Of a DNA stretch of 55,888 nt, positions 1-55,888 are shown piece after piece. Origin of the DNA: Candidatus Sulfotelmatobacter sp. GTDB taxonomy: Bacteria > Eisenbacteria > RBG-16-71-46. The notes under the pieces were generated by a model that saw only the letters and a program-made list of their open reading frames with translations, was not told the origin of the DNA and made no database searches. Location of the stretch: positions 1 to 55,888 of the forward strand of contig DATKAB010000021.1 of the NCBI GenBank assembly GCA_035498555.1, written 5' to 3'. Every line of letters begins with the position of its first letter. Within the stretch, counting starts at the first letter, position 1. A program made the translations under genes and the position numbers.

Positions 1-3000
1 GGCGATCATGATTGTCCACGAACAGCAGGCAGGCCTGGCCGAGACCACCGTAGGCGGTGTTCTTCCAGGCGTCCGGCAGAACGGTGAACTCCTGCCACCG
101 GTGAGCGTCGGTCGAACCTTCGGTCAGCTGCGGGAACACGACGGTCGTGTCCGGACCGTAACCGATGTTCGGGTCGCCGTTGTCCTCACGACGGAAGAAG
201 TATTCCACGTGAGTTCCGGGGGTGAAGTAGCCGTCCGGCAGGATCTTCGTGTACTCGTAGGTCTGTCCGAGAGGCAGACCGTTCTCCGCCACGTAACCCG
301 CGGTCACCGGCCAGTTGGCCAGCGTCGCACCGATGTCGCAGGTGGTATTGGCGAAGGTCACGGCAGCCGTCGGGTCAATCAGCCAGCAACGGTTCTTGGC
401 GAGACCCAGCTTCGTGTACTTGGGATCCGACTCGTGGTACGACGTCTGCCACAAGCCCTGAGTCGGGCCACCGATGTTGCGGGCCGCGATGCGCCAGATG
501 TTGGTCTCGGCCGTGTCGCAACGAGCGCCGTTCCACACCAGCGGGCTCCAGTCCTTGCCACCGTTGGTGGCGCCGGCCGGATGTCCACCCGGGGTGCCCT
601 TCTCCCCGTTGTCGCGCAGATACTCGGCCCAGAAGTTCCCATTGTTCGTCGCGTTCGAGTAATCGACCGGCGTCGTGCTGGTGGGAACCCGGCGCAGACC
701 GCTTCCGCGGTTGCCGAGCGTCACGTAGTTGCCCGGTCCCGGCGAGATACGGAAGATCATGTCGATGCGGAAGTTTGCACCGTCCGCATTCACGACCGTC
801 GTGTCGCCAGGCACGTCGTAACGCGACGTATTGCCGGTGGTCTGGGCGATGTTCAGACCGGTCTTGACCAGAGCCGCCGTGGTGTCGAAGTTCGCCGTTC
901 CCGGCGCGACGCCATTGCGATTCAGACCGTTGACCGTGAACGTGTCGTTGATCAGCTGCCAGATGTCGATCGTCATCGGCGGGGCCAGACCATCGACGAA
1001 CGCGAGCGACACGTTGTCGAAGTAGCCGCCGTCGGTGGGCGAGCAACCGGTGGTCACGCCGAAGCGGTAGCACTCCTGGCGCTTGCCAAGGAAGATGCGG
1101 AGCGAGTCGGGGTAGTTGGCCCCGTTCTCGGCGTCCAGCGTGCTCCAGCGGATGATGCCGTTCTGGAAGCCACCTTCCTGATCCTGGAAGCACTGCTTGT
1201 CAGGATTGAAGATGATGAATCCAGGGAACCGCCAGTCACCCCAGCACTTGATGTTGTCGACCTGCACCGCCGGGTACGACTGGAACCCGAACCGCCACAG
1301 GTTGCCCTGAGAGAACGGGTCGAAGATTCCCGTATAGATGTCGTAGTCGATGTAATAGTCCTCGGTGGCCGTCGCGATGGAGTTGTTGACCCCCATCTCG
1401 TTCGTGCCGCCGCCGTTCCGCAGGTTGATCGTGGGCGAGATGATTCCGTCCCAACGCTCCTGCTCCGCCGTTCCGAACGGGCCGCTGGCGGCCTCGGAGT
1501 TGTCGTGATCGCCCATCGAGATCACGTCGCCGCCGAGGTTACAGGTGCGGAGCGAGCTGCCGAATGGTCCACAGAGGTCTTCATAGACCAGCGTGTCGTA
1601 GCTGTGGACGTGGTGGAAGGCGCCCGGCGGCTTGCCGGTGGTCTTCCACGCGCTCAGCGGATCGGTGCCGGTGCCGTTGTCGATGTCGCTGGCGTTCTCA
1701 AAGGTCCCGCCGCCGACCGGCGTGTAAGTCGCCCCACCATCGTAGGACACTTCGACATCGTCGATCACGACCGCGCCCTGGCCACCCGACGTGTAAGCGC
1801 CAGCAACGCTGCCGCCTTCATCGTCGAAGCCACGGTTGGTCTTGCTGCGGAACACGATGCGAGCCTTGTTGCTCCAGGTGCCCGACACGGGCGCCGTGAG
1901 CGACACCTTGGTCTGCGCAGCATTGTCACCGTAGGTCGTGAAGACTTCGTAGTACGGAACGCTGGGCTCGTTGACGCGAATCGTCTCCGCGAGCCAGCGG
2001 CGCTGCGGATCGAACACGTTGTGGGTGAGGCCGTCGGAACCGACGAACGTACCCGAAAGGTACGGAACCGCCGCGCCGACGTACACCATGAACGAGTCGA
2101 TCGGAGCCGCCGAACCCGCCGCGCTGCTGCTGATGAAGTTGTTCGGCGCGAGGTGGTTCAACGGATCCTTGTCGAACCAGCCGGTCCGCGTGGCATTCGC
2201 GGTGCCGTAGCCGGTCGACATGTTGGTGCGGAACTTGAAGCGCAGCGTGACCGAGGGCTTGCCCGTCACATCCAGATCGTGATAGGCGAGCTGGTCCCAC
2301 TGCGAACCGTAACCGGGGAACTTCTGGTTCGTGCCGATACCGCCGTTGTAAGGCGGACCGGTGGTCACGGTGTTGGTACCGCCGGCGATACCGCTGTTCG
2401 CCAGCACACGCGCGTTGAACGGGTTGTTCGTGATCGGATCCACGAACGAGTTGTCCCCGTCGCGGCGCAGACCGCACCACAGCGAGAAGCTGCCGCCCAG
2501 AGCGCTCCAGGCCACTCCGCCGCCGCTGGCGCTGCCGTTGTCGCGGTGCCACACACCGACGACACCGTACGTGCGCTTGTGCGCGGCGTCCTGGCTGATG
2601 ATGTAGTTGGCGTTGTTGCCGATGTCGATCGCCCACCAGGGACGCTGATCATCGGTCAACGTGAGGCCGCCGGCGCCGTTCATGATGTTGCGATACGGCC
2701 ACCAGCCGAACAGCGAGTCACCGTGCACCTCACCAATGTTGTTGTGCACGGCATCGTTGTCCCAACCCCAGTAGCCATAGTCGGCGGCGTTGGTCGAGAA
2801 CACCTTGAAGTTCCCGACGCCGAGACCCCAGTAATTGGTCGCCGTCACCTTGCCGGGCACGAAGCCGAGGTAGGTGGTGTCGATGGGGCCCGAAACGCCA
2901 GTCTGCGCGACCGCGGAATGCATGTCGCGCATCAGTTGGGCGTTGATGAGCTTGGCGCTCGTGTTGTCGCCGCCGAGTTCATCGGTGACGGCAAACGCCG

Positions 3001-3061
3001 AGGTCGCCAAGGCCGCAGCAGCTCCCATGAGGAGAAGCAGCGCGACGAACGACTTTCTCAT
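1..3061 (-). CDS. Large secreted protein of unknown function (C-terminus outside window)
   Basis: An open frame of 1020 codons reads leftward from ATG at 3061 and runs off the left edge, so the C-terminus is missing. It begins with a clear signal peptide (MRKSF, a Leu/Ala core, then TSAFA at about residue 24). The mature part is rich in Gly, Asn, Asp, Trp and Tyr, as in beta-rich extracellular proteins, with few Lys. No catalytic motif is recognisable. A perfect Shine-Dalgarno (GGAGGT, 3068-3073) sits 6 bases before the ATG, and a TTGACA/TAGCCT promoter lies about 340 bases upstream. Proteins of this style in FCB-type bacteria often end in a FlgD/T9SS sorting domain, but that end is not visible here. 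A 1063-codon frame on the opposite strand is a GC-bias shadow. Confidence 0.85.
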   Translation of the reverse strand, partial: MRKSFVALLLLMGAAAALATSAFAVTDELGGDNTSAKLINAQLMRDMHSAVAQTGVSGPIDTTYLGFVPGKVTATNYWGLGVGNFKVFSTNAADYGYWGWDNDAVHNNIGEVHGDSLFGWWPYRNIMNGAGGLTLTDDQRPWWAIDIGNNANYIISQDAAHKRTYGVVGVWHRDNGSASGGGVAWSALGGSFSLWCGLRRDGDNSFVDPITNNPFNARVLANSGIAGGTNTVTTGPPYNGGIGTNQKFPGYGSQWDQLAYHDLDVTGKPSVTLRFKFRTNMSTGYGTANATRTGWFDKDPLNHLAPNNFISSSAAGSAAPIDSFMVYVGAAVPYLSGTFVGSDGLTHNVFDPQRRWLAETIRVNEPSVPYYEVFTTYGDNAAQTKVSLTAPVSGTWSNKARIVFRSKTNRGFDDEGGSVAGAYTSGGQGAVVIDDVEVSYDGGATYTPVGGGTFENASDIDNGTGTDPLSAWKTTGKPPGAFHHVHSYDTLVYEDLCGPFGSSLRTCNLGGDVISMGDHDNSEAASGPFGTAEQERWDGIISPTINLRNGGGTNEMGVNNSIATATEDYYIDYDIYTGIFDPFSQGNLWRFGFQSYPAVQVDNIKCWGDWRFPGFIIFNPDKQCFQDQEGGFQNGIIRWSTLDAENGANYPDSLRIFLGKRQECYRFGVTTGCSPTDGGYFDNVSLAFVDGLAPPMTIDIWQLINDTFTVNGLNRNGVAPGTANFDTTAALVKTGLNIAQTTGNTSRYDVPGDTTVVNADGANFRIDMIFRISPGPGNYVTLGNRGSGLRRVPTSTTPVDYSNATNNGNFWAEYLRDNGEKGTPGGHPAGATNGGKDWSPLVWNGARCDTAETNIWRIAARNIGGPTQGLWQTSYHESDPKYTKLGLAKNRCWLIDPTAAVTFANTTCDIGATLANWPVTAGYVAENGLPLGQTYEYTKILPDGYFTPGTHVEYFFRREDNGDPNIGYGPDTTVVFPQLTEGSTDAHRWQEFTVLPDAWKNTAYGGLGQACLLFVDNHDR

Positions 3062-3457
3062 GTGACTACCTCCACCGTCGCAATGCATGGGCAATGCGAA
3101 GTCTTCCTAGTACGGATTGCGAGCGAGGTGTCGCTGAAACGAATCGGCCGGCGGGGGCTCGCGCTGCGCGAGTTCGCCGACGGCAGACAGGTGCACTGAA
3201 GTGTGCCTATCCCCCCTTTCCGCTGTCGCGCCGCACCCTTAGGCAGTTCGAGCACGGCGTGACACTGAGTTGTGCGATCAGCTCGTTGACGAGTTCGACC
3301 GGCCCGAAGCCGCTGCCAGCATTCGCCCCGATCGAACCGCGGAATCTCGAGGTGTTCCCAGGGGATTCAAGGGAGCACCAACCACTCCAGCACGTAACAA
3401 AGGCTAGTGCCCTTCACAGGTCCGTGTCAATCCGTTTTTTTGCTGGGACTTGGCAGA
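3062..3457. other. Intergenic leader region, no gene
   Basis: These 396 bases separate the ABC ATPase end from the secreted protein start. The only feature I can support is the leftward promoter at 3401-3430. It would give a leader of about 330 bases before the ATG at 3061. I saw no convincing small gene, uORF or terminator hairpin. A 65-codon leftward frame over 3058-3255 overlaps the start, lacks a Shine-Dalgarno and looks random. Confidence 0.6.
3401..3430 (-). promoter_or_regulatory. Sigma-70-like promoter for the secreted protein at 1-3061
   Basis: On the minus strand a consensus -35 TTGACA (3430-3425) is followed after 18 bases by TAGCCT (3406-3401). The same -10 TAGCCT with an 18-base spacer occurs before the HU gene, so the two support each other. 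Predicted transcription starts near 3394. Confidence 0.5.
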
Positions 3458-4768
3458 TCATTCGTCCGGAATCGGGAGGACGCTGGCCCCCAGGGATCCG
3501 AGCCACCCTGGGTCCTGGCTGGCCAGCAGGATCGGCGTGCTTTGCGCCTGGCGGGCCAGGATCGCGGCCAGCGCCGCCTTTCGGGAGGCATCCAGCCCGG
3601 CCGTGGGCTCGTCCAGGGCCAGAAACGAGGCCGGGGCCACCAGGGCGGCGACCAGCAGCACCAACCGCTTCTCCCCCGCCGACAACTCCCAGGTCCGGCG
3701 TTCCAGGAAGCTGACTCCGAGTCCGAGCCGTCGCAGGATCGCCCGGGCCTCGTCGACCGTCTCACGGGCGTTTCGTCCCCGTTGTTCCGCGGCATATCGC
3801 AGCTCGGCGGCAACCCCATCCTCGAAAATCTGGAGCTCGGGATACTGACCCACCAGGATTCCAGGACGGTCCGGGGCCATGGCCCGCCGCACCTGAGGGC
3901 AATCGATGACCCCGACCGCGGCGCCCAGCAGCACGCTCTTGCCCGCTCCGTTCGGCCCGGTCAGCGCCACCACGCCGCTTTCGGGAAGGCGTACGACGAA
4001 CCCCGCGTGGGTGCGGACTCTCGGGCCCGGCGCTCCGCGGTCGGGGGCGACCTCGAGCACGAGCCGCTCACCTCCCGGGGTCCCGATGGCGGGGACTGCC
4101 TCGCGCGGCGCTGGCTCGAAACTCCCGCCGATCGCCAGCCGCCGATCGGCGGCTGCGGCTTCGATCGAATTCTGGGTCGCCCAGAGGACGCCCATTCCCC
4201 CCCGCACTCGATCGCGAACCAGACCGAGAACGCGCGCCCGCGACTCGAGGTCGAGATGCGCGCCGGGCTCGTCGGCGATCAGGAAATCGGGACGGCCGAC
4301 CAGCGACGAGGCCAGCAGCACCAGCTGCTGGCGGCCGGCCGAGAGCGTGCGCGGATCGATCTGCAGGTCGCGCGAGAGACCGAGGCGCTCGGCGACATGC
4401 CTCGTCTCGGCGTCGATCTCGGCCGGCGAGACGCCGAGGTTCTCGGCCGACATGGCGATCTCTTCCGCGACCGTCGAGCGCAGCAGCTGAGAGCTGGGGT
4501 CCTGGAGCAGGGTGGCGATGATCGGATCACCGTCTGCGCGAACGCCATTCCGCGGCGCTCCGGCGGGCGCGGTGCCTTCGATTCGGCGCGCCCCGCCTCG
4601 CGGCGGCCTCAGGCCCGCCGCCACCAGCAGCAGAGTGGTCTTGCCGCTGCCGTTCGGGCCCCCGAGCGCCACCCACTCTCCCGAGTCCACCGCCAGTGAA
4701 AAACCCTCGAGAACCGGCTGCGGCGCCCCGGGCGGGGCCACCGACACGTCCAGCAGCTCCAGCCGCAT
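3458..4768 (-). CDS. Double ABC-domain ATPase (ECF/LarO-like energiser) lacking both switch histidines
   Basis: A 436-residue cytosolic protein made of two ABC ATPase domains. The first has Walker A GPNGSGKT (37-44), Q-loop Gln89, signature LSAGR (142-146) and Walker B DEPGAHLD (166-173). The second has Walker A GPNGAGKS (271-278), Q-loop Gln308, signature LSAGEK (362-367) and DEPTAGLD (386 on). Fused tandem ATPases of this size energise ECF-type importers of vitamins or metals. Direct coupling to larC (start ATG 4768 shares a base with the larC TGA, as TGATG) suggests nickel uptake for the Lar cofactor, as LarO does, but no permease gene is present. Both H-loop positions carry Gln (WATQN at 199, LASQD at 418). 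A further in-frame start exists at 4795. Confidence 0.85.
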   Translation of the reverse strand: MRLELLDVSVAPPGAPQPVLEGFSLAVDSGEWVALGGPNGSGKTTLLLVAAGLRPPRGGARRIEGTAPAGAPRNGVRADGDPIIATLLQDPSSQLLRSTVAEEIAMSAENLGVSPAEIDAETRHVAERLGLSRDLQIDPRTLSAGRQQLVLLASSLVGRPDFLIADEPGAHLDLESRARVLGLVRDRVRGGMGVLWATQNSIEAAAADRRLAIGGSFEPAPREAVPAIGTPGGERLVLEVAPDRGAPGPRVRTHAGFVVRLPESGVVALTGPNGAGKSVLLGAAVGVIDCPQVRRAMAPDRPGILVGQYPELQIFEDGVAAELRYAAEQRGRNARETVDEARAILRRLGLGVSFLERRTWELSAGEKRLVLLVAALVAPASFLALDEPTAGLDASRKAALAAILARQAQSTPILLASQDPGWLGSLGASVLPIPDE

Positions 4769-5952
4769 CAGCTCGCGCCCCGGCCGGCCCTCCACGCGGC
4801 GATGGCGGACTCGGCGACTTCGCGATGCGGCTGGCCCGAGCGCTCGGCCACCTCGCGAACCGATTCGAACTCGGGGACCGCGCGCTCGGTGCCGTCCGGA
4901 AGGCGCGCGATCTTGAGCGTGACCGGCCCGTGGGAGGTCGAGACGCTGACCGTGCGGCGCTCCAGCTCGAGGCGCTCCTCGATGCGCATCCGCACTCCCA
5001 GCGTGGAGGATTCCCGAAGCAGGAGTCCGCCCAGCTCGTCGGCACGATCCGGCGGCGCGATCACCACCAGCCAGAGACCCGGGCGGCCCTTCTTCATGAC
5101 CGTGGGCACCACCATCGCGTCGAGCGCGCCGGCGGCGAGCAGGCGGGGAAGCAGGGCGCCGACCAGTTGAGGATTCTCGTCGTCGAGCGAGGTTTCGAGC
5201 ACCGCAACCTGCTGACGAGCGGTCTTCGCCGGGTCGACGGTGCCGACCAGCACGCGCAGCACGTTCGCGAGCTCCTTCGGATCGCGGCTCCCCGCTCCGA
5301 TCCCGGTCCGCTCCAGCCGGAAGGCGGGCGGCGCCGCCCAGCTCTCCACCAGGGTCGCAAGCAGCGCGGCGCCGGTGGGCGTGGTGAGCTCGCTGGCGAT
5401 GGGCCCGAGCTCGACCGGGGCACCGCGAAGCAGGGCCACGGTCGCCGGCGCCGGCACCGGAATGCGGCCGTGCTGCGACATCACCTCGCCGCCCCCGAGG
5501 CGCGGGGCCGAGGCGAACACTCGTTCGATCCCGAGTGCTGCGAGCCCCTCGGCGGCACCCGCGACGTCCACCAGCGCATCCGCCGCGCCGACCTCGTGGA
5601 AGTGCACTTTCTCGATCGTGCTGCCGTGGACCTCGGCCTCGGCTTCGGCGAGCCGCTGGAAGATGGCCAGCGCCCGGGCGCGTGGCGCTTCGTCGAGCTC
5701 GGCCTGCTCGAGGATCTGCTCGACGTGGCGCAGATGCCGGTGCGGCTGGCGGGCCTCGGCGACCTCGACCTTGACCTGCAGCGCGTGGAACGGCCCGCGC
5801 TTCACGTCGTCGAAGCTGACGCGCACACCGTCCAGCTTCAGGCGCCGGGGCAGGGATTCGAGCGCCGAGCGGTCCCAGCCCGCGCTCACCAGCGCCCCGA
5901 GCGTCATGTCGCCGCTGATGCCGGCAAAGCAGTCGAAGTAGGCGATGCGCAT
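4768..5952 (-). CDS. larC: Nickel pincer cofactor biosynthesis protein LarC
   Basis: A 394-residue cytosolic protein. LarC is the CTP-dependent cyclometallase that inserts nickel into the pyridinium-dithiocarboxylate mononucleotide cofactor of lactate racemase and related 2-hydroxyacid racemases/epimerases. The family N-terminus is plain (YFDCFAGISGDM), as are the HFHEVGA segment, the SELTTPTGAALL segment and the ETSLDDENPQ segment that opens the C-terminal half. The start at 5952 gives the family-typical MRIAYFD; an upstream in-frame start at 6024 would run into larB. The gene follows larB by 13 bases and shares one base with the downstream ABC ATPase. Neither larE nor a larA-like racemase is in the window. 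Confidence 0.93.
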   Translation of the reverse strand: MRIAYFDCFAGISGDMTLGALVSAGWDRSALESLPRRLKLDGVRVSFDDVKRGPFHALQVKVEVAEARQPHRHLRHVEQILEQAELDEAPRARALAIFQRLAEAEAEVHGSTIEKVHFHEVGAADALVDVAGAAEGLAALGIERVFASAPRLGGGEVMSQHGRIPVPAPATVALLRGAPVELGPIASELTTPTGAALLATLVESWAAPPAFRLERTGIGAGSRDPKELANVLRVLVGTVDPAKTARQQVAVLETSLDDENPQLVGALLPRLLAAGALDAMVVPTVMKKGRPGLWLVVIAPPDRADELGGLLLRESSTLGVRMRIEERLELERRTVSVSTSHGPVTLKIARLPDGTERAVPEFESVREVAERSGQPHREVAESAIAAWRAGRGAS

Positions 5953-5965
5953 CGGCTCTTTCGAT

Positions 5966-6736
5966 TCAGCGCGCGCGCGCCCCGCGCACGATGAGATGCG
6001 CCGCGTAGCCCGCGCCGAAGCCATTGTCCACGTTCACCACCATCACTCCCGCCGCGCACGAATTCAGCATGGCGAGCAGGGGCGCGAGCCCCTTGAAGTG
6101 GGCGCCGTAGCCGACGCTGGTCGGCACCGCGATCAACGGCCGATCGGTGAGTCCGCCGACCACGCTCGGCAGCGCCCCCTCGAGGCCCGCCACCACCACC
6201 AGCGCCCGAGCATCGCGCAGTCGCTCGCGATGAGCCAGCAGCCGATGGAGCCCGGCGACCCCGACGTCGGCAACCAGCTCGGCGGGGCTGCCGAGCGTCC
6301 GGGCGGTGATCAGGGCCTCCTCGGCGACCGGCAGATCCGAGGTGCCCGCCGAGATCACGAGCACGCCGTTGCGGACGGCGCGCCGAGCCGCGCGGACGCG
6401 GCGTCTCCTCAGCACGACGCAGCGCGCTCGGTGGTGGATCTCGGCGTTTGGGAACGCCCCGGCCAGCGCCTGCCGCCCGGCGTCGTCAACGCGCGTCGCC
6501 AGCACCACGCCGCTCCGGCTCAGCAGCCGGCCCATGATCGCCACCAGTTGCGCCGGGGTCTTTCCCTGTCCGAACACCACCTCGGCGAACCCGGTGCGAA
6601 GGGTACGCTGGTGGTCCAGGGTGGCAAAGGCCAGGCGCTCGATCGGCTCGCCCTCGATGCTGCGCGCCGCCGCCGCCGGCGCCACGTCGCCGCGGCGGAC
6701 GCGGCGGAGCAGCGCGCGCAGCTCAGAGCGCTGCAT
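5966..6736 (-). CDS. larB: Nickel pincer cofactor biosynthesis protein LarB
   Basis: A 256-residue protein of the LarB family, a relative of the AIR carboxylase PurE. LarB carboxylates and hydrolyses nicotinic acid adenine dinucleotide in the first step of the nickel-pincer cofactor pathway. The PurE-like C-terminal domain shows VISAGTSDLPVAEEA, an ADVGVAGLHRLL segment, VVAGLEGALPSVVGG and the VGYGAHFKG…LNSCA region typical of LarB. Length is normal. ATG 6736 has GGAGG 4 bases upstream and overlaps the end of the dus gene by 14 bases, so translation is probably coupled. larC follows 13 bases later. Confidence 0.93.
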   Translation of the reverse strand: MQRSELRALLRRVRRGDVAPAAAARSIEGEPIERLAFATLDHQRTLRTGFAEVVFGQGKTPAQLVAIMGRLLSRSGVVLATRVDDAGRQALAGAFPNAEIHHRARCVVLRRRRVRAARRAVRNGVLVISAGTSDLPVAEEALITARTLGSPAELVADVGVAGLHRLLAHRERLRDARALVVVAGLEGALPSVVGGLTDRPLIAVPTSVGYGAHFKGLAPLLAMLNSCAAGVMVVNVDNGFGAGYAAHLIVRGARAR

Positions 6737-7763
6737 GTCCCTCCACTCCGGCGGCCGCCTGCGAGGGCCCGGGGTCGGCCGCCTCCTCGATTTCGGTCAG
6801 GTAGCGGGTCAGCAGCTCGACCATCTCATCCACCGTGCGGGTGCGGTTCACCTGCTCGCGGACACGCGCGCTGTTGGGCAGTCCCTTCACGTACCAGGCG
6901 ACGTGCTTGCGCATCTCGCGCGCGGCGCGATCCTCACCCACCGAGCGCACCATCATGCGCAGATGGCGCACGCCGGCCTCGAGCCGTTCGCGCGCGGTGG
7001 GAAGCGGCAGGGTTTCGCCACGCTCCCAGGCGGCCCGCACGCGCCGGAACACCCACGGATCGCCGAACGCCGCGCGGCCCAGCATCACCCCGTCACACCC
7101 GGTGGTTTCCAGCATGCGCAGCGCGCTCTCGGGGTCGCGCACGTCGCCGTTGCCGATCACGGGAATGCGCACCGCGCGCTTGGCCTCTCCGATCATTTCC
7201 CAGTGTGCCTCGCCCTCGAATTTCTCGGCGCGCGTACGGGCATGAATCGCCACCGCCTTCGCTCCGGAATCTTCGAGCGCGCGCGTCACCTCGACCACGT
7301 TTCGCGAGTTGCCGTCCCATCCCAGCCGGATCTTGGCGGTAACCGGAAGCGCGCTGGCCTCGCTCATCTTCGAGACGATCCGGGAGATCAGCGGCACGTC
7401 CTGGAGCAGCGCCGCGCCGGCGCACCGATTGACCACCTTGCGCACCGGACAGCCCATGTTGATGTCGATCAGGTCGGGCCGCCGGCCTTCCGGAAGCTCG
7501 CACAGGAATCGTACGGCGTCGGTCATGACGCCGGGGTCCGAGCCGAACAGCTGGATGCCGATCGGCCGCTCGTGCGGCTCGAAGCCGATGTAGTCGAGAG
7601 TCGCCTGCTGGCCGCGCACCAGGCCGTCGGCCGAGACCATCTCGGTGTACACGGCGGCCGCTCCCTGCTCGCGCGCCAGCTGGCGGAAGGGTGAATCGCT
7701 GACCCCGGCGAGCGGCGCCAGCAGGAACGGCGAATCGATCGCGACCTCGCCGATCTTCAGCAT
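6723..7763 (-). CDS. dus: tRNA-dihydrouridine synthase (DusB-like)
   Basis: A 346-residue FMN-dependent enzyme that reduces uridines in the tRNA D-loop. It has the family start LLAPLAGVSDSPFR, the YTEMVSADG segment, DINMGCPVRKVV with the catalytic Cys region (NMGCP…NRCAGAALL), KIRLGWD, the HARTR motif, PVIGNGDV and the phosphate-binding GVMLGRAA. The start MLKIGEV at 7763 lines up with the DusB family; longer in-frame extensions are antisense-like Arg/Gly-rich sequence. The start overlaps the upstream HAD phosphatase by 7 bases and the end overlaps larB by 14, so it sits in the middle of a coupled operon. DusB is preferred over other Dus subfamilies by general resemblance only. Confidence 0.93.
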   Translation of the reverse strand: MLKIGEVAIDSPFLLAPLAGVSDSPFRQLAREQGAAAVYTEMVSADGLVRGQQATLDYIGFEPHERPIGIQLFGSDPGVMTDAVRFLCELPEGRRPDLIDINMGCPVRKVVNRCAGAALLQDVPLISRIVSKMSEASALPVTAKIRLGWDGNSRNVVEVTRALEDSGAKAVAIHARTRAEKFEGEAHWEMIGEAKRAVRIPVIGNGDVRDPESALRMLETTGCDGVMLGRAAFGDPWVFRRVRAAWERGETLPLPTARERLEAGVRHLRMMVRSVGEDRAAREMRKHVAWYVKGLPNSARVREQVNRTRTVDEMVELLTRYLTEIEEAADPGPSQAAAGVEGHAAL

Positions 7764-8404
7764 GCGCGAACCGCCGCGCCCGGTCGCAGGCGGGCGAATC
7801 CCTCGAACGGCACCACCTCGCGGCCCTCCCGGCGGCACCATTCGAGCAGCCCGCCTCGCGCCACCACGCGGTCGGCCTCGCGCGCGCCACAGCGGTCCGA
7901 GAGCCCGTCGCCCACCACCACCGTGTGCAGTCCCATGGCGCGGAAGCGGCGAACCGGTTCGGCCTTGCAGTTTCCGCATCGGCCGCAACCGCCGGCGTGC
8001 GGGAACTCCGGGTAGAGCCCGCCGTTCTCGAAGCGCGCGCGATTGGCAAGGTACGGGATGTTCCCGAGACCATCGCGCGCCAGCAGCTCGCGAATGTAGA
8101 AATCGAATCCGTCGCTCACCACCAGCACCTCGTCGCCGCGCGCCAGCGCCGCGCTCGAAAACGCCGCGAAACCCGGATCCAGAGCGAATCCCCGCACGAA
8201 CGCCAGTGCCTCGGGTTCGCTGACCCGCAGGTCACGGCATTCCTCGACGGTCAGATCCCGGCTCCCGATTTCGTCGCGCTGCCAGCGCGCCAGCAACTCG
8301 CGGCGCCGTTCCGCGCCGTCCGGCGCGAAGCGCGCGATCAGCGACGCCCCGACGTCGGCGGGCGAGAGCGTCCCGTCGAAATCACAGAGCCAGGCGACCC
8401 TCAT
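7757..8404 (-). CDS. HAD-superfamily phosphatase, MtnX/PSP-like
   Basis: A 215-residue soluble hydrolase. The N-terminus MRVAWLCDFDGTLSP carries the HAD nucleophile motif DxDGT. Motif II is VVSDG, and the C-terminal part has GDGLSDR (motif IV) with a Cys-rich CGRCGNCK insertion like that of MtnX-type 2-hydroxy-3-keto-5-methylthiopentenyl-1-phosphate phosphatases. Length fits that family. No other methionine-salvage gene is nearby, so the substrate is not established. ATG 8404 overlaps the stop of the S41 protease in an ATGA junction, and the 3' end overlaps dus by 7 bases. Confidence 0.85.
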   Translation of the reverse strand: MRVAWLCDFDGTLSPADVGASLIARFAPDGAERRRELLARWQRDEIGSRDLTVEECRDLRVSEPEALAFVRGFALDPGFAAFSSAALARGDEVLVVSDGFDFYIRELLARDGLGNIPYLANRARFENGGLYPEFPHAGGCGRCGNCKAEPVRRFRAMGLHTVVVGDGLSDRCGAREADRVVARGGLLEWCRREGREVVPFEGFARLRPGAAVRAC

Positions 8405-10002
8405 CGAGTCGAGACGGTCTCGCGCTTGCCGGATCGCGGGGATTCGGCCGGGCGCGCGACCGCGAACACGTCCTTCGACGAGCGCGCTCCGAGCAGCGCC
8501 TTGAGACCGGCGCGATAGACCGGATCCGATTCCAGCGCCACACGCGCCGCCGCCGCATCTCCCTCGAGTCGCCGCGCCAGCTCGCGGCGCAGCGACTGCT
8601 CGAGCTGCGGGCGCTGGGCCGCGAGCGCCGCCGGATCCGCGGCCAGCTTCTCCTGCTGCAGGAAGTCGGTGAAGGCGCTCCACAGGTCCGGGCTGACGTC
8701 GGCCGTGAGCCGGGTGTCGGGATGCCCGTTCACCCAGCGATTGGCGAAGCGGAACGAGAGCAAGCGGCGCTCGACGTCGGTCATCAGCGGGGTGAGGGAG
8801 TCGGGCTCGATCGCCAGATCGGGCGCGATCCCGCCGCCGCCGCGCACCGGCCGGCCGGAAGTGGTGTGGAACAACGGTTCGCTCTTCGACGATTCGGCGG
8901 GGGCGCCCTCTTCATCGTCACCCGATTCGTCGTCGGCGTCGGATTGCACCGTCGGCAGACGATTGATGCAACGGCCGCTCGGCGTGTAGTAGCGCGCCGT
9001 GGTCAGCTTGACCGCGTCGCCGGTGCCGCGCAGCGGGAACACGCGTTGCACGAGCCCCTTGCCGAAGGTGGTGTGCCCGACGACCAGCGCGCGGTCCAAA
9101 TCCTGCAGCGCGCCGGTCAGCACCTCGGAGGCCGAGGCGCTGCCGCCGTCCACCAGCACCACCAGTGGCCAGCCGCTCTCGGCGCCGGGGCTCTGCACGG
9201 TGTAGCGCTGATCCTGTGAAGCATCGCGGCCACGCGTCGACACCACCAGCGAGCCGCGCGGCAGGAACTGCTCGGCGATCGCCACCGCCTGATCGAGCAC
9301 GCCGCCGGGATTGGAGCGCAAGTCGAGCAGCAGCTTCTTCGCGCCCTGGCGTTTGAGCTGGTCGAGCCCCTCGCGCACCTCGCTCGACGAGCGCTCGGAA
9401 AAGCTCGCCAGCCGGAGGTACCCGATTTCCTTGTCCACCATGAACGCGTAGGGGACGCTCTTGGTCTTGATGATGTCACGCTCGAGCGTCACGTCGCGTT
9501 CCTGGGTGTCGCCCTCGCCGAGCACGCCCAGCCGTACCGACGTGCCGCGCTCGCCGCGCAGCAGTTTCGAGGTGTCGTCGATGGTGAAGCCGGCGGTGGA
9601 CTTGCCATCGATGTGCAGGATCGCGTCACCGGGGCGCAGCCCGGCGCGCCACGCCGGACTGCCTTCGACCGGCGAAATCACCGTCGGGTGATTGTCCCGG
9701 ACGCTGACCAGCACGCCGATGCCGCCGAACTCGCCCTCGGTGGTGCCCTGCAGGCGCGCCAGCGCGTCGTGATCGAGGAACTGCGAGAACGGGTCGAGCT
9801 GCCTGAACAGGCCCTTGATCGCCCCGTCCACCAGCGGTCCGGGCGCGACCGGATTCACGTAGCTCTCCTCGACCCGATGGAGGACTTCGACGAAGTCGTC
9901 CATGTTGCCGTAGAGACCGTTGGTGGCGCCGCCGCGACCCGCCCACCAGCCCACCGCGAACAGGGCGATCAGCGAGGCGGCCAGCAGGAGTCGTCGAGAC
10001 AT
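8401..10002 (-). CDS. S41-family C-terminal processing peptidase
   Basis: A 533-residue envelope serine protease. An uncleaved N-terminal anchor or signal (SRRLLLAASLIALFAVGWW) precedes an N-terminal helical region. A PDZ domain follows (GGIGVLV…GSPAWRAGLRPGDAILHIDG, about 85-170), then the S41 catalytic core with LRSNPGG, the nucleophile Ser in GGSASASE and the general-base Lys in TTFGKGLVQ. These enzymes recognise C-termini of exported proteins. A long acidic insert and a C-terminal helical tail extend it beyond the minimal family. ATG 10002 is chosen because hydrophobic sequence follows immediately; GTG 10014 is an alternative. It is the first gene of the leftward operon, with an extended -10 promoter and a palindrome about 90 bases upstream. 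Confidence 0.93.
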   Translation of the reverse strand: MSRRLLLAASLIALFAVGWWAGRGGATNGLYGNMDDFVEVLHRVEESYVNPVAPGPLVDGAIKGLFRQLDPFSQFLDHDALARLQGTTEGEFGGIGVLVSVRDNHPTVISPVEGSPAWRAGLRPGDAILHIDGKSTAGFTIDDTSKLLRGERGTSVRLGVLGEGDTQERDVTLERDIIKTKSVPYAFMVDKEIGYLRLASFSERSSSEVREGLDQLKRQGAKKLLLDLRSNPGGVLDQAVAIAEQFLPRGSLVVSTRGRDASQDQRYTVQSPGAESGWPLVVLVDGGSASASEVLTGALQDLDRALVVGHTTFGKGLVQRVFPLRGTGDAVKLTTARYYTPSGRCINRLPTVQSDADDESGDDEEGAPAESSKSEPLFHTTSGRPVRGGGGIAPDLAIEPDSLTPLMTDVERRLLSFRFANRWVNGHPDTRLTADVSPDLWSAFTDFLQQEKLAADPAALAAQRPQLEQSLRRELARRLEGDAAAARVALESDPVYRAGLKALLGARSSKDVFAVARPAESPRSGKRETVSTR

Positions 10003-10090
10003 CGAGGAGTTCACTCCCTTGAGGAGGCGGCTCGGCAGGCGGAATCGAGAGCCGGCAATGGAGATCGGGCGCGGCTCCAGAGCGGCGACG

Positions 10091-10119
10091 AATATAACAC
10101 AGGGTCGGTTCTCACCGAC
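10091..10119 (-). promoter_or_regulatory. Extended -10 promoter with palindromic operator-like site upstream of the S41 protease operon
   Basis: On the minus strand TGTTATATT (extended -10 box, TATATT at 10096-10091) is preceded at the -35 position by a perfect 6+6 inverted repeat, GTCGGT gaga ACCGAC (10119-10104). No -35 consensus is present, so either the extended -10 suffices or a dimeric regulator binds the palindrome. Predicted transcription starts near 10084. Confidence 0.45.
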
Positions 10120-10171
10120 TGACACGCGATTGGATGCTCCGGCCGGGGGCGGGATCGCGAGCGGGGCCGAA

Positions 10172-11443
10172 TCAGTCGAACAGAGGCAGGATCAGAGCCT
10201 GATTCTGGATCACGGCAACCACGATGCCGTGCGCCACCTCGAGCGCGACCCCAATGCCCAGCGCCGCGCAGCTCGCCCACCACCACGCGGGTGGCCGCCC
10301 GCCCCCGCGGGAGCCGATCAGGCGGCGCACCGCCAGCCCCGCCAGCAGTGCAGCGGCCGGCGTGGCCAGGATCACGAAACGCAGCAACTTGGGGTAGCCC
10401 CGCGCTCCGAGCACCATGTGAGGAATCACCACCACCGCCATCCAGCCGAGCAGCGCCAGCGCGACGCGCCGAACCTGGCGCCCGCCGGTGAGCGCGATCA
10501 GTGCGGCCGGGACCAGCGTCCAGAGCGTGGTGACGAGCAGCGGGAGATACGACCACGCGGTGCGTTCGGCCACCACCCGATGTTCGAATGGATTGCTCGC
10601 GATCAGCGCGGCGGTCGGCTTTCCCGGATCCAGCAGCCAGGGCGGACCGAGTACCACCCACTGCCAGAGCGGCCACGGCGCCAGCACCACCAGGGCGGCG
10701 GCCACCGCGACCGCCACCGCCCGCCACATGCGCGCGTCGCGCCCGGCGCCGGGCTCGAGAGCCCAGGCCAGGAGCGCCACTCCCGGCAGCACCAGCAGCG
10801 CCGTCACCTTGACCCAGCTCGCGAGACCCACCAGCGCGCCGGCCAGCGCGGCCCGATGGAGGTCGCGCGCGCGCAGCGCATCGAGCAGTGGCGCGGCCGC
10901 CAGCGTGGCCGCCGCTAGCAGCGGTCCGTCGAGCCAGTGGTGGACGCCGACGTGGGCGCCAATCGGCGAGAACGCGGCGAGCACCGCGACGGTGAGGCGT
11001 TCGATGGCAGTGCCGGCGCCGAACGCGGCCGCCCGCAGCCGCAACAGGCCGATGAAGTAGGCGGCGTACGCCAGCAGCTGCGCGACCCCGAATCCGAGCG
11101 GCCCGATGGTCCCGAGCAGTACCGCGAACAACGCGATCCCCCCCGGCGGATGGTGATAGAAGAGCGGCCGGCCGTACATCTCGCGCGGCAGCACTTCGGG
11201 GGGCGCATCGGTGCCGAGCAGGTTGTAGCCGCGATGCTCGAGCAGCTGAACGGTCAGCGCACGATAGACCTGCTCGTCGTTCTCGAGATGGGGACCCTGC
11301 AGCGCGTTGGCGCGCACCAGCAGCCCGAGCGCGAAAATCAGGGCGATGGCCAGCGCGACCCGCGTCGGCCCGCGGCCGGGCTCGCGCGCGGGCGGCGCCG
11401 CGCGACGCTTTACGGACGCAGCCGGGCTTCGACCGCGGCCCAC
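10172..11443 (-). CDS. GT39-like (ArnT/PMT-type) membrane glycosyltransferase
   Basis: A 423-residue polytopic membrane protein with about ten hydrophobic segments. The first extracytoplasmic loop contains an acidic pair (LENDEQVYR) followed by a YHHPPGG segment, the layout of GT-C enzymes (GT39/GT83) that move sugars from polyprenyl phosphates to acceptors outside the membrane. The N-terminus is basic. The chosen ATG overlaps the end of tmk by 34 bases; no better start is visible. Acceptor and donor cannot be inferred. It is the last gene of the rsmI-tmk operon, and a paralogue of similar size lies at 52925-54196. Confidence 0.75.
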   Translation of the reverse strand: MGRGRSPAASVKRRAAPPAREPGRGPTRVALAIALIFALGLLVRANALQGPHLENDEQVYRALTVQLLEHRGYNLLGTDAPPEVLPREMYGRPLFYHHPPGGIALFAVLLGTIGPLGFGVAQLLAYAAYFIGLLRLRAAAFGAGTAIERLTVAVLAAFSPIGAHVGVHHWLDGPLLAAATLAAAPLLDALRARDLHRAALAGALVGLASWVKVTALLVLPGVALLAWALEPGAGRDARMWRAVAVAVAAALVVLAPWPLWQWVVLGPPWLLDPGKPTAALIASNPFEHRVVAERTAWSYLPLLVTTLWTLVPAALIALTGGRQVRRVALALLGWMAVVVIPHMVLGARGYPKLLRFVILATPAAALLAGLAVRRLIGSRGGGRPPAWWWASCAALGIGVALEVAHGIVVAVIQNQALILPLFD

Positions 11444-12033
11444 ACCTGCTCCTCGAGCGCTTCCGCGGACAGCCCGGCATCCAGCACGCGCCAGCGCCGA
11501 GGCTCGGCGGCCGCGAGCGCCCGATAGCGCTCCCGCACGCGGCGGTGAAACTCGAGCGGCTCCTGATCCAGCCGATTGGTGGCGCCCGAGGCGCCGGCGC
11601 GCCGGTCGAGCCCGCGCTCGGGATCGAGATCGAACAGCAGCGTGAGGTCCGGCCTGAGCCCGCCGGTCGCCGCGCGATTCATGGCGCGCAACAACGCGTC
11701 ATCGAGCTGTCGCCCGCCACCCTGATAGGCCAGCGTCGAGTCGTCGTAGCGGTCGCAGAGCACCACGCGCCCCGCCGCCAGCGCCGGGCGGATCACACCG
11801 GCCACCAGCTCGGCGCGCGCCGCCTCCATGAGGAACGCCTCGCTGAGCGGCTCGGGTCCGCGCCCGGGCGCGAGCAGCAGCGCGCGAACGCTCTCCGCCA
11901 GCGGCGTGCCGCCGGGCTCACGCGTGAGCAGCGGATCGAGACCGCGCGCGCGCAGGCGCGCCGCGAGTTTCTCGATCTGGGTGGACTTTCCCGTGCCCTC
12001 GCCGCCCTCGAAGGTGATGAACAGGCCCGGCAT
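11410..12033 (-). CDS. tmk: Thymidylate kinase
   Basis: A 207-residue kinase that phosphorylates dTMP to dTDP. P-loop FEGGEGTGKST (8-18), the TREPGGTPLAE dTMP-binding segment, the CDRYDDSTLAYQG motif with the DR pair at 94-95, and the LLFDLDPE strand are all present. The start at 12033 (MPGLFITFEGG) matches the family; in-frame sequence further upstream is antisense to the inositol phosphate synthase. It follows the ino1 stop by 11 bases. The lid region is short and Arg-containing (DRRAG…NRLDQE), typical of bacterial Tmk. Confidence 0.95.
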   Translation of the reverse strand: MPGLFITFEGGEGTGKSTQIEKLAARLRARGLDPLLTREPGGTPLAESVRALLLAPGRGPEPLSEAFLMEAARAELVAGVIRPALAAGRVVLCDRYDDSTLAYQGGGRQLDDALLRAMNRAATGGLRPDLTLLFDLDPERGLDRRAGASGATNRLDQEPLEFHRRVRERYRALAAAEPRRWRVLDAGLSAEALEEQVWAAVEARLRP

Positions 12034-12044
12034 GCCGGGTGAGC

Positions 12045-13304
12045 TCAGCGCGCGGCGACGGCCTTGCGACGCCGGGCACGCGCGCGGCGAGGAGTCGCGC
12101 TGGAGCTTCCGTTGGCACCGTTCGCACCGTTGTGCGAAGGCGCGGCCACGGGGCGGGCCGCCTTGCGCGCGATCGGCGCCGCATCCTTCTTCACGGTCGG
12201 CGCACCTTTCTCGCGCAGCTGGCGCTCGGTGGCCTTGGGATCGCGGATGAACTGCTCGACCAGCTCGCGCGCGCGATCGTCGGGGATCTGCACCGGTGGC
12301 GACTTCTTGAAGTAGCTCGACGGGGCGATCAACGCGCCCTTGAGCCCGTGCTCCAGCCCGAGCTTCGCGCAGCGCACCGCGTCGATCACGATGCCGGCCG
12401 AGTTGGGCGAGTCCCAGACCTCGAGCTTCATCTCGAGGTTGAGCGGCACGTCGCCGAACGTCGTGCCCTCCATCCGGATGTGGCACCACTTGCGGTCCTT
12501 GAGCCAGGGCACGTAGTCCGACGGCCCCACGTGCACGTTCTCGGGAGACAGCTCGTAGGGAATGTTGCTGGTCACCGCCGAGGTCTTGCTGATCTTCTTC
12601 GACTCGAGTCGCTCTCGCTCGAGCATGTTGAGGAAGTCGGTGTTGCCGCCGAAATTGAGCTGGTAGGTGCGATCGATGCGCACGCCGCGCTCGACGAACA
12701 GATGCGCCAGCACGCGGTGGGTGATGGTGGCGCCGACCTGCGACTTGATGTCGTCGCCGATCACCGGCAGTCCCTTCTTCTCGAACCGCTGCTGCCAGTA
12801 TTTCTCGCGCGCGATGAACACCGGAATGCAATTGACGAACGCGCACCCGGCTTCGAGCACCTGCTCGACGTACCACTTGGTGGCCTCTTCCGAGCCCACC
12901 GGGAGGTAGTTCACCACCACGTCGGTGCCGGTATCCTTCAGCAGGCGCACGATGTCCACCGTCGAGCCGGGGGCCTTCTCGATGATCTTCGAGAGGTACT
13001 TGCCGAGCCCGTCGTGGGTCATGCCGCGCTGCACCGTCACGCCCGACTTCGGCACCTTGGTGAACACGTAGGTGTTGTTGGGCCACGCCCCGATGGCTTC
13101 CGAGACGTCGCGGCCGACCTTGTTCTTGTCGATGTCGATCGCCGCCGAGATCTCCACGTCGCGGACGTGATAGCCGCCGAGATTCACGTGCATGAGGCCG
13201 GGCACGCGATCCGACTCCTTCGCGTTGCGGTAGTAGTGCAGGCCCTGAACGAACGACGATGCGCAGTTGCCCACGCCGATGATCGCTACCCGAACCTTGC
13301 CCAT
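12045..13304 (-). CDS. ino1: Inositol-3-phosphate synthase with a basic C-terminal tail
   Basis: A 419-residue NAD-dependent enzyme converting glucose-6-phosphate to 1L-myo-inositol-1-phosphate. The N-terminal Rossmann motif is [10 protein letters not shown] (8-17). [25 protein letters not shown] and [12 protein letters not shown] mark the catalytic domain of the actinobacterial/archaeal-type branch. About the last 50 residues are an extra Lys/Arg/Ala-rich tail with an NGANGANG spacer, not part of the family core. ATG 13304 lies 11 bases after AGGAGG; a GTG at 13313 sits too close to that site. The neighbouring phosphatidyltransferase suggests its product feeds inositol phospholipid synthesis. 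Confidence 0.93.
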
Positions 13305-13320
13305 GACTCTCACGACCTCC

Positions 13321-14028
13321 TTATACGTCGCGACCCGCGCCGCGGGTGTTCTTCCAGACGTACGCCATGCGCTGAAACGCCGTGGCGAATGAGAACGCGA
13401 CCAGCAGCAGCAACGCCGCCGGCATGATGGGACCGAGCCCCGCGAAGCCGGCGATGATCAGCACGATCATGCGTTCGGGCCGCTCGAACCAGCCCACGCG
13501 GCACTCCAGGCCGAGGCCCTCGGCGCGCGCGCGGGTATAGGACACCATGAACGAGCCCACCAGCGCCAGCATCGCCAGCAGGCTGATGGCGGCCCAGGTG
13601 ACCGGCTCCAGCCCGCGGGCAAGCTGCTGCGCCACGCGCTCGGGATTGACCGCCAGGTCCACCAGCGTGCCGGTGTAGAAGCTCGCGATGCCGACCAGCA
13701 GCGCCGCCTCGGCGATGCGGTCGAGCGTCGAGTCGAGAAACGCTCCGAAGCGCGAGACGTGCCCGGTCGCGCGAGCCAGCTGGCCATCGAGGATGTCGCA
13801 GATGCCGGCGGCGGTGGCGAAGGCCGCGCCGGAACGGAAGTGACCGAGCGCGAACGCCAGACCCGAGGCCAGACTCAGGATCAATCCGAGAAAGGTGAGG
13901 TGATCGGGCCGAACGCCGGCCCGAGCCAGCGCCCGCACCAGGGGATCGAGCGCCACGTGCGCGAACCGTTTGAGCGACTCCTTGAGCGGCACGCGGCCGG
14001 AGCGAGTTCCCGACAGGGGGACGCTCAC
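13321..14028 (-). CDS. CDP-alcohol phosphatidyltransferase (probable phosphatidylinositol-phosphate synthase)
   Basis: A 235-residue integral membrane enzyme. The family signature D-x2-DG-x2-AR-x8-G-x3-D-x3-D is complete (DILDGQLAR … GAFLDSTLD), with about six hydrophobic segments. It transfers a phosphatidyl group from CDP-diacylglycerol (or the archaeol analogue) to an alcohol. The gene next downstream makes inositol-3-phosphate, which points to inositol phosphate as the acceptor, giving phosphatidylinositol phosphate; this is inferred from context. Start is GTG 14028, preceded by GGAGAG and overlapping the rsmI stop as GTGA. An upstream start at 14061 is possible but lies inside rsmI. Confidence 0.88.
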
Positions 14029-14759
14029 GATCTCTCCAGCGCGCGTCGCGCGCGCGTCCACCCGCTCAGCACCAGCACCATTTCCCCCCGTTGCTGCTCT
14101 CTCGTCAGCGCCTCACGCACGTCGCGCGCGCTGCCGTGCAGCACGTCTTCGAACATCTTGGTCAGCTCTCGGGCCAGTGCGATCGGCCGCGTCTCCCACA
14201 CCTGCTCGAGATCCTCGAGGCAGGCGACGATGCGATGCGGCGACTCGAACGCCACCAGCGTCTCGGGCCGCTCGCGCAGGCTCTCCAGCCGCCGCACGCG
14301 CGCCGCCCGCTTCGGAGGCAGGAACCCGATGAACGTGAAACTGTCGGTGGGCAGCCCGCTGACCTGCAGCGCGGCGATCACCGCGCTCGGCCCCGGCACG
14401 CTCCGCACGCGAATGCCGGCCTCGACGGCCGCCCGGACCAGCGGGAAGCCGGGATCCGAGATCCCCGGCGAGCCCGCGTCGGTCACCACCGCCACCGACT
14501 CCCCGCCTCGAAGCCGCGAGAGCAGCTCGGGCACTCGAGCGCGCTCGTTGTGCTCGAACAGGCTCACCAGCTTCGCCTGGATCCCGTGATGATCGAGCAA
14601 TCGCCGCGTGGTGCGCGTGTCTTCCGCGGCGATCACGTCCACCTCGCTCAGCGTGCGCACGGCACGTTGCGTGAGGTCGGCGAGATTTCCGATCGGAGTG
14701 GCCACGAGATACAGAGTTCCTCCGTCGCCGGAGGGGCGGACTCGGCTCACCTGAGTCAT
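14025..14759 (-). CDS. rsmI: 16S rRNA (cytidine-1402 2'-O)-methyltransferase RsmI
   Basis: A 244-residue SAM-dependent methyltransferase of the tetrapyrrole-methylase fold that 2'-O-methylates C1402 in the ribosomal decoding centre. Family motifs are LYLVATPIGNLADLTQRA, AAEDTRTTRRLL, VSLFEHNE, VTDAGSPGISDPG, GPSAVIAAL, FTFIGFLPPK and ELTKMFE. Start ATG 14759 gives a normal-length protein. It leads a leftward operon (rsmI, phosphatidyltransferase, ino1, tmk, GT39-like) with a possible extended -10 promoter about 40 bases upstream. Confidence 0.95.
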   Translation of the reverse strand: MTQVSRVRPSGDGGTLYLVATPIGNLADLTQRAVRTLSEVDVIAAEDTRTTRRLLDHHGIQAKLVSLFEHNERARVPELLSRLRGGESVAVVTDAGSPGISDPGFPLVRAAVEAGIRVRSVPGPSAVIAALQVSGLPTDSFTFIGFLPPKRAARVRRLESLRERPETLVAFESPHRIVACLEDLEQVWETRPIALARELTKMFEDVLHGSARDVREALTREQQRGEMVLVLSGWTRARRALERS

Positions 14760-14799
14760 GACCGCGTGGATGGCGCGCCGCCGTTGAGGAGCGCGAGGC

Positions 14800-14808
14800 A
14801 AGGTAGCA
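14800..14808 (-). promoter_or_regulatory. Extended -10 promoter box for the rsmI operon
   Basis: TGCTACCTT on the minus strand (14808-14800) fits the recurring TGnTAnnnT pattern and lies in the 97-base gap before rsmI. No good -35 is visible. The predicted leader is about 33 bases. Confidence 0.4.
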
Positions 14809-14856
14809 CGGCCGGCAGGGAGCGTCCATCGGCCGGGGGGTTCGAAATGCTCGAAT

Positions 14857-15918
14857 TCAGCGTGCGGTCGCCTGTTCGAGGCGCGCGCCGATCGCGGCCT
14901 GGAACGCGCGCGCGGCGCGCTCCAGTCCGGCATCGTCCACGTCGAGGTGGACGATGGCGCGCAGCAGCTTGGGCCCGTACTTGGACATGCGGATCCCGCG
15001 CGATTCGAGCTCGGAGAGGATCGAGGCGGGGTCGAGCGCGGGATGCTGCAGCTCGACGAACAGGATATTGGTGTCGGGCTCCACCACGCGCACGCCGGGA
15101 ATCGATCGCCACGCCGCCGCCAGCCGGCGCGTGCGCGCGTGATCCTCGGCCAGCCGCTCGACGTGGTGGTCGAGCGCGTGCAGGCACGCGGCGGCGAGAA
15201 TCCCGACCTGGCGCATGCCGCCGCCGAAGCGCTTGCGCAGCCGGCGCGCGCGGCGAACCACTTCGGCCGAGCCCACCAGAATCGAGCCGATCGGGGCGCC
15301 GAGCCCCTTGGAGAAGCACATCATCACCGTGTCGGCGCACGCCGCCCATTCCGCGATCGGGATGCCGGTCGCGACGCTCGCGTTCCACAGGCGCGCACCG
15401 TCGAGGTGCACCCGCACCCCGCGCTCGCGCGCCGCAGCGCCCAGCTCGCGAAGCGCGGCCAGCGGCACGATGGCGCCGCCGGCGCGGTTGTGGGTGTTCT
15501 CCGCGCACACCAGCCGCAGATGCGCGACGTGGTCGTCCTCGCCCCGCAGCGACTGCAACAGCGCCCGCGCCGGGATCACGCCGCGCTCCCCGCGCACGAT
15601 ATGCGCGAGACAGCCGGAGTTGGCGGCGATCCCGCCCTGCTCGTAGAAGAAGATGTGGCTTTCGGATTCGAGCAGCACCTCGTCGCCCGGCTCGGTCTGG
15701 CTCGCGACCGCCAGCTGATTGCCCATGGTGCCGCTCGGCACATACAGCGCCGCCTCCTTGCCGGCCAGCGCGGCGACCCGACGCTCCAGCTCCTGCACCG
15801 TGGGATCGTCGCCGAACACGTCGTCGCCGACCTCGGCTTCGGCCATGGCGCGACGCATGGCGGTGGTCGGACGAGTGACGGTGTCGCTGCGGAGATCGAC
15901 GATCGGCAGTTCGCTCAT
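14857..15918 (-). CDS. ltaE: Low-specificity L-threonine aldolase
   Basis: A 353-residue PLP enzyme that cleaves L-threonine/allo-threonine to glycine and acetaldehyde. It shows the family opening [34 protein letters not shown], the [10 protein letters not shown] histidine, [10 protein letters not shown] and the PLP-lysine motif [12 protein letters not shown] (Lys204), then GGGMRQVG. Length is normal. ATG 15918 gives the conserved start. It is transcribed alone leftward, divergent from the Zn peptidase, from a possible promoter at 15962-15990. A longer in-frame extension upstream is antisense to the peptidase and is rejected. Confidence 0.93.
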
Positions 15919-15961
15919 GAGTAAAGGCCTCGCGAGGGAGGTTGGAATCCAGAACCGTCTG

Positions 15962-15990
15962 AGTCTACGCGATCGCAGGCCGGCTGACAG
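15962..15990 (-). promoter_or_regulatory. Possible promoter for ltaE
   Basis: On the minus strand CTGTCA (15990-15985), a 17-base spacer and TAGACT (15967-15962) match sigma-70 hexamers at 4 of 6 positions each. Transcription would start about 37 bases before the ATG. Confidence 0.4.
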
Positions 15991-16167
15991 CGCCGTGACA
16001 ACTGCCGCCGCGGGGTGCATTGTGCTGGAGGGAACGTAAGGTCCTGTCGGGTCTGGCCATGCGCCGCGTCTCGTCGCTCGCGCATCCAAAGCCCGGTAGA
16101 CGACGTCATCCCTCCGCCGCCGGCCACTCGCGAAGAGCGCGCCGCGGCCCTGGCTAAGGAGTGTTTC

Positions 16168-16869
16168 ATGCCTTTCATGTTCGGTTTCGATCCGACCTGG
16201 GCGCTGCTGATCCCGGCGATGATCTTCGCCTTCTGGGCGCAGTGGCGGGTCCAGCACACCTATCAGAAATGGGCGCAAGTGCGCGCGGCGAATGGTTTGA
16301 CCGGCCGCCAGATGGCGCAGAGCATCATGCAGCGGAACGGCATCAGCGACGTTCAGGTGCAGCCGGTCGGCGGCACGCTCAGCGACCACTACGACCCGCG
16401 GAACAAGACCGTGTCGCTGTCCGCACCGATCTATCAGGGGGACTCGATCTCCTCGATCGCGGTGGCGGCCCACGAAGTCGGCCACGTGCTCCAGCACGCG
16501 CAGGGGTACGCCTTGCTCAACCTGCGGTCGGCGATGGCGCCGGTGGTCGGATTCGCGAGCATGGCGGCGTTCCCGCTGTTCTTCATCGGCCTGTTCTTCC
16601 GCATCCCGGGAATTTCTCCGATGCTCATGGATCTCGGCATCCTGTTCTTCAGCGCCGCGGTGGTGTTCCATCTGGTGACGCTGCCGGTCGAGTTCGACGC
16701 TTCGAAGCGCGCGCTCGCCCAGCTCACCTCGAGCGGCGCCGTGATGCCTCAGGAAGTCGCCGGCGCCAAGCAGGTCCTGGACGCGGCAGCTCTGACTTAC
16801 GTGGCCGCCGCGGCGATGGCGGCGCTGCAGCTGATTCGGCTGATCCTGATCCGCGACAGCCGGCGCTAG
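16168..16869 (+). CDS. Membrane zinc metallopeptidase (YugP family)
   Basis: A 233-residue membrane protein with an N-terminal hydrophobic segment (about 8-26) and more hydrophobic helices after residue 115. The catalytic motif is [10 protein letters not shown] (HExxH: His102, Glu103, His106), and a downstream [10 protein letters not shown] segment supplies the likely third zinc ligand; this layout matches the YugP/Zn_peptidase_2 family. Substrates of these proteins are not well defined. ATG 16168 is preceded by AAGGAG at 6 bases; longer upstream reading lacks a Shine-Dalgarno. The gene converges on HU across a strong hairpin. Confidence 0.9.
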
Positions 16870-16891
16870 TCCGCGGGCCTGAATGACGAAC

Positions 16892-16918
16892 GGGGTGGGA
16901 GGCCAGGCCTCCCACCCC
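16892..16918. terminator. Bidirectional hairpin between the Zn peptidase and HU
   Basis: A perfect 13-base inverted repeat (GGGGTGGGAGGCC / GGCCTCCCACCCC, arms 16892-16904 and 16906-16918) sits between two convergent genes, 23 bases after one stop and 29 bases after the other. The + strand continues into a weak T-rich stretch (ATCTTGTTT). It probably stops transcription from both sides. Confidence 0.8.
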
Positions 16919-16946
16919 ATCTTGTTTCGGTCCGCCCGGGCGAAGG

Positions 16947-17225
16947 CTAGCCCTGTGAAACCATGTCCTTCAGCTCTTTCGAGACCTTGAACACCGGGAC
17001 CTTGCGCGGATCCACGGGCACCGGCTCGCCGGTTCTCGGGTTGCGCGCGATGCGCGCCTTGCGATCCTTCACGCGGAACGTCCCGAACCCCCGGATCTCG
17101 ATGTGATGGCCGCTGGCGAGAGCCCTGGCCACGGCGTTGAGAAAGGAGTCCACGGTCTCGGCCACGTCCTTCTTGGTGAGGCCGGTGCGTTCGGCGATCT
17201 GGTCCACGATATCCGCTTTGGTCAT
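16947..17225 (-). CDS. hup: HU/IHF-family DNA-binding protein
   Basis: A 92-residue nucleoid protein. The family pattern is complete: [16 protein letters not shown] helix, a dimerisation helix, [17 protein letters not shown], then the DNA-clamping arm [21 protein letters not shown] and C-terminal helix. ATG 17225 has AGGAGGT four bases upstream. It is monocistronic, with its own TTGACC/TAGCCT promoter upstream and a strong hairpin downstream. Whether it is HU or IHF-like cannot be told from one copy. Confidence 0.95.
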
Positions 17226-17299
17226 TGCGACCTCCTGAAGCCCCGACGCTCGGCTCGGTCTCGTCGACCGGTATGACGGACGCGTCTCGTGCAAATGCG

Positions 17300-17329
17300 A
17301 GGCTAGCAAGGGGATCGAAAACCGGTCAA
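17300..17329 (-). promoter_or_regulatory. Sigma-70-like promoter for HU
   Basis: On the minus strand TTGACC (17329-17324), an 18-base spacer, and TGCTAGCCT (extended -10 with TAGCCT at 17305-17300). The -10 hexamer and spacer are the same as before the secreted protein at 1-3061. The predicted leader is about 68 bases. Confidence 0.6.
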
Positions 17330-17385
17330 GGCAGTTTTTTTCCAAGGCCTTGCGGGATTCCTCGGGTTGCCGGAGGCCGGGCGGG

Positions 17386-18345
17386 TCAGGCCGGGGGCTT
17401 CCCCTCGGTCGGCTCACCGAGAGCGCGCCGCCTCGCCGCCTCGATCGGATGCCGGGCCGCGGCGGCGAGCTCCGAACGGCTCTTCGGCCGGCCGGCCGCG
17501 GCCTCGGCCGCCCACTCGCGGGCGAACTGGCCGCTGCGGATCTCGCCCAGGATGTCGCGCATCGCGGCGCGCGAGTCGGCGCCGATCACGCGCGGCCCGC
17601 GGGTCAGATCGCCGAACAGCGCGGTGCCGCTGATTCCCTCGCGCATGCCGGCCACGCCGCGCTCGTTCAGGAGCTCGGCCAGGTAGCGAAGCTGGTGCAC
17701 GCACTCGAGGTAGGCGATCTCGGGCGCATAGCCGGCCGCGGTCAGAGTCTCGAACGCCGCGGTGACCAGCGCATTCATCCCGCCGCACAGCACGCTCTGC
17801 TCGCCGAACAGATCCACTTCGGTCTCTTCGGCGACCGTGGTGCGCCAGAGCGGCGCGAGGCCGAGCCAGCCGGCATAACGCTCGGCCAGCTCCCAGGCGC
17901 CGCCGCTCGCGTCGCGATGCACCGCCAGGTACGCCGGAATCCTCTCGCCGCGCTCGCGCAGCAGCCGCAGCACGCGGCCGGGCGCGGTCGGTGAAACCAG
18001 CACCACATCGGAATCCGCCGGGAAGTCGAGGCCGCCGTAGAGCAGATTGAAGCCGTGCGCGAACAGGACCGCGGCGCCGGGGCGGAGCGCCGGGCGGAGC
18101 GCCGGCCACAGCGGCGGCAGCGCTTCGTCGGGCAGCATCACCGCCACCAGGTCGGCGTCCTTCATCGCCTGCGCGAGCCCGGTGGGAGCGAAGCCATGCT
18201 CGACTGCCCGCCGGGCGCCGGCGCCCTCGCGACGAGCGCCGACCGCGACCGGGATGCCGGCCCGGCGCAGCGCACGCGCGTGCGCCTCGCCCTGATTGCC
18301 GTAACCGAGCACGGCGACCGCGCGAATCTCGGGCGCTGCGCTCAT
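17386..18345 (-). CDS. Ketol-acid reductoisomerase homologue with altered active site
   Basis: A 319-residue protein clearly related to class I IlvC. The N-terminal Rossmann domain has VLGYGNQGEAHA (12-23) and FAHGFN (95-100, catalytic His97). The knotted domain keeps AEETEVDLFGEQSVL (Asp178 and Glu182, metal ligands), Glu214 in YLECVHQ, and Ser239 in GISGTA. Two residues essential in true KARI differ: the Lys of the PK-x-PG motif is Thr120 (SPTAPGR), and the second metal-binding Glu of the ECxHE motif is Gln218. No other branched-chain amino acid gene is near. It follows a TPR protein by 19 bases. It is probably a reductoisomerase or dehydrogenase of changed specificity, or a non-catalytic paralogue. 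Confidence 0.75.
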   Translation of the reverse strand: MSAAPEIRAVAVLGYGNQGEAHARALRRAGIPVAVGARREGAGARRAVEHGFAPTGLAQAMKDADLVAVMLPDEALPPLWPALRPALRPGAAVLFAHGFNLLYGGLDFPADSDVVLVSPTAPGRVLRLLRERGERIPAYLAVHRDASGGAWELAERYAGWLGLAPLWRTTVAEETEVDLFGEQSVLCGGMNALVTAAFETLTAAGYAPEIAYLECVHQLRYLAELLNERGVAGMREGISGTALFGDLTRGPRVIGADSRAAMRDILGEIRSGQFAREWAAEAAAGRPKSRSELAAAARHPIEAARRRALGEPTEGKPPA

Positions 18346-18364
18346 GGGAGCGGGCCGGCTCGCG

Positions 18365-19801
18365 TTACTTCTTGCCGGAGGGTCCCGCGCTCCAGTCCGA
18401 GGTGACGATCAGCGCGCCATCCTTGAAGTGGAGCGCCTGCTTCTTCGACCAGTAGAACCAGGTCGAATACTTCTCGCCGCTCGCCTCCCAGTCGATCACC
18501 TGATCGGGAGCACCGTTCGAGGCCAGCGCCTTGGCACCGGCCGCGCCCGCGGACGTGTTGCCCTTGGCCGCGGCGGCGGCGTCCGCCGCCGGCTGCCCGT
18601 TCTGCATGGCCAGGAAGATCATCAGCTCTTCGTTGGCCTTGGCGTTGTATCCGCCGCGCGTGTAGACGCCTCCCAGCTGCCGGTGAAGGGTCTTGTTCTG
18701 CGGATTGCTGGCCAGCGCCTGGAGCAGGATCTTGCTGGCCTCGTCGTACTTCTTCTGATCGGCGAGCACCGCCGCCAGTGACGAGAGCGCGTCGGCGTCG
18801 TTGGGCTTGAGCTTGAGCGCATTCCGCCACTGGGCTTCGGACAGCGTCGGCTCGCCGGCGTTCTGGTAGGCCAGAGCGGCGTTGAAGGCGAGATCGGCGT
18901 TGTCGCTCTTCATGGTGAAGGCCTTGGCGTAGGCGTCGCCCGCCTGCTTGAAGTAGGCGGCCTTGCCGGCCTTGCTGGTGTCCTTCTGAGCCTGCTGGAA
19001 GCGAGCGTCGGCGATGCTGCTTTGCAGCTCGGAATTGGTCGGGTCGCCCTTGAGCAGATCCTGATAGTACGAAACCGCCTCGTCGTACTTCTTGTCCTCG
19101 AGCAGTTGATTGGCGTAGCCGGTGCGTGCCGACTTGAGCCCCGCGATCAGCGACGAGTCCGAGGGCGCCACCTTGAGGCCGGCCGTGTAGATGTCCGAGG
19201 CGGTCTTGTAGTCGCCCAGGAACACGTACACCGAGCCGAGATTGCGGATGGTCTGCGGGTGATTGGGCCGGAGACAGTTCGCGCGATCGAGGCTGGCGAT
19301 CGCCTGCTGGTAGTTCTTGCCCGCCTCTTCCTTCAGGGTCTTGTCGGCGTCGTTCTCGGGATTCTTGGTGTAGTCGGGATAGGCCGCCTGCGCGGCGTTG
19401 ATCTTGCCGATGCCGTCGTTGAAGGCGTTGGCCCAGTAGGAATCGCGATTGTTCGCGGCCCATTCCGCTTTCTTCGCGTCGCCCTTGGCCTTGAGCTTCT
19501 CGATCGCCGAGGCGAACACCTTGCCGGCCTGGCACGAGCTGTCGATCTCGGCGTACGCCCAACCGAGATAGCCGAGCGCCTCGGCGTCGTCGGGGTCCTC
19601 GGCCGCGCACTGCTCGAGCTGCGCCACCGCCTTGTTCATCTGGCGCATGTAGTCCTCGGTGTTGCCGTTCTGCTTGTCGCGAAGCCCTCCCACCACGTAC
19701 TGAATGCCTCCGGCGCAATGCGGGTTGCGGGCTTCGGCCGCCGTGCCCCACGCGAGCAGCGCGAGCACCACGGCGCCACAGCCGAGCCGTCGAAGATTCA
19801 C
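18365..19801 (-). CDS. Exported TPR-repeat protein
   Basis: A 478-residue protein with a signal peptide (LRRLGCGAVVLALLAWGTAAEA) and at least six tetratricopeptide repeats (for example AEALGYLGWAYAE, PQTIRNLGSVYVFLGDY, YDEAVSYYQDLLKGDP, ADALSSLAAVLADQKKYDEAS). A low-complexity Ala-rich linker leads to a short C-terminal beta-like end (STWFYWSKKQALHF). TPRs mediate protein contacts, so a periplasmic scaffold role is likely; the partner is unknown. Start GTG 19801 is chosen because AAGGAGG precedes it by 5 bases; an upstream GTG at 19816 overlaps that site. It sits between the HD hydrolase (11 bases) and the KARI-like gene (19 bases). Confidence 0.85.
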   Translation of the reverse strand: MNLRRLGCGAVVLALLAWGTAAEARNPHCAGGIQYVVGGLRDKQNGNTEDYMRQMNKAVAQLEQCAAEDPDDAEALGYLGWAYAEIDSSCQAGKVFASAIEKLKAKGDAKKAEWAANNRDSYWANAFNDGIGKINAAQAAYPDYTKNPENDADKTLKEEAGKNYQQAIASLDRANCLRPNHPQTIRNLGSVYVFLGDYKTASDIYTAGLKVAPSDSSLIAGLKSARTGYANQLLEDKKYDEAVSYYQDLLKGDPTNSELQSSIADARFQQAQKDTSKAGKAAYFKQAGDAYAKAFTMKSDNADLAFNAALAYQNAGEPTLSEAQWRNALKLKPNDADALSSLAAVLADQKKYDEASKILLQALASNPQNKTLHRQLGGVYTRGGYNAKANEELMIFLAMQNGQPAADAAAAAKGNTSAGAAGAKALASNGAPDQVIDWEASGEKYSTWFYWSKKQALHFKDGALIVTSDWSAGPSGKK

Positions 19802-19812
19802 TGCACCCTCCT

Positions 19813-20532
19813 TCACGACGTGAGGCGGAAGCCGTTCACGGTCACCCCGAACCGGGAGCCGAGATACGTCGCCGCCTTGCGGGAAGCCTGCATCCGGGTC
19901 ATGAAAATCTCGAAGTACTCCATCACCTGCGAGATCTTGGTGTCGACGGTCAGCTCGAGCGTGATCTGCTTCTGGGCCTCGTCCACGTTGAGAAAGCTCT
20001 TCTCCACCGCGTAGTTCACGCGATCGTGGATGTCGAACTTGATCTGCTCGGGATTGCGCACGCGGGTGCGATGGACGTCGCTCTTGTCGGCCAGGATCAG
20101 CGCTGCCGCCACGCGGCTCACCGGCTCGCCGTCGTTCTCGTGATGATTGCCGATCGCTCCGATCACGGTGCAGATCTCGTCGTCGGGCATCCCCATCTCG
20201 TGCAGGATCTGCATGGCCATGGTCGCGCCGGTCTGCGCGTGCTGATCCCGATTCACCGCGTTGCCAATGTCGTGCAGCCAGCCGGCGATCGCCGCCAGCT
20301 CGGCCTCGCGCTCGGGGTGGCCGAGGCGCTTGAGGACGTTGAAGGCGATGCGCGCCACCAGCCCGACGTGGCGCTCGCCGTGCTCGGTGTAGCCGATCTC
20401 GGCCAGCGCCTGGTCGGCGCCTCGGATGTAGGCCCGGGCGCGGCGGTTCTCCTTGACCGCTTCGAACGTGACGATGTCCCCGGCCTTGTCGGCCGCCTTG
20501 TCAGGGCTGGAGGGGGCGATGTGATTGGTCAC
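19813..20532 (-). CDS. HD-domain phosphohydrolase
   Basis: A 239-residue cytosolic protein. The HD fold is marked by HGERHVGLVARIAF, AGWLHDIGNAVNRDQH (metal-binding HD pair), IGAIGNHHEND and ALILADKSDVHRTRVR. Such proteins hydrolyse phosphomonoesters or phosphodiesters of nucleotides; the substrate is not predictable. The C-terminal about 75 residues form a beta-rich domain (ITLELTVDTKISQVMEYF). GTG 20532 is the only standard start before the domain; no strong Shine-Dalgarno is seen. It heads a three-gene group with the TPR and KARI-like genes. Confidence 0.85.
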   Translation of the reverse strand: MTNHIAPSSPDKAADKAGDIVTFEAVKENRRARAYIRGADQALAEIGYTEHGERHVGLVARIAFNVLKRLGHPEREAELAAIAGWLHDIGNAVNRDQHAQTGATMAMQILHEMGMPDDEICTVIGAIGNHHENDGEPVSRVAAALILADKSDVHRTRVRNPEQIKFDIHDRVNYAVEKSFLNVDEAQKQITLELTVDTKISQVMEYFEIFMTRMQASRKAATYLGSRFGVTVNGFRLTS

Positions 20533-20690
20533 AGGATTCTCATGGCGAGCGGGAATCGTGCCGTCGGCCGGTGCATGGAACCGGCGCGGGGAGCGGCCGC
20601 AATCTAGGCACGCCCTTCGAGATGCGTCAAGAGCGGGGGCCGATGTTCCGGGGTTGTGGAGAGACCGGCTTCCGAGCCGTGGCGGGGCCG

Positions 20691-22691
20691 CTACAGCACG
20701 TCCACCGGGTCCACATCCGCCACGACGCGCACGCTGGCCGCGTGTTCGTGCCCTTCCGCCAGCTCGAGGCCGCGCGCGGCGATCTGGTGGAGCTTCGCGG
20801 CGTTTTCGGCCTTGAGCAGCAGGTGCCAGCGATGCTGCCCGCGCAGCCGCGCCAGCGCCTGCGGCGCCGGACCCAGCATCTCCACACCGGCCTCGGCGGC
20901 CTCCGACGCGAGGGCTTCCTCGACACCGGTCGCCAGCGCCTCGATCCGCGCCTCGTCCTTGCCCGAGAAGAGGATCGTTGCCAGCCGCTTGAAGGGTGGA
21001 TATCCGGCCTCGCGACGCTCGTTCAGTTCGCGTTCGAGAAACGCCGCGTCGTCGTGGCGCACTGCCGCCTCGATGGCGGGATGGTCGGGCGTGCAGGTCT
21101 GCACGAACACTTCGCCGCGAGCCGGTCCTCGCCCCGAGCGCCCCGCCACCTGCACCAGCAACTGGAAGGTGCGCTCGGCGGCGCGGAAGTCGGGCAGATG
21201 GAGCGCCACGTCGGCGTCCAGCACGCCGACCAGCGTCACGCGTGGAAAGTCGAGCCCCTTCGCCACCATCTGCGTGCCGAGCAGGACGTCGGCCTCGCCG
21301 TTCGCGAACGCCCGGAGGATTTCGGCGGGGCGGCCGCGCTCGCGCGCCACGTCGGTGTCGAGGCGCAACACGCGCGCCTTCGGGAACACCTCGGCCAGCT
21401 CGCGCTCGACGCGCTGCGTGCCGGCGCCGGAGAGTCGCAGCAGCCGGGCGCCGCATTGCGGACAGGCGCCGCGTGCCGGTTCGCGATGGTCGCAGTAATG
21501 GCAGCGCCATTCGCTCGGCCTCAGGTGGAGGATCAGGGCGATATCGCAGTGCGGGCAGCGCGGCACCCAGCCGCAGGCGCGGCACTGGGTGTGATGCGAG
21601 TGGCCGCGGCGATTGAGGAACAGCACCGACGGCTCACCCTTCTCGAGCCGCTCCGCCAGGCTCTGGCGCAGCGGCCGGGAAAGCAGCGCGTCGGTCACGC
21701 CCTCGCCGCGCAGATCCACGACGCGCACTTCGGGCAGCGGCCGCCGATCCACGCGCTCGGGGAGCCGCAGCCGCGTGTACTTGCCGCGCGCCGCGTTGGC
21801 GAGCGACTCGAGACTCGGGGTCGCCGAGCCCAGCACCACCGGGATTCCCAACAGTTGCGCGCGCCGCACCGCGACATCGCGGCCGTGGTAACGGAGTTGC
21901 TCGCTCTGCTTGTAGGCCGCGTCCTGCTCCTCGTCGACCACCATCAATTTCAGCCCCGGCAAGGGCGCGAACACCGCCGAGCGTGCGCCCACCACCACGT
22001 CGAGCGCGCCGCGGCGCGCCAGCTCCCAGTTGCGCCGGCGCTCGCCGACGCCGAGGTAGCTGTGGAGCACGCCCACGCGGCCGCCGAAGCGGCGTTCGAA
22101 CTCGCGCACCACCTGCGAGCCGAGCGCCACCTCCGGTACCAGCACCAGCGCCTGACCGCCGAGCTCGCGGGCGGCGCGCGCCGCGCGCATGTAGACTTCG
22201 GTCTTGCCGCTGGCGGTGACGCCGTGGAGAAGGAACGCCTTGAAGCCGCCGGTCGAGATCGCGCTCTCGAGGGCCTCCACCGCGCTGCGTTGCGCCGGGG
22301 TGAGCGTGAGGCGCTGGGGCAGCGGCAGGCGCATCACCGGGTCCTCGCGCGCTTCCTTGCGCGCGCGCGAGCGTGCGAAGCCCTCGAGTCCGCCAGGAAG
22401 CGTCGCCGCCAGCACTTCGCCGATCGGCGCCAGGTAGTAGTCGGCGACCCAGCGGGCCAGAGCCATCAGGTGCGGCGTGAGTCGAGGGGCCGGCGTGACC
22501 GCGGCGATGTCGCGCACCTCGGCCACATCGGTGTGGCCGCTCAGCTCGAGGACGTGGCCGCGACGCGTGCGGCCCCGGAACGGCACTTCGACCTGGACCC
22601 CCGGCTGAACCGTGGAGCCGAGCGAATCGGGAACGCGATAGACGAACGTGCGCCGCAAGGGGAGCGGGAGCGCAACCTGCGCGAATGACAT
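20691..22691 (-). CDS. priA: Primosomal helicase PriA
   Basis: A 666-residue replication-restart helicase. The N-terminal DNA-binding domain (FAQVALPLPLRRTFVYRVP…) is followed by helicase motif I GVTASGKTE, motif Ia, motif II VVDEEQD, LGSATPSLES (III) and a zinc module with eight cysteines (CRACGW, CPHCD, CHYCDH, CPQCG). GTQMVAKGLDFPRVTLVGVLDAD and QVAGRSGRG complete motifs V-VI. Motif II normally reads DEEH in PriA; here it is DEEQ. ATG 22691 gives the family start; no clear Shine-Dalgarno is present. It is followed by 158 bases before the HD hydrolase. Confidence 0.95.
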   Translation of the reverse strand: MSFAQVALPLPLRRTFVYRVPDSLGSTVQPGVQVEVPFRGRTRRGHVLELSGHTDVAEVRDIAAVTPAPRLTPHLMALARWVADYYLAPIGEVLAATLPGGLEGFARSRARKEAREDPVMRLPLPQRLTLTPAQRSAVEALESAISTGGFKAFLLHGVTASGKTEVYMRAARAARELGGQALVLVPEVALGSQVVREFERRFGGRVGVLHSYLGVGERRRNWELARRGALDVVVGARSAVFAPLPGLKLMVVDEEQDAAYKQSEQLRYHGRDVAVRRAQLLGIPVVLGSATPSLESLANAARGKYTRLRLPERVDRRPLPEVRVVDLRGEGVTDALLSRPLRQSLAERLEKGEPSVLFLNRRGHSHHTQCRACGWVPRCPHCDIALILHLRPSEWRCHYCDHREPARGACPQCGARLLRLSGAGTQRVERELAEVFPKARVLRLDTDVARERGRPAEILRAFANGEADVLLGTQMVAKGLDFPRVTLVGVLDADVALHLPDFRAAERTFQLLVQVAGRSGRGPARGEVFVQTCTPDHPAIEAAVRHDDAAFLERELNERREAGYPPFKRLATILFSGKDEARIEALATGVEEALASEAAEAGVEMLGPAPQALARLRGQHRWHLLLKAENAAKLHQIAARGLELAEGHEHAASVRVVADVDPVDVL

Positions 22692-22827
22692 GTGCTCGTG
22701 TGCGGGTGGCGGGTGGATGCGGCGGCGACCGGGCGCTTGGGATCGAGGGGCGACGCGCGCAGCTTGAGGCGTGGATGGCGCGATCGCAAGTGCGCCCCGG
22801 CGGGAAGCGTGCCCTGATCCCGGGCAG

Positions 22828-22864
22828 GGCCTCCGGCGATGAGGAACGACGTCGGCCGGAGGCC
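22828..22864 (-). terminator. GC-rich hairpin at the end of the signalling operon
   Basis: A perfect 10-base inverted repeat (GGCCTCCGGC / GCCGGAGGCC) with a 17-base loop begins in the stop codon of the response regulator. No T-tract follows, so it may be an RNA 3' end barrier or Rho-linked rather than a classical terminator. Confidence 0.5.
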
Positions 22865-23259
22865 TAGGCCTGCATGCGCTGGCTGCTGGTCTGCCCGAGG
22901 ATGGCGTTGATCCGTTCGACCAGCTTGCGCGGACTGAACGGCTTGGTGATGTAGTCGTCCGCACCGACCTCGAAGCCGATCTTCTGGTCGACGTTGCGCC
23001 CCTTGGCGGAGAGCAGGATGACCGGGATGGCTCGCGTGGACTCGTCGGACTTGAGCATCTTGCAGGTTTCGTAGCCGTCGAGCTTCGGCATCATGATGTC
23101 GAGCACGATGAGGTCCGGGTGCTCGGCGTGCGCCTTCTCGAGCGCCTGCTCGCCGTCGAGCGCGGTGAGGACCTCGTATCCCTCCATCCCCAAGCTGAAA
23201 TCCAGGATGTGAACGATGTAGATCTCGTCGTCCACCACCAGGATTTTGCCCTTGGCCAT
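22864..23259 (-). CDS. CheY-like single-domain response regulator
   Basis: A 131-residue receiver domain with no output domain: ILVVDDE acidic pocket, phospho-acceptor Asp in LIVLDIMMPKLDGYE (about residue 53), LLSAKG and the conserved Lys in DDYITKPFSP. ATG 23259 has GGAGGT 8 bases upstream. It follows a histidine kinase stop by 5 bases and is the last gene of the operon, so it is the likely phosphorylation target of one or both upstream kinases. Stand-alone receivers act by protein contacts or as phosphate sinks. Confidence 0.93.
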   Translation of the reverse strand: MAKGKILVVDDEIYIVHILDFSLGMEGYEVLTALDGEQALEKAHAEHPDLIVLDIMMPKLDGYETCKMLKSDESTRAIPVILLSAKGRNVDQKIGFEVGADDYITKPFSPRKLVERINAILGQTSSQRMQA

Positions 23260-23264
23260 GCGAC

Positions 23265-25910
23265 TCACCTCCGTTCCCTGGACTTGAGTTGTGGCGTCTC
23301 GCTCACGGGCGCGCGCGTGAAGTGCTCCACGTCGCGCCACGCGTTCTCGAACACGCTCACCAGCTCCGGGTCGAACCGCCGCCCGGACAGCTTCTTCAGC
23401 TCCTCCATGGCTTCCTGTCGCGTCAGGGCGGGTCGGCCCCAACGCCCCTGCGTGAGACTCTCGAAGGCTTCCACCACCGCGAGAATGCGGCCGCCCATCG
23501 GGATCTCTTCGCCCGAGAGGCCCTGCGGGTAGCCGCTGCCGTCCCACCATTCGTTCTGCGAGACCAGCACGTCGCGCACCACGCCGGCGGCGTCGATCGG
23601 CCGCAGCAGCTCCTGGCTCAGCTCGTTGCGCGGCGCTTCACCCCCCGGCGCCGGCAGGTCCACGTCGCGCATCGAGGCGGCGTGCGCGATCACGCCGACG
23701 TCGGACTCGGGCAGCTCGAGCGCACGCGCGAGGGCGGTCGCCAGGCGAACCCGCCCGGTGACGCCGCGCGGCGAGCGGTCGGCGCCCTTGAGGATCGCCC
23801 GCACCGCGCGATCGGCGTCGTCGAGATCGGACCGCCGTGCGTCCATCGCGCGCGCCTGCTCCCAGGCGGCCGCAACGCGCTCGGCGAGCTGGAGCAGCAG
23901 CTGGCAGTCCTCGGCGTCGAATGGTTCTTCGCTCACCGGATCGGTGACGTTGAGCACGCCGAGAAGTCCACTCTCGCTCTCGATCGGCACCGAGAGGAAG
24001 GTGCCGGTGCGGTAGTGCTTGCGGCCCGAGCCGTGAACCGGATGGGGATCGGCCGAGCCCGTCACGCACACCGGGCGGCGCGATTCGGCGACCCAGCCGG
24101 CGACTCCCGAACCGATGCGGATCGAGGCCTCGCGCATGACGGTCTCGTCCACGCCCAGCGCCGCCTGGATCACCAGGTCGCCGTCCGGCCCGGGCGCGAG
24201 CAGGGACACCACGCGAGCGTTCATGACCTCCGCCACCATCTCGATCGCCAGCCTCAAGACATCTTCGGGTGCGGCGTGCGCTTTGGGGGTCGGGCGCACC
24301 GAAACCCGCGGCCCCGTACGGCGCGGCAGCACCACCGTGAACGTCGAACCCTTCTCCGGCTGGCTCTCGGCGAAGATTCGTCCGCCGTGCCACTCGACGA
24401 TCGATTTGCAGATCGCGAGCCCCAGGCCGGTCCCGCCATAGCGGCGCACCAGCGAGGAGTCCACCTGGAAGAAGCGTTCAAAGATCTTTTCCAGCATCGG
24501 TTCGGGAATGCCGATGCCGGTGTCCCGCACCACCATGGTCACGTCGCGGTCGTCCCCGGTCAGTGAAAGCGTGACCGAGCCGCCGGGCGGCGTGAATTTG
24601 ACCGCGTTGCTCCCCAGATGCAGCGCAAGTTGGCGGAGCTGATCGCGATCCCCGTCCGCACGGGTATCGGCCGCCCCGATCTCCACCTTGAGAGCGATGC
24701 GGGCGGCCTGGGCCACCGGCTGCAACAGTCGGGCGGTTTCCTCGAAGACTTCCGCCAGGTCCACCGACTGGCGGGCCATCTTCATGTTGCCGGAATCGAA
24801 GCGGTTGAGGTCGAGCAGCGACTCGATCAGCCGGGTGAGGCGCTCGGCCTCCTCGCTGATGATCCCCATGAACCGCGCGAGCTGCTCCTGGCTCATCTCG
24901 GCGGGCTGAGCGCCGAGCACCGTGTCGACGTAGGCGCGGATCGCGGTGAGCGGGGTGCGCAGCTCGTGCGACACCGTCGAGACGAAGTTGCTGCGCAGGG
25001 CGTTCATCTCCTGCATGCGCTGGCCGGCCGACTCCAGCTCGCGGGTGTGCCTCTCGAGCTGCTGGTAGAGCCGCGCGTTCTCGATCGCGACCACGGCATG
25101 GTTGCCGAAGATCTCGACCAGCTCGATGGTCTCCTTGGACGGCACCAGGCGATCCTCGGGATCGTCCACCGAGAAATAGGCGACCGGCTGGCCGTCGCGG
25201 CCGTGGAGCGGCACCAGAAGCACGTCGTCCTCGTGCCACTCCCAGTCCTCGCGCGGCCCCAGATCCGGCCGATAGCCCTCGGGCAGCTCGCGATTGAACT
25301 CGTGCGAGTGGCTGATGAAGTACGAGCGGCTGATGCGGAACTCCTCGCGCAGCCACGACTGGAACTCGGCGACGCTGATGTCCTCACGCGACAGCCGGAC
25401 GCGCGTCTCCTCGTCAATCCCGGCGAAGGCGCGCGCCACCATGCGGTCGGTGCCGGGCTCGAGGATGCGGATCAGCACCACCTGGAAGCGCAGGGTCTCG
25501 CGCAGGGTCTCGGCGAGCCGCGAGAGCAACGCGTCGAGGTCGAGCTCCGAGTTGATGCGGTAAATGTTCTCGAGGATCAGGTGCAGTTTGGTCGCGCGCT
25601 TGCGATTCTCCTCGACCTGATTGAAGTAGAGCTTGGAGAGACGCTGGCGGGTGCGCGACAGCTCCTCCACCTGCTTGAGCAGCGCGGCCGGATCGAGCGA
25701 CTGCGGCGGGCCGGGATCGGGGGCGGCGAGGATCGCGGCCGCTTCGTCCGCCGGACTGGGGGGATTCGCGACCCCCGACTCGCCGTTGCGTTCGGCCGCT
25801 TCCTTTCGCAGCTTCTGGATCTCGGCGCGCGCCACGTCGAGGTCGGAGCGGAGCCGCAGCTCCACCACCGAAGGCGGCATGCCGGCCTTGGGGCTGGCTT
25901 TCTTCTTCAC
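23265..25910 (-). CDS. Sensor histidine kinase with two GAF domains and a degenerate HD-GYP-like C-terminus
   Basis: An 881-residue cytosolic multidomain protein without membrane segments. A coiled-coil N-terminus (1-110) leads to a GAF domain (about 110-285), HisKA with STVSHELRTP (His315), HATPase with LHLGSNAVKF (N box), DTGIGI and GGTGLGLAI (about 420-530), a second GAF (about 545-690) and an HD-GYP-like domain (about 700-850). In the last domain the expected HDIG is RDVD (748-751) and HHExxDGxGYP is QNEWWDGSGYP (785-795), so the metal-binding histidines are gone while the fold signature DG-GYP…GGRILAVVEAFE stays. It is probably a regulatory pseudo-phosphodiesterase. Start GTG 25910; ATG 25880 is an alternative. 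A paralogue with intact HD-GYP lies upstream. Confidence 0.88.
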   Translation of the reverse strand: MKKKASPKAGMPPSVVELRLRSDLDVARAEIQKLRKEAAERNGESGVANPPSPADEAAAILAAPDPGPPQSLDPAALLKQVEELSRTRQRLSKLYFNQVEENRKRATKLHLILENIYRINSELDLDALLSRLAETLRETLRFQVVLIRILEPGTDRMVARAFAGIDEETRVRLSREDISVAEFQSWLREEFRISRSYFISHSHEFNRELPEGYRPDLGPREDWEWHEDDVLLVPLHGRDGQPVAYFSVDDPEDRLVPSKETIELVEIFGNHAVVAIENARLYQQLERHTRELESAGQRMQEMNALRSNFVSTVSHELRTPLTAIRAYVDTVLGAQPAEMSQEQLARFMGIISEEAERLTRLIESLLDLNRFDSGNMKMARQSVDLAEVFEETARLLQPVAQAARIALKVEIGAADTRADGDRDQLRQLALHLGSNAVKFTPPGGSVTLSLTGDDRDVTMVVRDTGIGIPEPMLEKIFERFFQVDSSLVRRYGGTGLGLAICKSIVEWHGGRIFAESQPEKGSTFTVVLPRRTGPRVSVRPTPKAHAAPEDVLRLAIEMVAEVMNARVVSLLAPGPDGDLVIQAALGVDETVMREASIRIGSGVAGWVAESRRPVCVTGSADPHPVHGSGRKHYRTGTFLSVPIESESGLLGVLNVTDPVSEEPFDAEDCQLLLQLAERVAAAWEQARAMDARRSDLDDADRAVRAILKGADRSPRGVTGRVRLATALARALELPESDVGVIAHAASMRDVDLPAPGGEAPRNELSQELLRPIDAAGVVRDVLVSQNEWWDGSGYPQGLSGEEIPMGGRILAVVEAFESLTQGRWGRPALTRQEAMEELKKLSGRRFDPELVSVFENAWRDVEHFTRAPVSETPQLKSRERR

Positions 25911-25944
25911 GCCCCGCCCCCTTCCCCGGGAGTGGCCTTCGTGT

Positions 25945-28254
25945 TCACGATGCGCCTCCCTCGCGCTCCAGCACGCGCACGAAGGCCGTCACCACGTCGG
26001 GATCGAATTGCGCGCCGGACGACCGCCGGAGCTCGGCGACCGCCGCTTCGCGCGGCACCGGCGCGCGGAACGGCCGGCCGCGCGTCATGCTCTCCCACGC
26101 GTCCACCACCGCCAGCACCCGTCCACCCAGCGGAATCTCGAGGCCGCGCAAGCCGCGAGGATAGCCGTGGCCGTCCCAGCGCTCGTGATGCGTCAGGATC
26201 ACGTCGCGCACCGCGAGCTGGTACTCCAGCGGCCTCATGATCTCGACGCTGACCTCGGGATGCTTCTGCACCTCGGATCGTCCCCGATCGTCGAGCGGCT
26301 CGCCGTGAGCGACTTCGTCGCGCACCGCCGCCATGCCGATGTCGTGGATGCTGGCGACGTACCCGATCAGATCCACCTCGGTCTCGGGGAGCTGGAGCTC
26401 GCGCGCCAGCGCCCGGGCGAGATGCACCTGCTGGCGGCCGCCGAGCAGGCTCTCGCGCTTGAGGCGCGTGATGCTGCGCACCGCCTGCAGCGCCTCGTCC
26501 ACCAGACGCGGGCTGTCGGGATGTTGGCTGGCGCGCTCGACCGCGCTGCCGACGCGCTCCACCAGCGCGGTGAGCACCGCCAGATCGTCGTCATCGAACG
26601 CCTCGCCCGAGCGCTTGTTGTTGACGTTCAGGACGCCGATCACCTCGCGCTCGACGTGGAGCGGCACGCACAGCAGCGACTTGGTCTTGTACTGCGGATG
26701 GTTGAGCCGGCGGAATCGGCGGTCGGTCTCGATGTTGTTCACCAGCAACGGGCGGCCCCAGGCCGCCACCGAGCCGGCGACGCCCGAGCGCAGCGTGGTG
26801 CGACGCGCGCCGAGCTGCTGTCCGTCGAGGCCGCGCTGGGCCACGATCGACAGATCGCCGCGCTCGGGATCCACCAGCATCATCGACACGATCTCGGCAT
26901 TCATCGCCGCCGCCACCATCTCGACGGTGTGATCGAACAGCGTGCAGAGGTCGGGACGCGCCATCACCCCGCGGGCGATGCGGCGGGCGCGCGGCGTCGC
27001 CAGCTGGCGCATGGGCAGCTGGAACACGAAGCGCGTGCCGCTCTTCTCCGGGATCTCGACCCGGATGCCGCCGCCATGGAGCTCGACGATGCCGCGAGCG
27101 ATCGCCAGGCCCAGCCCGGTGCCCTCGCTCTCCTGCTCGCCGGCCTGCCGCGAGCGGAAGAAGCGCTCGAAGACGTGGGGCAGGTCCTCGGCCGGGATGC
27201 CGGGACCCTGGTCCTCCACCGACACCATGATCTCTTCCCCGTTCGGCACCGCGGTGATGCGCACTTCGCCGCCGATGGGCGAGAACTTGGCGGCGTTGCC
27301 GAGGAGATTGATCAGCAGCCGCCGCAGCAGATCGGCGTCGGCCTCGAGCTTGAGCCCGGGATCGATCTGGAACGCGGTCTTGATGCGGCGCGCGTGCAGC
27401 ACCGGCTGCAGTCCTTCGAGGGTCTCGCGCACCAGGGTCTCGGGCTCGAGGCGCGAGAGCCGGAGCGGGCGCTGGCCGGATTCGAGACGCGAGAGGTCCA
27501 GGATGTCGGTGACCAGCCGCGACAGGCGATCGCACTCGACGTTGATGATGCTGAGGAAGCGCTCGCGCGGCGCCTGCGCGTTCTGCAGGCTTTCGAGCAG
27601 CGCCTCGGCGTAAGCCTTGATCGCGGTCAGCGGACTGCGAATCTCGTGCGCCACGACCGACATGAGGCTCGAAGCGGTCTCTTCGCCCTCGGCCACCCGC
27701 CGCTCGAGGCGGGCGCTCTGCCGGCGCGCGTCCTCGAACAGCCGCCGCAGCTCGGCGCGCTCGAGCGTCAGCGCCACTCCGTCGCCGAGCGTCTGCAGCA
27801 GCAGCCGGTCGGTCTGCGTGAACGGATGCGGGCTCGAGAACGCCACCAGCAGCACGCCACAGACCGTGCCGCCCGAAATCAGCGGCACCGTCGCGAGCGC
27901 CGCGGGAGGATCAGTCCACAGCGACGCTTCGCGCGGAGCCTCCGGCTGCTCGATGCCGTCGTCGTAAGCGGCCATCTCCTGTTGCAGCGTCCACTCGACC
28001 GGTCCTTCGGCGTCGGCGAGATAGGCGCTCTCGGTGCCGGCAGGATCCATGCAGATCAGGGTCCCGCTGCGCGGATCCACCCGCAGCATCCGCCAGTCGG
28101 ACGCGCCGGCGCCCTGCATGGCGCAGGCGCCGGCGATCGAGCAGGCGGTGCCGAGATCGCCGGCGCTGCGCAGCGCCAGCATCGCCTGCGCGAGCGAGGC
28201 CAGCGCGGATTCCGGAGTCGCCTCGGGCCGGATGTCGGGAAGGATCGTGCTCAT
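25945..28254 (-). CDS. Sensor histidine kinase with C-terminal GAF and intact HD-GYP phosphodiesterase domain
   Basis: A 769-residue cytosolic protein. An N-terminal GAF-like region (about 15-165) precedes a coiled coil, HisKA with SVVAHEIRSPLT (His203), HATPase with INLLGNAAKF, DQGPGIP and EGTGLGLAI (about 305-415), a second GAF (about 430-575) and HD-GYP (about 585-765). The HD-GYP is complete: IHDIG (636-640), KHP His665, HHERWDGHGYP (689-699) and LGGRVLAVVDAWESM. HD-GYP domains cleave cyclic di-GMP (some cGAMP). It would thus combine kinase signalling with second-messenger breakdown in one chain. ATG 28254 overlaps the upstream stop as ATGA. It shares architecture with the next gene, a likely tandem duplication. 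Confidence 0.9.
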   Translation of the reverse strand: MSTILPDIRPEATPESALASLAQAMLALRSAGDLGTACSIAGACAMQGAGASDWRMLRVDPRSGTLICMDPAGTESAYLADAEGPVEWTLQQEMAAYDDGIEQPEAPREASLWTDPPAALATVPLISGGTVCGVLLVAFSSPHPFTQTDRLLLQTLGDGVALTLERAELRRLFEDARRQSARLERRVAEGEETASSLMSVVAHEIRSPLTAIKAYAEALLESLQNAQAPRERFLSIINVECDRLSRLVTDILDLSRLESGQRPLRLSRLEPETLVRETLEGLQPVLHARRIKTAFQIDPGLKLEADADLLRRLLINLLGNAAKFSPIGGEVRITAVPNGEEIMVSVEDQGPGIPAEDLPHVFERFFRSRQAGEQESEGTGLGLAIARGIVELHGGGIRVEIPEKSGTRFVFQLPMRQLATPRARRIARGVMARPDLCTLFDHTVEMVAAAMNAEIVSMMLVDPERGDLSIVAQRGLDGQQLGARRTTLRSGVAGSVAAWGRPLLVNNIETDRRFRRLNHPQYKTKSLLCVPLHVEREVIGVLNVNNKRSGEAFDDDDLAVLTALVERVGSAVERASQHPDSPRLVDEALQAVRSITRLKRESLLGGRQQVHLARALARELQLPETEVDLIGYVASIHDIGMAAVRDEVAHGEPLDDRGRSEVQKHPEVSVEIMRPLEYQLAVRDVILTHHERWDGHGYPRGLRGLEIPLGGRVLAVVDAWESMTRGRPFRAPVPREAAVAELRRSSGAQFDPDVVTAFVRVLEREGGAS

Positions 28255-29210
28255 GCCGCGGCATTCCGATCGGCCGACTCGCCGCCCTGGCGGCGCTCGT
28301 TCACCAGCACGCTGCCCGGCATGCTCTTGCCGTGCGCCTTCAACTCCTGCGAGATGTCGGTGAGCTGGGCGAGGTGAGTGACCGGCATGCGGTCGGTGCT
28401 GACCAGCGCGATGGTGAGGCTCATCAGCGGAAAGCGCTCGAGCACGTGCCGCCGGTTGTGCACCTCGACGTGACCGCGATCGAGATCCTCGGCGTCGTAG
28501 AACGCCTTCGCCGCGGCGTCGAACTGGGCCAGGATGTCGCGGCCGAGCGCTTCCGCCACGGGAGGCGTGCTGACCACGATGAAATCGTCGCCGCCGATGT
28601 GCCCGACGAAATTGCTCTGGCCATGGCGCTGCACGGTTTCGACGATGATCCGCGCCAGCGCCTGGATGGCCTGGTCGCCGCGCGCGTAGCCGTAGCGGTC
28701 GTTGAAGGCCTTGAAGAAGTCGATGTCGATCTGCAGGAACGCGAACGGCTCCCCGCTCGCCAGTCGCCGCTCCACCTCTTCGTTGATCGAGAGATTGCCG
28801 GGCAGACCCGTGAGCGGACTCGCCGACCGCTGCTGCCGGCTCCACTCGAGCACGTTGCGGATGCGCAGCACCAGCTCCTTCTGCTGCCAGGGCTTGGTGA
28901 CGTAGTCGTTGGCGCCGCCCTGCAGCCCGTGCACCTTGTCGTCGGCCTCGGCCTTGGCGGTGAGCATGACGATCGGGATGTGTCGCGTGGCATAGGCCGC
29001 GCGCAGGCGATGCGTCACCTCGAAGCCGTCGAGGTGGGGCATCATCACGTCGCAGAGCAGGACGTCGGGAAGCTGCTCGAGCGCGAGGTCGACGGCGCGC
29101 TGACCGTCCTCGGCCACCAGCACCTCGAAGCCCGCCGCTTCGAGCTGGAAGCGCAGGACCTCACGCAGATGCGGTTCGTCTTCTGCGATCAGAACACGTG
29201 GTTTGTTCAC
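28251..29210 (-). CDS. Response regulator with GGDEF-like output domain
   Basis: A 319-residue protein: receiver domain (1-120; acidic pocket AEDE, Asp54 in LLCDVMMPHLDGFE, Lys106 in DYVTKPW) and a diguanylate-cyclase-like domain (about 130-300). The DIDFFKAFNDRYGYARGDQA segment is typical, but the signature loop is GGDDF (206-210) instead of GGDEF/GGEEF, so cyclase activity is uncertain. Start GTG 29210 matches the receiver N-terminus. It is the first gene of the four-gene operon and overlaps the kinase/HD-GYP gene by 4 bases. A sigma-54-type promoter match sits about 60-80 bases upstream. Confidence 0.85.
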   Translation of the reverse strand: MNKPRVLIAEDEPHLREVLRFQLEAAGFEVLVAEDGQRAVDLALEQLPDVLLCDVMMPHLDGFEVTHRLRAAYATRHIPIVMLTAKAEADDKVHGLQGGANDYVTKPWQQKELVLRIRNVLEWSRQQRSASPLTGLPGNLSINEEVERRLASGEPFAFLQIDIDFFKAFNDRYGYARGDQAIQALARIIVETVQRHGQSNFVGHIGGDDFIVVSTPPVAEALGRDILAQFDAAAKAFYDAEDLDRGHVEVHNRRHVLERFPLMSLTIALVSTDRMPVTHLAQLTDISQELKAHGKSMPGSVLVNERRQGGESADRNAAA

Positions 29211-29272
29211 GTCGGAAAGGACTCCGGATCCCTGGTGAGCCCCGACGACGGGCGAGCCCCCACTTCCGCAAT

Positions 29273-29288
29273 CGCAACGCCTATGCCA
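29273..29288 (-). promoter_or_regulatory. Sigma-54 (RpoN) type -24/-12 promoter for the signalling operon
   Basis: The minus strand reads TGGCATAGGCGTTGCG (29288-29273), fitting TGGCAyr-N4-TTGC with correct spacing between the GG and GC pairs; only the last consensus base (w) is missed. Transcription would start near 29262, about 50 bases before GTG 29210. Whether the genome encodes RpoN cannot be seen here. Confidence 0.45.
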
Positions 29289-29465
29289 CGCAATCGCTTG
29301 CGCGGGCGTTGCCATGGGCCGCGGGAGCCGGAATCAGGCCTCGTATTGGCAACGGCTTGGCCCGGCGTTTGGCGGCGGGAAACGCGGGGCGCCCGGGGAT
29401 CGCCGGGCAGGATGCAACCGGTCGGGCGAAAACCCGGTCAGCCGCTGGCCGGCCGATCCCCGGTC

Positions 29466-30500
29466 TCAGCTCGCGATCGGCAGGCCCGACTCTTCGAGCG
29501 AGGCGGTGGCGTCGAGCTCGGGACCCGTCTCGAGCCCGCGCTCGAGCTGCCAGGCGCCGACCAGCGCGATCATAGCGGCGTTGTCGGCGCACAGGCGCAT
29601 CGAGGGCATGCGCAGCGCGACGCCGCGCTCGGAGCACAGCTCGCTGAGGCGCTCGCGGAGCGCGCGATTGGCGGCGACACCGCCACCGAGATTGAGCGCG
29701 CGCGCGCGGGTGTGATCGAGCGCGGCGCGCGTCTTCGCCACCAGCGAATCGATCGCCGCGGCCTGGAACGAAGCGGCGAGATCCGCGGTGCGCGCTTCGC
29801 GCTGATCGGCGGCGAGCGACTGGAGCGCGAGCGCCACCGCGGTCTTGAGTCCCGAGAACGAGAAATCGAAGCCGGGCTGATCCACCATCGGGCGCGGGAA
29901 CGCGAAGGCCCGCGGGTTTCCGTCCGTCGCGACCCTCTGGATCGCGGGACCGCCGGGAAAACCGAGGCGGAGGAGCTTGGCGACCTTGTCGAAGGCCTCG
30001 CCCACCGCGTCGTCGCGCGTGCTGCCGAGCCAGCGGTAGCGACGGAAGCCGAGCACTTCGACCAGCTCGGTGTGCCCGCCCGACACCACCAGCGCCAGCG
30101 CCGGAAGCGGGCTCTCGCCGTGCTCGAGCGTGCCGGCGTGCAGATGCGCCTCGATGTGGTTGACGCCGGTCACCGGAACGCCGATCGCGAGCCCGAGCGC
30201 CTTGGCGAAGGCCACGCCCACGACCAACGATCCGACCAGCCCGGGCGCGCGCGTTACGGCGATGCCGGTGATCTCGGTGGCATCGAGGCGGGCTTCCTCG
30301 AGCGCCTGACGGACGAGGCGCGGCAGGTACTCGAGATGCGCGCGCGCCGCGAGCTCGGGCACCACGCCGCCGTAGAGACGATGAACGTCCTGCGAGGCGA
30401 TCAGATGGGCGCGCAGCGTATGGCCGTCTTCCAGCACCGCCACCGAGCTGTCGTCGCACGAGCTCTCGATGCCGAGCACCAGATGCTCGGCCCGGCTCAC
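29466..30500 (-). CDS. tsaD: tRNA N6-adenosine threonylcarbamoyltransferase TsaD
   Basis: A 344-residue ASKHA-fold enzyme that transfers threonylcarbamoyl to A37 of ANN-decoding tRNAs with TsaB/TsaE. Motifs: LGIESSCDDSSVAV, GGVVPELAARAH, TRAPGLVGSL, metal-binding HIEAH (115-119), LALVVSGGHTEL, GEAFDKVAKLLRLGFPGGP, NLGGGVAANRALR and MRLCADNAAMIAL. Start GTG 30500 overlaps the cutA stop (GTGA) with GGAGGAG just upstream. Length is normal. Confidence 0.96.
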   Translation of the reverse strand: MSRAEHLVLGIESSCDDSSVAVLEDGHTLRAHLIASQDVHRLYGGVVPELAARAHLEYLPRLVRQALEEARLDATEITGIAVTRAPGLVGSLVVGVAFAKALGLAIGVPVTGVNHIEAHLHAGTLEHGESPLPALALVVSGGHTELVEVLGFRRYRWLGSTRDDAVGEAFDKVAKLLRLGFPGGPAIQRVATDGNPRAFAFPRPMVDQPGFDFSFSGLKTAVALALQSLAADQREARTADLAASFQAAAIDSLVAKTRAALDHTRARALNLGGGVAANRALRERLSELCSERGVALRMPSMRLCADNAAMIALVGAWQLERGLETGPELDATASLEESGLPIAS

Positions 30501-30829
30501 GCGCGCTCCTCCGGCGACAGCATCTCCTCGAGCCACGCCAGGTACTTCGGCGCGCCGGCCGCGACGCGCACCGCGAGACACTCGGGAGTGTCGTAGGGAT
30601 GGAGCTCGTGAAGGCGCGACAGCAGGGCGGTCCAATCCTGCTTGCGAGTCTTCATCATCGCCAGGACTTCGGCCTCATTGTGAATCTCGCCCTGCCACCG
30701 GTAGATCGAGCGGGCCCCACCCAGCACCGTGCCACATGCGATCAGGCGTTCTTCGACCAGCGCACGAATCACGCGTTCGGCATCCGCGAGGCTGGCGAAC
30801 GAACTCCACACGATCAGCATTTCGGTCAC
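30497..30829 (-). CDS. cutA: CutA1 divalent-cation tolerance protein
   Basis: A 110-residue trimeric cytosolic protein of the CutA1 family. ERLIACGTV, the SIYRWQGEI segment, EAEVLAMMKTRK and ELHPYDTPECLAV are the characteristic stretches. It is linked to copper and other divalent cation tolerance, but the mechanism is unsettled. Start GTG 30829 has GGAG 7 bases upstream; ATG 30820 would also work. It is coupled to tsaD by a 4-base overlap and faces a divergent exported protein. Confidence 0.93.
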   Translation of the reverse strand: MTEMLIVWSSFASLADAERVIRALVEERLIACGTVLGGARSIYRWQGEIHNEAEVLAMMKTRKQDWTALLSRLHELHPYDTPECLAVRVAAGAPKYLAWLEEMLSPEERA

Positions 30830-30867
30830 GGCGGGCTCCAGTCACCAGGGGTGGATTCGGGGTAGCG

Positions 30868-30876
30868 AGTGTAGCA
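30868..30876 (-). promoter_or_regulatory. Extended -10 promoter box for cutA-tsaD
   Basis: TGCTACACT on the minus strand (30876-30868) fits the TGnTAnnnT pattern in the 84-base divergent gap. Transcription would start about 32 bases before cutA. No -35 consensus is visible. Confidence 0.4.
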
Positions 30877-30901
30877 CCTCGCCTGGCGCGCTCCGGCGGC
30901 G

Positions 30902-30907
30902 TAGCAT
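30902..30907 (+). promoter_or_regulatory. Leaderless-type -10 box for the exported propeller protein
   Basis: TAGCAT is followed by only 6 bases and then GTG 30914. Transcription would therefore begin at or next to the start codon. No Shine-Dalgarno is present. Confidence 0.45.
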
Positions 30908-30913
30908 TCGCGC

Positions 30914-32545
30914 GTGCGGCTTCGATCCCTTCCGGTTCTCGTCCTCCTTCCCGCGCTGATCGCCGCGTTCGCGGCCCGGAGCAAAGGCAGCGCCGCCAGC
31001 CTGAGCGAACCCCGCGCCGCCGGTCCGAGCGCCCCGCTCCCGCCGATCGTGTTCGTGTCGCGCAAGCCGCTCGCCGAGCACGGCGCGATCCCGGGCCTCG
31101 GGCCGCTCCATCGCGCCGCGGCGCCGGGGGGCCGGCTGCTGTTGCGCGAACCGGGCGGGAGTCTCCGCGAACTGCTGCCGGCTGGCGCGCTGTTCGACGT
31201 CAGCGATCCCTCGGTTTCGCCTGACGCGCACTCGATCGTGTTCGCGGGCACCCCGGGCGCCGACAGCGCCTGGCGCATCTGCGAGGTGGGCGCCGATGGC
31301 GGCGCACCGCGCTTCCTGACCGCGCCGCGCGGGGTCGGCGACGACGATCTCGATCCGGTCTGGCTCGACGCGCGCACGATCGTGTTCGCGAGCACGCGCT
31401 CGGGCTGGAAGACGCAGTACGACGGCTCGCCCGCGCCGCAGCTCTGGCGACTGTCACTCGACGACGGCGCCTGCGTTCGCATCACCTCCGAGCGCAACGG
31501 GGTCGAGGAACCCTGCGTGGATCCGCGCAGCGGCGACATCGTCTACTCGCGCTGGTGGTTCAATCGCTGGTGGCCGGCGCGGGACGCCGATGGCGGCGAC
31601 GCTCGGGCCAGCGTGACGGTCGACTCGACGCGGGCCCTGGTGGGTGACCGCGCGAATCTCTGGCAGGCGATCGCGATTCGCTCGGACGGCTCGCATCCGC
31701 GTCTGTTCGCCGGAGCATTTCGCGACCGGCGCATGGAGTCGCTCGATCAGCCGGCCGTGCTGCCGGGCGGTGGCGTGATCGGCGTGGTGGCGGACGAGCT
31801 CGGGCTCTCGCCGCGGCCGGGCGCGACCGAGCTGGTCTGGTTCGCGAGCCCGCATGCTCCACCCCGGCATGTGGCCGGCGCCCGATTCGATCCCGCCGAC
31901 GTCCCGGCCTATGGCAGCGCGAGAGGCCTGAGCGCACCCTCGGCATGCTCGCCGGCGGCGCTTCCCGATGGACGCGTCGTGTTCTCCTACGATCCGGGTT
32001 CGCGCGGCGACTTCGGGCTGTGGGTGGGGGCGCTGGACGGAAGCGCTCCGGTCATGCTGGTCAATCTGCCGGGAACGCTCGAGCTGGATCCGGCCCCGGT
32101 GGTGACGCGCGCGCTACCTCCGGCGCGCCGCCCCGCGATTGCGCGGCGCGACTTGCCGATCGACGCCACTCGACTGGCGGGCTGGCCCGAGACGTTCAGA
32201 TTCGCGAATCGCGACGTCTTCGCGCGTGCCTACGGCAAGCTCGCGACCGCGGTGCACCGCGGCGCGGCCCAGGTGCGGATCCGCTTCTGGGCCGAGCTGC
32301 CGGGCGGCGCGGGCCAGCGCGACACGCTGGTGCTGGTGCGTGAGGTTCCGGTGCAGAGAAGCGGACGCGTGGATGAGCGCTCGCTCCCGGCCGGGATCCC
32401 GATGTTCGAGCAACTCGTGGATGATCGTGGCAACGTACTGGTGTCGTCGCTTGGCGCTGCCCACGTCGCCGGCTACAACGCCGGCACGCCCGGTGAAACG
32501 GCGCAGTGCATCGGCTGCCACCGCGGGCACTCGATCGAGAAGTAA
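30914..32545 (+). CDS. Exported beta-propeller (PD40/TolB-like) protein with C-terminal CxxCH, HzsA-like
   Basis: A 543-residue protein starting with a signal peptide (LRSLPVLVLLPALIAAFA). TolB-like PD40 repeats follow: SDPSVSPDAHSIVFAG, DDLDPVWLDARTIVFAST, GVEEPCVDPRSGDIVYSR, and later blade-like LPDGRVVFSYDP. The C-terminus carries a single haem-c type motif CIGCH just 7 residues before the end. Propeller plus terminal CxxCH is the arrangement of secreted proteins related to the hydrazine synthase alpha subunit, most of which have nothing to do with anammox. One haem site and export suggest a redox or binding role. Start GTG 30914 probably yields a leaderless message. No cytochrome maturation genes are nearby. 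Confidence 0.75.
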   Translation: MRLRSLPVLVLLPALIAAFAARSKGSAASLSEPRAAGPSAPLPPIVFVSRKPLAEHGAIPGLGPLHRAAAPGGRLLLREPGGSLRELLPAGALFDVSDPSVSPDAHSIVFAGTPGADSAWRICEVGADGGAPRFLTAPRGVGDDDLDPVWLDARTIVFASTRSGWKTQYDGSPAPQLWRLSLDDGACVRITSERNGVEEPCVDPRSGDIVYSRWWFNRWWPARDADGGDARASVTVDSTRALVGDRANLWQAIAIRSDGSHPRLFAGAFRDRRMESLDQPAVLPGGGVIGVVADELGLSPRPGATELVWFASPHAPPRHVAGARFDPADVPAYGSARGLSAPSACSPAALPDGRVVFSYDPGSRGDFGLWVGALDGSAPVMLVNLPGTLELDPAPVVTRALPPARRPAIARRDLPIDATRLAGWPETFRFANRDVFARAYGKLATAVHRGAAQVRIRFWAELPGGAGQRDTLVLVREVPVQRSGRVDERSLPAGIPMFEQLVDDRGNVLVSSLGAAHVAGYNAGTPGETAQCIGCHRGHSIEK

Positions 32546-32732
32546 CTTTCCGGCAGCTGTTCCCGGTGGCACGCGGCGGCGAGCGCACGTTCGAAAATCC
32601 AAGACTCCTCTGCTGCGCCCACCCTCTGATCGAGGCCGAGCGAAGACTCGGGTTCGCGCTGATGAACGGCAAACGCCAGGCGGCCATCGAAGCGCGAGCG
32701 GCGGCCTCAGGAGTGGAGCGAAGTGCGACCGC

Positions 32733-33692
32733 TCATGTTCGCGCGGCGTCGCCGAGCCCCTCGATCACGTCGCGAAAGCTCACGCCCAGCGTCTCGCGCA
32801 CGCGGGCCGCGCGCACCGTGGTGGTCGCCGCGAATACCTCCATCGCGCGTCCGAGATCGGCGTAGCGACCGCCGCTCGCGCGCGTTGGAACATGCCCGAG
32901 CGCCGCGCCCAAGGACCAGAGCGCGCCGGGGACCGGCACCCAGATCAATCGCCGCTTCATCCCGCTCGCCAGCGCCTCGCCCACTTCTCGCATGGTGGGC
33001 GCCGGCTCGCCGGCCACGTTGAACACGCCGCCCGCCGCGCGCGGCTCGTCGATCGCCCGCAGGATCGTGGCGGCCAGATCGTCGGCGTGTACCATGCTCT
33101 TGCGATTTCGGCCCCCCGCCACGAGCGGGGCGGCACCGCGCCGCACCAGCCGGATCATCCGGGCGAGATTCCCCGGCGCGCCGCGGCCGTAGACCATCGC
33201 CGGGCGCAGCACGGCGGCGGACAGGCTTCGCGCGGCGTGAGCCGCGAGCACCGCCCGCTCCGCGGCCAGCTTGCTCTCGCCATACGCTCCAGCCGGCGCC
33301 GGCGCCTCGGACTCGTCGCGGTTCTCAAAGCGTTCGCCGTACACCGCCGTCGTGCTCACGTACACGAAGCGCGGGGCGTGTCCGGCGCGAGCCACCGAGT
33401 CGACCAGCCGTTGGGTGCCGCGAAGATTGACCGCGAAGCAGGCCTCGCGCGCGGCGGCGTCGGGCGTCTCGTGATGCACCCAGGCGGCAGCATGTACCAC
33501 CGCGTCGGCGCCACGTAGCAACCGATCCAATGCCGCCATCTCCGAAAGCTCGCCCGCGATCCATTCCTCGCCGGTGGCCGGATTCGCCGGCGGCCGCCGA
33601 GAGAGCGCGGCGATCGAATCGCCGCGCGCGAGCAGGGCACGGCGCACCGCCCCGCCGACGTAGCCGCTCGCGCCGGTGACGGCGACCCGCAT
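32733..33692 (-). CDS. NAD(P)-dependent sugar epimerase/dehydratase (extended SDR)
   Basis: A 319-residue Rossmann enzyme: MRVAVTGASGYVG (nucleotide-binding TGxxGxxG), AVVHAAAWVHH, VYVSTTAVYGE and the catalytic YGESK (YxxxK). LRPAMVYGRG and GGVFNVAGE are typical of the GalE/WcaG branch. The substrate is probably a nucleotide sugar or isoprenoid alcohol. Start ATG 33692 overlaps the GT2 stop as TGATG; the upstream in-frame extension lies inside that gene. Pairing with a glycosyltransferase suggests a surface polysaccharide or glycolipid step. Confidence 0.9.
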   Translation of the reverse strand: MRVAVTGASGYVGGAVRRALLARGDSIAALSRRPPANPATGEEWIAGELSEMAALDRLLRGADAVVHAAAWVHHETPDAAAREACFAVNLRGTQRLVDSVARAGHAPRFVYVSTTAVYGERFENRDESEAPAPAGAYGESKLAAERAVLAAHAARSLSAAVLRPAMVYGRGAPGNLARMIRLVRRGAAPLVAGGRNRKSMVHADDLAATILRAIDEPRAAGGVFNVAGEPAPTMREVGEALASGMKRRLIWVPVPGALWSLGAALGHVPTRASGGRYADLGRAMEVFAATTTVRAARVRETLGVSFRDVIEGLGDAART

Positions 33693-34720
33693 CAGAGCCG
33701 CGGCGCCGGCGGCACGGGCGCCATGCGCAGGCCGTTCCACATGCCCGCGCCGTAGCTGGTGTGCAGGATCACGATCACCCAGGGCAGTCGAAGCAGGCGA
33801 TCGGGCGCGAGTCGCCCGCGCATCGCAAGCGTCGCCACCAGCAGAAACAGCGCGTACATCGCGAGCAGGATCAGAAACGCGACACGGCCGATCGGCGAGA
33901 ACAGCGCCGCGATCGCGCCCGCCACCAGCGCCAGCACCAGCAGCGCCGGCGCCAGATGCCGCGGCCGCAGCGAGTCGGGATAATTGCGCACGAAGCGACC
34001 CTTCCAGATGCCGTACTGCCAGTACTGGCGCGCGAGTCCGGTGAGCGATGGCCGCACGTGGTACACCGCCCGCAGCGACGGCAGCAGCAGGATCCGCCCG
34101 CCCGAGGCGCGCAGGCGGTAGTTCAATTCGTAATCCTGATGGCGAACCATGTGGGGATTGAAGAGCCCGATGCGTTCGAACACCCGCCGGCGAAACGCGC
34201 CGAACGGCACGGTGTCGGCGGGACGGGCCTCATCGCCCGAGGCGCCGGTGCGAAACCCGGAGTTGCCGATCCCGAACGGTGAGCTCATCGCCGCCGCGAT
34301 CGTCTCGCCGGTCGGCCCGTCGCCTACCGAGACCATCGCGCCGCCCACGCAGTCCGCGTCGCTGCGCAGCAGCTCCTCGACGCAGGCGCGAATGTAGTTC
34401 GAAGGCAGCGACGCGTGCCCGCCGAGCAGCAGGATCACCTCGCCGCGCGCACGGCGGATCGCGGCATTGGTGCCGGTGGGCATGATCCGCTCGGGATTGT
34501 CCACCAGCTCGACTCGGGCCCCGCTGCGGCTTCCCGAGGACGTCATGAATCCGCGCACGATGTCGCGCGTGCCGTCATCGGACATTCCGTCGGCCACCAG
34601 GATTTCGAGCCGATCGGCGGGATAGTCCTGGCTCGTCACCGCCTCGAGATTGCGGGCGATGAAGCCGGCCTCGTTGCGGACCGGCATGACCACCGAGACC
34701 AGCGGCAGTTCCTGAGTCAT
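33692..34720 (-). CDS. Family 2 glycosyltransferase, membrane-attached (ExoA-like)
   Basis: A 342-residue protein. The GT-A domain has VSVVMPVRNEAGFI, ILVADGMSDDGT (donor-binding DG), GGHASLPS at the DxD region, VPFGAFRRRVFERIG and HQDYELNYRLRASGG, as in succinoglycan ExoA-type enzymes. Two or three hydrophobic helices near the C-terminus (about 255-310) attach it to the membrane. ATG 34720 is preceded 7 bases upstream by TAGCAT and has no Shine-Dalgarno, suggesting a leaderless mRNA; ATG 34729 overlaps that box. Confidence 0.9.
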   Translation of the reverse strand: MTQELPLVSVVMPVRNEAGFIARNLEAVTSQDYPADRLEILVADGMSDDGTRDIVRGFMTSSGSRSGARVELVDNPERIMPTGTNAAIRRARGEVILLLGGHASLPSNYIRACVEELLRSDADCVGGAMVSVGDGPTGETIAAAMSSPFGIGNSGFRTGASGDEARPADTVPFGAFRRRVFERIGLFNPHMVRHQDYELNYRLRASGGRILLLPSLRAVYHVRPSLTGLARQYWQYGIWKGRFVRNYPDSLRPRHLAPALLVLALVAGAIAALFSPIGRVAFLILLAMYALFLLVATLAMRGRLAPDRLLRLPWVIVILHTSYGAGMWNGLRMAPVPPAPRL

Positions 34721-34727
34721 GAGCACC

Positions 34728-34733
34728 ATGCTA
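34728..34733 (-). promoter_or_regulatory. Leaderless-type -10 box for the GT2 glycosyltransferase
   Basis: TAGCAT on the minus strand is separated from ATG 34720 by 7 bases (GGTGCTC). It is the same arrangement as before the genes at 30914, 43880, 52861 and 52925. Confidence 0.4.
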
Positions 34734-34880
34734 GGGGCGGGGTGAATGGATGGCGGGGCACGCTAACCCGTGCGTCGTCCGGAACGCCAGCCCGGGGAAG
34801 GACGTGGTCGTCCGCCCCCGGGCGGCGATTGAGCCCCGGCATCCGCGTCCGTCGATCGCAGCGTTCTCGAGCCCCGCAGT

Positions 34881-35047
34881 CTGCTAAGTTTTGGGTGGTG
34901 CTCCGAAGATTGCAGTCGGCGGGAGGGCCGACGGTTGCGCCGCAAGCTCCTGGCCTGATTTTCCCTCAGGGTCGCCGGAACCTATGGAACGGCTTGGGCT
35001 TCTGCCGGCCAACCGCGATCTTCGGAGCATGACCTAAGTCTTGGCGG
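34881..35047 (+). promoter_or_regulatory. Long inverted-repeat, probably structured RNA leader upstream of the methyltransferase
   Basis: Arms 34881-34913 and 35015-35047 pair over 33 positions. The inner 15 (34899-34913 with 35015-35029) are perfect except one G-U. All six transition differences give G-U pairs if the + strand is transcribed, and only two positions are true mismatches. The enclosed 101 bases contain smaller hairpins (GTCGGC/GCCGAC at 34915-34932; CCTGA/TCAGG around 34954-34970). It ends 23 bases before GTG 35071. A near-identical 11-base direct repeat (CTAAGTyTTGG, 34884-34894 and 35034-35044) flanks the core. It resembles no riboswitch I can name; a MITE-like insertion is the alternative. 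Confidence 0.5.
34883..34890 (+). promoter_or_regulatory. Possible extended -10 box (TGCTAAGT) at the edge of the structured element
   Basis: TGCTAAGTT matches TGnTAnnnT. Transcription would start near 34897, so the RNA would begin GGTGGTGCTCC and its 5' end would pair with ACC at 35031-35034. It overlaps the left arm, so the match could also be chance. Confidence 0.3.
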
Positions 35048-35070
35048 TCTGCTCCAGCTCGGAGGTACGG

Positions 35071-36564
35071 GTGACATTGCCTTCCGTTTCCGGTCTCGAG
35101 GCGTTATCGGACGACTGGCTCGCGCGCTGGACCCGTGCGTTCGAGCGGCACTCGTTCGACTCGCGGACCTTCGACGCCATCGATCGCATCGCGCCGCTCG
35201 CCCTCTACGAAGCGCGCATTCCGGTGGTGCGCTGGCACCTCGAACGCCGCCGCGAGGCGCCGATCCGGCTCGCGCTGCTGTTCAACTTCGGCGGCAGCCT
35301 GCCTCGCGAAGAAGTCGAAGCGCTGCTCGGCGCCGAGCTGACCGGGAGGCTGCTCGACGCCGGAATTCTGAAGCTCAGCGAGACCGGAATCACGAGCCGG
35401 TTCCGGATCGAGCCGTTCTTCGGCCTGTGGATCGTCGCCGACGGCAGCGTGGGCGAGCCCGAGTCGGTGATGCCGCCCGGCCCCACCACCGAGCAGCTCG
35501 GCGAGATCCTGCCGGAGGCGATCGCCGGCTCGGTGTTCGAGGTGGCGTGCGGGCCGGGAGGGGTCGCGCTCCTCGCCGCGCGGCGTGGGGCGCGTCGCGT
35601 GCTGGGCACCGATCTCAGCGAGCGCGCGATAGCGATCGCGCGCTTCAACGCACGGCTCAATCGGCTGGAGGCGGAGTTCCGCGTCGGCGATCTCACCGCG
35701 CCCGCGGCGGGCGAGCGCTTCGACCTGGTGGTCGCACAGCCGCCCTACCTCTTCCATCCGCCCGACACCCCGGAGATCCTGTTCATGCACGGCGGCGAGC
35801 GCGGCGACACGCTGACCCTGCGCCTGATTCGCGAGCTGCCGGCGGTGATCGCACCCGGGGGTGAGGCACTGGTATTGTCCGACGTCTCCCTGCTCGCGGG
35901 CGAAGAGCTCGAGAGCTACGTTGCGGCACGACTCGGTCAGGTGCCGCTGCGCGTGCTGCTCCTCCACGCGGTAGGGCCGGAGCCGGACGTGCAGGCCATG
36001 TCCTACGCCTCGTACCAGACCGGCGGCGGGCTGGGGCCGCGCTACCTCGCGCTGGCCCGCGCCTATCTCACGCACCTCGAGAAGATCGGGATCACCCGCG
36101 TCCGGCAGGCGCTGTTCGTGGCGCGCCCGGTTTCGGATTCGGACGCCGCCTCGATCGCGATGGTCGCGGTGCGCAATCCGCGCGGCGCGACGCCCGTGGT
36201 GCGCGAGCGACTCTGGGCCGCCACCGAATGCGCGCGGGCAGCCGATCGCGCCCTCACCGCCCAGCGCATTCGCGTGGCGCCCGACGCCGAATGGGTGAGC
36301 CGCCGGACCCGGCCGGAGGGCGAACAGTCCGAGCATCGCGTGCGCTTTGGCGAGCGCTGGCCGGCGCTCGAGCAGATCGTGACCGACGAGGGGCTGGTGC
36401 TGGCCTCGCTGCTGGAGAATTCGCCCGACCTCGAGGCCGCCGTCCGCGGATACGCCGAGCGGTGCGACGCCACGCCCGACGAGGTGCGCGCGCCGGTGCT
36501 CGAGTACATTCGCGCCGGGCTCATGACCGGCATGCTGGTGATGGAGGATGACCATGGCGGTTGA
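35071..36564 (+). CDS. Class I SAM-dependent methyltransferase, PrmC/HemK-like catalytic motif
   Basis: A 497-residue soluble protein. An N-terminal helical/winged-helix-like region (about 1-120) precedes a Rossmann methyltransferase domain with FEVACGPGGVALLAA (motif I, about 156-170), VLGTDLSERA (motif II) and VAQPPYLF (222-229), an [ND/Q]PPY motif typical of N-methylation of amide or amino nitrogens. The C-terminal about 150 residues form an extra domain. This three-part layout resembles actinobacterial methyltransferases of unknown substrate. GTG 35071 is chosen because GGAGGT precedes it by 4 bases; an upstream start at 35041 lies in the inverted repeat. It overlaps the FMN oxidase gene by 11 bases. 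Confidence 0.82.
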   Translation: MTLPSVSGLEALSDDWLARWTRAFERHSFDSRTFDAIDRIAPLALYEARIPVVRWHLERRREAPIRLALLFNFGGSLPREEVEALLGAELTGRLLDAGILKLSETGITSRFRIEPFFGLWIVADGSVGEPESVMPPGPTTEQLGEILPEAIAGSVFEVACGPGGVALLAARRGARRVLGTDLSERAIAIARFNARLNRLEAEFRVGDLTAPAAGERFDLVVAQPPYLFHPPDTPEILFMHGGERGDTLTLRLIRELPAVIAPGGEALVLSDVSLLAGEELESYVAARLGQVPLRVLLLHAVGPEPDVQAMSYASYQTGGGLGPRYLALARAYLTHLEKIGITRVRQALFVARPVSDSDAASIAMVAVRNPRGATPVVRERLWAATECARAADRALTAQRIRVAPDAEWVSRRTRPEGEQSEHRVRFGERWPALEQIVTDEGLVLASLLENSPDLEAAVRGYAERCDATPDEVRAPVLEYIRAGLMTGMLVMEDDHGG

Positions 36565-37660
36565 TCGAATGAACGAGCAGGACCTGACCACGCTCGCGGC
36601 CCTTTCCGATTTCGAGGCGGCGGCGCGGGACCGGCTGCCGGCGATGGCGTGGGAGTACATCACCGGCGGCGCGGGCGACGAATCGACTCTGGGCCGGAAT
36701 CGCGCCGCGTTCGGCGACCTGCGGCTGAAGCCCCGCATCCTGCGCGACGTGAGCCGGATCGACACGCGGATCACGCTGTTCGGGCGCGAGCACCGGCTGC
36801 CGGTCCTGCTCGCGCCGACCGGCTACCAGCGGCTGTTCCACGCGCAGGGCGAGTGTGAGACCGCGCGCGGCGCGGACGCGGCCCAGGTCACGCTGGTGGT
36901 GAGTTCGGTCGCCAACACGCCGCTCGACGAGGTGGCCCGCGCCACCACGGCCAGGCTCTGGTACCAGATCTATTGCCAGCGCGATCGCGCCTGGACCGAG
37001 CAGCAGGTGCGCCTCGCCGAGCGTTCCGGTTACGAGGCGTTCGTGCTGACCGTCGATACGCCGGTCCTCGGCGCGCGACACCGCGAGAAACGCGTGCGCT
37101 TCCAGCTCCCCGCCGGGCTCGAGATGTCGAATTTCCCGCCGCTTCCCGGGGGGTACGGGCCCAACCAGCACCACGATCCGCACGACATCTACAACCCCTA
37201 CCTCGATCCCACGCTCACCTGGAAGGACTTCGAGTGGCTACGCTCGCTCACGCGACTGCCGGTGCTGGTGAAGGGGGTGCTCGCCGCCGAGGACGCGCGC
37301 CTCGCGGTCGAGCACGGCGCGGCGGGCGTCCTGGTTTCGAACCACGGCGGTCGCAATCTCGACACCGCCCCGGCCAGCATCGAAGCGCTGCCGGGCGTGG
37401 TGCGCGCGGTGGGCGGACGCATCCCGGTGCTGCTGGACGGCGGCGTGCGCCGCGGCACCGACGTGGTGAAGGCGCTCGCGCTGGGCGCGAGCGCGGTGCT
37501 GATCGGCCGGCCCTATCTGCACGGGCTCGCGGTCGCCGGCGCGAGCGGAGTGCAGCGCGTGGTCGAGCTGCTCGACCTCGAGTTCCGCGGCGCGATGGCG
37601 CTGATGGGGTTGACGTCGATCGCGGCGATCGGGCGCGACGCGCTCTGGGAAAGCGGATGA
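36554..37660 (+). CDS. FMN-dependent alpha-hydroxy acid oxidase/dehydrogenase
   Basis: A 368-residue TIM-barrel flavoenzyme that oxidises L-2-hydroxy acids such as lactate or glycolate. Key elements are YITGGAGDESTL, LLAPTGYQRLFH, LWYQIYCQRD, LTVDTPVLGARHREKR, the FMN-contacting VLVKGV lysine, the catalytic His in VSNHGGRNLD, PVLLDGGVRRGTDV and VLIGRPYLHG. Start ATG 36554 lies 6 bases after GGAGG; ATG 36548 directly abuts that site. Co-transcribed with the methyltransferase, which it overlaps by 11 bases. Whether electrons go to O2 or the respiratory chain is not predictable. Confidence 0.93.
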   Translation: MAVDRMNEQDLTTLAALSDFEAAARDRLPAMAWEYITGGAGDESTLGRNRAAFGDLRLKPRILRDVSRIDTRITLFGREHRLPVLLAPTGYQRLFHAQGECETARGADAAQVTLVVSSVANTPLDEVARATTARLWYQIYCQRDRAWTEQQVRLAERSGYEAFVLTVDTPVLGARHREKRVRFQLPAGLEMSNFPPLPGGYGPNQHHDPHDIYNPYLDPTLTWKDFEWLRSLTRLPVLVKGVLAAEDARLAVEHGAAGVLVSNHGGRNLDTAPASIEALPGVVRAVGGRIPVLLDGGVRRGTDVVKALALGASAVLIGRPYLHGLAVAGASGVQRVVELLDLEFRGAMALMGLTSIAAIGRDALWESG

Positions 37661-37664
37661 GCCC

Positions 37665-37689
37665 GGCGCGGCCGCGCGCCGGCCGCGCC
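37665..37689. terminator. GC hairpin between convergent genes
   Basis: A perfect 9-base inverted repeat (GGCGCGGCC / GGCCGCGCC) with a 7-base loop fills the 28-base gap between the FMN oxidase stop and the penicillin acylase stop. No T-tract is present on either side. Confidence 0.55.
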
Positions 37690-40073
37690 TAACGCGGCGT
37701 GAGCGTGAGCGTGTGGCTCGCCGCGCCGGGCACGAACGCCACGTAGCGGCCCGCCACCCAGTCGGCGAACTCGTCGGCGTAGTGGGCGGACAGGAAGTGC
37801 CCGCTCTGCCCGCCCGGCAGCGAAAAGCGGCCGGCGGCCGGATCCCCGATCTCGACCACCATCCGCATCGAGGCGCCGCTCGCCGGCCGCGTCACTCGCA
37901 CCACGCTCGAGCCGCCGGCGAGCTGAGCGTGCGGCATGTCGAGCCAGGGATCGAGATAGGGCACGGCCGCGCCCAGCGGATGGTTGATGCGGGCGCGATT
38001 GACGAGCCCCCAGGTGATGCGCTCGAGCGGCAGGCCGGGAACGCGCGCGCGCAGCTGATTCGCCGCCGAGTCGGCCGCGGCGCGCACCAGCGCGTCGTAG
38101 TCGGCGTAGCGCGGGTTCAGCAGGTTCATGGGCCGCTCGTCGAGCAGGCGGCGGATCACCTCGTCTTCCAGGCTCCACGAATAGTCGAATCGAGCATCGC
38201 GCGCGTGACACGGTGCGACGATCGGCGCCAGCAGCTCCTGATGGATCGCCACCCGAGCGAAGCGCAGGAAGGCGTGGGAGGCCGAGGTGGTGTCGGCGCG
38301 ATGCCTCCACGCATCGAGCAGGCGCCGCGCCGCGGCCAAATCGGTGTCGGCGCGGCAGGATTCGGGCGTGAGCGCGCGGTCGAGCGCCCGCGCCGCCGGC
38401 CCCACGACCGCGTCGTCGAGATCGTTCTGCAGCGCCTCCGCGCCGGCCACGTCCCAGTCGGAGCGTGACGCCAGCACGTCGTGGATGCGGCGTGCGCGCC
38501 ACGGCATCGCCGCCCCGGTGCCGACGCGCGCCCAGTTTCGGCCCCCGACGGTGCGCTGATTGGCGGTCCCGAGGAATCCCGCGGGCGGATCCTCCACACG
38601 CGGCATCGAGTCCTGCGGCCACCAGCCCCGCCAGCCACCCGCGGCGTCGCCCTCGCGCGGGCGGCGCGGATCGAAGCCTTCCCGGCGCGGCAGTCGCCCG
38701 ATGATGCGCCAGCCGATGTGCCGGGCGTCGGCGGCCACCACGTTCTGGGCGGGACCGGTGTAGCCGTCGAGCGCGGCGAACAGCTCGCGCAGATCACGCG
38801 AGCGGTCCTCGGCCGACAGGTCCATGCAGTACGAATCCGGGGCGATCCCGCCCCACTGCAGCGCCAGCCAGCCACCGTCGTCCGAGTGATCGATCACCGG
38901 GCCCCAGCGAGTCTCACGGACCTCGAGCGTCTCCGGTGGCGCGCCGCTCACGCGAATCACTTCGCGTCGCAAGCGAAACGCCTCGTCCCCGCCGGGGACG
39001 CGGTAGCGCGAACTGTCGGAACCCGCCGGACGCACGCGGACCCAGTCGAGGAAATCGCCTTCGAGATTGGTGAACCCCCAGGCCACGTCTCCGTTGCTCC
39101 CGATCACCACCCCGGGCAGCCCCGGAAGGCTCACCCCGATCACGTGGAGACCGGGCGCGAGCAGCCGCTGGCGTTGCCAGATCACCGGGACGCGGAGGCC
39201 GAGATGCGGATCGTTGCAGACGATCGGACGGTGATCCCGAGTGCGCGCTCCGGCGATCACCCAGTTGTTGCTGCCGAAGGCGGGCTCTCCGCGCATCGGA
39301 TCCGCCCGATCGGCGAACCCTCCGCCCCCCGGCGCGGCCAGAGCCGCGCGCGCTCCCGCTCCCGAGCGAAGATCGAATTGCGCGGAGGTCGGGGTCGGAG
39401 GCGGCTTCGGTGCGGGCTGGCCATCGAGCGCGACGTCGAACGGAGTGGACTCCGGGGTCAGGAAGTCCACCAGCACGCGGGGGAGGGTCGCATCCATGAC
39501 TTCGACCATGCGCTCGGTCTCTCCCGCGAACTGCAGGTCATCGAACATCGAGGCCAGCACCAGCATGCAGTCGCGCGGGCGCCAGGGCTCGCGCGGAATA
39601 CCCAGCACCAGGAACTCGGGCGGCGCGGGATGGTGAGCGTCCCAGGCGTTGATGCCGGCGGCATAGGCCTCGAGCCGCGCGCGGCGGTCGGAATCGAGCA
39701 TCGTCATCGCCGAATCCACCACCGCCGCGTACCCGAGGCGCCGCGCGTGGCGATCGGCGGGCAGGGCGCGCGGGCCGAAGATCTCCGCCAGCCGCCCGGC
39801 GGCGTTGCGGCGGATCAGCTCGATCTGAAAGCGCCGGTCGCGGGCGTGGACATAGCCCTGCGCGAAGGCCGCGTCGCGATCGGTGCCGGCGTGGATGGTC
39901 GGAACGCCGAGCGCGTCGTAGTCGATCGTCACCACGCCATCGAGGCCCGGGAGCCGGCGCTGTTCGTCGTCGGGAGGAAGCGTGCGCCGAATCAGGACGA
40001 TCGGTGTCGCCAGCAGCACGAGCAACAGCAGAAGAGCGAGCGCGAAGAAGCGAAGCCACCGGCGCCTGCGCAC
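37689..40073 (-). CDS. Penicillin acylase-family Ntn hydrolase
   Basis: A 794-residue exported amidohydrolase. An N-terminal signal anchor (RRRRWLRFFALALLLLLVLLATPIVLI) is followed by the alpha-chain region with TIHAGTDRDAAFAQGYVHARDR. A spacer comes next, then the autocatalytic site FGSNNWVIAG, where cleavage before Ser268 would expose the nucleophile. NDPHLGLRVP and GVSLPGLPGVVIGSNGDVAWGFTN belong to the beta chain. Relatives hydrolyse beta-lactam side chains or acyl-homoserine lactones; the natural substrate here is unknown. GTG 40073 lies 15 bases after the preceding hydrolase stop. It is last in a four-gene hydrolase operon. Confidence 0.92.
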   Translation of the reverse strand: MRRRRWLRFFALALLLLLVLLATPIVLIRRTLPPDDEQRRLPGLDGVVTIDYDALGVPTIHAGTDRDAAFAQGYVHARDRRFQIELIRRNAAGRLAEIFGPRALPADRHARRLGYAAVVDSAMTMLDSDRRARLEAYAAGINAWDAHHPAPPEFLVLGIPREPWRPRDCMLVLASMFDDLQFAGETERMVEVMDATLPRVLVDFLTPESTPFDVALDGQPAPKPPPTPTSAQFDLRSGAGARAALAAPGGGGFADRADPMRGEPAFGSNNWVIAGARTRDHRPIVCNDPHLGLRVPVIWQRQRLLAPGLHVIGVSLPGLPGVVIGSNGDVAWGFTNLEGDFLDWVRVRPAGSDSSRYRVPGGDEAFRLRREVIRVSGAPPETLEVRETRWGPVIDHSDDGGWLALQWGGIAPDSYCMDLSAEDRSRDLRELFAALDGYTGPAQNVVAADARHIGWRIIGRLPRREGFDPRRPREGDAAGGWRGWWPQDSMPRVEDPPAGFLGTANQRTVGGRNWARVGTGAAMPWRARRIHDVLASRSDWDVAGAEALQNDLDDAVVGPAARALDRALTPESCRADTDLAAARRLLDAWRHRADTTSASHAFLRFARVAIHQELLAPIVAPCHARDARFDYSWSLEDEVIRRLLDERPMNLLNPRYADYDALVRAAADSAANQLRARVPGLPLERITWGLVNRARINHPLGAAVPYLDPWLDMPHAQLAGGSSVVRVTRPASGASMRMVVEIGDPAAGRFSLPGGQSGHFLSAHYADEFADWVAGRYVAFVPGAASHTLTLTPR

Positions 40074-40088
40074 GACACGCGCCCCGCC

Positions 40089-41009
40089 TCAGTGGGCGAG
40101 GAAATCCTCGATCGCGGCCACGAACTTCTCCGGTTCCTCGAAATACGGAAGGTGCCCGCTCTTCTCGAACACCACGAACTTCGAGCCCGGGATCAGGTTG
40201 TGAATCTTCCAGGCGGTCGAGGGCGCGACGTTGATGTCGTAGCGGCCGGTCGCGACCAGGGTCGGAAATCTGTACTTCTTGAGCTCGGGCCCGAGGTCGT
40301 ACCGGGCGAGGTCGCCGTTCAGGGCCTGATTCACCGCCGGGTAGTAGTGGTAGCCATCGGCGTGCGACATGAACTCGTCCCGGTGCGCGGGATCGTAGAA
40401 CAGCAGCTGGAGGTACTCGTGAACGTCCTGGCGGGCCGCCTCGGTGTCGCCCAGCGCCTCGGCGAACTGGAACGCCTCCTGGCGCTCGAGCGCGTCGGGA
40501 AAGATGTACTTGAAGATGAACTCGGTGTCGCCCCACTTGGGCGCCGCCGAGTCGATGATCATCAGATGGGCGATGGCTTCCGGATGCCGCGCGGCGTAAG
40601 CCATCACCAGATACCCGCCCCACGAGTGTCCGAGCAGATCGATCTTCGGCGAGCCGAGCGAGGCGCGCACCGCCTCGAGGTCGGCGATCTGATCGGCGAG
40701 CGTGCACGACATGCCGGCCTTGTAGGCGGTGGAGCGTCCGGTGCCGCGCTGATCGTAGAAGATCACGCGGCGATGCTTCGCGAGCGTGTCCCAGGCGCTG
40801 GAGCAGTGCACGTACAGATGATCGAATCCCGGCCCGCCGTTCACCATGATCAGCGGCCGCGCGCCGCCCGCGCCGCGCGTCTCGACGAACAGCGAGACGT
40901 TGCCCGACTTGACGATCTTTCCGGTCTCGGCGGCCCGCGCGGAGGTACCACCCGACGTGAGACCGATTCCCAATGCGGCAAACGTCGCGAAAACGGCCCG
41001 GCACCTCAT
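40089..41009 (-). CDS. Exported alpha/beta hydrolase, proline iminopeptidase-like
   Basis: A 306-residue protein with a signal peptide (CRAVFATFAALGIGLTSGGTSARA). The oxyanion region is VNGGPGFDH (57-63). DQRGTGRST matches the proline iminopeptidase branch, the nucleophile elbow is GHSWGG (Ser129), and the Asp and His of the triad are in GRYDINVAP and SGHLPYFEEP. It probably removes N-terminal residues from peptides outside the cytoplasm. GAGGAG lies 6 bases before ATG 41009. It sits 46 bases after the S9 peptidase gene, in a peptidase/amidase operon. Confidence 0.9.
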   Translation of the reverse strand: MRCRAVFATFAALGIGLTSGGTSARAAETGKIVKSGNVSLFVETRGAGGARPLIMVNGGPGFDHLYVHCSSAWDTLAKHRRVIFYDQRGTGRSTAYKAGMSCTLADQIADLEAVRASLGSPKIDLLGHSWGGYLVMAYAARHPEAIAHLMIIDSAAPKWGDTEFIFKYIFPDALERQEAFQFAEALGDTEAARQDVHEYLQLLFYDPAHRDEFMSHADGYHYYPAVNQALNGDLARYDLGPELKKYRFPTLVATGRYDINVAPSTAWKIHNLIPGSKFVVFEKSGHLPYFEEPEKFVAAIEDFLAH

Positions 41010-41055
41010 CGTGTTCTCCTCGGCTGCGCCGGACCGCCTGCGCGGTCGGGCGCGA

Positions 41056-43098
41056 TCAGACGTCGTACTCCGTCACCGGCGAACCCAGCAGGTACTTGTC
41101 GAACCACGAGCGGATGTGGTGCTGATTCTGCACCCGGCGAGAGGGCGTTCCGCTGCGCGACAGCTCGTGGCTCTCGCCCGGGAAGCGGACCATCACCGCG
41201 GTCTTGTTCTGCTGCTTGAGGGCGCGGAACATCGCCTCGCCCTCGTGGATCGGCGTCCGCCAGTCCTCCTCGCTGTGGATCACCATCAGCGGAGTCTGGA
41301 TGCGCGACGCGTAGGTCACCGGCGAGCGCTCGGCGTACTCGGCCGGACTCTCGAACGGCGGCTTCCTGAACCAGCTCGGCGTGAACAGCGCGAAGTCGCA
41401 CGAGTAGTACATCGCCGCCCAGTCGGCCACGCAACGCTGGGTCACCGCCGCCGCGAACCGGTGTGTCTGGACGATGATCCAGTTGGTGAGCAGCCCGCCG
41501 CCGCTCCCGCCCGTGACGCCGAGCCGCTGCTCGTCGACGTAGCCGCGGCCGAGCACGTGATCCACGCAGCTCATCAGATCGAGGTAGTCGTCACCCGGAT
41601 ACTTGTACTGGATGACGTTGGCGAATTCCTGGCCGTAGCTGGTGCTGCCGCGAGGATTGGTGAACAGCACGACGTAGCCGGCGCCGGCCAGATGATGGAA
41701 TTCGTGGAAGAAACCGTGGCCGTAAGCGGTGTGCGGGCCGCCGTGGATCTGCAGCACCATCGGGTACTTCCGGTTGGCATCGAATCCGGGCGGCTTGAAG
41801 ATCCAGCCGTGGAGCTTCCTCCCGTCGAACGCGTCGCACCAGAACTCCTCCGCTTCGGCCAGCGCGCGGGCTTCGAGCAACGCCTGATTGGGGGCGTAGA
41901 GTCCCGTCAGCGTTCCCGAGGTGGCGTCGAAGAAGTAGAGATCCCCCGGCGAACCGAGACTGCCGATGGTGAGCGCCCAGCGGCGGCCGTCGGGCGTCGC
42001 GGTGCCGGCGATCACGTCGAGCTTGGGCGGCGTCAGGAGCTTCAGCTCGCCGGTCTCGACGTCCACACGCGCCAGGGCGGAGGCGCCCTTCGAGCACACG
42101 CGCGCTATCACAGCGCGGCCGCCCTCCGCGAACCACAAAGGAATATCGCCCCCGCCACGCGGAGGATGCTGATCCGAAGCCACGGTTTCGCCGAAAGCCA
42201 CGTCGGCGACGGCTCCCAGCTCGCGCACGGCCTTCCCCGGACCGTCGGCAACCAGCAATGTCGGCTGGTCGTAGGAGTTGGGCCGCGCCGGCGTGCGCGT
42301 CGAGATCATCGCCAGGCGCCCACCCGGCCCCGCGATCCATGCCGCCGGTCCGCCCTTCGGGTCCACCACGGTCGCCAGGCCCTCGCCGTCGGTGGGCTCG
42401 CCGCGATCCGCCTCGACCGCATACAGGATCGCCTCATCCGCTCCGAACCAGGGCTCCGGCCGCCGGTCGGAGAGGAACAGCACGCGCGCCCCGTCGTCGC
42501 TCCAGCGCGGCTCGCGCTCGGCGTACCGGCCGCGCGTCAGCGCGCGCGGAGTGCCTCCGGGCGCCTCGACCACCCAGACGTGATCCCGCCGCTCGAAATC
42601 CGTGAAACCGACGTCGTTCTCACGAAAGACCGGCCGATTGACGACGCGCGCCGGCTCGTTCTTCGGCTGCTTCCGAGCCTCGTCGTCGAGTTCGGGATGA
42701 TGCGGGCTCAAGAAGGCGAGCTTGAGCCCATCCGGCGACCACGCCGGCGACGACACGCCGCCCTTCAGCTTCGCGACCCGATGCGCCTCGCCGCCGGTCA
42801 TCGGCAGGATCCACAGCTCGCCATCCTTCTCGCCCTCCGGCGTGCGCACGAAAGCCAGCGCCTTGCCGTCGGGCGACCAGCGCGCCTGGCGATCCTTCTT
42901 GCCGAAGGTGAGCGGGCGTGGACCCTCGGCGGAGTCGGCGAGCCAAATCGCGGCGCGGTATTCGTCGGCTTCGCGGTCGACGTGAACGCGCGTGAACGCC
43001 ACGCGCGCGCCATCCGGCGAAATCCGCGGATCGGCGATCCAGACGAAATTCAGGACGTCGTCTTCGGCCAGCGGCTTCCGGCCGTTGCTTTCGCTCAT
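41056..43098 (-). CDS. S9-family peptidase (acylaminoacyl-peptidase type)
   Basis: A 680-residue protein: N-terminal beta-propeller (about 1-400; repeats such as ARWSPDGKALAFVR, PAWSPDGLKLAFLS, PRWSDDGARVLFLS) and a C-terminal alpha/beta hydrolase. In the latter, IHGGPHTAYGH forms the oxyanion region. The nucleophile Ser sits in VTGGSGGGL, the Asp in HSEEDWRTP and the His in GESHELSR. The propeller filters substrates so that only short peptides enter. No signal peptide is visible at the chosen ATG 43098, which overlaps the upstream stop as ATGA, so it may be cytosolic unlike its neighbours. Confidence 0.93.
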   Translation of the reverse strand: MSESNGRKPLAEDDVLNFVWIADPRISPDGARVAFTRVHVDREADEYRAAIWLADSAEGPRPLTFGKKDRQARWSPDGKALAFVRTPEGEKDGELWILPMTGGEAHRVAKLKGGVSSPAWSPDGLKLAFLSPHHPELDDEARKQPKNEPARVVNRPVFRENDVGFTDFERRDHVWVVEAPGGTPRALTRGRYAEREPRWSDDGARVLFLSDRRPEPWFGADEAILYAVEADRGEPTDGEGLATVVDPKGGPAAWIAGPGGRLAMISTRTPARPNSYDQPTLLVADGPGKAVRELGAVADVAFGETVASDQHPPRGGGDIPLWFAEGGRAVIARVCSKGASALARVDVETGELKLLTPPKLDVIAGTATPDGRRWALTIGSLGSPGDLYFFDATSGTLTGLYAPNQALLEARALAEAEEFWCDAFDGRKLHGWIFKPPGFDANRKYPMVLQIHGGPHTAYGHGFFHEFHHLAGAGYVVLFTNPRGSTSYGQEFANVIQYKYPGDDYLDLMSCVDHVLGRGYVDEQRLGVTGGSGGGLLTNWIIVQTHRFAAAVTQRCVADWAAMYYSCDFALFTPSWFRKPPFESPAEYAERSPVTYASRIQTPLMVIHSEEDWRTPIHEGEAMFRALKQQNKTAVMVRFPGESHELSRSGTPSRRVQNQHHIRSWFDKYLLGSPVTEYDV

Positions 43099-43880
43099 GG
43101 CTGCGCCAGCCTCACCGTGGGTCTCGGCGGAATCACGCCCCATGCCGCCCACCACACGCGGGTGTCCACGCTCAGCTCGCCGGCTCGCACCAGCGGATCG
43201 TTCTCGAAGCGTGCGGCCGCCGAGGCGCTGTCGGTGCTGAACACGCCAATGCCCGCGATCTCACCCCGATCGAGGAACGGCCCGGCCGAGAGCAGCTCGC
43301 CCGAAAGCAGCATGCCCATGATGCCGTCGAGATGCTGGCGCTGGAGCGCGACCCGGCGCGTCGAATCGATCGCCGCCGAACGCTTGCCCGCTCTCAGAAA
43401 CACGAGCGGCATCGCGATCATGCTGTCGGGCTTGTCGGGGCGCTGCTTCGCGCGCTCACGATAGGCGTCGCCGATCCCCGCTGGCGCCATCCACGGATGC
43501 AGCTCGAGCGCGAGCCTTCCCGACCGGATCGCGGGGTCGTCCGCGCACAGCTTTCGAATCGAATCGGGCGGCAGGTCGCGGAATATGAACACGCCGCGCA
43601 TCGCGCCGTCGCCCTGGAACGGCCCGGCGCCGATCAGGGCGCCGAGCGCGGCCATGCGCCGGATGTTCGCCATGTGTCCGGCCTGAATGCTGTCGGTGCG
43701 GGGAGTGCGTTCCGGCGTCCAGCTCGCCCCGCGCGACAGGATCCCGAAAACGTAGCGGTCCATGCTCGACATGTCGGGCGCTCGAAGCTGGCCGGCGGCG
43801 GGATGCGCGGCGAGGATGGCGACCGCCAGAGCCACGGAGAGCGAGAGCGCGGATCGCGCGACGGCGGTGGGACGGAGCAT
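43095..43880 (-). CDS. Exported protein with two YCII-related domains
   Basis: A 261-residue protein with a signal peptide (LSVALAVAILAAHPAAGQ). Two ferredoxin-like YCII-type domains follow: first RYVFGIL…AGHMANIRRMAALGALIGAGPF…GVFIF…CADDPAI…ELHPWMA, then MPLVFL…RQHLDGIMGMLLSGELLSAGPF…GIGVFS…FENDPLV…VWWAAWG. Each keeps the H…G-x-L-x2-AGP and DP patterns. YCII domains are usually cytosolic and of uncertain function, so a secreted tandem form is uncommon. ATG 43880 is preceded by TACAGT at 6 bases and lacks a Shine-Dalgarno. It is first in the hydrolase operon. Confidence 0.8.
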   Translation of the reverse strand: MLRPTAVARSALSLSVALAVAILAAHPAAGQLRAPDMSSMDRYVFGILSRGASWTPERTPRTDSIQAGHMANIRRMAALGALIGAGPFQGDGAMRGVFIFRDLPPDSIRKLCADDPAIRSGRLALELHPWMAPAGIGDAYRERAKQRPDKPDSMIAMPLVFLRAGKRSAAIDSTRRVALQRQHLDGIMGMLLSGELLSAGPFLDRGEIAGIGVFSTDSASAAARFENDPLVRAGELSVDTRVWWAAWGVIPPRPTVRLAQP

Positions 43881-43886
43881 TCGAGG

Positions 43887-43892
43887 ACTGTA
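43887..43892 (-). promoter_or_regulatory. Leaderless-type -10 box for the hydrolase operon
   Basis: TACAGT on the minus strand is 6 bases (CCTCGA) before ATG 43880. A divergent extended -10 for the cyclophilin gene lies 77 bases away. Confidence 0.45.
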
Positions 43893-43968
43893 GCCGGAAG
43901 CGGGCCGCGAGGTCACGCGGGCGGCCACTCGCCCCATTCTCGTCCCCTCGGCTTCGCCGGCCAGCGCG

Positions 43969-43977
43969 TGCTAGATT
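43969..43977 (+). promoter_or_regulatory. Extended -10 promoter box for the cyclophilin gene
   Basis: TGCTAGATT matches TGnTAnnnT. Transcription would start near 43984, about 75 bases before ATG 44059. The -35 region (CGGCTT) is poor. Confidence 0.45.
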
Positions 43978-44058
43978 CCCCGGTCCGAACCCTCGAGTAC
44001 CCCAGGCTCGCCGCGCGGCGCCGCCGCCGGGGGCCCTCACCTCAGGAGAACCCACACG

Positions 44059-44799
44059 ATGAAGCGGATTCTCACCGCGGTCCTCGCGCTCGCGATCGCC
44101 GGCGCGGCGACCCGGGCGATCGCGGACAGCACCTCGACCTCGACCCCCGCGGCGGCGGCCAAGCCGGCCTCGCCCGCGAAGGCTCCGGCGTCCAGTGCGT
44201 CCACCGCCGCCGCCACCTCCAAGGACAAGGCCATCATGATGATCGACGCCCAGATCGCGAAGGTCGACAAGTCGAAGCCCAACTGGAAGACCTCGCTGGC
44301 CCAACCGACCGTCGCCACCTTCGATCCCGCCAAGACCTATTACGTGCGCATGGTCACCAACAAGGGCCCGATCCTCATCAAGTTCCTGCCCAAGGTGGCG
44401 CCGATGCACGTCACCAACTTCATCTATCTGACGCGGCTCGGCTTCTACGACGGGCTGTCGTTCCATCGCGTGATTCCGGGCTTCATGGCCCAGGGTGGCG
44501 ATCCGATCGGCAACGGCACCGGCGGCCCCGGCTACGGCTTCGGCGGCGAGTTCGATCCGGCCGTCAAGCACGACGGCCCCGGCAAGCTCTCGATGGCCAA
44601 CGCCGGCCCGGGTACCGACGGCAGCCAGTTCTTCCTCACCTTCGTCGCGACGCCGTGGCTCGACGGCAAGCACACGTTGTTCGGCGAGGTGGTCGAGGGC
44701 ATGGAGACGCTGAAGGCGCTCGAGAAGTGCGGCAGCCCTGGCGCGGGCAAGCCCACCGAGCCGCTCAAGATGACCAAGGTTACGATCGAAGTGAAGTAA
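44059..44799 (+). CDS. Exported cyclophilin-type peptidyl-prolyl isomerase
   Basis: A 246-residue protein with a signal peptide ([21 protein letters not shown]), an Ala/Ser/Thr/Pro-rich linker (about 24-55), a short helical segment and a cyclophilin domain (about 90-245). Catalytic-site stretches are [43 protein letters not shown] and [12 protein letters not shown]. It isomerises prolyl bonds of exported proteins. AGGAG lies 10 bases before ATG 44059. The enzyme is monocistronic. Confidence 0.94.
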
Positions 44800-44814
44800 T
44801 TCGCGATTGCGACG

Positions 44815-44830
44815 CCCGCCGAACGGCGGG
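44815..44830 (+). terminator. Hairpin downstream of the cyclophilin gene
   Basis: CCCGCC-GAAC-GGCGGG lies 16 bases after the stop. A further complementary block (44844-44858) could extend it into a larger alternative stem. No T-tract follows, so efficiency is uncertain. Confidence 0.4.
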
Positions 44831-44890
44831 AGCGACGCGGGCTCGCCGTTCCGGCGGGTCCGCGTTCGCGTTCCACGCCGCGAATTGCGG

Positions 44891-44919
44891 TTGACCGCGG
44901 CACGCATCGGTGGTCCCAT
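44891..44919 (+). promoter_or_regulatory. Weak promoter candidate for the M32 carboxypeptidase
   Basis: TTGACC (44891-44896), a 17-base spacer and TCCCAT (44914-44919). The -35 is good and the -10 poor (3 of 6). The start codon is about 55 bases downstream. Confidence 0.25.
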
Positions 44920-44979
44920 CATCGCTTTGCCGCGGCATCGTCCGCTCGGCTCCAGCCGATTCCGATCCCGGAGGAAGCG

Positions 44980-46518
44980 ATGCGAGAACGCCTCGACGCG
45001 CTGAAAACGCGCCTGATGGACATCTTCGACCTCAACATGGCGGCGTCCCTGCTGCGTTGGGACCAGACCACCTACATGCCTCCGGGCGGGGCCGAAGCCC
45101 GCGGCCGGCAGCTGGCGCTGTTGACGAGGCTCGCGCACGAGCGCCTGACCGACCCCGAGATCGGAAGGCTGCTCGACGCGCTGCAGAAGGAGGTCGCCTC
45201 GCTGCCGCCGGACTCGGACGAGTCCGCGCTGGTGCGCGTGACGCGCCGCGAGTTCGAGCGCGCCGTGCGGCTGCCGTCGGAGTTTGTTTCGGAGATGCAG
45301 AACCATTTTTCGCACGCCTATCAGGTCTGGACCGGCGCGCGCCCGGCCAACGATTTCTCGCGTGTGCGCGATATCCTCGAGAAGACCCTCGAACTCTCGC
45401 GCCGCTTTTCGGGCTACTTCCCGGGCAGCGAGAACATCGCCGACCCGCTCATCGATCTGGCCGACCCGGGCATGAAGGCCTCGAGCGTGCGCGCCGTGTT
45501 CGCGCAGCTTCGCGAGCAGCTGGTGCCGCTGGTCAAGGCCATCACTTCACGGCCGCTGGCCGACGACTCGTGCCTCAAGCAGCACGCACCCGAGGCCGAG
45601 CAGCTCGCGTTCGGTCTCGAGGTGATCCGCGCCTTCGGCTACGACTTCGAGCGCGGCCGACAGGACAAGACCCACCATCCGTTCATGACCAAGTTCTCGC
45701 TCGGCGACATCCGCATCACCACGCGCGTGCGCGAGGACGACGTGACCGACGCGCTGTTCAGCACGCTCCACGAGTCGGGCCACGCCATGTACGAGCAGGG
45801 CATCGATCGCAAGTACGAGGGGACGCCGCTGGCCGACGGGGCATCGGCCGGCGTGCACGAGAGCCAGTCGCGCCTGTGGGAGAACCTGGTGGGCCGGAGC
45901 CGCGGCTTCTGGGAGTATTTCTATCCGCGGCTGCAGCAGGTGTTCCCCACCCAGCTCCGCTCGGTGCCGCTCGATACCTTCTATCGCGCGATCAACAAGG
46001 TGCAACCCTCGCTCATTCGCACCGACGCCGACGAGGTCACCTACAACCTGCACGTCATGCTGCGTTTCGATTGCGAGCTGGATCTGCTCGAAGGCCGGCT
46101 CGCGGTGAAGGATCTGCCCGAAGCCTGGCGCGCGCGGATCAAGTCCGACCTCGGCATCGTGGTGCCCGACGACAAGGACGGCGTGCTCCAGGACGTCCAC
46201 TGGTTTTCGGGGCCGATCGGAGGTCAGTTCCAAGGCTACACGCTCGGCAACATCCTGAGCGCGCAGTTCTTCGAGACCGCCTGCCAGGCGCAGCCCGGCA
46301 TTCCGGGCGAGATCGCGCGGGGCCGATTCGGTGCGCTGCACGACTGGCTGCGGGACAAGGTCTATCGGCCGGGCGCCAAGTTCGAACCCGAAGTGTTGGT
46401 CAAGAACGTGACCGGCAAGCCGGTCGGGATCGAGCCCTATCTGCGCTACCTCTGGGGCAAGTATGGCCCGCTCTACGGCGTCGAGGCTCCCGGAGCCGCG
46501 CTGGGCGCTTTGCGTTAG
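44980..46518 (+). CDS. M32-family (Taq) metallocarboxypeptidase
   Basis: A 512-residue, mostly helical cytosolic enzyme that removes C-terminal residues from peptides. The zinc site is LHESGHAMYEQG (HExxH: His264, Glu265, His268), with the third ligand Glu in GVHESQSRLWEN about 25 residues later. Other family stretches are LLRWDQTTYMPPGG, THHPFMTKFSLGDIRITTR, INKVQPSLIRTDADEVTYNLHV and GYTLGNILSAQFF. GGAGGAAG precedes ATG 44980 by 4 bases. The sigma/anti-sigma pair starts 50 bases after its stop. Confidence 0.95.
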   Translation: MRERLDALKTRLMDIFDLNMAASLLRWDQTTYMPPGGAEARGRQLALLTRLAHERLTDPEIGRLLDALQKEVASLPPDSDESALVRVTRREFERAVRLPSEFVSEMQNHFSHAYQVWTGARPANDFSRVRDILEKTLELSRRFSGYFPGSENIADPLIDLADPGMKASSVRAVFAQLREQLVPLVKAITSRPLADDSCLKQHAPEAEQLAFGLEVIRAFGYDFERGRQDKTHHPFMTKFSLGDIRITTRVREDDVTDALFSTLHESGHAMYEQGIDRKYEGTPLADGASAGVHESQSRLWENLVGRSRGFWEYFYPRLQQVFPTQLRSVPLDTFYRAINKVQPSLIRTDADEVTYNLHVMLRFDCELDLLEGRLAVKDLPEAWRARIKSDLGIVVPDDKDGVLQDVHWFSGPIGGQFQGYTLGNILSAQFFETACQAQPGIPGEIARGRFGALHDWLRDKVYRPGAKFEPEVLVKNVTGKPVGIEPYLRYLWGKYGPLYGVEAPGAALGALR

Positions 46519-46568
46519 CGAGGGGGCGGACGGGCTGTGATTCCTGCCCGCGCGGGGGGTCTCATTTG

Positions 46569-47156
46569 GTGACGGGCCGCGGGCTTCAGGCCGCCAGCGA
46601 TGACGAACTGCTGCAGCTCTACCGGCGCGAGAGCGCTCTCGCCTCGGGTCGGGCTGCCGCTTCGGAGTTGTTCTCGCGCCACTCGCGGCGAACCTATCTG
46701 TGGTGCCGGCGCTACACCCGGGATCCGGAGCATGCCATGGAGCTGGCTCAGGACGTGATGCTCAACGCCTATCGTGCGCTGCCCGAGTTCGAAGGCCGCT
46801 CGCAGTTCGGCTCGTGGCTGTTCGTGATCGCGCGCAACGTGTGCCTGAAGGCGGTCCGCAAGCCGGGCTGGTTGATCGACCCCGAAGCGGAGCCCGACAG
46901 CCTTCCGCATCCCCAGGACGATCCCGCCCGTGAGTTCGAGGAGCTGCGCGACGAGGACCGCCTGCGCGCCCTGCTCGAACGCACCCTCGACGATCAGGAG
47001 CGGCGCGCGCTATGGCTGCGCTGCGAGGAGCGCTTCTCGGTCGAGGACATCGGCCGCGCGCTGAAGCTCGACAACGCGACCGGCGCGCGAGCGCTGCTCC
47101 AGCGCGCTCGCCGCAAGCTTCGCGCCGCGCTCGATCGCGCCGGGGAGGTCTCGTGA
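46569..47156 (+). CDS. ECF-type RNA polymerase sigma factor
   Basis: A 195-residue sigma-70 family protein with only regions 2 and 4. Region 2 is LFSRHSRRTYLWCRRYTRDPEHAMELAQDV and EFEGRSQFGSWLFVIARN (core binding and -10 recognition); region 4 is ERRALWLRCEERFSVEDIGRALKLDNATGARALLQRARRKLR as helix-turn-helix. GTG 46569 is the best-placed start, though its Shine-Dalgarno is weak (GGGGGG about 11 bases upstream). The stop overlaps the next gene (GTGA), which encodes a membrane anti-sigma factor. The signal and regulon are unknown. Confidence 0.92.
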   Translation: MTGRGLQAASDDELLQLYRRESALASGRAAASELFSRHSRRTYLWCRRYTRDPEHAMELAQDVMLNAYRALPEFEGRSQFGSWLFVIARNVCLKAVRKPGWLIDPEAEPDSLPHPQDDPAREFEELRDEDRLRALLERTLDDQERRALWLRCEERFSVEDIGRALKLDNATGARALLQRARRKLRAALDRAGEVS

Positions 47157-47833
47157 ACCCGGTTCCTTGCTTCGCGCCCGAAGACGTCGAGCGCGTGCTC
47201 GCCTCGCCACCCGGCGATCCGCGCCGCGCGCACGCGCGCGAGTGCCCGAAGTGCGGCGCGCTGGTCGCCGCCTTCGAGCTCTATCGCGACGCACCCGTAC
47301 CGGTGACCGCGGCCGAGGCGGACGAGGCCGAGGCGCGGCTCAAGGCCTTCATCGCGCGCGAGATCGGAGCGGAGCCCGAGGCGGAGCCGGAGCGCGCCGC
47401 GGCTCGAGCGGCGGCCCCCCGGCACGCACCGCGCTTCAGCTGGCTCCAGCCGGCGCTCGCGTTCGCGGGCGTGGCGATCGTCGCCGCGGTGCTTCTATGG
47501 CCGCGGCCCACCGCCGGCCCCGCGCACGTGATGTTGCGAGGCACGCCTTCGTTGAGCGCGCATCTCGCGCTCGATTTCGCTCGCGTCGAAGCCGGGCACT
47601 TCACGGCACGGTGGGCGGCGACCGCGGGCGCCGATCGATACGAGGTGCGGCTCTACGCGGCCGATCTCTCGAAGCTGGGCTCGCTGGCGGCCACCGACAC
47701 CAGCCTCGATCTCGACGCGCGAACGCTGCCCTTCATGCTCGACCCGAATCGCAAGGTGCTGGTGCGGGTGGTGGCGCTGTCGGAAGGCAAGGAGATCGCG
47801 ACTTCCACGCCGCAGCCGCTCGAGCGGCGCTGA
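47153..47833 (+). CDS. Zinc-binding transmembrane anti-sigma factor
   Basis: A 226-residue protein. The N-terminal part has HARECPKC, i.e. H-x3-C-x2-C, the ligand pattern of zinc anti-sigma (ZAS) domains. A single transmembrane helix (about 102-120, PALAFAGVAIVAAVLLW) is followed by an extracytoplasmic beta-rich sensor region (LSAHLALDFARVEAGHFTARWAA…RYEVRLYA). It presumably holds the upstream sigma factor at the membrane until a signal releases it. GTG 47153 has GGAGGT just upstream and overlaps the sigma stop. It converges on the OPT transporter. Confidence 0.82.
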   Translation: MNPVPCFAPEDVERVLASPPGDPRRAHARECPKCGALVAAFELYRDAPVPVTAAEADEAEARLKAFIAREIGAEPEAEPERAAARAAAPRHAPRFSWLQPALAFAGVAIVAAVLLWPRPTAGPAHVMLRGTPSLSAHLALDFARVEAGHFTARWAATAGADRYEVRLYAADLSKLGSLAATDTSLDLDARTLPFMLDPNRKVLVRVVALSEGKEIATSTPQPLERR

Positions 47834-47839
47834 GAATCC

Positions 47840-47861
47840 GGCGGCCTCTGGCGTCGCCGCC
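47840..47861. terminator. Short hairpin between convergent anti-sigma and OPT genes
   Basis: GGCGGC / GCCGCC with a 10-base loop occupies the 27-base gap. Six base pairs and no T-tract make it a weak candidate. Confidence 0.3.
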
Positions 47862-49621
47862 TAGTCCTGGAGGTGGAGGATCTTGAGCGCGACGAGAATC
47901 GGAATCAGGGTCGCGATCAGCGCCTCGCCGGCGATGAACCCGGAAGAGAGCGGCACGACGTAGCGCTCCTGCGAGCGCCTGGAGCCGATTCGCCAGACCT
48001 CCTGGAGCAGCCCTCCCAGGAACATCGTGCACACCGCGCTGCCCGGCACCAGCATGCCGATGCCGAGCCCGGCCGGTGACGGCACCCACTTCCTGAGGAA
48101 AGTCGACTCGAGGAGCGTGAGCGCGACCCCGATCGCCGCGCCGACCAGCAGCGCCGCCACCGCGCCGTGCGGGAGCGCGCTCAAGCCCTTCGACAGGATG
48201 ATGCCGAAGCCGACGAAGCGCTGCGAGATCGGCGACTGGAGACCGTTGTCGCCGCCAATGCCGTAACTGTCGCGCAGCAGCGGATAGACGAACGAAACCG
48301 CCGCGGCGCCCACCGGCACGGCCAGCAGCTGTGCGTAGGTGAGGTACTTGGGCGTGCTGCCGATCATGTAACCGGTCTTGTAGTCCTGCATCAGACCTTC
48401 CGAGGCGGAGGCAACCGAACCGGTGACGCCGCTCGAGACGATGTTGGGCAGCAGTTGCCCGGGCGCGAGTACGCCGAAGATGCCCTGCATCATGTTGGAG
48501 AGCGTGCTGATCGGTCCCCAGTTGGTCTCGCCGAGCACGCGAATCCCCACCAGCATGAGCGGCAGCGAGAGGATGATCGCCGCGATCGTGAGCCACGGCG
48601 ACATACCGAGTGATACCTGCACCGCCACCAGCGCCGCCGCGCTGATCAAGGACCCCCAGATCACCCAGCGGATCGGGAAGTCGCCGCTGTCCATCGAGGC
48701 CATGGTGAGATTCCTGAAGGTCTTGACCAGCACCTTCCAGCGCAGCACCAGCGCGGTGAGTCCGCCGGCCACCAGCACGCCGGTCGCCGGCCACATGATC
48801 CACAGCAACATCTCGCGCCGCAGCATGTGAGGGACCCAGCCGCTGGCGAGCAGCCACGGCGGCATCAGCACCCAGGCGACAATGCAGCCGATCAGCATGC
48901 TGACCGTCACCCGGAAACCCACCAGCATGCCCGAGCCGAGCGAGAGCAGGCTCCAGCTGATGCCGACGTTCATCTTGGCGCCGTTGGCACTGAGCGGCAG
49001 CAGCTCGGGAATGCGGTACCACGCCTTGCCGATCAGGCGGGCATCCTCGCGAATGGCGAAGAGGACGGCCGAGAGCACGCCGCCCAGGGCCATCGAGCGC
49101 GCGGCGCTCTTTGATTCGTCGCCGCGTGAGTCGAGTACGATCAGGGTTTCTCCGGCCGCCACGCCGTCGGCGAAGGTGAGCTTTTCATCCACCACGAAGT
49201 GCTGGCGCATGGGCACCGACAGCAGCACCCCGAGGATGCCCGCGGTGGTGAGCCAGAGAAAGGCCATGGTGGGGGTGAGCACGAAGGTGAAGTGGGCACC
49301 CGGATCCATGCGCAGCATGTCGAACGCCGCCATCAGCACGCACAGGAAAGCGGTCTGCCCCGCCGAGGTCCCGGCGGTCTGGACGATGTTGTTCTCCCAC
49401 CGATTGAAATTGCGAAAGGCGATGCCCAGCGCCAGGTAGCCGAAGAACGCGGACACCACCGATATGTTCGGGCCGAAGCCGAGCTTGAGCACGACGTAGG
49501 GATAGGAGCCGCCGATCACGGCCGCCACCACCATGGCGGTGATCAGCGAGCGAACGGTGAGCTCGCGGGCTCCGGCGGGGCGTTCGGCGGGTGCCAGGTC
49601 GGCGGCTGCGGCGTCGTGCAT
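47861..49621 (-). CDS. OPT-family oligopeptide transporter
   Basis: A 586-residue polytopic membrane protein with about 14-16 hydrophobic segments. ELTVRSLITAMVVAAVIGGSYPYVVLKLGFGPNISVVSAFFGYL is the OPT N-terminal signature region, and NNIVQTAGTSAGQTAF, LTFADGVAAGETL and GLMQDYKTGYMIGSTPKY match the prokaryotic branch. These are secondary transporters for peptides or metal chelates. ATG 49621 is chosen because it starts the hydrophilic N-tail before the first helix; the longer in-frame extension is GC-rich antisense-like sequence. No Shine-Dalgarno is obvious. It is monocistronic. Confidence 0.92.
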   Translation of the reverse strand: MHDAAAADLAPAERPAGARELTVRSLITAMVVAAVIGGSYPYVVLKLGFGPNISVVSAFFGYLALGIAFRNFNRWENNIVQTAGTSAGQTAFLCVLMAAFDMLRMDPGAHFTFVLTPTMAFLWLTTAGILGVLLSVPMRQHFVVDEKLTFADGVAAGETLIVLDSRGDESKSAARSMALGGVLSAVLFAIREDARLIGKAWYRIPELLPLSANGAKMNVGISWSLLSLGSGMLVGFRVTVSMLIGCIVAWVLMPPWLLASGWVPHMLRREMLLWIMWPATGVLVAGGLTALVLRWKVLVKTFRNLTMASMDSGDFPIRWVIWGSLISAAALVAVQVSLGMSPWLTIAAIILSLPLMLVGIRVLGETNWGPISTLSNMMQGIFGVLAPGQLLPNIVSSGVTGSVASASEGLMQDYKTGYMIGSTPKYLTYAQLLAVPVGAAAVSFVYPLLRDSYGIGGDNGLQSPISQRFVGFGIILSKGLSALPHGAVAALLVGAAIGVALTLLESTFLRKWVPSPAGLGIGMLVPGSAVCTMFLGGLLQEVWRIGSRRSQERYVVPLSSGFIAGEALIATLIPILVALKILHLQD

Positions 49622-49924
49622 TCGCGGAGCATTACCACACGCAGGGGACACTGAAAACGCAGAATCGCCGTGCGGCCTGCCCGATTCGGGCTCGGGCGGT
49701 CGGTCCCCGCTCGCGCGCGTTGCGCCCGTCCTGATCGCGCGTCCTGCACGAGTGCGCGGAGGATCCGGCCGGCGCGTCGCGAAAACCCCCGATTCGCGCG
49801 AGCCTTCATGCAACCCGCACGTCCCGACCGGGCGAATTCGCCACCGCGCACGATTGGCCCCGTTCTTTCAAGACCGACGGTAGGCCGCGCGGCTTCATTC
49901 GCGCGACCCTGGGGGGAACACATC
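49622..49924. other. Divergent intergenic region, no gene
   Basis: This 303-base gap lies between the OPT transporter and the Ig/sorting-domain protein. I found only a Shine-Dalgarno-like GGGGGG (49910-49915) before ATG 49925 and no convincing -35/-10 pair in either direction. Open frames entering it from both sides lack ribosome sites. Confidence 0.5.
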
Positions 49925-51334
49925 ATGCGCCGAACAACGCTCCGCCATCTTAGCGGCCTCGCTTTGGCCATCACCGTGACCTTGGCGGCCGGCCGGGCCT
50001 CGGCCGATTGCTCGATCACGGGTGCGACCCAGATCTGCGGCTCGCCGGTCACTCTGTGCGGCCCGATCGACGCCTGGGACTTCCGCTGGACGTTCCCTGA
50101 CGGGTCGACCGCTTCCGATCCCTGCATCACCGCGTCGACCGCGGGCGTCTATTCGCTGTCGGTGTTCGACGGGACCAACTGGTCGGCCCCGTGCACCACG
50201 ACGATCACCTCGACGCCGCCGCCCGCCGCTCCGGCCATCGCCGGTCCGAGCAACGGCTGCACCGACAACACGGTCTCGCTGTGCGGGCCGGACGGCTTCG
50301 GTTATCAGTGGACCGGCCCATTCGGCTTCTTTGCCACCAGCTCCTGTGTGAACGTGTCGAATGCCGGCAGCTACCAGCTCAAGATCCGGACGCTGCCCGA
50401 CGGGTGCTGGAGCACTCCCACCACCCAGGTCGTGACCTTCGCGGATTGCTCGCAGGTTCAGAACTGCCCGCGCCCGGCCTGGTGGTGGTCGGCCGAGTGT
50501 CCGAGCCGTGATCGCCGGGGCAATCGGATCGATGCCAACGTGCTGCTGCCGGTCGCCGATTGCGTCTCGAGCCACGCGCCGATGCTGAACAGCACCGACG
50601 CCGGCTTCTGCAGCGTCATGCAGGGTTGGCGGCGTTCGCTCCGCACCCGCGCCATCCGCCAGACCGCGGCGGTGTGGGCCAACGTGTGCGCGGGTCAGGC
50701 GGCTCTCGTCGCTCGCAATGGCCAGCCGATCGCGCTCGATCCTTCGACCCATGTGTCGCTGCCGAGCTACACCGGCACGGTGGCGTCGTTCCTCGACTTC
50801 GCGTCGTCGGAGCTGACCCGTCTCAATAGCACCAACGACCGGATTCGTACCGTGCGCGACTCTTATCGCTCGCTGATCCGCACCGCCTGGAACATCAATC
50901 ACGGCCTCGGTATCGGACCGACTTGCTACACCAACCCGCCGGCGTCGAACGCTTCGACGTCGCCGGCCGCCGTGGACGACATGGACGCCCTGCTGGCTTC
51001 GGGCGCCGACCCCGAGCCGCTGTCCACCGAGATCATGGACGACCTCGATGGCCCGCTCACGCTCGGCACTTTCGAGCCCAACCCGTTCAGTTCGTCGACG
51101 CGGCTCGCCTTCGCGATATCGACCGCCAGCCCGGCCGACGTCACGATCGGTGTGTACGACATCAGCGGCCGTCTGGTTCGTCAGCTCACCAGCGGTACCC
51201 GTGCCCCCGGCCAGTACGAGATCACCTGGGACGGCCGGAAGGATGACGGTGCGCAGGTCCGCAGCGGTCTGTACTTCGTGATGGGCCGCATTGGAGGACA
51301 GCAGGTTCAGACGCGAGTGACCTTCGTCCACTGA
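49925..51334 (+). CDS. Secreted Cys-rich Ig-like repeat protein with FlgD/T9SS-type C-terminal domain
   Basis: A 469-residue protein: signal peptide (RHLSGLALAITVTLAAGRASA), then two homologous Ig/PKD-like repeats (about 27-95 and 100-180), each with TLCGP or SLCGP, an aromatic F.W..P core, a C[IV]..S.AG.Y.L motif and paired cysteines. A unique middle domain (about 180-345) starts CPRPAWWW. The C-terminal about 85 residues read FEPNPFSSSTRLAF, VYDISGRLVRQL and SGLYFVMGRIGG, the FlgD-like/T9SS type A sorting fold used for export and surface attachment in FCB bacteria. ATG 49925 fits the signal peptide. A strong hairpin lies downstream. Confidence 0.85.
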   Translation: MRRTTLRHLSGLALAITVTLAAGRASADCSITGATQICGSPVTLCGPIDAWDFRWTFPDGSTASDPCITASTAGVYSLSVFDGTNWSAPCTTTITSTPPPAAPAIAGPSNGCTDNTVSLCGPDGFGYQWTGPFGFFATSSCVNVSNAGSYQLKIRTLPDGCWSTPTTQVVTFADCSQVQNCPRPAWWWSAECPSRDRRGNRIDANVLLPVADCVSSHAPMLNSTDAGFCSVMQGWRRSLRTRAIRQTAAVWANVCAGQAALVARNGQPIALDPSTHVSLPSYTGTVASFLDFASSELTRLNSTNDRIRTVRDSYRSLIRTAWNINHGLGIGPTCYTNPPASNASTSPAAVDDMDALLASGADPEPLSTEIMDDLDGPLTLGTFEPNPFSSSTRLAFAISTASPADVTIGVYDISGRLVRQLTSGTRAPGQYEITWDGRKDDGAQVRSGLYFVMGRIGGQQVQTRVTFVH

Positions 51335-51435
51335 TTCACGGACGATTCAACATGGGTTTGGTGGCGGCTCCGCGGGCCGCGCCAGCCCAGCCGGGAGCAG
51401 GAGGTGGCGATGGCCGCCCGGCTCCTCCCTACGCG

Positions 51436-51463
51436 ACCGCCCCGCATGACTCTGCGGGGCGGT
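51436..51463. terminator. Bidirectional hairpin between the sorting-domain protein and MsrA
   Basis: A perfect 11-base stem (ACCGCCCCGCA / TGCGGGGCGGT) with the 6-base loop TGACTC lies between convergent genes, 101 bases after one stop and 10 bases after the other. Confidence 0.75.
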
Positions 51464-51473
51464 TCGCTATCTC

Positions 51474-52190
51474 TCAGTGCGAGGCGCTGGTCTGCGAGTA
51501 CGCCACAGGCAGCACCGCCAGCTTCCCCCACACCGCCTGCAGCTGGCGATCGCGCCCGCAGCCCACACGATAGGCGTGGTAATGGTCCCACGACTTCTTC
51601 CAGAAGTCCTGGTGGTAGTCCTCCGCCGGGTAAAACGGGCCGGCCTTCCGGATCTCGGTGACGATGGGTCTCTTCAGCACGCCGGATTTCTCGATCCCGG
51701 CCTTGGAGGCGAGCGCCGCCTGGTGCTGCGCCTCGTCGCGGTAGAACACGACCGAGGTGTACTCGTCGCCGCGATCGCAGAACTGGCCATCGCTCTGCGT
51801 GGGATCGATGCCGTGCCAGTAGATGTCAAGCAGCTGCTCGTACGTGATCTTGCTCGGATCGAACTTCACCTCGACCGACTCCTTGTGCCCGGTCATTCCC
51901 GATCCCACCTCTTCGTAGGTGGGATTCGAGGTGTGGCCGCCCGAGTAGCCCGAGACCACCGAGAGCACTCCGGGGCGCGACTCAAATTGCACCTCCATGC
52001 TCCAGAAGCAGCCGCCGGCGAAGATCGCGGTCTCCGGCTTGACGCTCGCCGGGGCTGCGGAAGCAGGCTGCGCTGCGGTCGCCTTCTCGACCCGAGTGGT
52101 CGGGTTGGTGTCGGCGAGCGCCACCGCAGAGAACACACCGAGCACCGCCACGATCACGAGCGGGCTGGCGAAAACACGAGTCAACCTCAT
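51474..52190 (-). CDS. msrA: Exported peptide methionine-S-sulfoxide reductase MsrA
   Basis: A 238-residue protein with a signal peptide (RVFASPLVIVAVLGVFSAVALA) and an MsrA domain from about residue 53. It has the catalytic GGCFWSMEVQFE, SGYSGGHTSNPTYEEVGSG, GHKESVEVKFDP, GDEYTSVVFY and AEDYHQDF, plus a C-terminal Cys (VGCGRD) that could act as resolving cysteine. It repairs oxidised methionines in envelope proteins. GGAGGAG precedes ATG 52190 by 4 bases. The start overlaps the pseudouridine synthase stop as ATGA, an unusual pairing of an RNA enzyme with an exported one. Confidence 0.95.
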   Translation of the reverse strand: MRLTRVFASPLVIVAVLGVFSAVALADTNPTTRVEKATAAQPASAAPASVKPETAIFAGGCFWSMEVQFESRPGVLSVVSGYSGGHTSNPTYEEVGSGMTGHKESVEVKFDPSKITYEQLLDIYWHGIDPTQSDGQFCDRGDEYTSVVFYRDEAQHQAALASKAGIEKSGVLKRPIVTEIRKAGPFYPAEDYHQDFWKKSWDHYHAYRVGCGRDRQLQAVWGKLAVLPVAYSQTSASH

Positions 52191-52861
52191 GACACTCCTC
52201 CGTGTCGGGATGGCGCCGCGGCCGGCGCTTGGGGTTCGATTCTGATACGCGGCGACGTCCGATTCGTGACCGGCCGGCCAGCTCGCCCCCGCGAAGTTCG
52301 CGAACGGCCCGCCAGCTCGCGCGGTGGCGCGATCTCGCGCCACTCGCCGGGGGCGAGCCGCGCGAGGTCGAATGGACCGATCCGCACGCGCACCAGGCGC
52401 AGCGTGGGAAGTTCCACCGCTGCGGTCATGCGGCGGACCTGACGATTGCGGCCCTCGGTGATGGTGAGCTCGAGCCAGTGGGTGGGAATCGCAGAGCGCT
52501 CGCGAATCGGGGGCGTGCGCGGCCACAGCCTGGGCGCAGCGATGGCGCGGACGCGCGCCGGCCGCGTGCGCCCATCGTTGAGCGCCACGCCGCGTCGTAG
52601 CGCGTCGAGCGCTTCGCGACTGGGCACGCCCTCGATCTGCACCCAGTAGGTCTTGGGCAGCTTGTGGCGCGGATCGGTGATGCGGTGTTGCAGCGCACCG
52701 TCGTCGGTGAGCACCAGCAGGCCTTCGCTGTCGGCGTCGAGCCGGCCGGCGGGATAGAGCCCGGGCGGCACGTCGAGCTCGGCGAGCGTCGCGCGACCCT
52801 CATGATCCCTGAACTGACAGAGCATGCCGTAGGGTTTGTTGAGCAGGACGAGGCGGGGCAT
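52187..52861 (-). CDS. rRNA pseudouridine synthase, RluE/RsuA family
   Basis: A 224-residue enzyme with no S4 domain, starting directly with the catalytic fold: LVLLNKPYGMLCQF, PAGRLDADSEGLLVLTDDG (catalytic Asp), KTYWVQIEG, ELTITEGRNRQVRRM and LPTLRLVRVRIG. This short form is typical of RluE (23S U2457). The C-terminus ends in a basic, Ser/Arg-rich tail. ATG 52861 is preceded 6 bases upstream by TAGACT, so it may be translated from a leaderless mRNA; GTG 52867 is an alternative. It is coupled to msrA. Confidence 0.92.
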   Translation of the reverse strand: MPRLVLLNKPYGMLCQFRDHEGRATLAELDVPPGLYPAGRLDADSEGLLVLTDDGALQHRITDPRHKLPKTYWVQIEGVPSREALDALRRGVALNDGRTRPARVRAIAAPRLWPRTPPIRERSAIPTHWLELTITEGRNRQVRRMTAAVELPTLRLVRVRIGPFDLARLAPGEWREIAPPRELAGRSRTSRGRAGRPVTNRTSPRIRIEPQAPAAAPSRHGGVS

Positions 52862-52867
52862 GGCCAC

Positions 52868-52873
52868 AGTCTA
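52868..52873 (-). promoter_or_regulatory. Leaderless-type -10 box for the pseudouridine synthase-msrA operon
   Basis: TAGACT on the minus strand, 6 bases (GTGGCC) before ATG 52861. It faces a divergent box at 52913-52918 across 39 bases. Confidence 0.45.
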
Positions 52874-52912
52874 CCCCCGCGCCACGCGCTTCGCCCGCGC
52901 GCTGCCGCGCGC

Positions 52913-52918
52913 TAGGAT
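52913..52918 (+). promoter_or_regulatory. Leaderless-type -10 box for the GT39-like gene
   Basis: TAGGAT is 6 bases (CGCGAT) before GTG 52925. An AGGA within it could also serve as a weak Shine-Dalgarno. Confidence 0.4.
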
Positions 52919-52924
52919 CGCGAT

Positions 52925-54196
52925 GTGACGCTCAAGTTCTTCGGCCGCCGGCTCGGCGCCGCGCACCTCGCGGCGTTCGCCACGTTCATTCTGGCGCTGG
53001 CGCTGCGGGCTCACTGGTTTCACGTCACCGAACGATCCCCGGATGAGGATCTCTACACGAAGTTCGGCGCGGGGATCGCGCGGGAAGGGCCGGCCTGGCA
53101 GGCCCGGCTGACGCGCCAGTTCAACGCCGGTGAAGACGTGGACTATCCGTGGCCCAATCGCTTTGGTTTCATGGCGCTGGTGGCGGTGGCCATGCGCGTC
53201 ACCGGACACCGCACCGTCGAAACCGGTGAGCTGCTCTCGACCGCATCGAGCCTCGGCGCGATCGGGCTCATCGGCGCCATCGGATTCCTGGCGCTCGATC
53301 CGTGGGCGGGCGTGATCGCGATGCTGTTCCTCGCGGCTTCGCCGCTCGACCTCGGGCTCGCCCGCCGGGCCTGGCAGGACGACGTCATGAGCCTGCTGTC
53401 GGTGGGGATGGTGGCGTGCTTCCTGGTGGCGGCGAACGGCGACCGCCGCACGCGGCTCGCCTCGCTCGGCTTCATGGCGATCGCCTGCTTCGCGCTCACG
53501 GTGAAGGAGAGCTCGATCATTCCGGTCGGGCTCGGCGTCGCCGGGCTCGCCTTCATCGAGTGGCGGCGCACGGGAGGATGGCGGGCGCCAGTCGGAGTGC
53601 TCGCGCTCGGCGCCACCGCGGGCCTGCTCGCCGCGGCGGTGATCGTGGCGGCGAACGGCGGCTGGAAGGCGCTGCACGCCACCTGGCTGCTGAGCAAGGA
53701 AGCCACCGCGCCCGACGACTACATGCGCGAGTACCAGAGCGGCGGCATCGGGTACTACCTGACTGGATTCCGCATCCTTCAGCCGGTTCCGTTCATGCTC
53801 GGCTACCTGGCGGCGATCTGGGCGCTGCTGCGCGCGCGCTGGCCGCTCGCCCGGCTCGACGCGCCCCGCGCCGGAGCGGCGCTCGCGGCGCTCGCGATCT
53901 ACGCGATCGCCTTCAGCGCGGTTTCGTTCAGCTACCCGTCCAAGAACCTGCGCTTCCTCTCCCCGATTTATGGCCCGATCGCGTTGCTGGCGGGTTCGCT
54001 GGTGGTCGCGGGGGTGCGGGCGATCCCGGTCGCGCGCCCGGCTCGAGCACGCGCCATCGCGATCGCGTTCGCGGCCGTGCTTCTGCTGGCGTCGGCGGCG
54101 CGAGACATCGCGTGCTTCCGACACTATTTCATCGAGTATCAGATCCAGGACCTCGCGACCCCGTGGTTCACGCAGGTCGACAAGGGGAAGCTCTGA
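52925..54196 (+). CDS. GT39-like (PMT-type) membrane glycosyltransferase
   Basis: A 423-residue polytopic membrane protein with about ten hydrophobic segments. After the first helix the loop RSPDEDLYTKFG holds the acidic pair expected of GT-C enzymes, and the next lumenal loop has DVDYPWPNRFG. ARRAWQDDVMSLL and KNLRFLSPIYGP further match dolichyl/polyprenyl-phosphate mannosyltransferase-like proteins. It probably glycosylates lipids or proteins outside the membrane; donor and acceptor are unknown. Start GTG 52925. It has the same length and design as the protein at 10172-11443 but low overall similarity by eye. Confidence 0.78.
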   Translation: MTLKFFGRRLGAAHLAAFATFILALALRAHWFHVTERSPDEDLYTKFGAGIAREGPAWQARLTRQFNAGEDVDYPWPNRFGFMALVAVAMRVTGHRTVETGELLSTASSLGAIGLIGAIGFLALDPWAGVIAMLFLAASPLDLGLARRAWQDDVMSLLSVGMVACFLVAANGDRRTRLASLGFMAIACFALTVKESSIIPVGLGVAGLAFIEWRRTGGWRAPVGVLALGATAGLLAAAVIVAANGGWKALHATWLLSKEATAPDDYMREYQSGGIGYYLTGFRILQPVPFMLGYLAAIWALLRARWPLARLDAPRAGAALAALAIYAIAFSAVSFSYPSKNLRFLSPIYGPIALLAGSLVVAGVRAIPVARPARARAIAIAFAAVLLLASAARDIACFRHYFIEYQIQDLATPWFTQVDKGKL

Positions 54197-54236
54197 TCTT
54201 CGCGGTCGCGAGCGCCTCGATCGGAACGCCGCGCGC

Positions 54237-54258
54237 CGAGCGGTCGATGAGCCGCTCG
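54237..54258. terminator. Hairpin between convergent GT39-like and methyltransferase genes
   Basis: CGAGCGG / CCGCTCG with an 8-base loop in the 81-base convergent gap. No T-tract is present. Confidence 0.35.
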
Positions 54259-54277
54259 AGCCGGCGCTCGCGTCGCC

Positions 54278-55102
54278 CTACTTGCGGCCCTCGATCAGCG
54301 CGGTCGGGACGGTGAGCGCGAGCTCGCCGCGGCGGGCGGCAACCGCATTGAGGTTGGCTTCGAGCTTCGCCATCGACTCCGCGACCGTGCCGTCGCGGAG
54401 GATCGCCTTCCACGCCGGCATGAAGCCCATGCGGATGAAGGCGTGGCGGAGCAGCGCGGTGCCGTCGGCGAAGCGCATGCGAAATCCGGAGCGCACGAAG
54501 TCGTGGATTCGAAAGCCGGCGCTCACGAGCCGCGCGCTCACCGATTCCACCGTGCCGCGATGGGCGATGTGCTGCTCGAGGCCGGCGACGCGATCGTGCT
54601 GGCCGAGTTCGACCAGCGTGGCGCGAAGGACTTCGTAGAACTCGGCCATGTGGCCGGAGAGATTGGTGGTGAGGACGAGGCTCGCGCCGGGCTTCGCCAC
54701 GCGATGGCAGACCCGCAGCACGTGATCGGCGTTCTCGAAATTGTTGATGCCCAGATTGGAGACGATCAGGTCCACGGATTCGCCGGGTAGATCGAGCGTG
54801 GCGGCATCGCGATCCACGACTTCGACCCCGGCGAGGCCAAGACGCGCCAGCCGCCGGCGCAATCGGCGCGCGACCGGCGCCCACGGATCCACGGCGATCA
54901 CGCGAGTGCCGGGTCCGCAGCGCTGCGCCAGCTCGATGCTGAGGAAGCCGGAGCCGGCGCCGACGTCGAGAATGGTCTGGCCCGCGCGGATCGGAACGCG
55001 ATCGAGCATCGCGAGCCCGAACGGCGCCGACCACAGCGGCAGCTCGTCGTAGAATTCGGCGAACTCTTCGGTCTGGATGTCGATGTCGTCGAGGTGTTTC
55101 AT
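54278..55102 (-). CDS. Class I SAM-dependent methyltransferase
   Basis: A 274-residue soluble protein. Motif I is TILDVGAGSGFLSIEL (about 43-58), followed by VIAVDPWAPVARR (motif II acidic loop), LDLPGESVDLIVSNLGINNFEN (motif IV region) and VLRVCHRVAKPGASLVLTTN (motif V). This is the UbiE/type 11 methyltransferase fold acting on small molecules; the substrate is not evident. ATG 55102 lies 54 bases after the atpC stop, so it may be read from the ATP synthase operon. No Shine-Dalgarno is evident. Confidence 0.88.
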   Translation of the reverse strand: MKHLDDIDIQTEEFAEFYDELPLWSAPFGLAMLDRVPIRAGQTILDVGAGSGFLSIELAQRCGPGTRVIAVDPWAPVARRLRRRLARLGLAGVEVVDRDAATLDLPGESVDLIVSNLGINNFENADHVLRVCHRVAKPGASLVLTTNLSGHMAEFYEVLRATLVELGQHDRVAGLEQHIAHRGTVESVSARLVSAGFRIHDFVRSGFRMRFADGTALLRHAFIRMGFMPAWKAILRDGTVAESMAKLEANLNAVAARRGELALTVPTALIEGRK

Positions 55103-55156
55103 GGACCGGCGCGCCCCGGGTTCACGCGAGTCTTCGCCAGGGCCCGAACCTGCGTT

Positions 55157-55429
55157 CTAGGCCCGCAGCTCCCCGCTCACGCTGTCGGCCAGCACCGTCG
55201 CGCGATTGTTGCTCACCTCGAAGAAGCCGCCGCTCACCCGCAGCTGCTCCTCGGGGCCGCCGGGGCGCCGAACCGTGAGCGCGCCCGCGCCGAGCGATGT
55301 CACCAGCGCGGCGTGATGGGCGAGCACGCCGAGGTAGCCCTCGGCGCCGGGCACCTGGACGTACTCGACCGCGCCGTCGAACACCGAACGCTCGGGTGTG
55401 AGAATCGCGAGCTGGAAGGTGGTCGCCAT
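55157..55429 (-). CDS. atpC: ATP synthase F1 epsilon subunit (short form)
   Basis: A 90-residue F1 subunit. FQLAILTPERSVFDG, VPGAEGYLGVLAHHAALVTSLGAGALTV and VSGGFFEVSNNRATVLAD form the N-terminal beta-sandwich domain. The usual C-terminal helical hairpin (to about 130-140 residues), which inhibits ATP hydrolysis in many bacteria, is absent. Short epsilons occur in several FCB lineages. It follows atpD by 8 bases with GAGG before ATG 55429. Confidence 0.94.
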   Translation of the reverse strand: MATTFQLAILTPERSVFDGAVEYVQVPGAEGYLGVLAHHAALVTSLGAGALTVRRPGGPEEQLRVSGGFFEVSNNRATVLADSVSGELRA

Positions 55430-55437
55430 CGTCGCCT

Positions 55438-55888
<451 letters not shown>

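Follow-up and report, generated by a model that had tools for sequence, protein, structure and literature searches.

In this study, we analyzed a window of 55,888 nucleotides from Candidatus Sulfotelmatobacter sp. and characterized in it a four-gene signaling locus in which two adjacent proteins, kinases A and B, each combine a histidine kinase and an HD-GYP domain in one chain. The best explanation of our results, and in our judgment one with a better than even chance of being right, is that the locus is a phylum-specific kinase/receiver system in which B has become a simple GAF-sensing kinase whose HD-GYP domain is vestigial.

Organization of the Locus

The locus spans positions 29210-22864 between tsaD (30635-29466) and priA and is encoded entirely on the minus strand. 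The features identified are as follows.

28251..29210, minus strand: receiver-GGDDF protein (Pfam Response_reg and GGDEF; motif table over 29 orthologues)
25945..28254, minus strand: kinase A, GAF-HisKA-HATPase-GAF-HD-GYP (Pfam, motifs, alignments, AF2 model)
25948..26526, minus strand: HD-GYP domain of kinase A (Pfam HD_5, alignment)
23265..25910, minus strand: kinase B, GAF-HisKA-HATPase-GAF-degenerate HD-GYP (Pfam, kinase boxes, branch lengths)
23268..23849, minus strand: degenerate HD-GYP domain of kinase B (alignment, frame check, AF2 model)
22864..23259, minus strand: single-domain CheY-like receiver (Pfam Response_reg; orthologues in the phylum)

An ATGA overlap at 28254 joins the genes of the receiver-GGDDF protein and kinase A, and a gap of 5 bases separates kinase B from the CheY-like gene; a single transcript, with co-transcription of the four genes, is therefore likely. 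The arrangement TsaD-[receiver-GGDDF-kinase(s)-CheY]-PriA recurs in relatives, and most members of family f1, to which the window belongs, and of family f5 share this four-gene order.

Pfam annotations placed GAF, HisKA, HATPase_c, a second GAF and HD_5 in one chain in both kinases, and the receiver model (Response_reg) matched neither of them. An earlier, sequence-only reading of this DNA had described two similar adjacent proteins with HisKA, HATPase, GAF and HD-GYP in receiver-free chains, flanked by a receiver-GGDDF protein and a CheY-like receiver; its coordinates, gene content and domain assignments agreed with ours, and its concern that the C-termini might fail to match HD-GYP models was removed by the HD_5 matches in both. 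It had also set the fusion apart from the RpfG type, and neither A nor B indeed has the receiver-HD-GYP build of RpfG. The N-terminal GAF of both kinases was additional to its domain list. No description of a fused histidine kinase/HD-GYP protein was found in the literature searched, which did not cover the main HD-GYP census.

Kinase Modules and Receivers

Both proteins contain the HisKA and HATPase_c domains that define class I histidine kinases, and the H, N, G1, F and G2 boxes are complete in each. The H-box reads SVVAHEIRSPLTA in A and STVSHELRTPLTA in B, the N box NAAKF and NAVKF, and the G1 box DQGPGIP and DTGIGIP, respectively, and the G2 box is GTGLGL in both. By sequence, A and B are class I histidine kinases, and they are probably soluble and GAF-sensing.

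The receiver-GGDDF protein has the phosphoacceptor Asp, Thr and Lys of its receiver and the motifs TGLPGN...GHIGGDDF, and the RxxD inhibition site is absent from it. GGDDF was found in 29 of 29 orthologues, which departs from the strict GG(D/E)EF signature of diguanylate cyclases; both active (GSU1937) and inactive (PA3258) GGDDF enzymes have been reported (PMC8835794). GSU1937 of Geobacter, active in vivo, shares the motif but has the Hypr residue Ser348, whereas all orthologues of the present protein keep the GD aspartate that Ser replaces in Hypr cGAMP synthases; c-di-GMP rather than cGAMP is therefore the expected product, and the protein is a probable diguanylate cyclase. All 26 good genomes of the phylum carried the CheY-like receiver, with 80-95% identity in the nearer families. 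Other GGDEF and HD-GYP genes occur in the genome as well, so cyclic dinucleotide signaling is present anyway.

The HD-GYP Domain of Kinase A

The HD_5 model (PF13487) matched kinase A with 101.9 bits over model positions 10-170. The domain carries HDIG and HHERWDGHGYP, as the sequence-only reading had recognized. We aligned it with PmGH, the GAF-HD-GYP phosphodiesterase of Persephonella marina (PDB 4MCW), and with L062, a canonical HD-GYP that this genome also encodes, and six metal ligands proved common to PmGH and A (H221, D222, H250, H276, H277 and D305 in PmGH numbering). PmGH was also the best PDB fold match of the GAF-HD-GYP part in the AF2 model of kinase A (pLDDT 81, pTM 0.82). The differences are that PmGH has no kinase and that it possesses E185, H189 and K225; in A, H189 is replaced by Gly and K225 by Met, and E185 is uncertain, so that the catalytic set of eight ligands (E185, H189, H221, D222, H250, H276, H277 and D305) is complete in neither A nor B. 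That the first metal His is missing from the "intact" copy as well adds to what had been described earlier. Throughout the phylum, HDxGK reads HDxGM in A and B copies, and no secure His stood at the H189 place in any aligned copy, the lone His, in B of genome G022, being doubtful. Almost all non-degenerate copies keep six of the eight ligands, a sign that they still bind metal.

These residues leave some room for a reading in which all HD-GYP modules of the family, that of A included, are non-hydrolytic and the family consists of nucleotide- or metal-sensing kinases. Replacement of H189 or K225 by Ala essentially abolished PmGH activity (PMC4159591), and the phylum-wide absence of H189 and of the HDxGK Lys, even from "intact" copies, therefore makes catalysis by A uncertain. 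However, E185 and H189 have no counterparts in RpfG, and yet it was the first HD-GYP protein demonstrated to be a phosphodiesterase (PMC4159591); with six ligands kept and this precedent, cyclic-dinucleotide hydrolysis by kinase A is therefore plausible. We consider a wholly non-hydrolytic family possible but well short of an even chance, and this reading overlaps with, rather than replaces, that of a vestigial domain in B. The RpfG/RpfC system resembles the present one further in its partnership of kinase and HD-GYP; it differs in that here the HD-GYP domain is fused to the kinase, with the receivers as separate proteins.

Degeneration of the HD-GYP Domain of Kinase B

In kinase B, the HD_5 match (84.2 bits) covered the GYP half only (model positions 83-170 of 170). 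HD is replaced by RD (RDVD), HH by QN (QNEWWDGSGYP) and D305 by Glu (VVE for VVD), and about 16 residues that should lie between HD and HH are deleted in frame, which takes out the H250 region with the fourth His. The D222 equivalent is thus the sole survivor of the eight PmGH ligands. The earlier claim that the metal site is lost and the fold signature stays was therefore confirmed; the change at D305 and the deletion are losses additional to those it had named. By its residues, this domain is unable to hold the known metal site. PmGH was again the best PDB fold match of the GAF-HD-GYP model, which is poor for B: the HD-GYP model, built from a four-sequence alignment, reached a pTM of 0.47, and residues 219-259, the HD half, had pLDDT below 50.

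Distribution and Paralogy in the Phylum

The collection included 47 genomes of one uncultured phylum. When it was scanned as a whole for B, a single additional locus turned up, L031. This is the same record as G045, a genome of the same phylum that was deposited under the name Candidatus Latescibacterota and stems from groundwater. A search of 72,556 plasmids, judged on its best 5000 matching records, gave no full-length relative of kinase B (at 80% coverage in one place), and kinase and HD-GYP occurred there mostly as separate neighboring genes.

Three states were observed in the phylum: both kinases, B only (G002, G010, three genomes of family f8, and G022) and A only (seven genomes of genera g2 and g12). 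In families without either kinase, the receiver-GGDDF and CheY-like genes are still neighbors, in most cases with tsaD and priA on either side. Genome G020 has, between its receiver-GGDDF and CheY-like genes, a frame of 473 residues that looks like a shrunken B without the HisKA His or any Pfam match; from its position and our reading of its N-terminus, it resembles a B homologue. A tree of the kinase and GAF columns, with HD-GYP excluded and other genomic kinases as the root, recovered A as one clade (support 99/97) and B as another (99/96). The duplication is therefore old and the absences are mostly losses; on this tree, A and B are ancient paralogues of one duplication, as the sequence-only reading had supposed from their likeness. 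The HD-GYP domain tree grouped A of f5 with B of f5 and f8, which hinted at gene conversion between A and B in this domain, but the signal was not significant (p-AU 0.105) and this reading was rejected.

Lineage-Specific Losses and Evolutionary Rates

In 13 of the 17 genomes with both copies readable, HD and HHE...GYP were kept in both (in G044, kinase A is split over two frames). Degenerate HD-GYP domains were found in the B copies of the present genome (G000; RD, QN), G002 (E, RH) and G008 (QG, RH) and in the A copy of G007 (HD gone, QH, GLP); A of G004 shows only the change of HD to RD. The replaced residues differ from case to case. In G008, the whole B gene is decaying, with Arg in the H-box, a broken frame and a kinase branch of 0.656.

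Rates were compared on a fixed tree as the ratio of HD-GYP to kinase terminal branches, all values being point estimates without error bars. Against a median of 1.1, the ratio reached 3.7 for B of the present genome (a short kinase branch of 0.187 vs. 0.688 for HD-GYP), 2.6 for B of G002 and 4.8 for A of G007. Raised ratios also occurred with intact motifs in B of G045 (3.3) and A of G027 (2.6), both on short branches, and B of G022, with HE instead of HD, gave 2.7. The excess in the present B falls in the HD half (1.0), whereas its GYP half (0.55) stays inside the range of intact copies (0.19-0.63). With that half kept and its branch within this range, a residual fold or surface role may therefore persist for it; the chief argument for such a structural role is the WWDGxGYP motif, which all three degenerate B copies retain.

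The reverse erosion was observed in the A-only genera g2 and g12, in which the G1 and G2 boxes of kinase A are lost (DDGPPxP, GTRxGL) and the HD-GYP motif is kept; the H-box His is replaced by Thr in g12 as well, and the stem of this group is longer for the kinase (0.577) than for the HD-GYP domain (0.253). Judged across these copies, each module can erode while the other stays, in either paralogue, and the pattern suggests repeated erosion of a redundant element and not a special design.

Alternative Roles for the Degenerate Copy

First, the degenerate domain of B could be a non-catalytic c-di-GMP receptor that sets the activity of its kinase. The model for such a role is DvhD (PDB 9RBZ), which has SQ for HD and MN for HH, keeps GYP, and acts as a metal-free receptor that binds c-di-GMP without hydrolyzing it (PMC13090378); by sequence, DvhD also figures among B's PDB relatives. 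Kinase B retains the Tyr of GYP and two downstream Arg, the equivalent of DvhD R650 and the next one, and WWDG(S/T)GYP is kept in all three independently degenerate B copies. A kinase that binds c-di-GMP also has precedent in RavS of Xanthomonas (PMC6707612), whose circuit with RavR likewise unites a kinase, c-di-GMP enzymes and receivers. However, c-di-GMP binds the ATPase (CA) domain of RavS, neither RavS nor RavR has an HD-GYP domain, and DvhD is a membrane dCache-PAS protein without a kinase. We mapped the DvhD contacts (Y523, L577, K582, Y621, M646, R650, Y652 and E668) onto B through the DvhD sequence; Y523 was unmapped, and of the seven placeable contacts two, Tyr621 and Arg650, are clearly kept, so B lacks most of the contacts that mark a DvhD-like receptor. 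The L577/K582 region is gone with the 16-residue deletion, M646 is replaced by Leu and Y652 by Gly, and the E668 position is non-acidic. In addition, B of G002 has Lys and Thr in place of the two Arg, and the HD-GYP domain of the present B has evolved several times faster than its own kinase. We therefore regard a receptor role as unlikely, and the domain is probably a vestige.

Second, and rather improbable in our view, the kinases could be soluble proteins whose non-canonical HD-GYP (no H189, Met for Lys) serves phylum-wide as a built-in cyclic-dinucleotide or metal sensor instead of an enzyme, with the receiver-GGDDF protein as the writer and the paralogues reading its product differently, B through a reduced site.

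Third, the live copy could depend on the dead one as its obligate allosteric partner within an A-B heteromer. The paralogues are adjacent, co-directional and mostly conserved as a pair, and no genome of the phylum set had both copies degenerate; such a genome is expected by chance in well under one case, and its absence is therefore uninformative. Against this, most assessable pairs are intact in both copies, seven genomes have A only and five besides G002 have B only. In G002, B is degenerate and no kinase A was found anywhere in the genome, so an intact partner is not required. We judge an obligate heteromer very improbable. The fixed division of labor proposed by the sequence-only reading, with the dead copy as sensor or allosteric partner, is not supported by these comparisons, given that the dead copy varies by lineage and most DvhD contacts are lost, and no finding points to the heteromeric kinase set by c-di-GMP that it had envisaged.

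Finally, a sequencing, assembly or frameshift error in B was rejected as having next to no probability: the assembly is a draft of 219 contigs, but the frame is open, the domain carries many substitutions and an in-frame deletion, HDxG appears in no alternative frame, and other genomes have undergone similar losses. Intact residues in relatives had been named beforehand as a sign of such an error; these were indeed found, and the error does not follow from them.

Proposed Mechanism and Implications

Under the favored explanation, of B as a GAF-sensing kinase with a worn HD-GYP domain, soluble kinases A and B would sense signals through their GAF domains and phosphorylate the adjoining receivers, the choice of these partners being suggested by gene adjacency alone. 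The receiver-GGDDF protein would make c-di-GMP, and intact PmGH-like GAF-HD-GYP modules would lower it locally, whereby phosphorylation and second messenger might be set together. In the present genome, the metal site of the B module is lost, as is most of its nucleotide site, probably through relaxed selection, and the module would no longer bind the nucleotide; B would now act as a kinase/phosphatase only, and the HD-GYP activity remaining at the locus, if any, would be that of A.

The two kinases thus form an unusual fusion pair in which the state of B probably reflects lineage-specific wear of a redundant module, and a degenerate copy in one genome should not be taken as a designed sensor. 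For a fused protein with two functions, the locus amounts to a natural experiment, since kinase and HD-GYP have each disappeared without the other, in one paralogue or the other, and the receiver-GGDDF/CheY core has persisted; these separate losses make the role of the HD-GYP domain in kinase control testable.

Variation of Kinases and Receivers Across the Phylum

The ATP-binding boxes of kinase A were found to be worn (DDGPPxP and GTRxGL) at loci L055-L061, which belong to the two genera carrying kinase A only (g2 and g12), and the H-box histidine was replaced by threonine in g12. The HD-GYP motifs were retained in both genera despite the erosion of the ATP-binding boxes, and these proteins are possibly pseudokinase phosphodiesterases.

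Apparently reduced or possibly broken copies of its paralogue, kinase B, were also identified. A frame of 473 aa in genome G020 (L078:4332-5747), which had no Pfam match, lies between the receiver-GGDDF and CheY genes and is apparently a shrunken kinase B lacking both H-box and HD-GYP. Kinase B of genome G008 (L053:6936-10353) is split over two frames, with Arg at the H-box His position; either the gene is decaying or the assembly is faulty there. In addition, the HD-GYP tree of A and B from families f5 and f1 (the window's own) differed from the kinase tree, with kinase A of f5 clustering with kinase B of f5 and f8. Gene conversion between the two HD-GYP domains is possible, the test being not significant (p-AU 0.105).

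The GGDEF subfamily protein (window 28251-29210) had GGDDF in 29/29 orthologues, shared TGLPGN across the entire set and contained no RxxD inhibition site. Downstream of priA, the C-terminal part of window 19813-21585 encodes an HD-domain protein (PF01966, not HD-GYP), whose synteny was retained in families f1 and f8.

The CheY-like receiver (window 22864-23259) was much better kept than its neighbours, with identity of 55-95% overall (80-95% in nearer families) vs. 38-62% for kinase B, and was present in all 26 good genomes of the phylum, including those without an adjoining kinase. Its target is probably conserved and perhaps essential.
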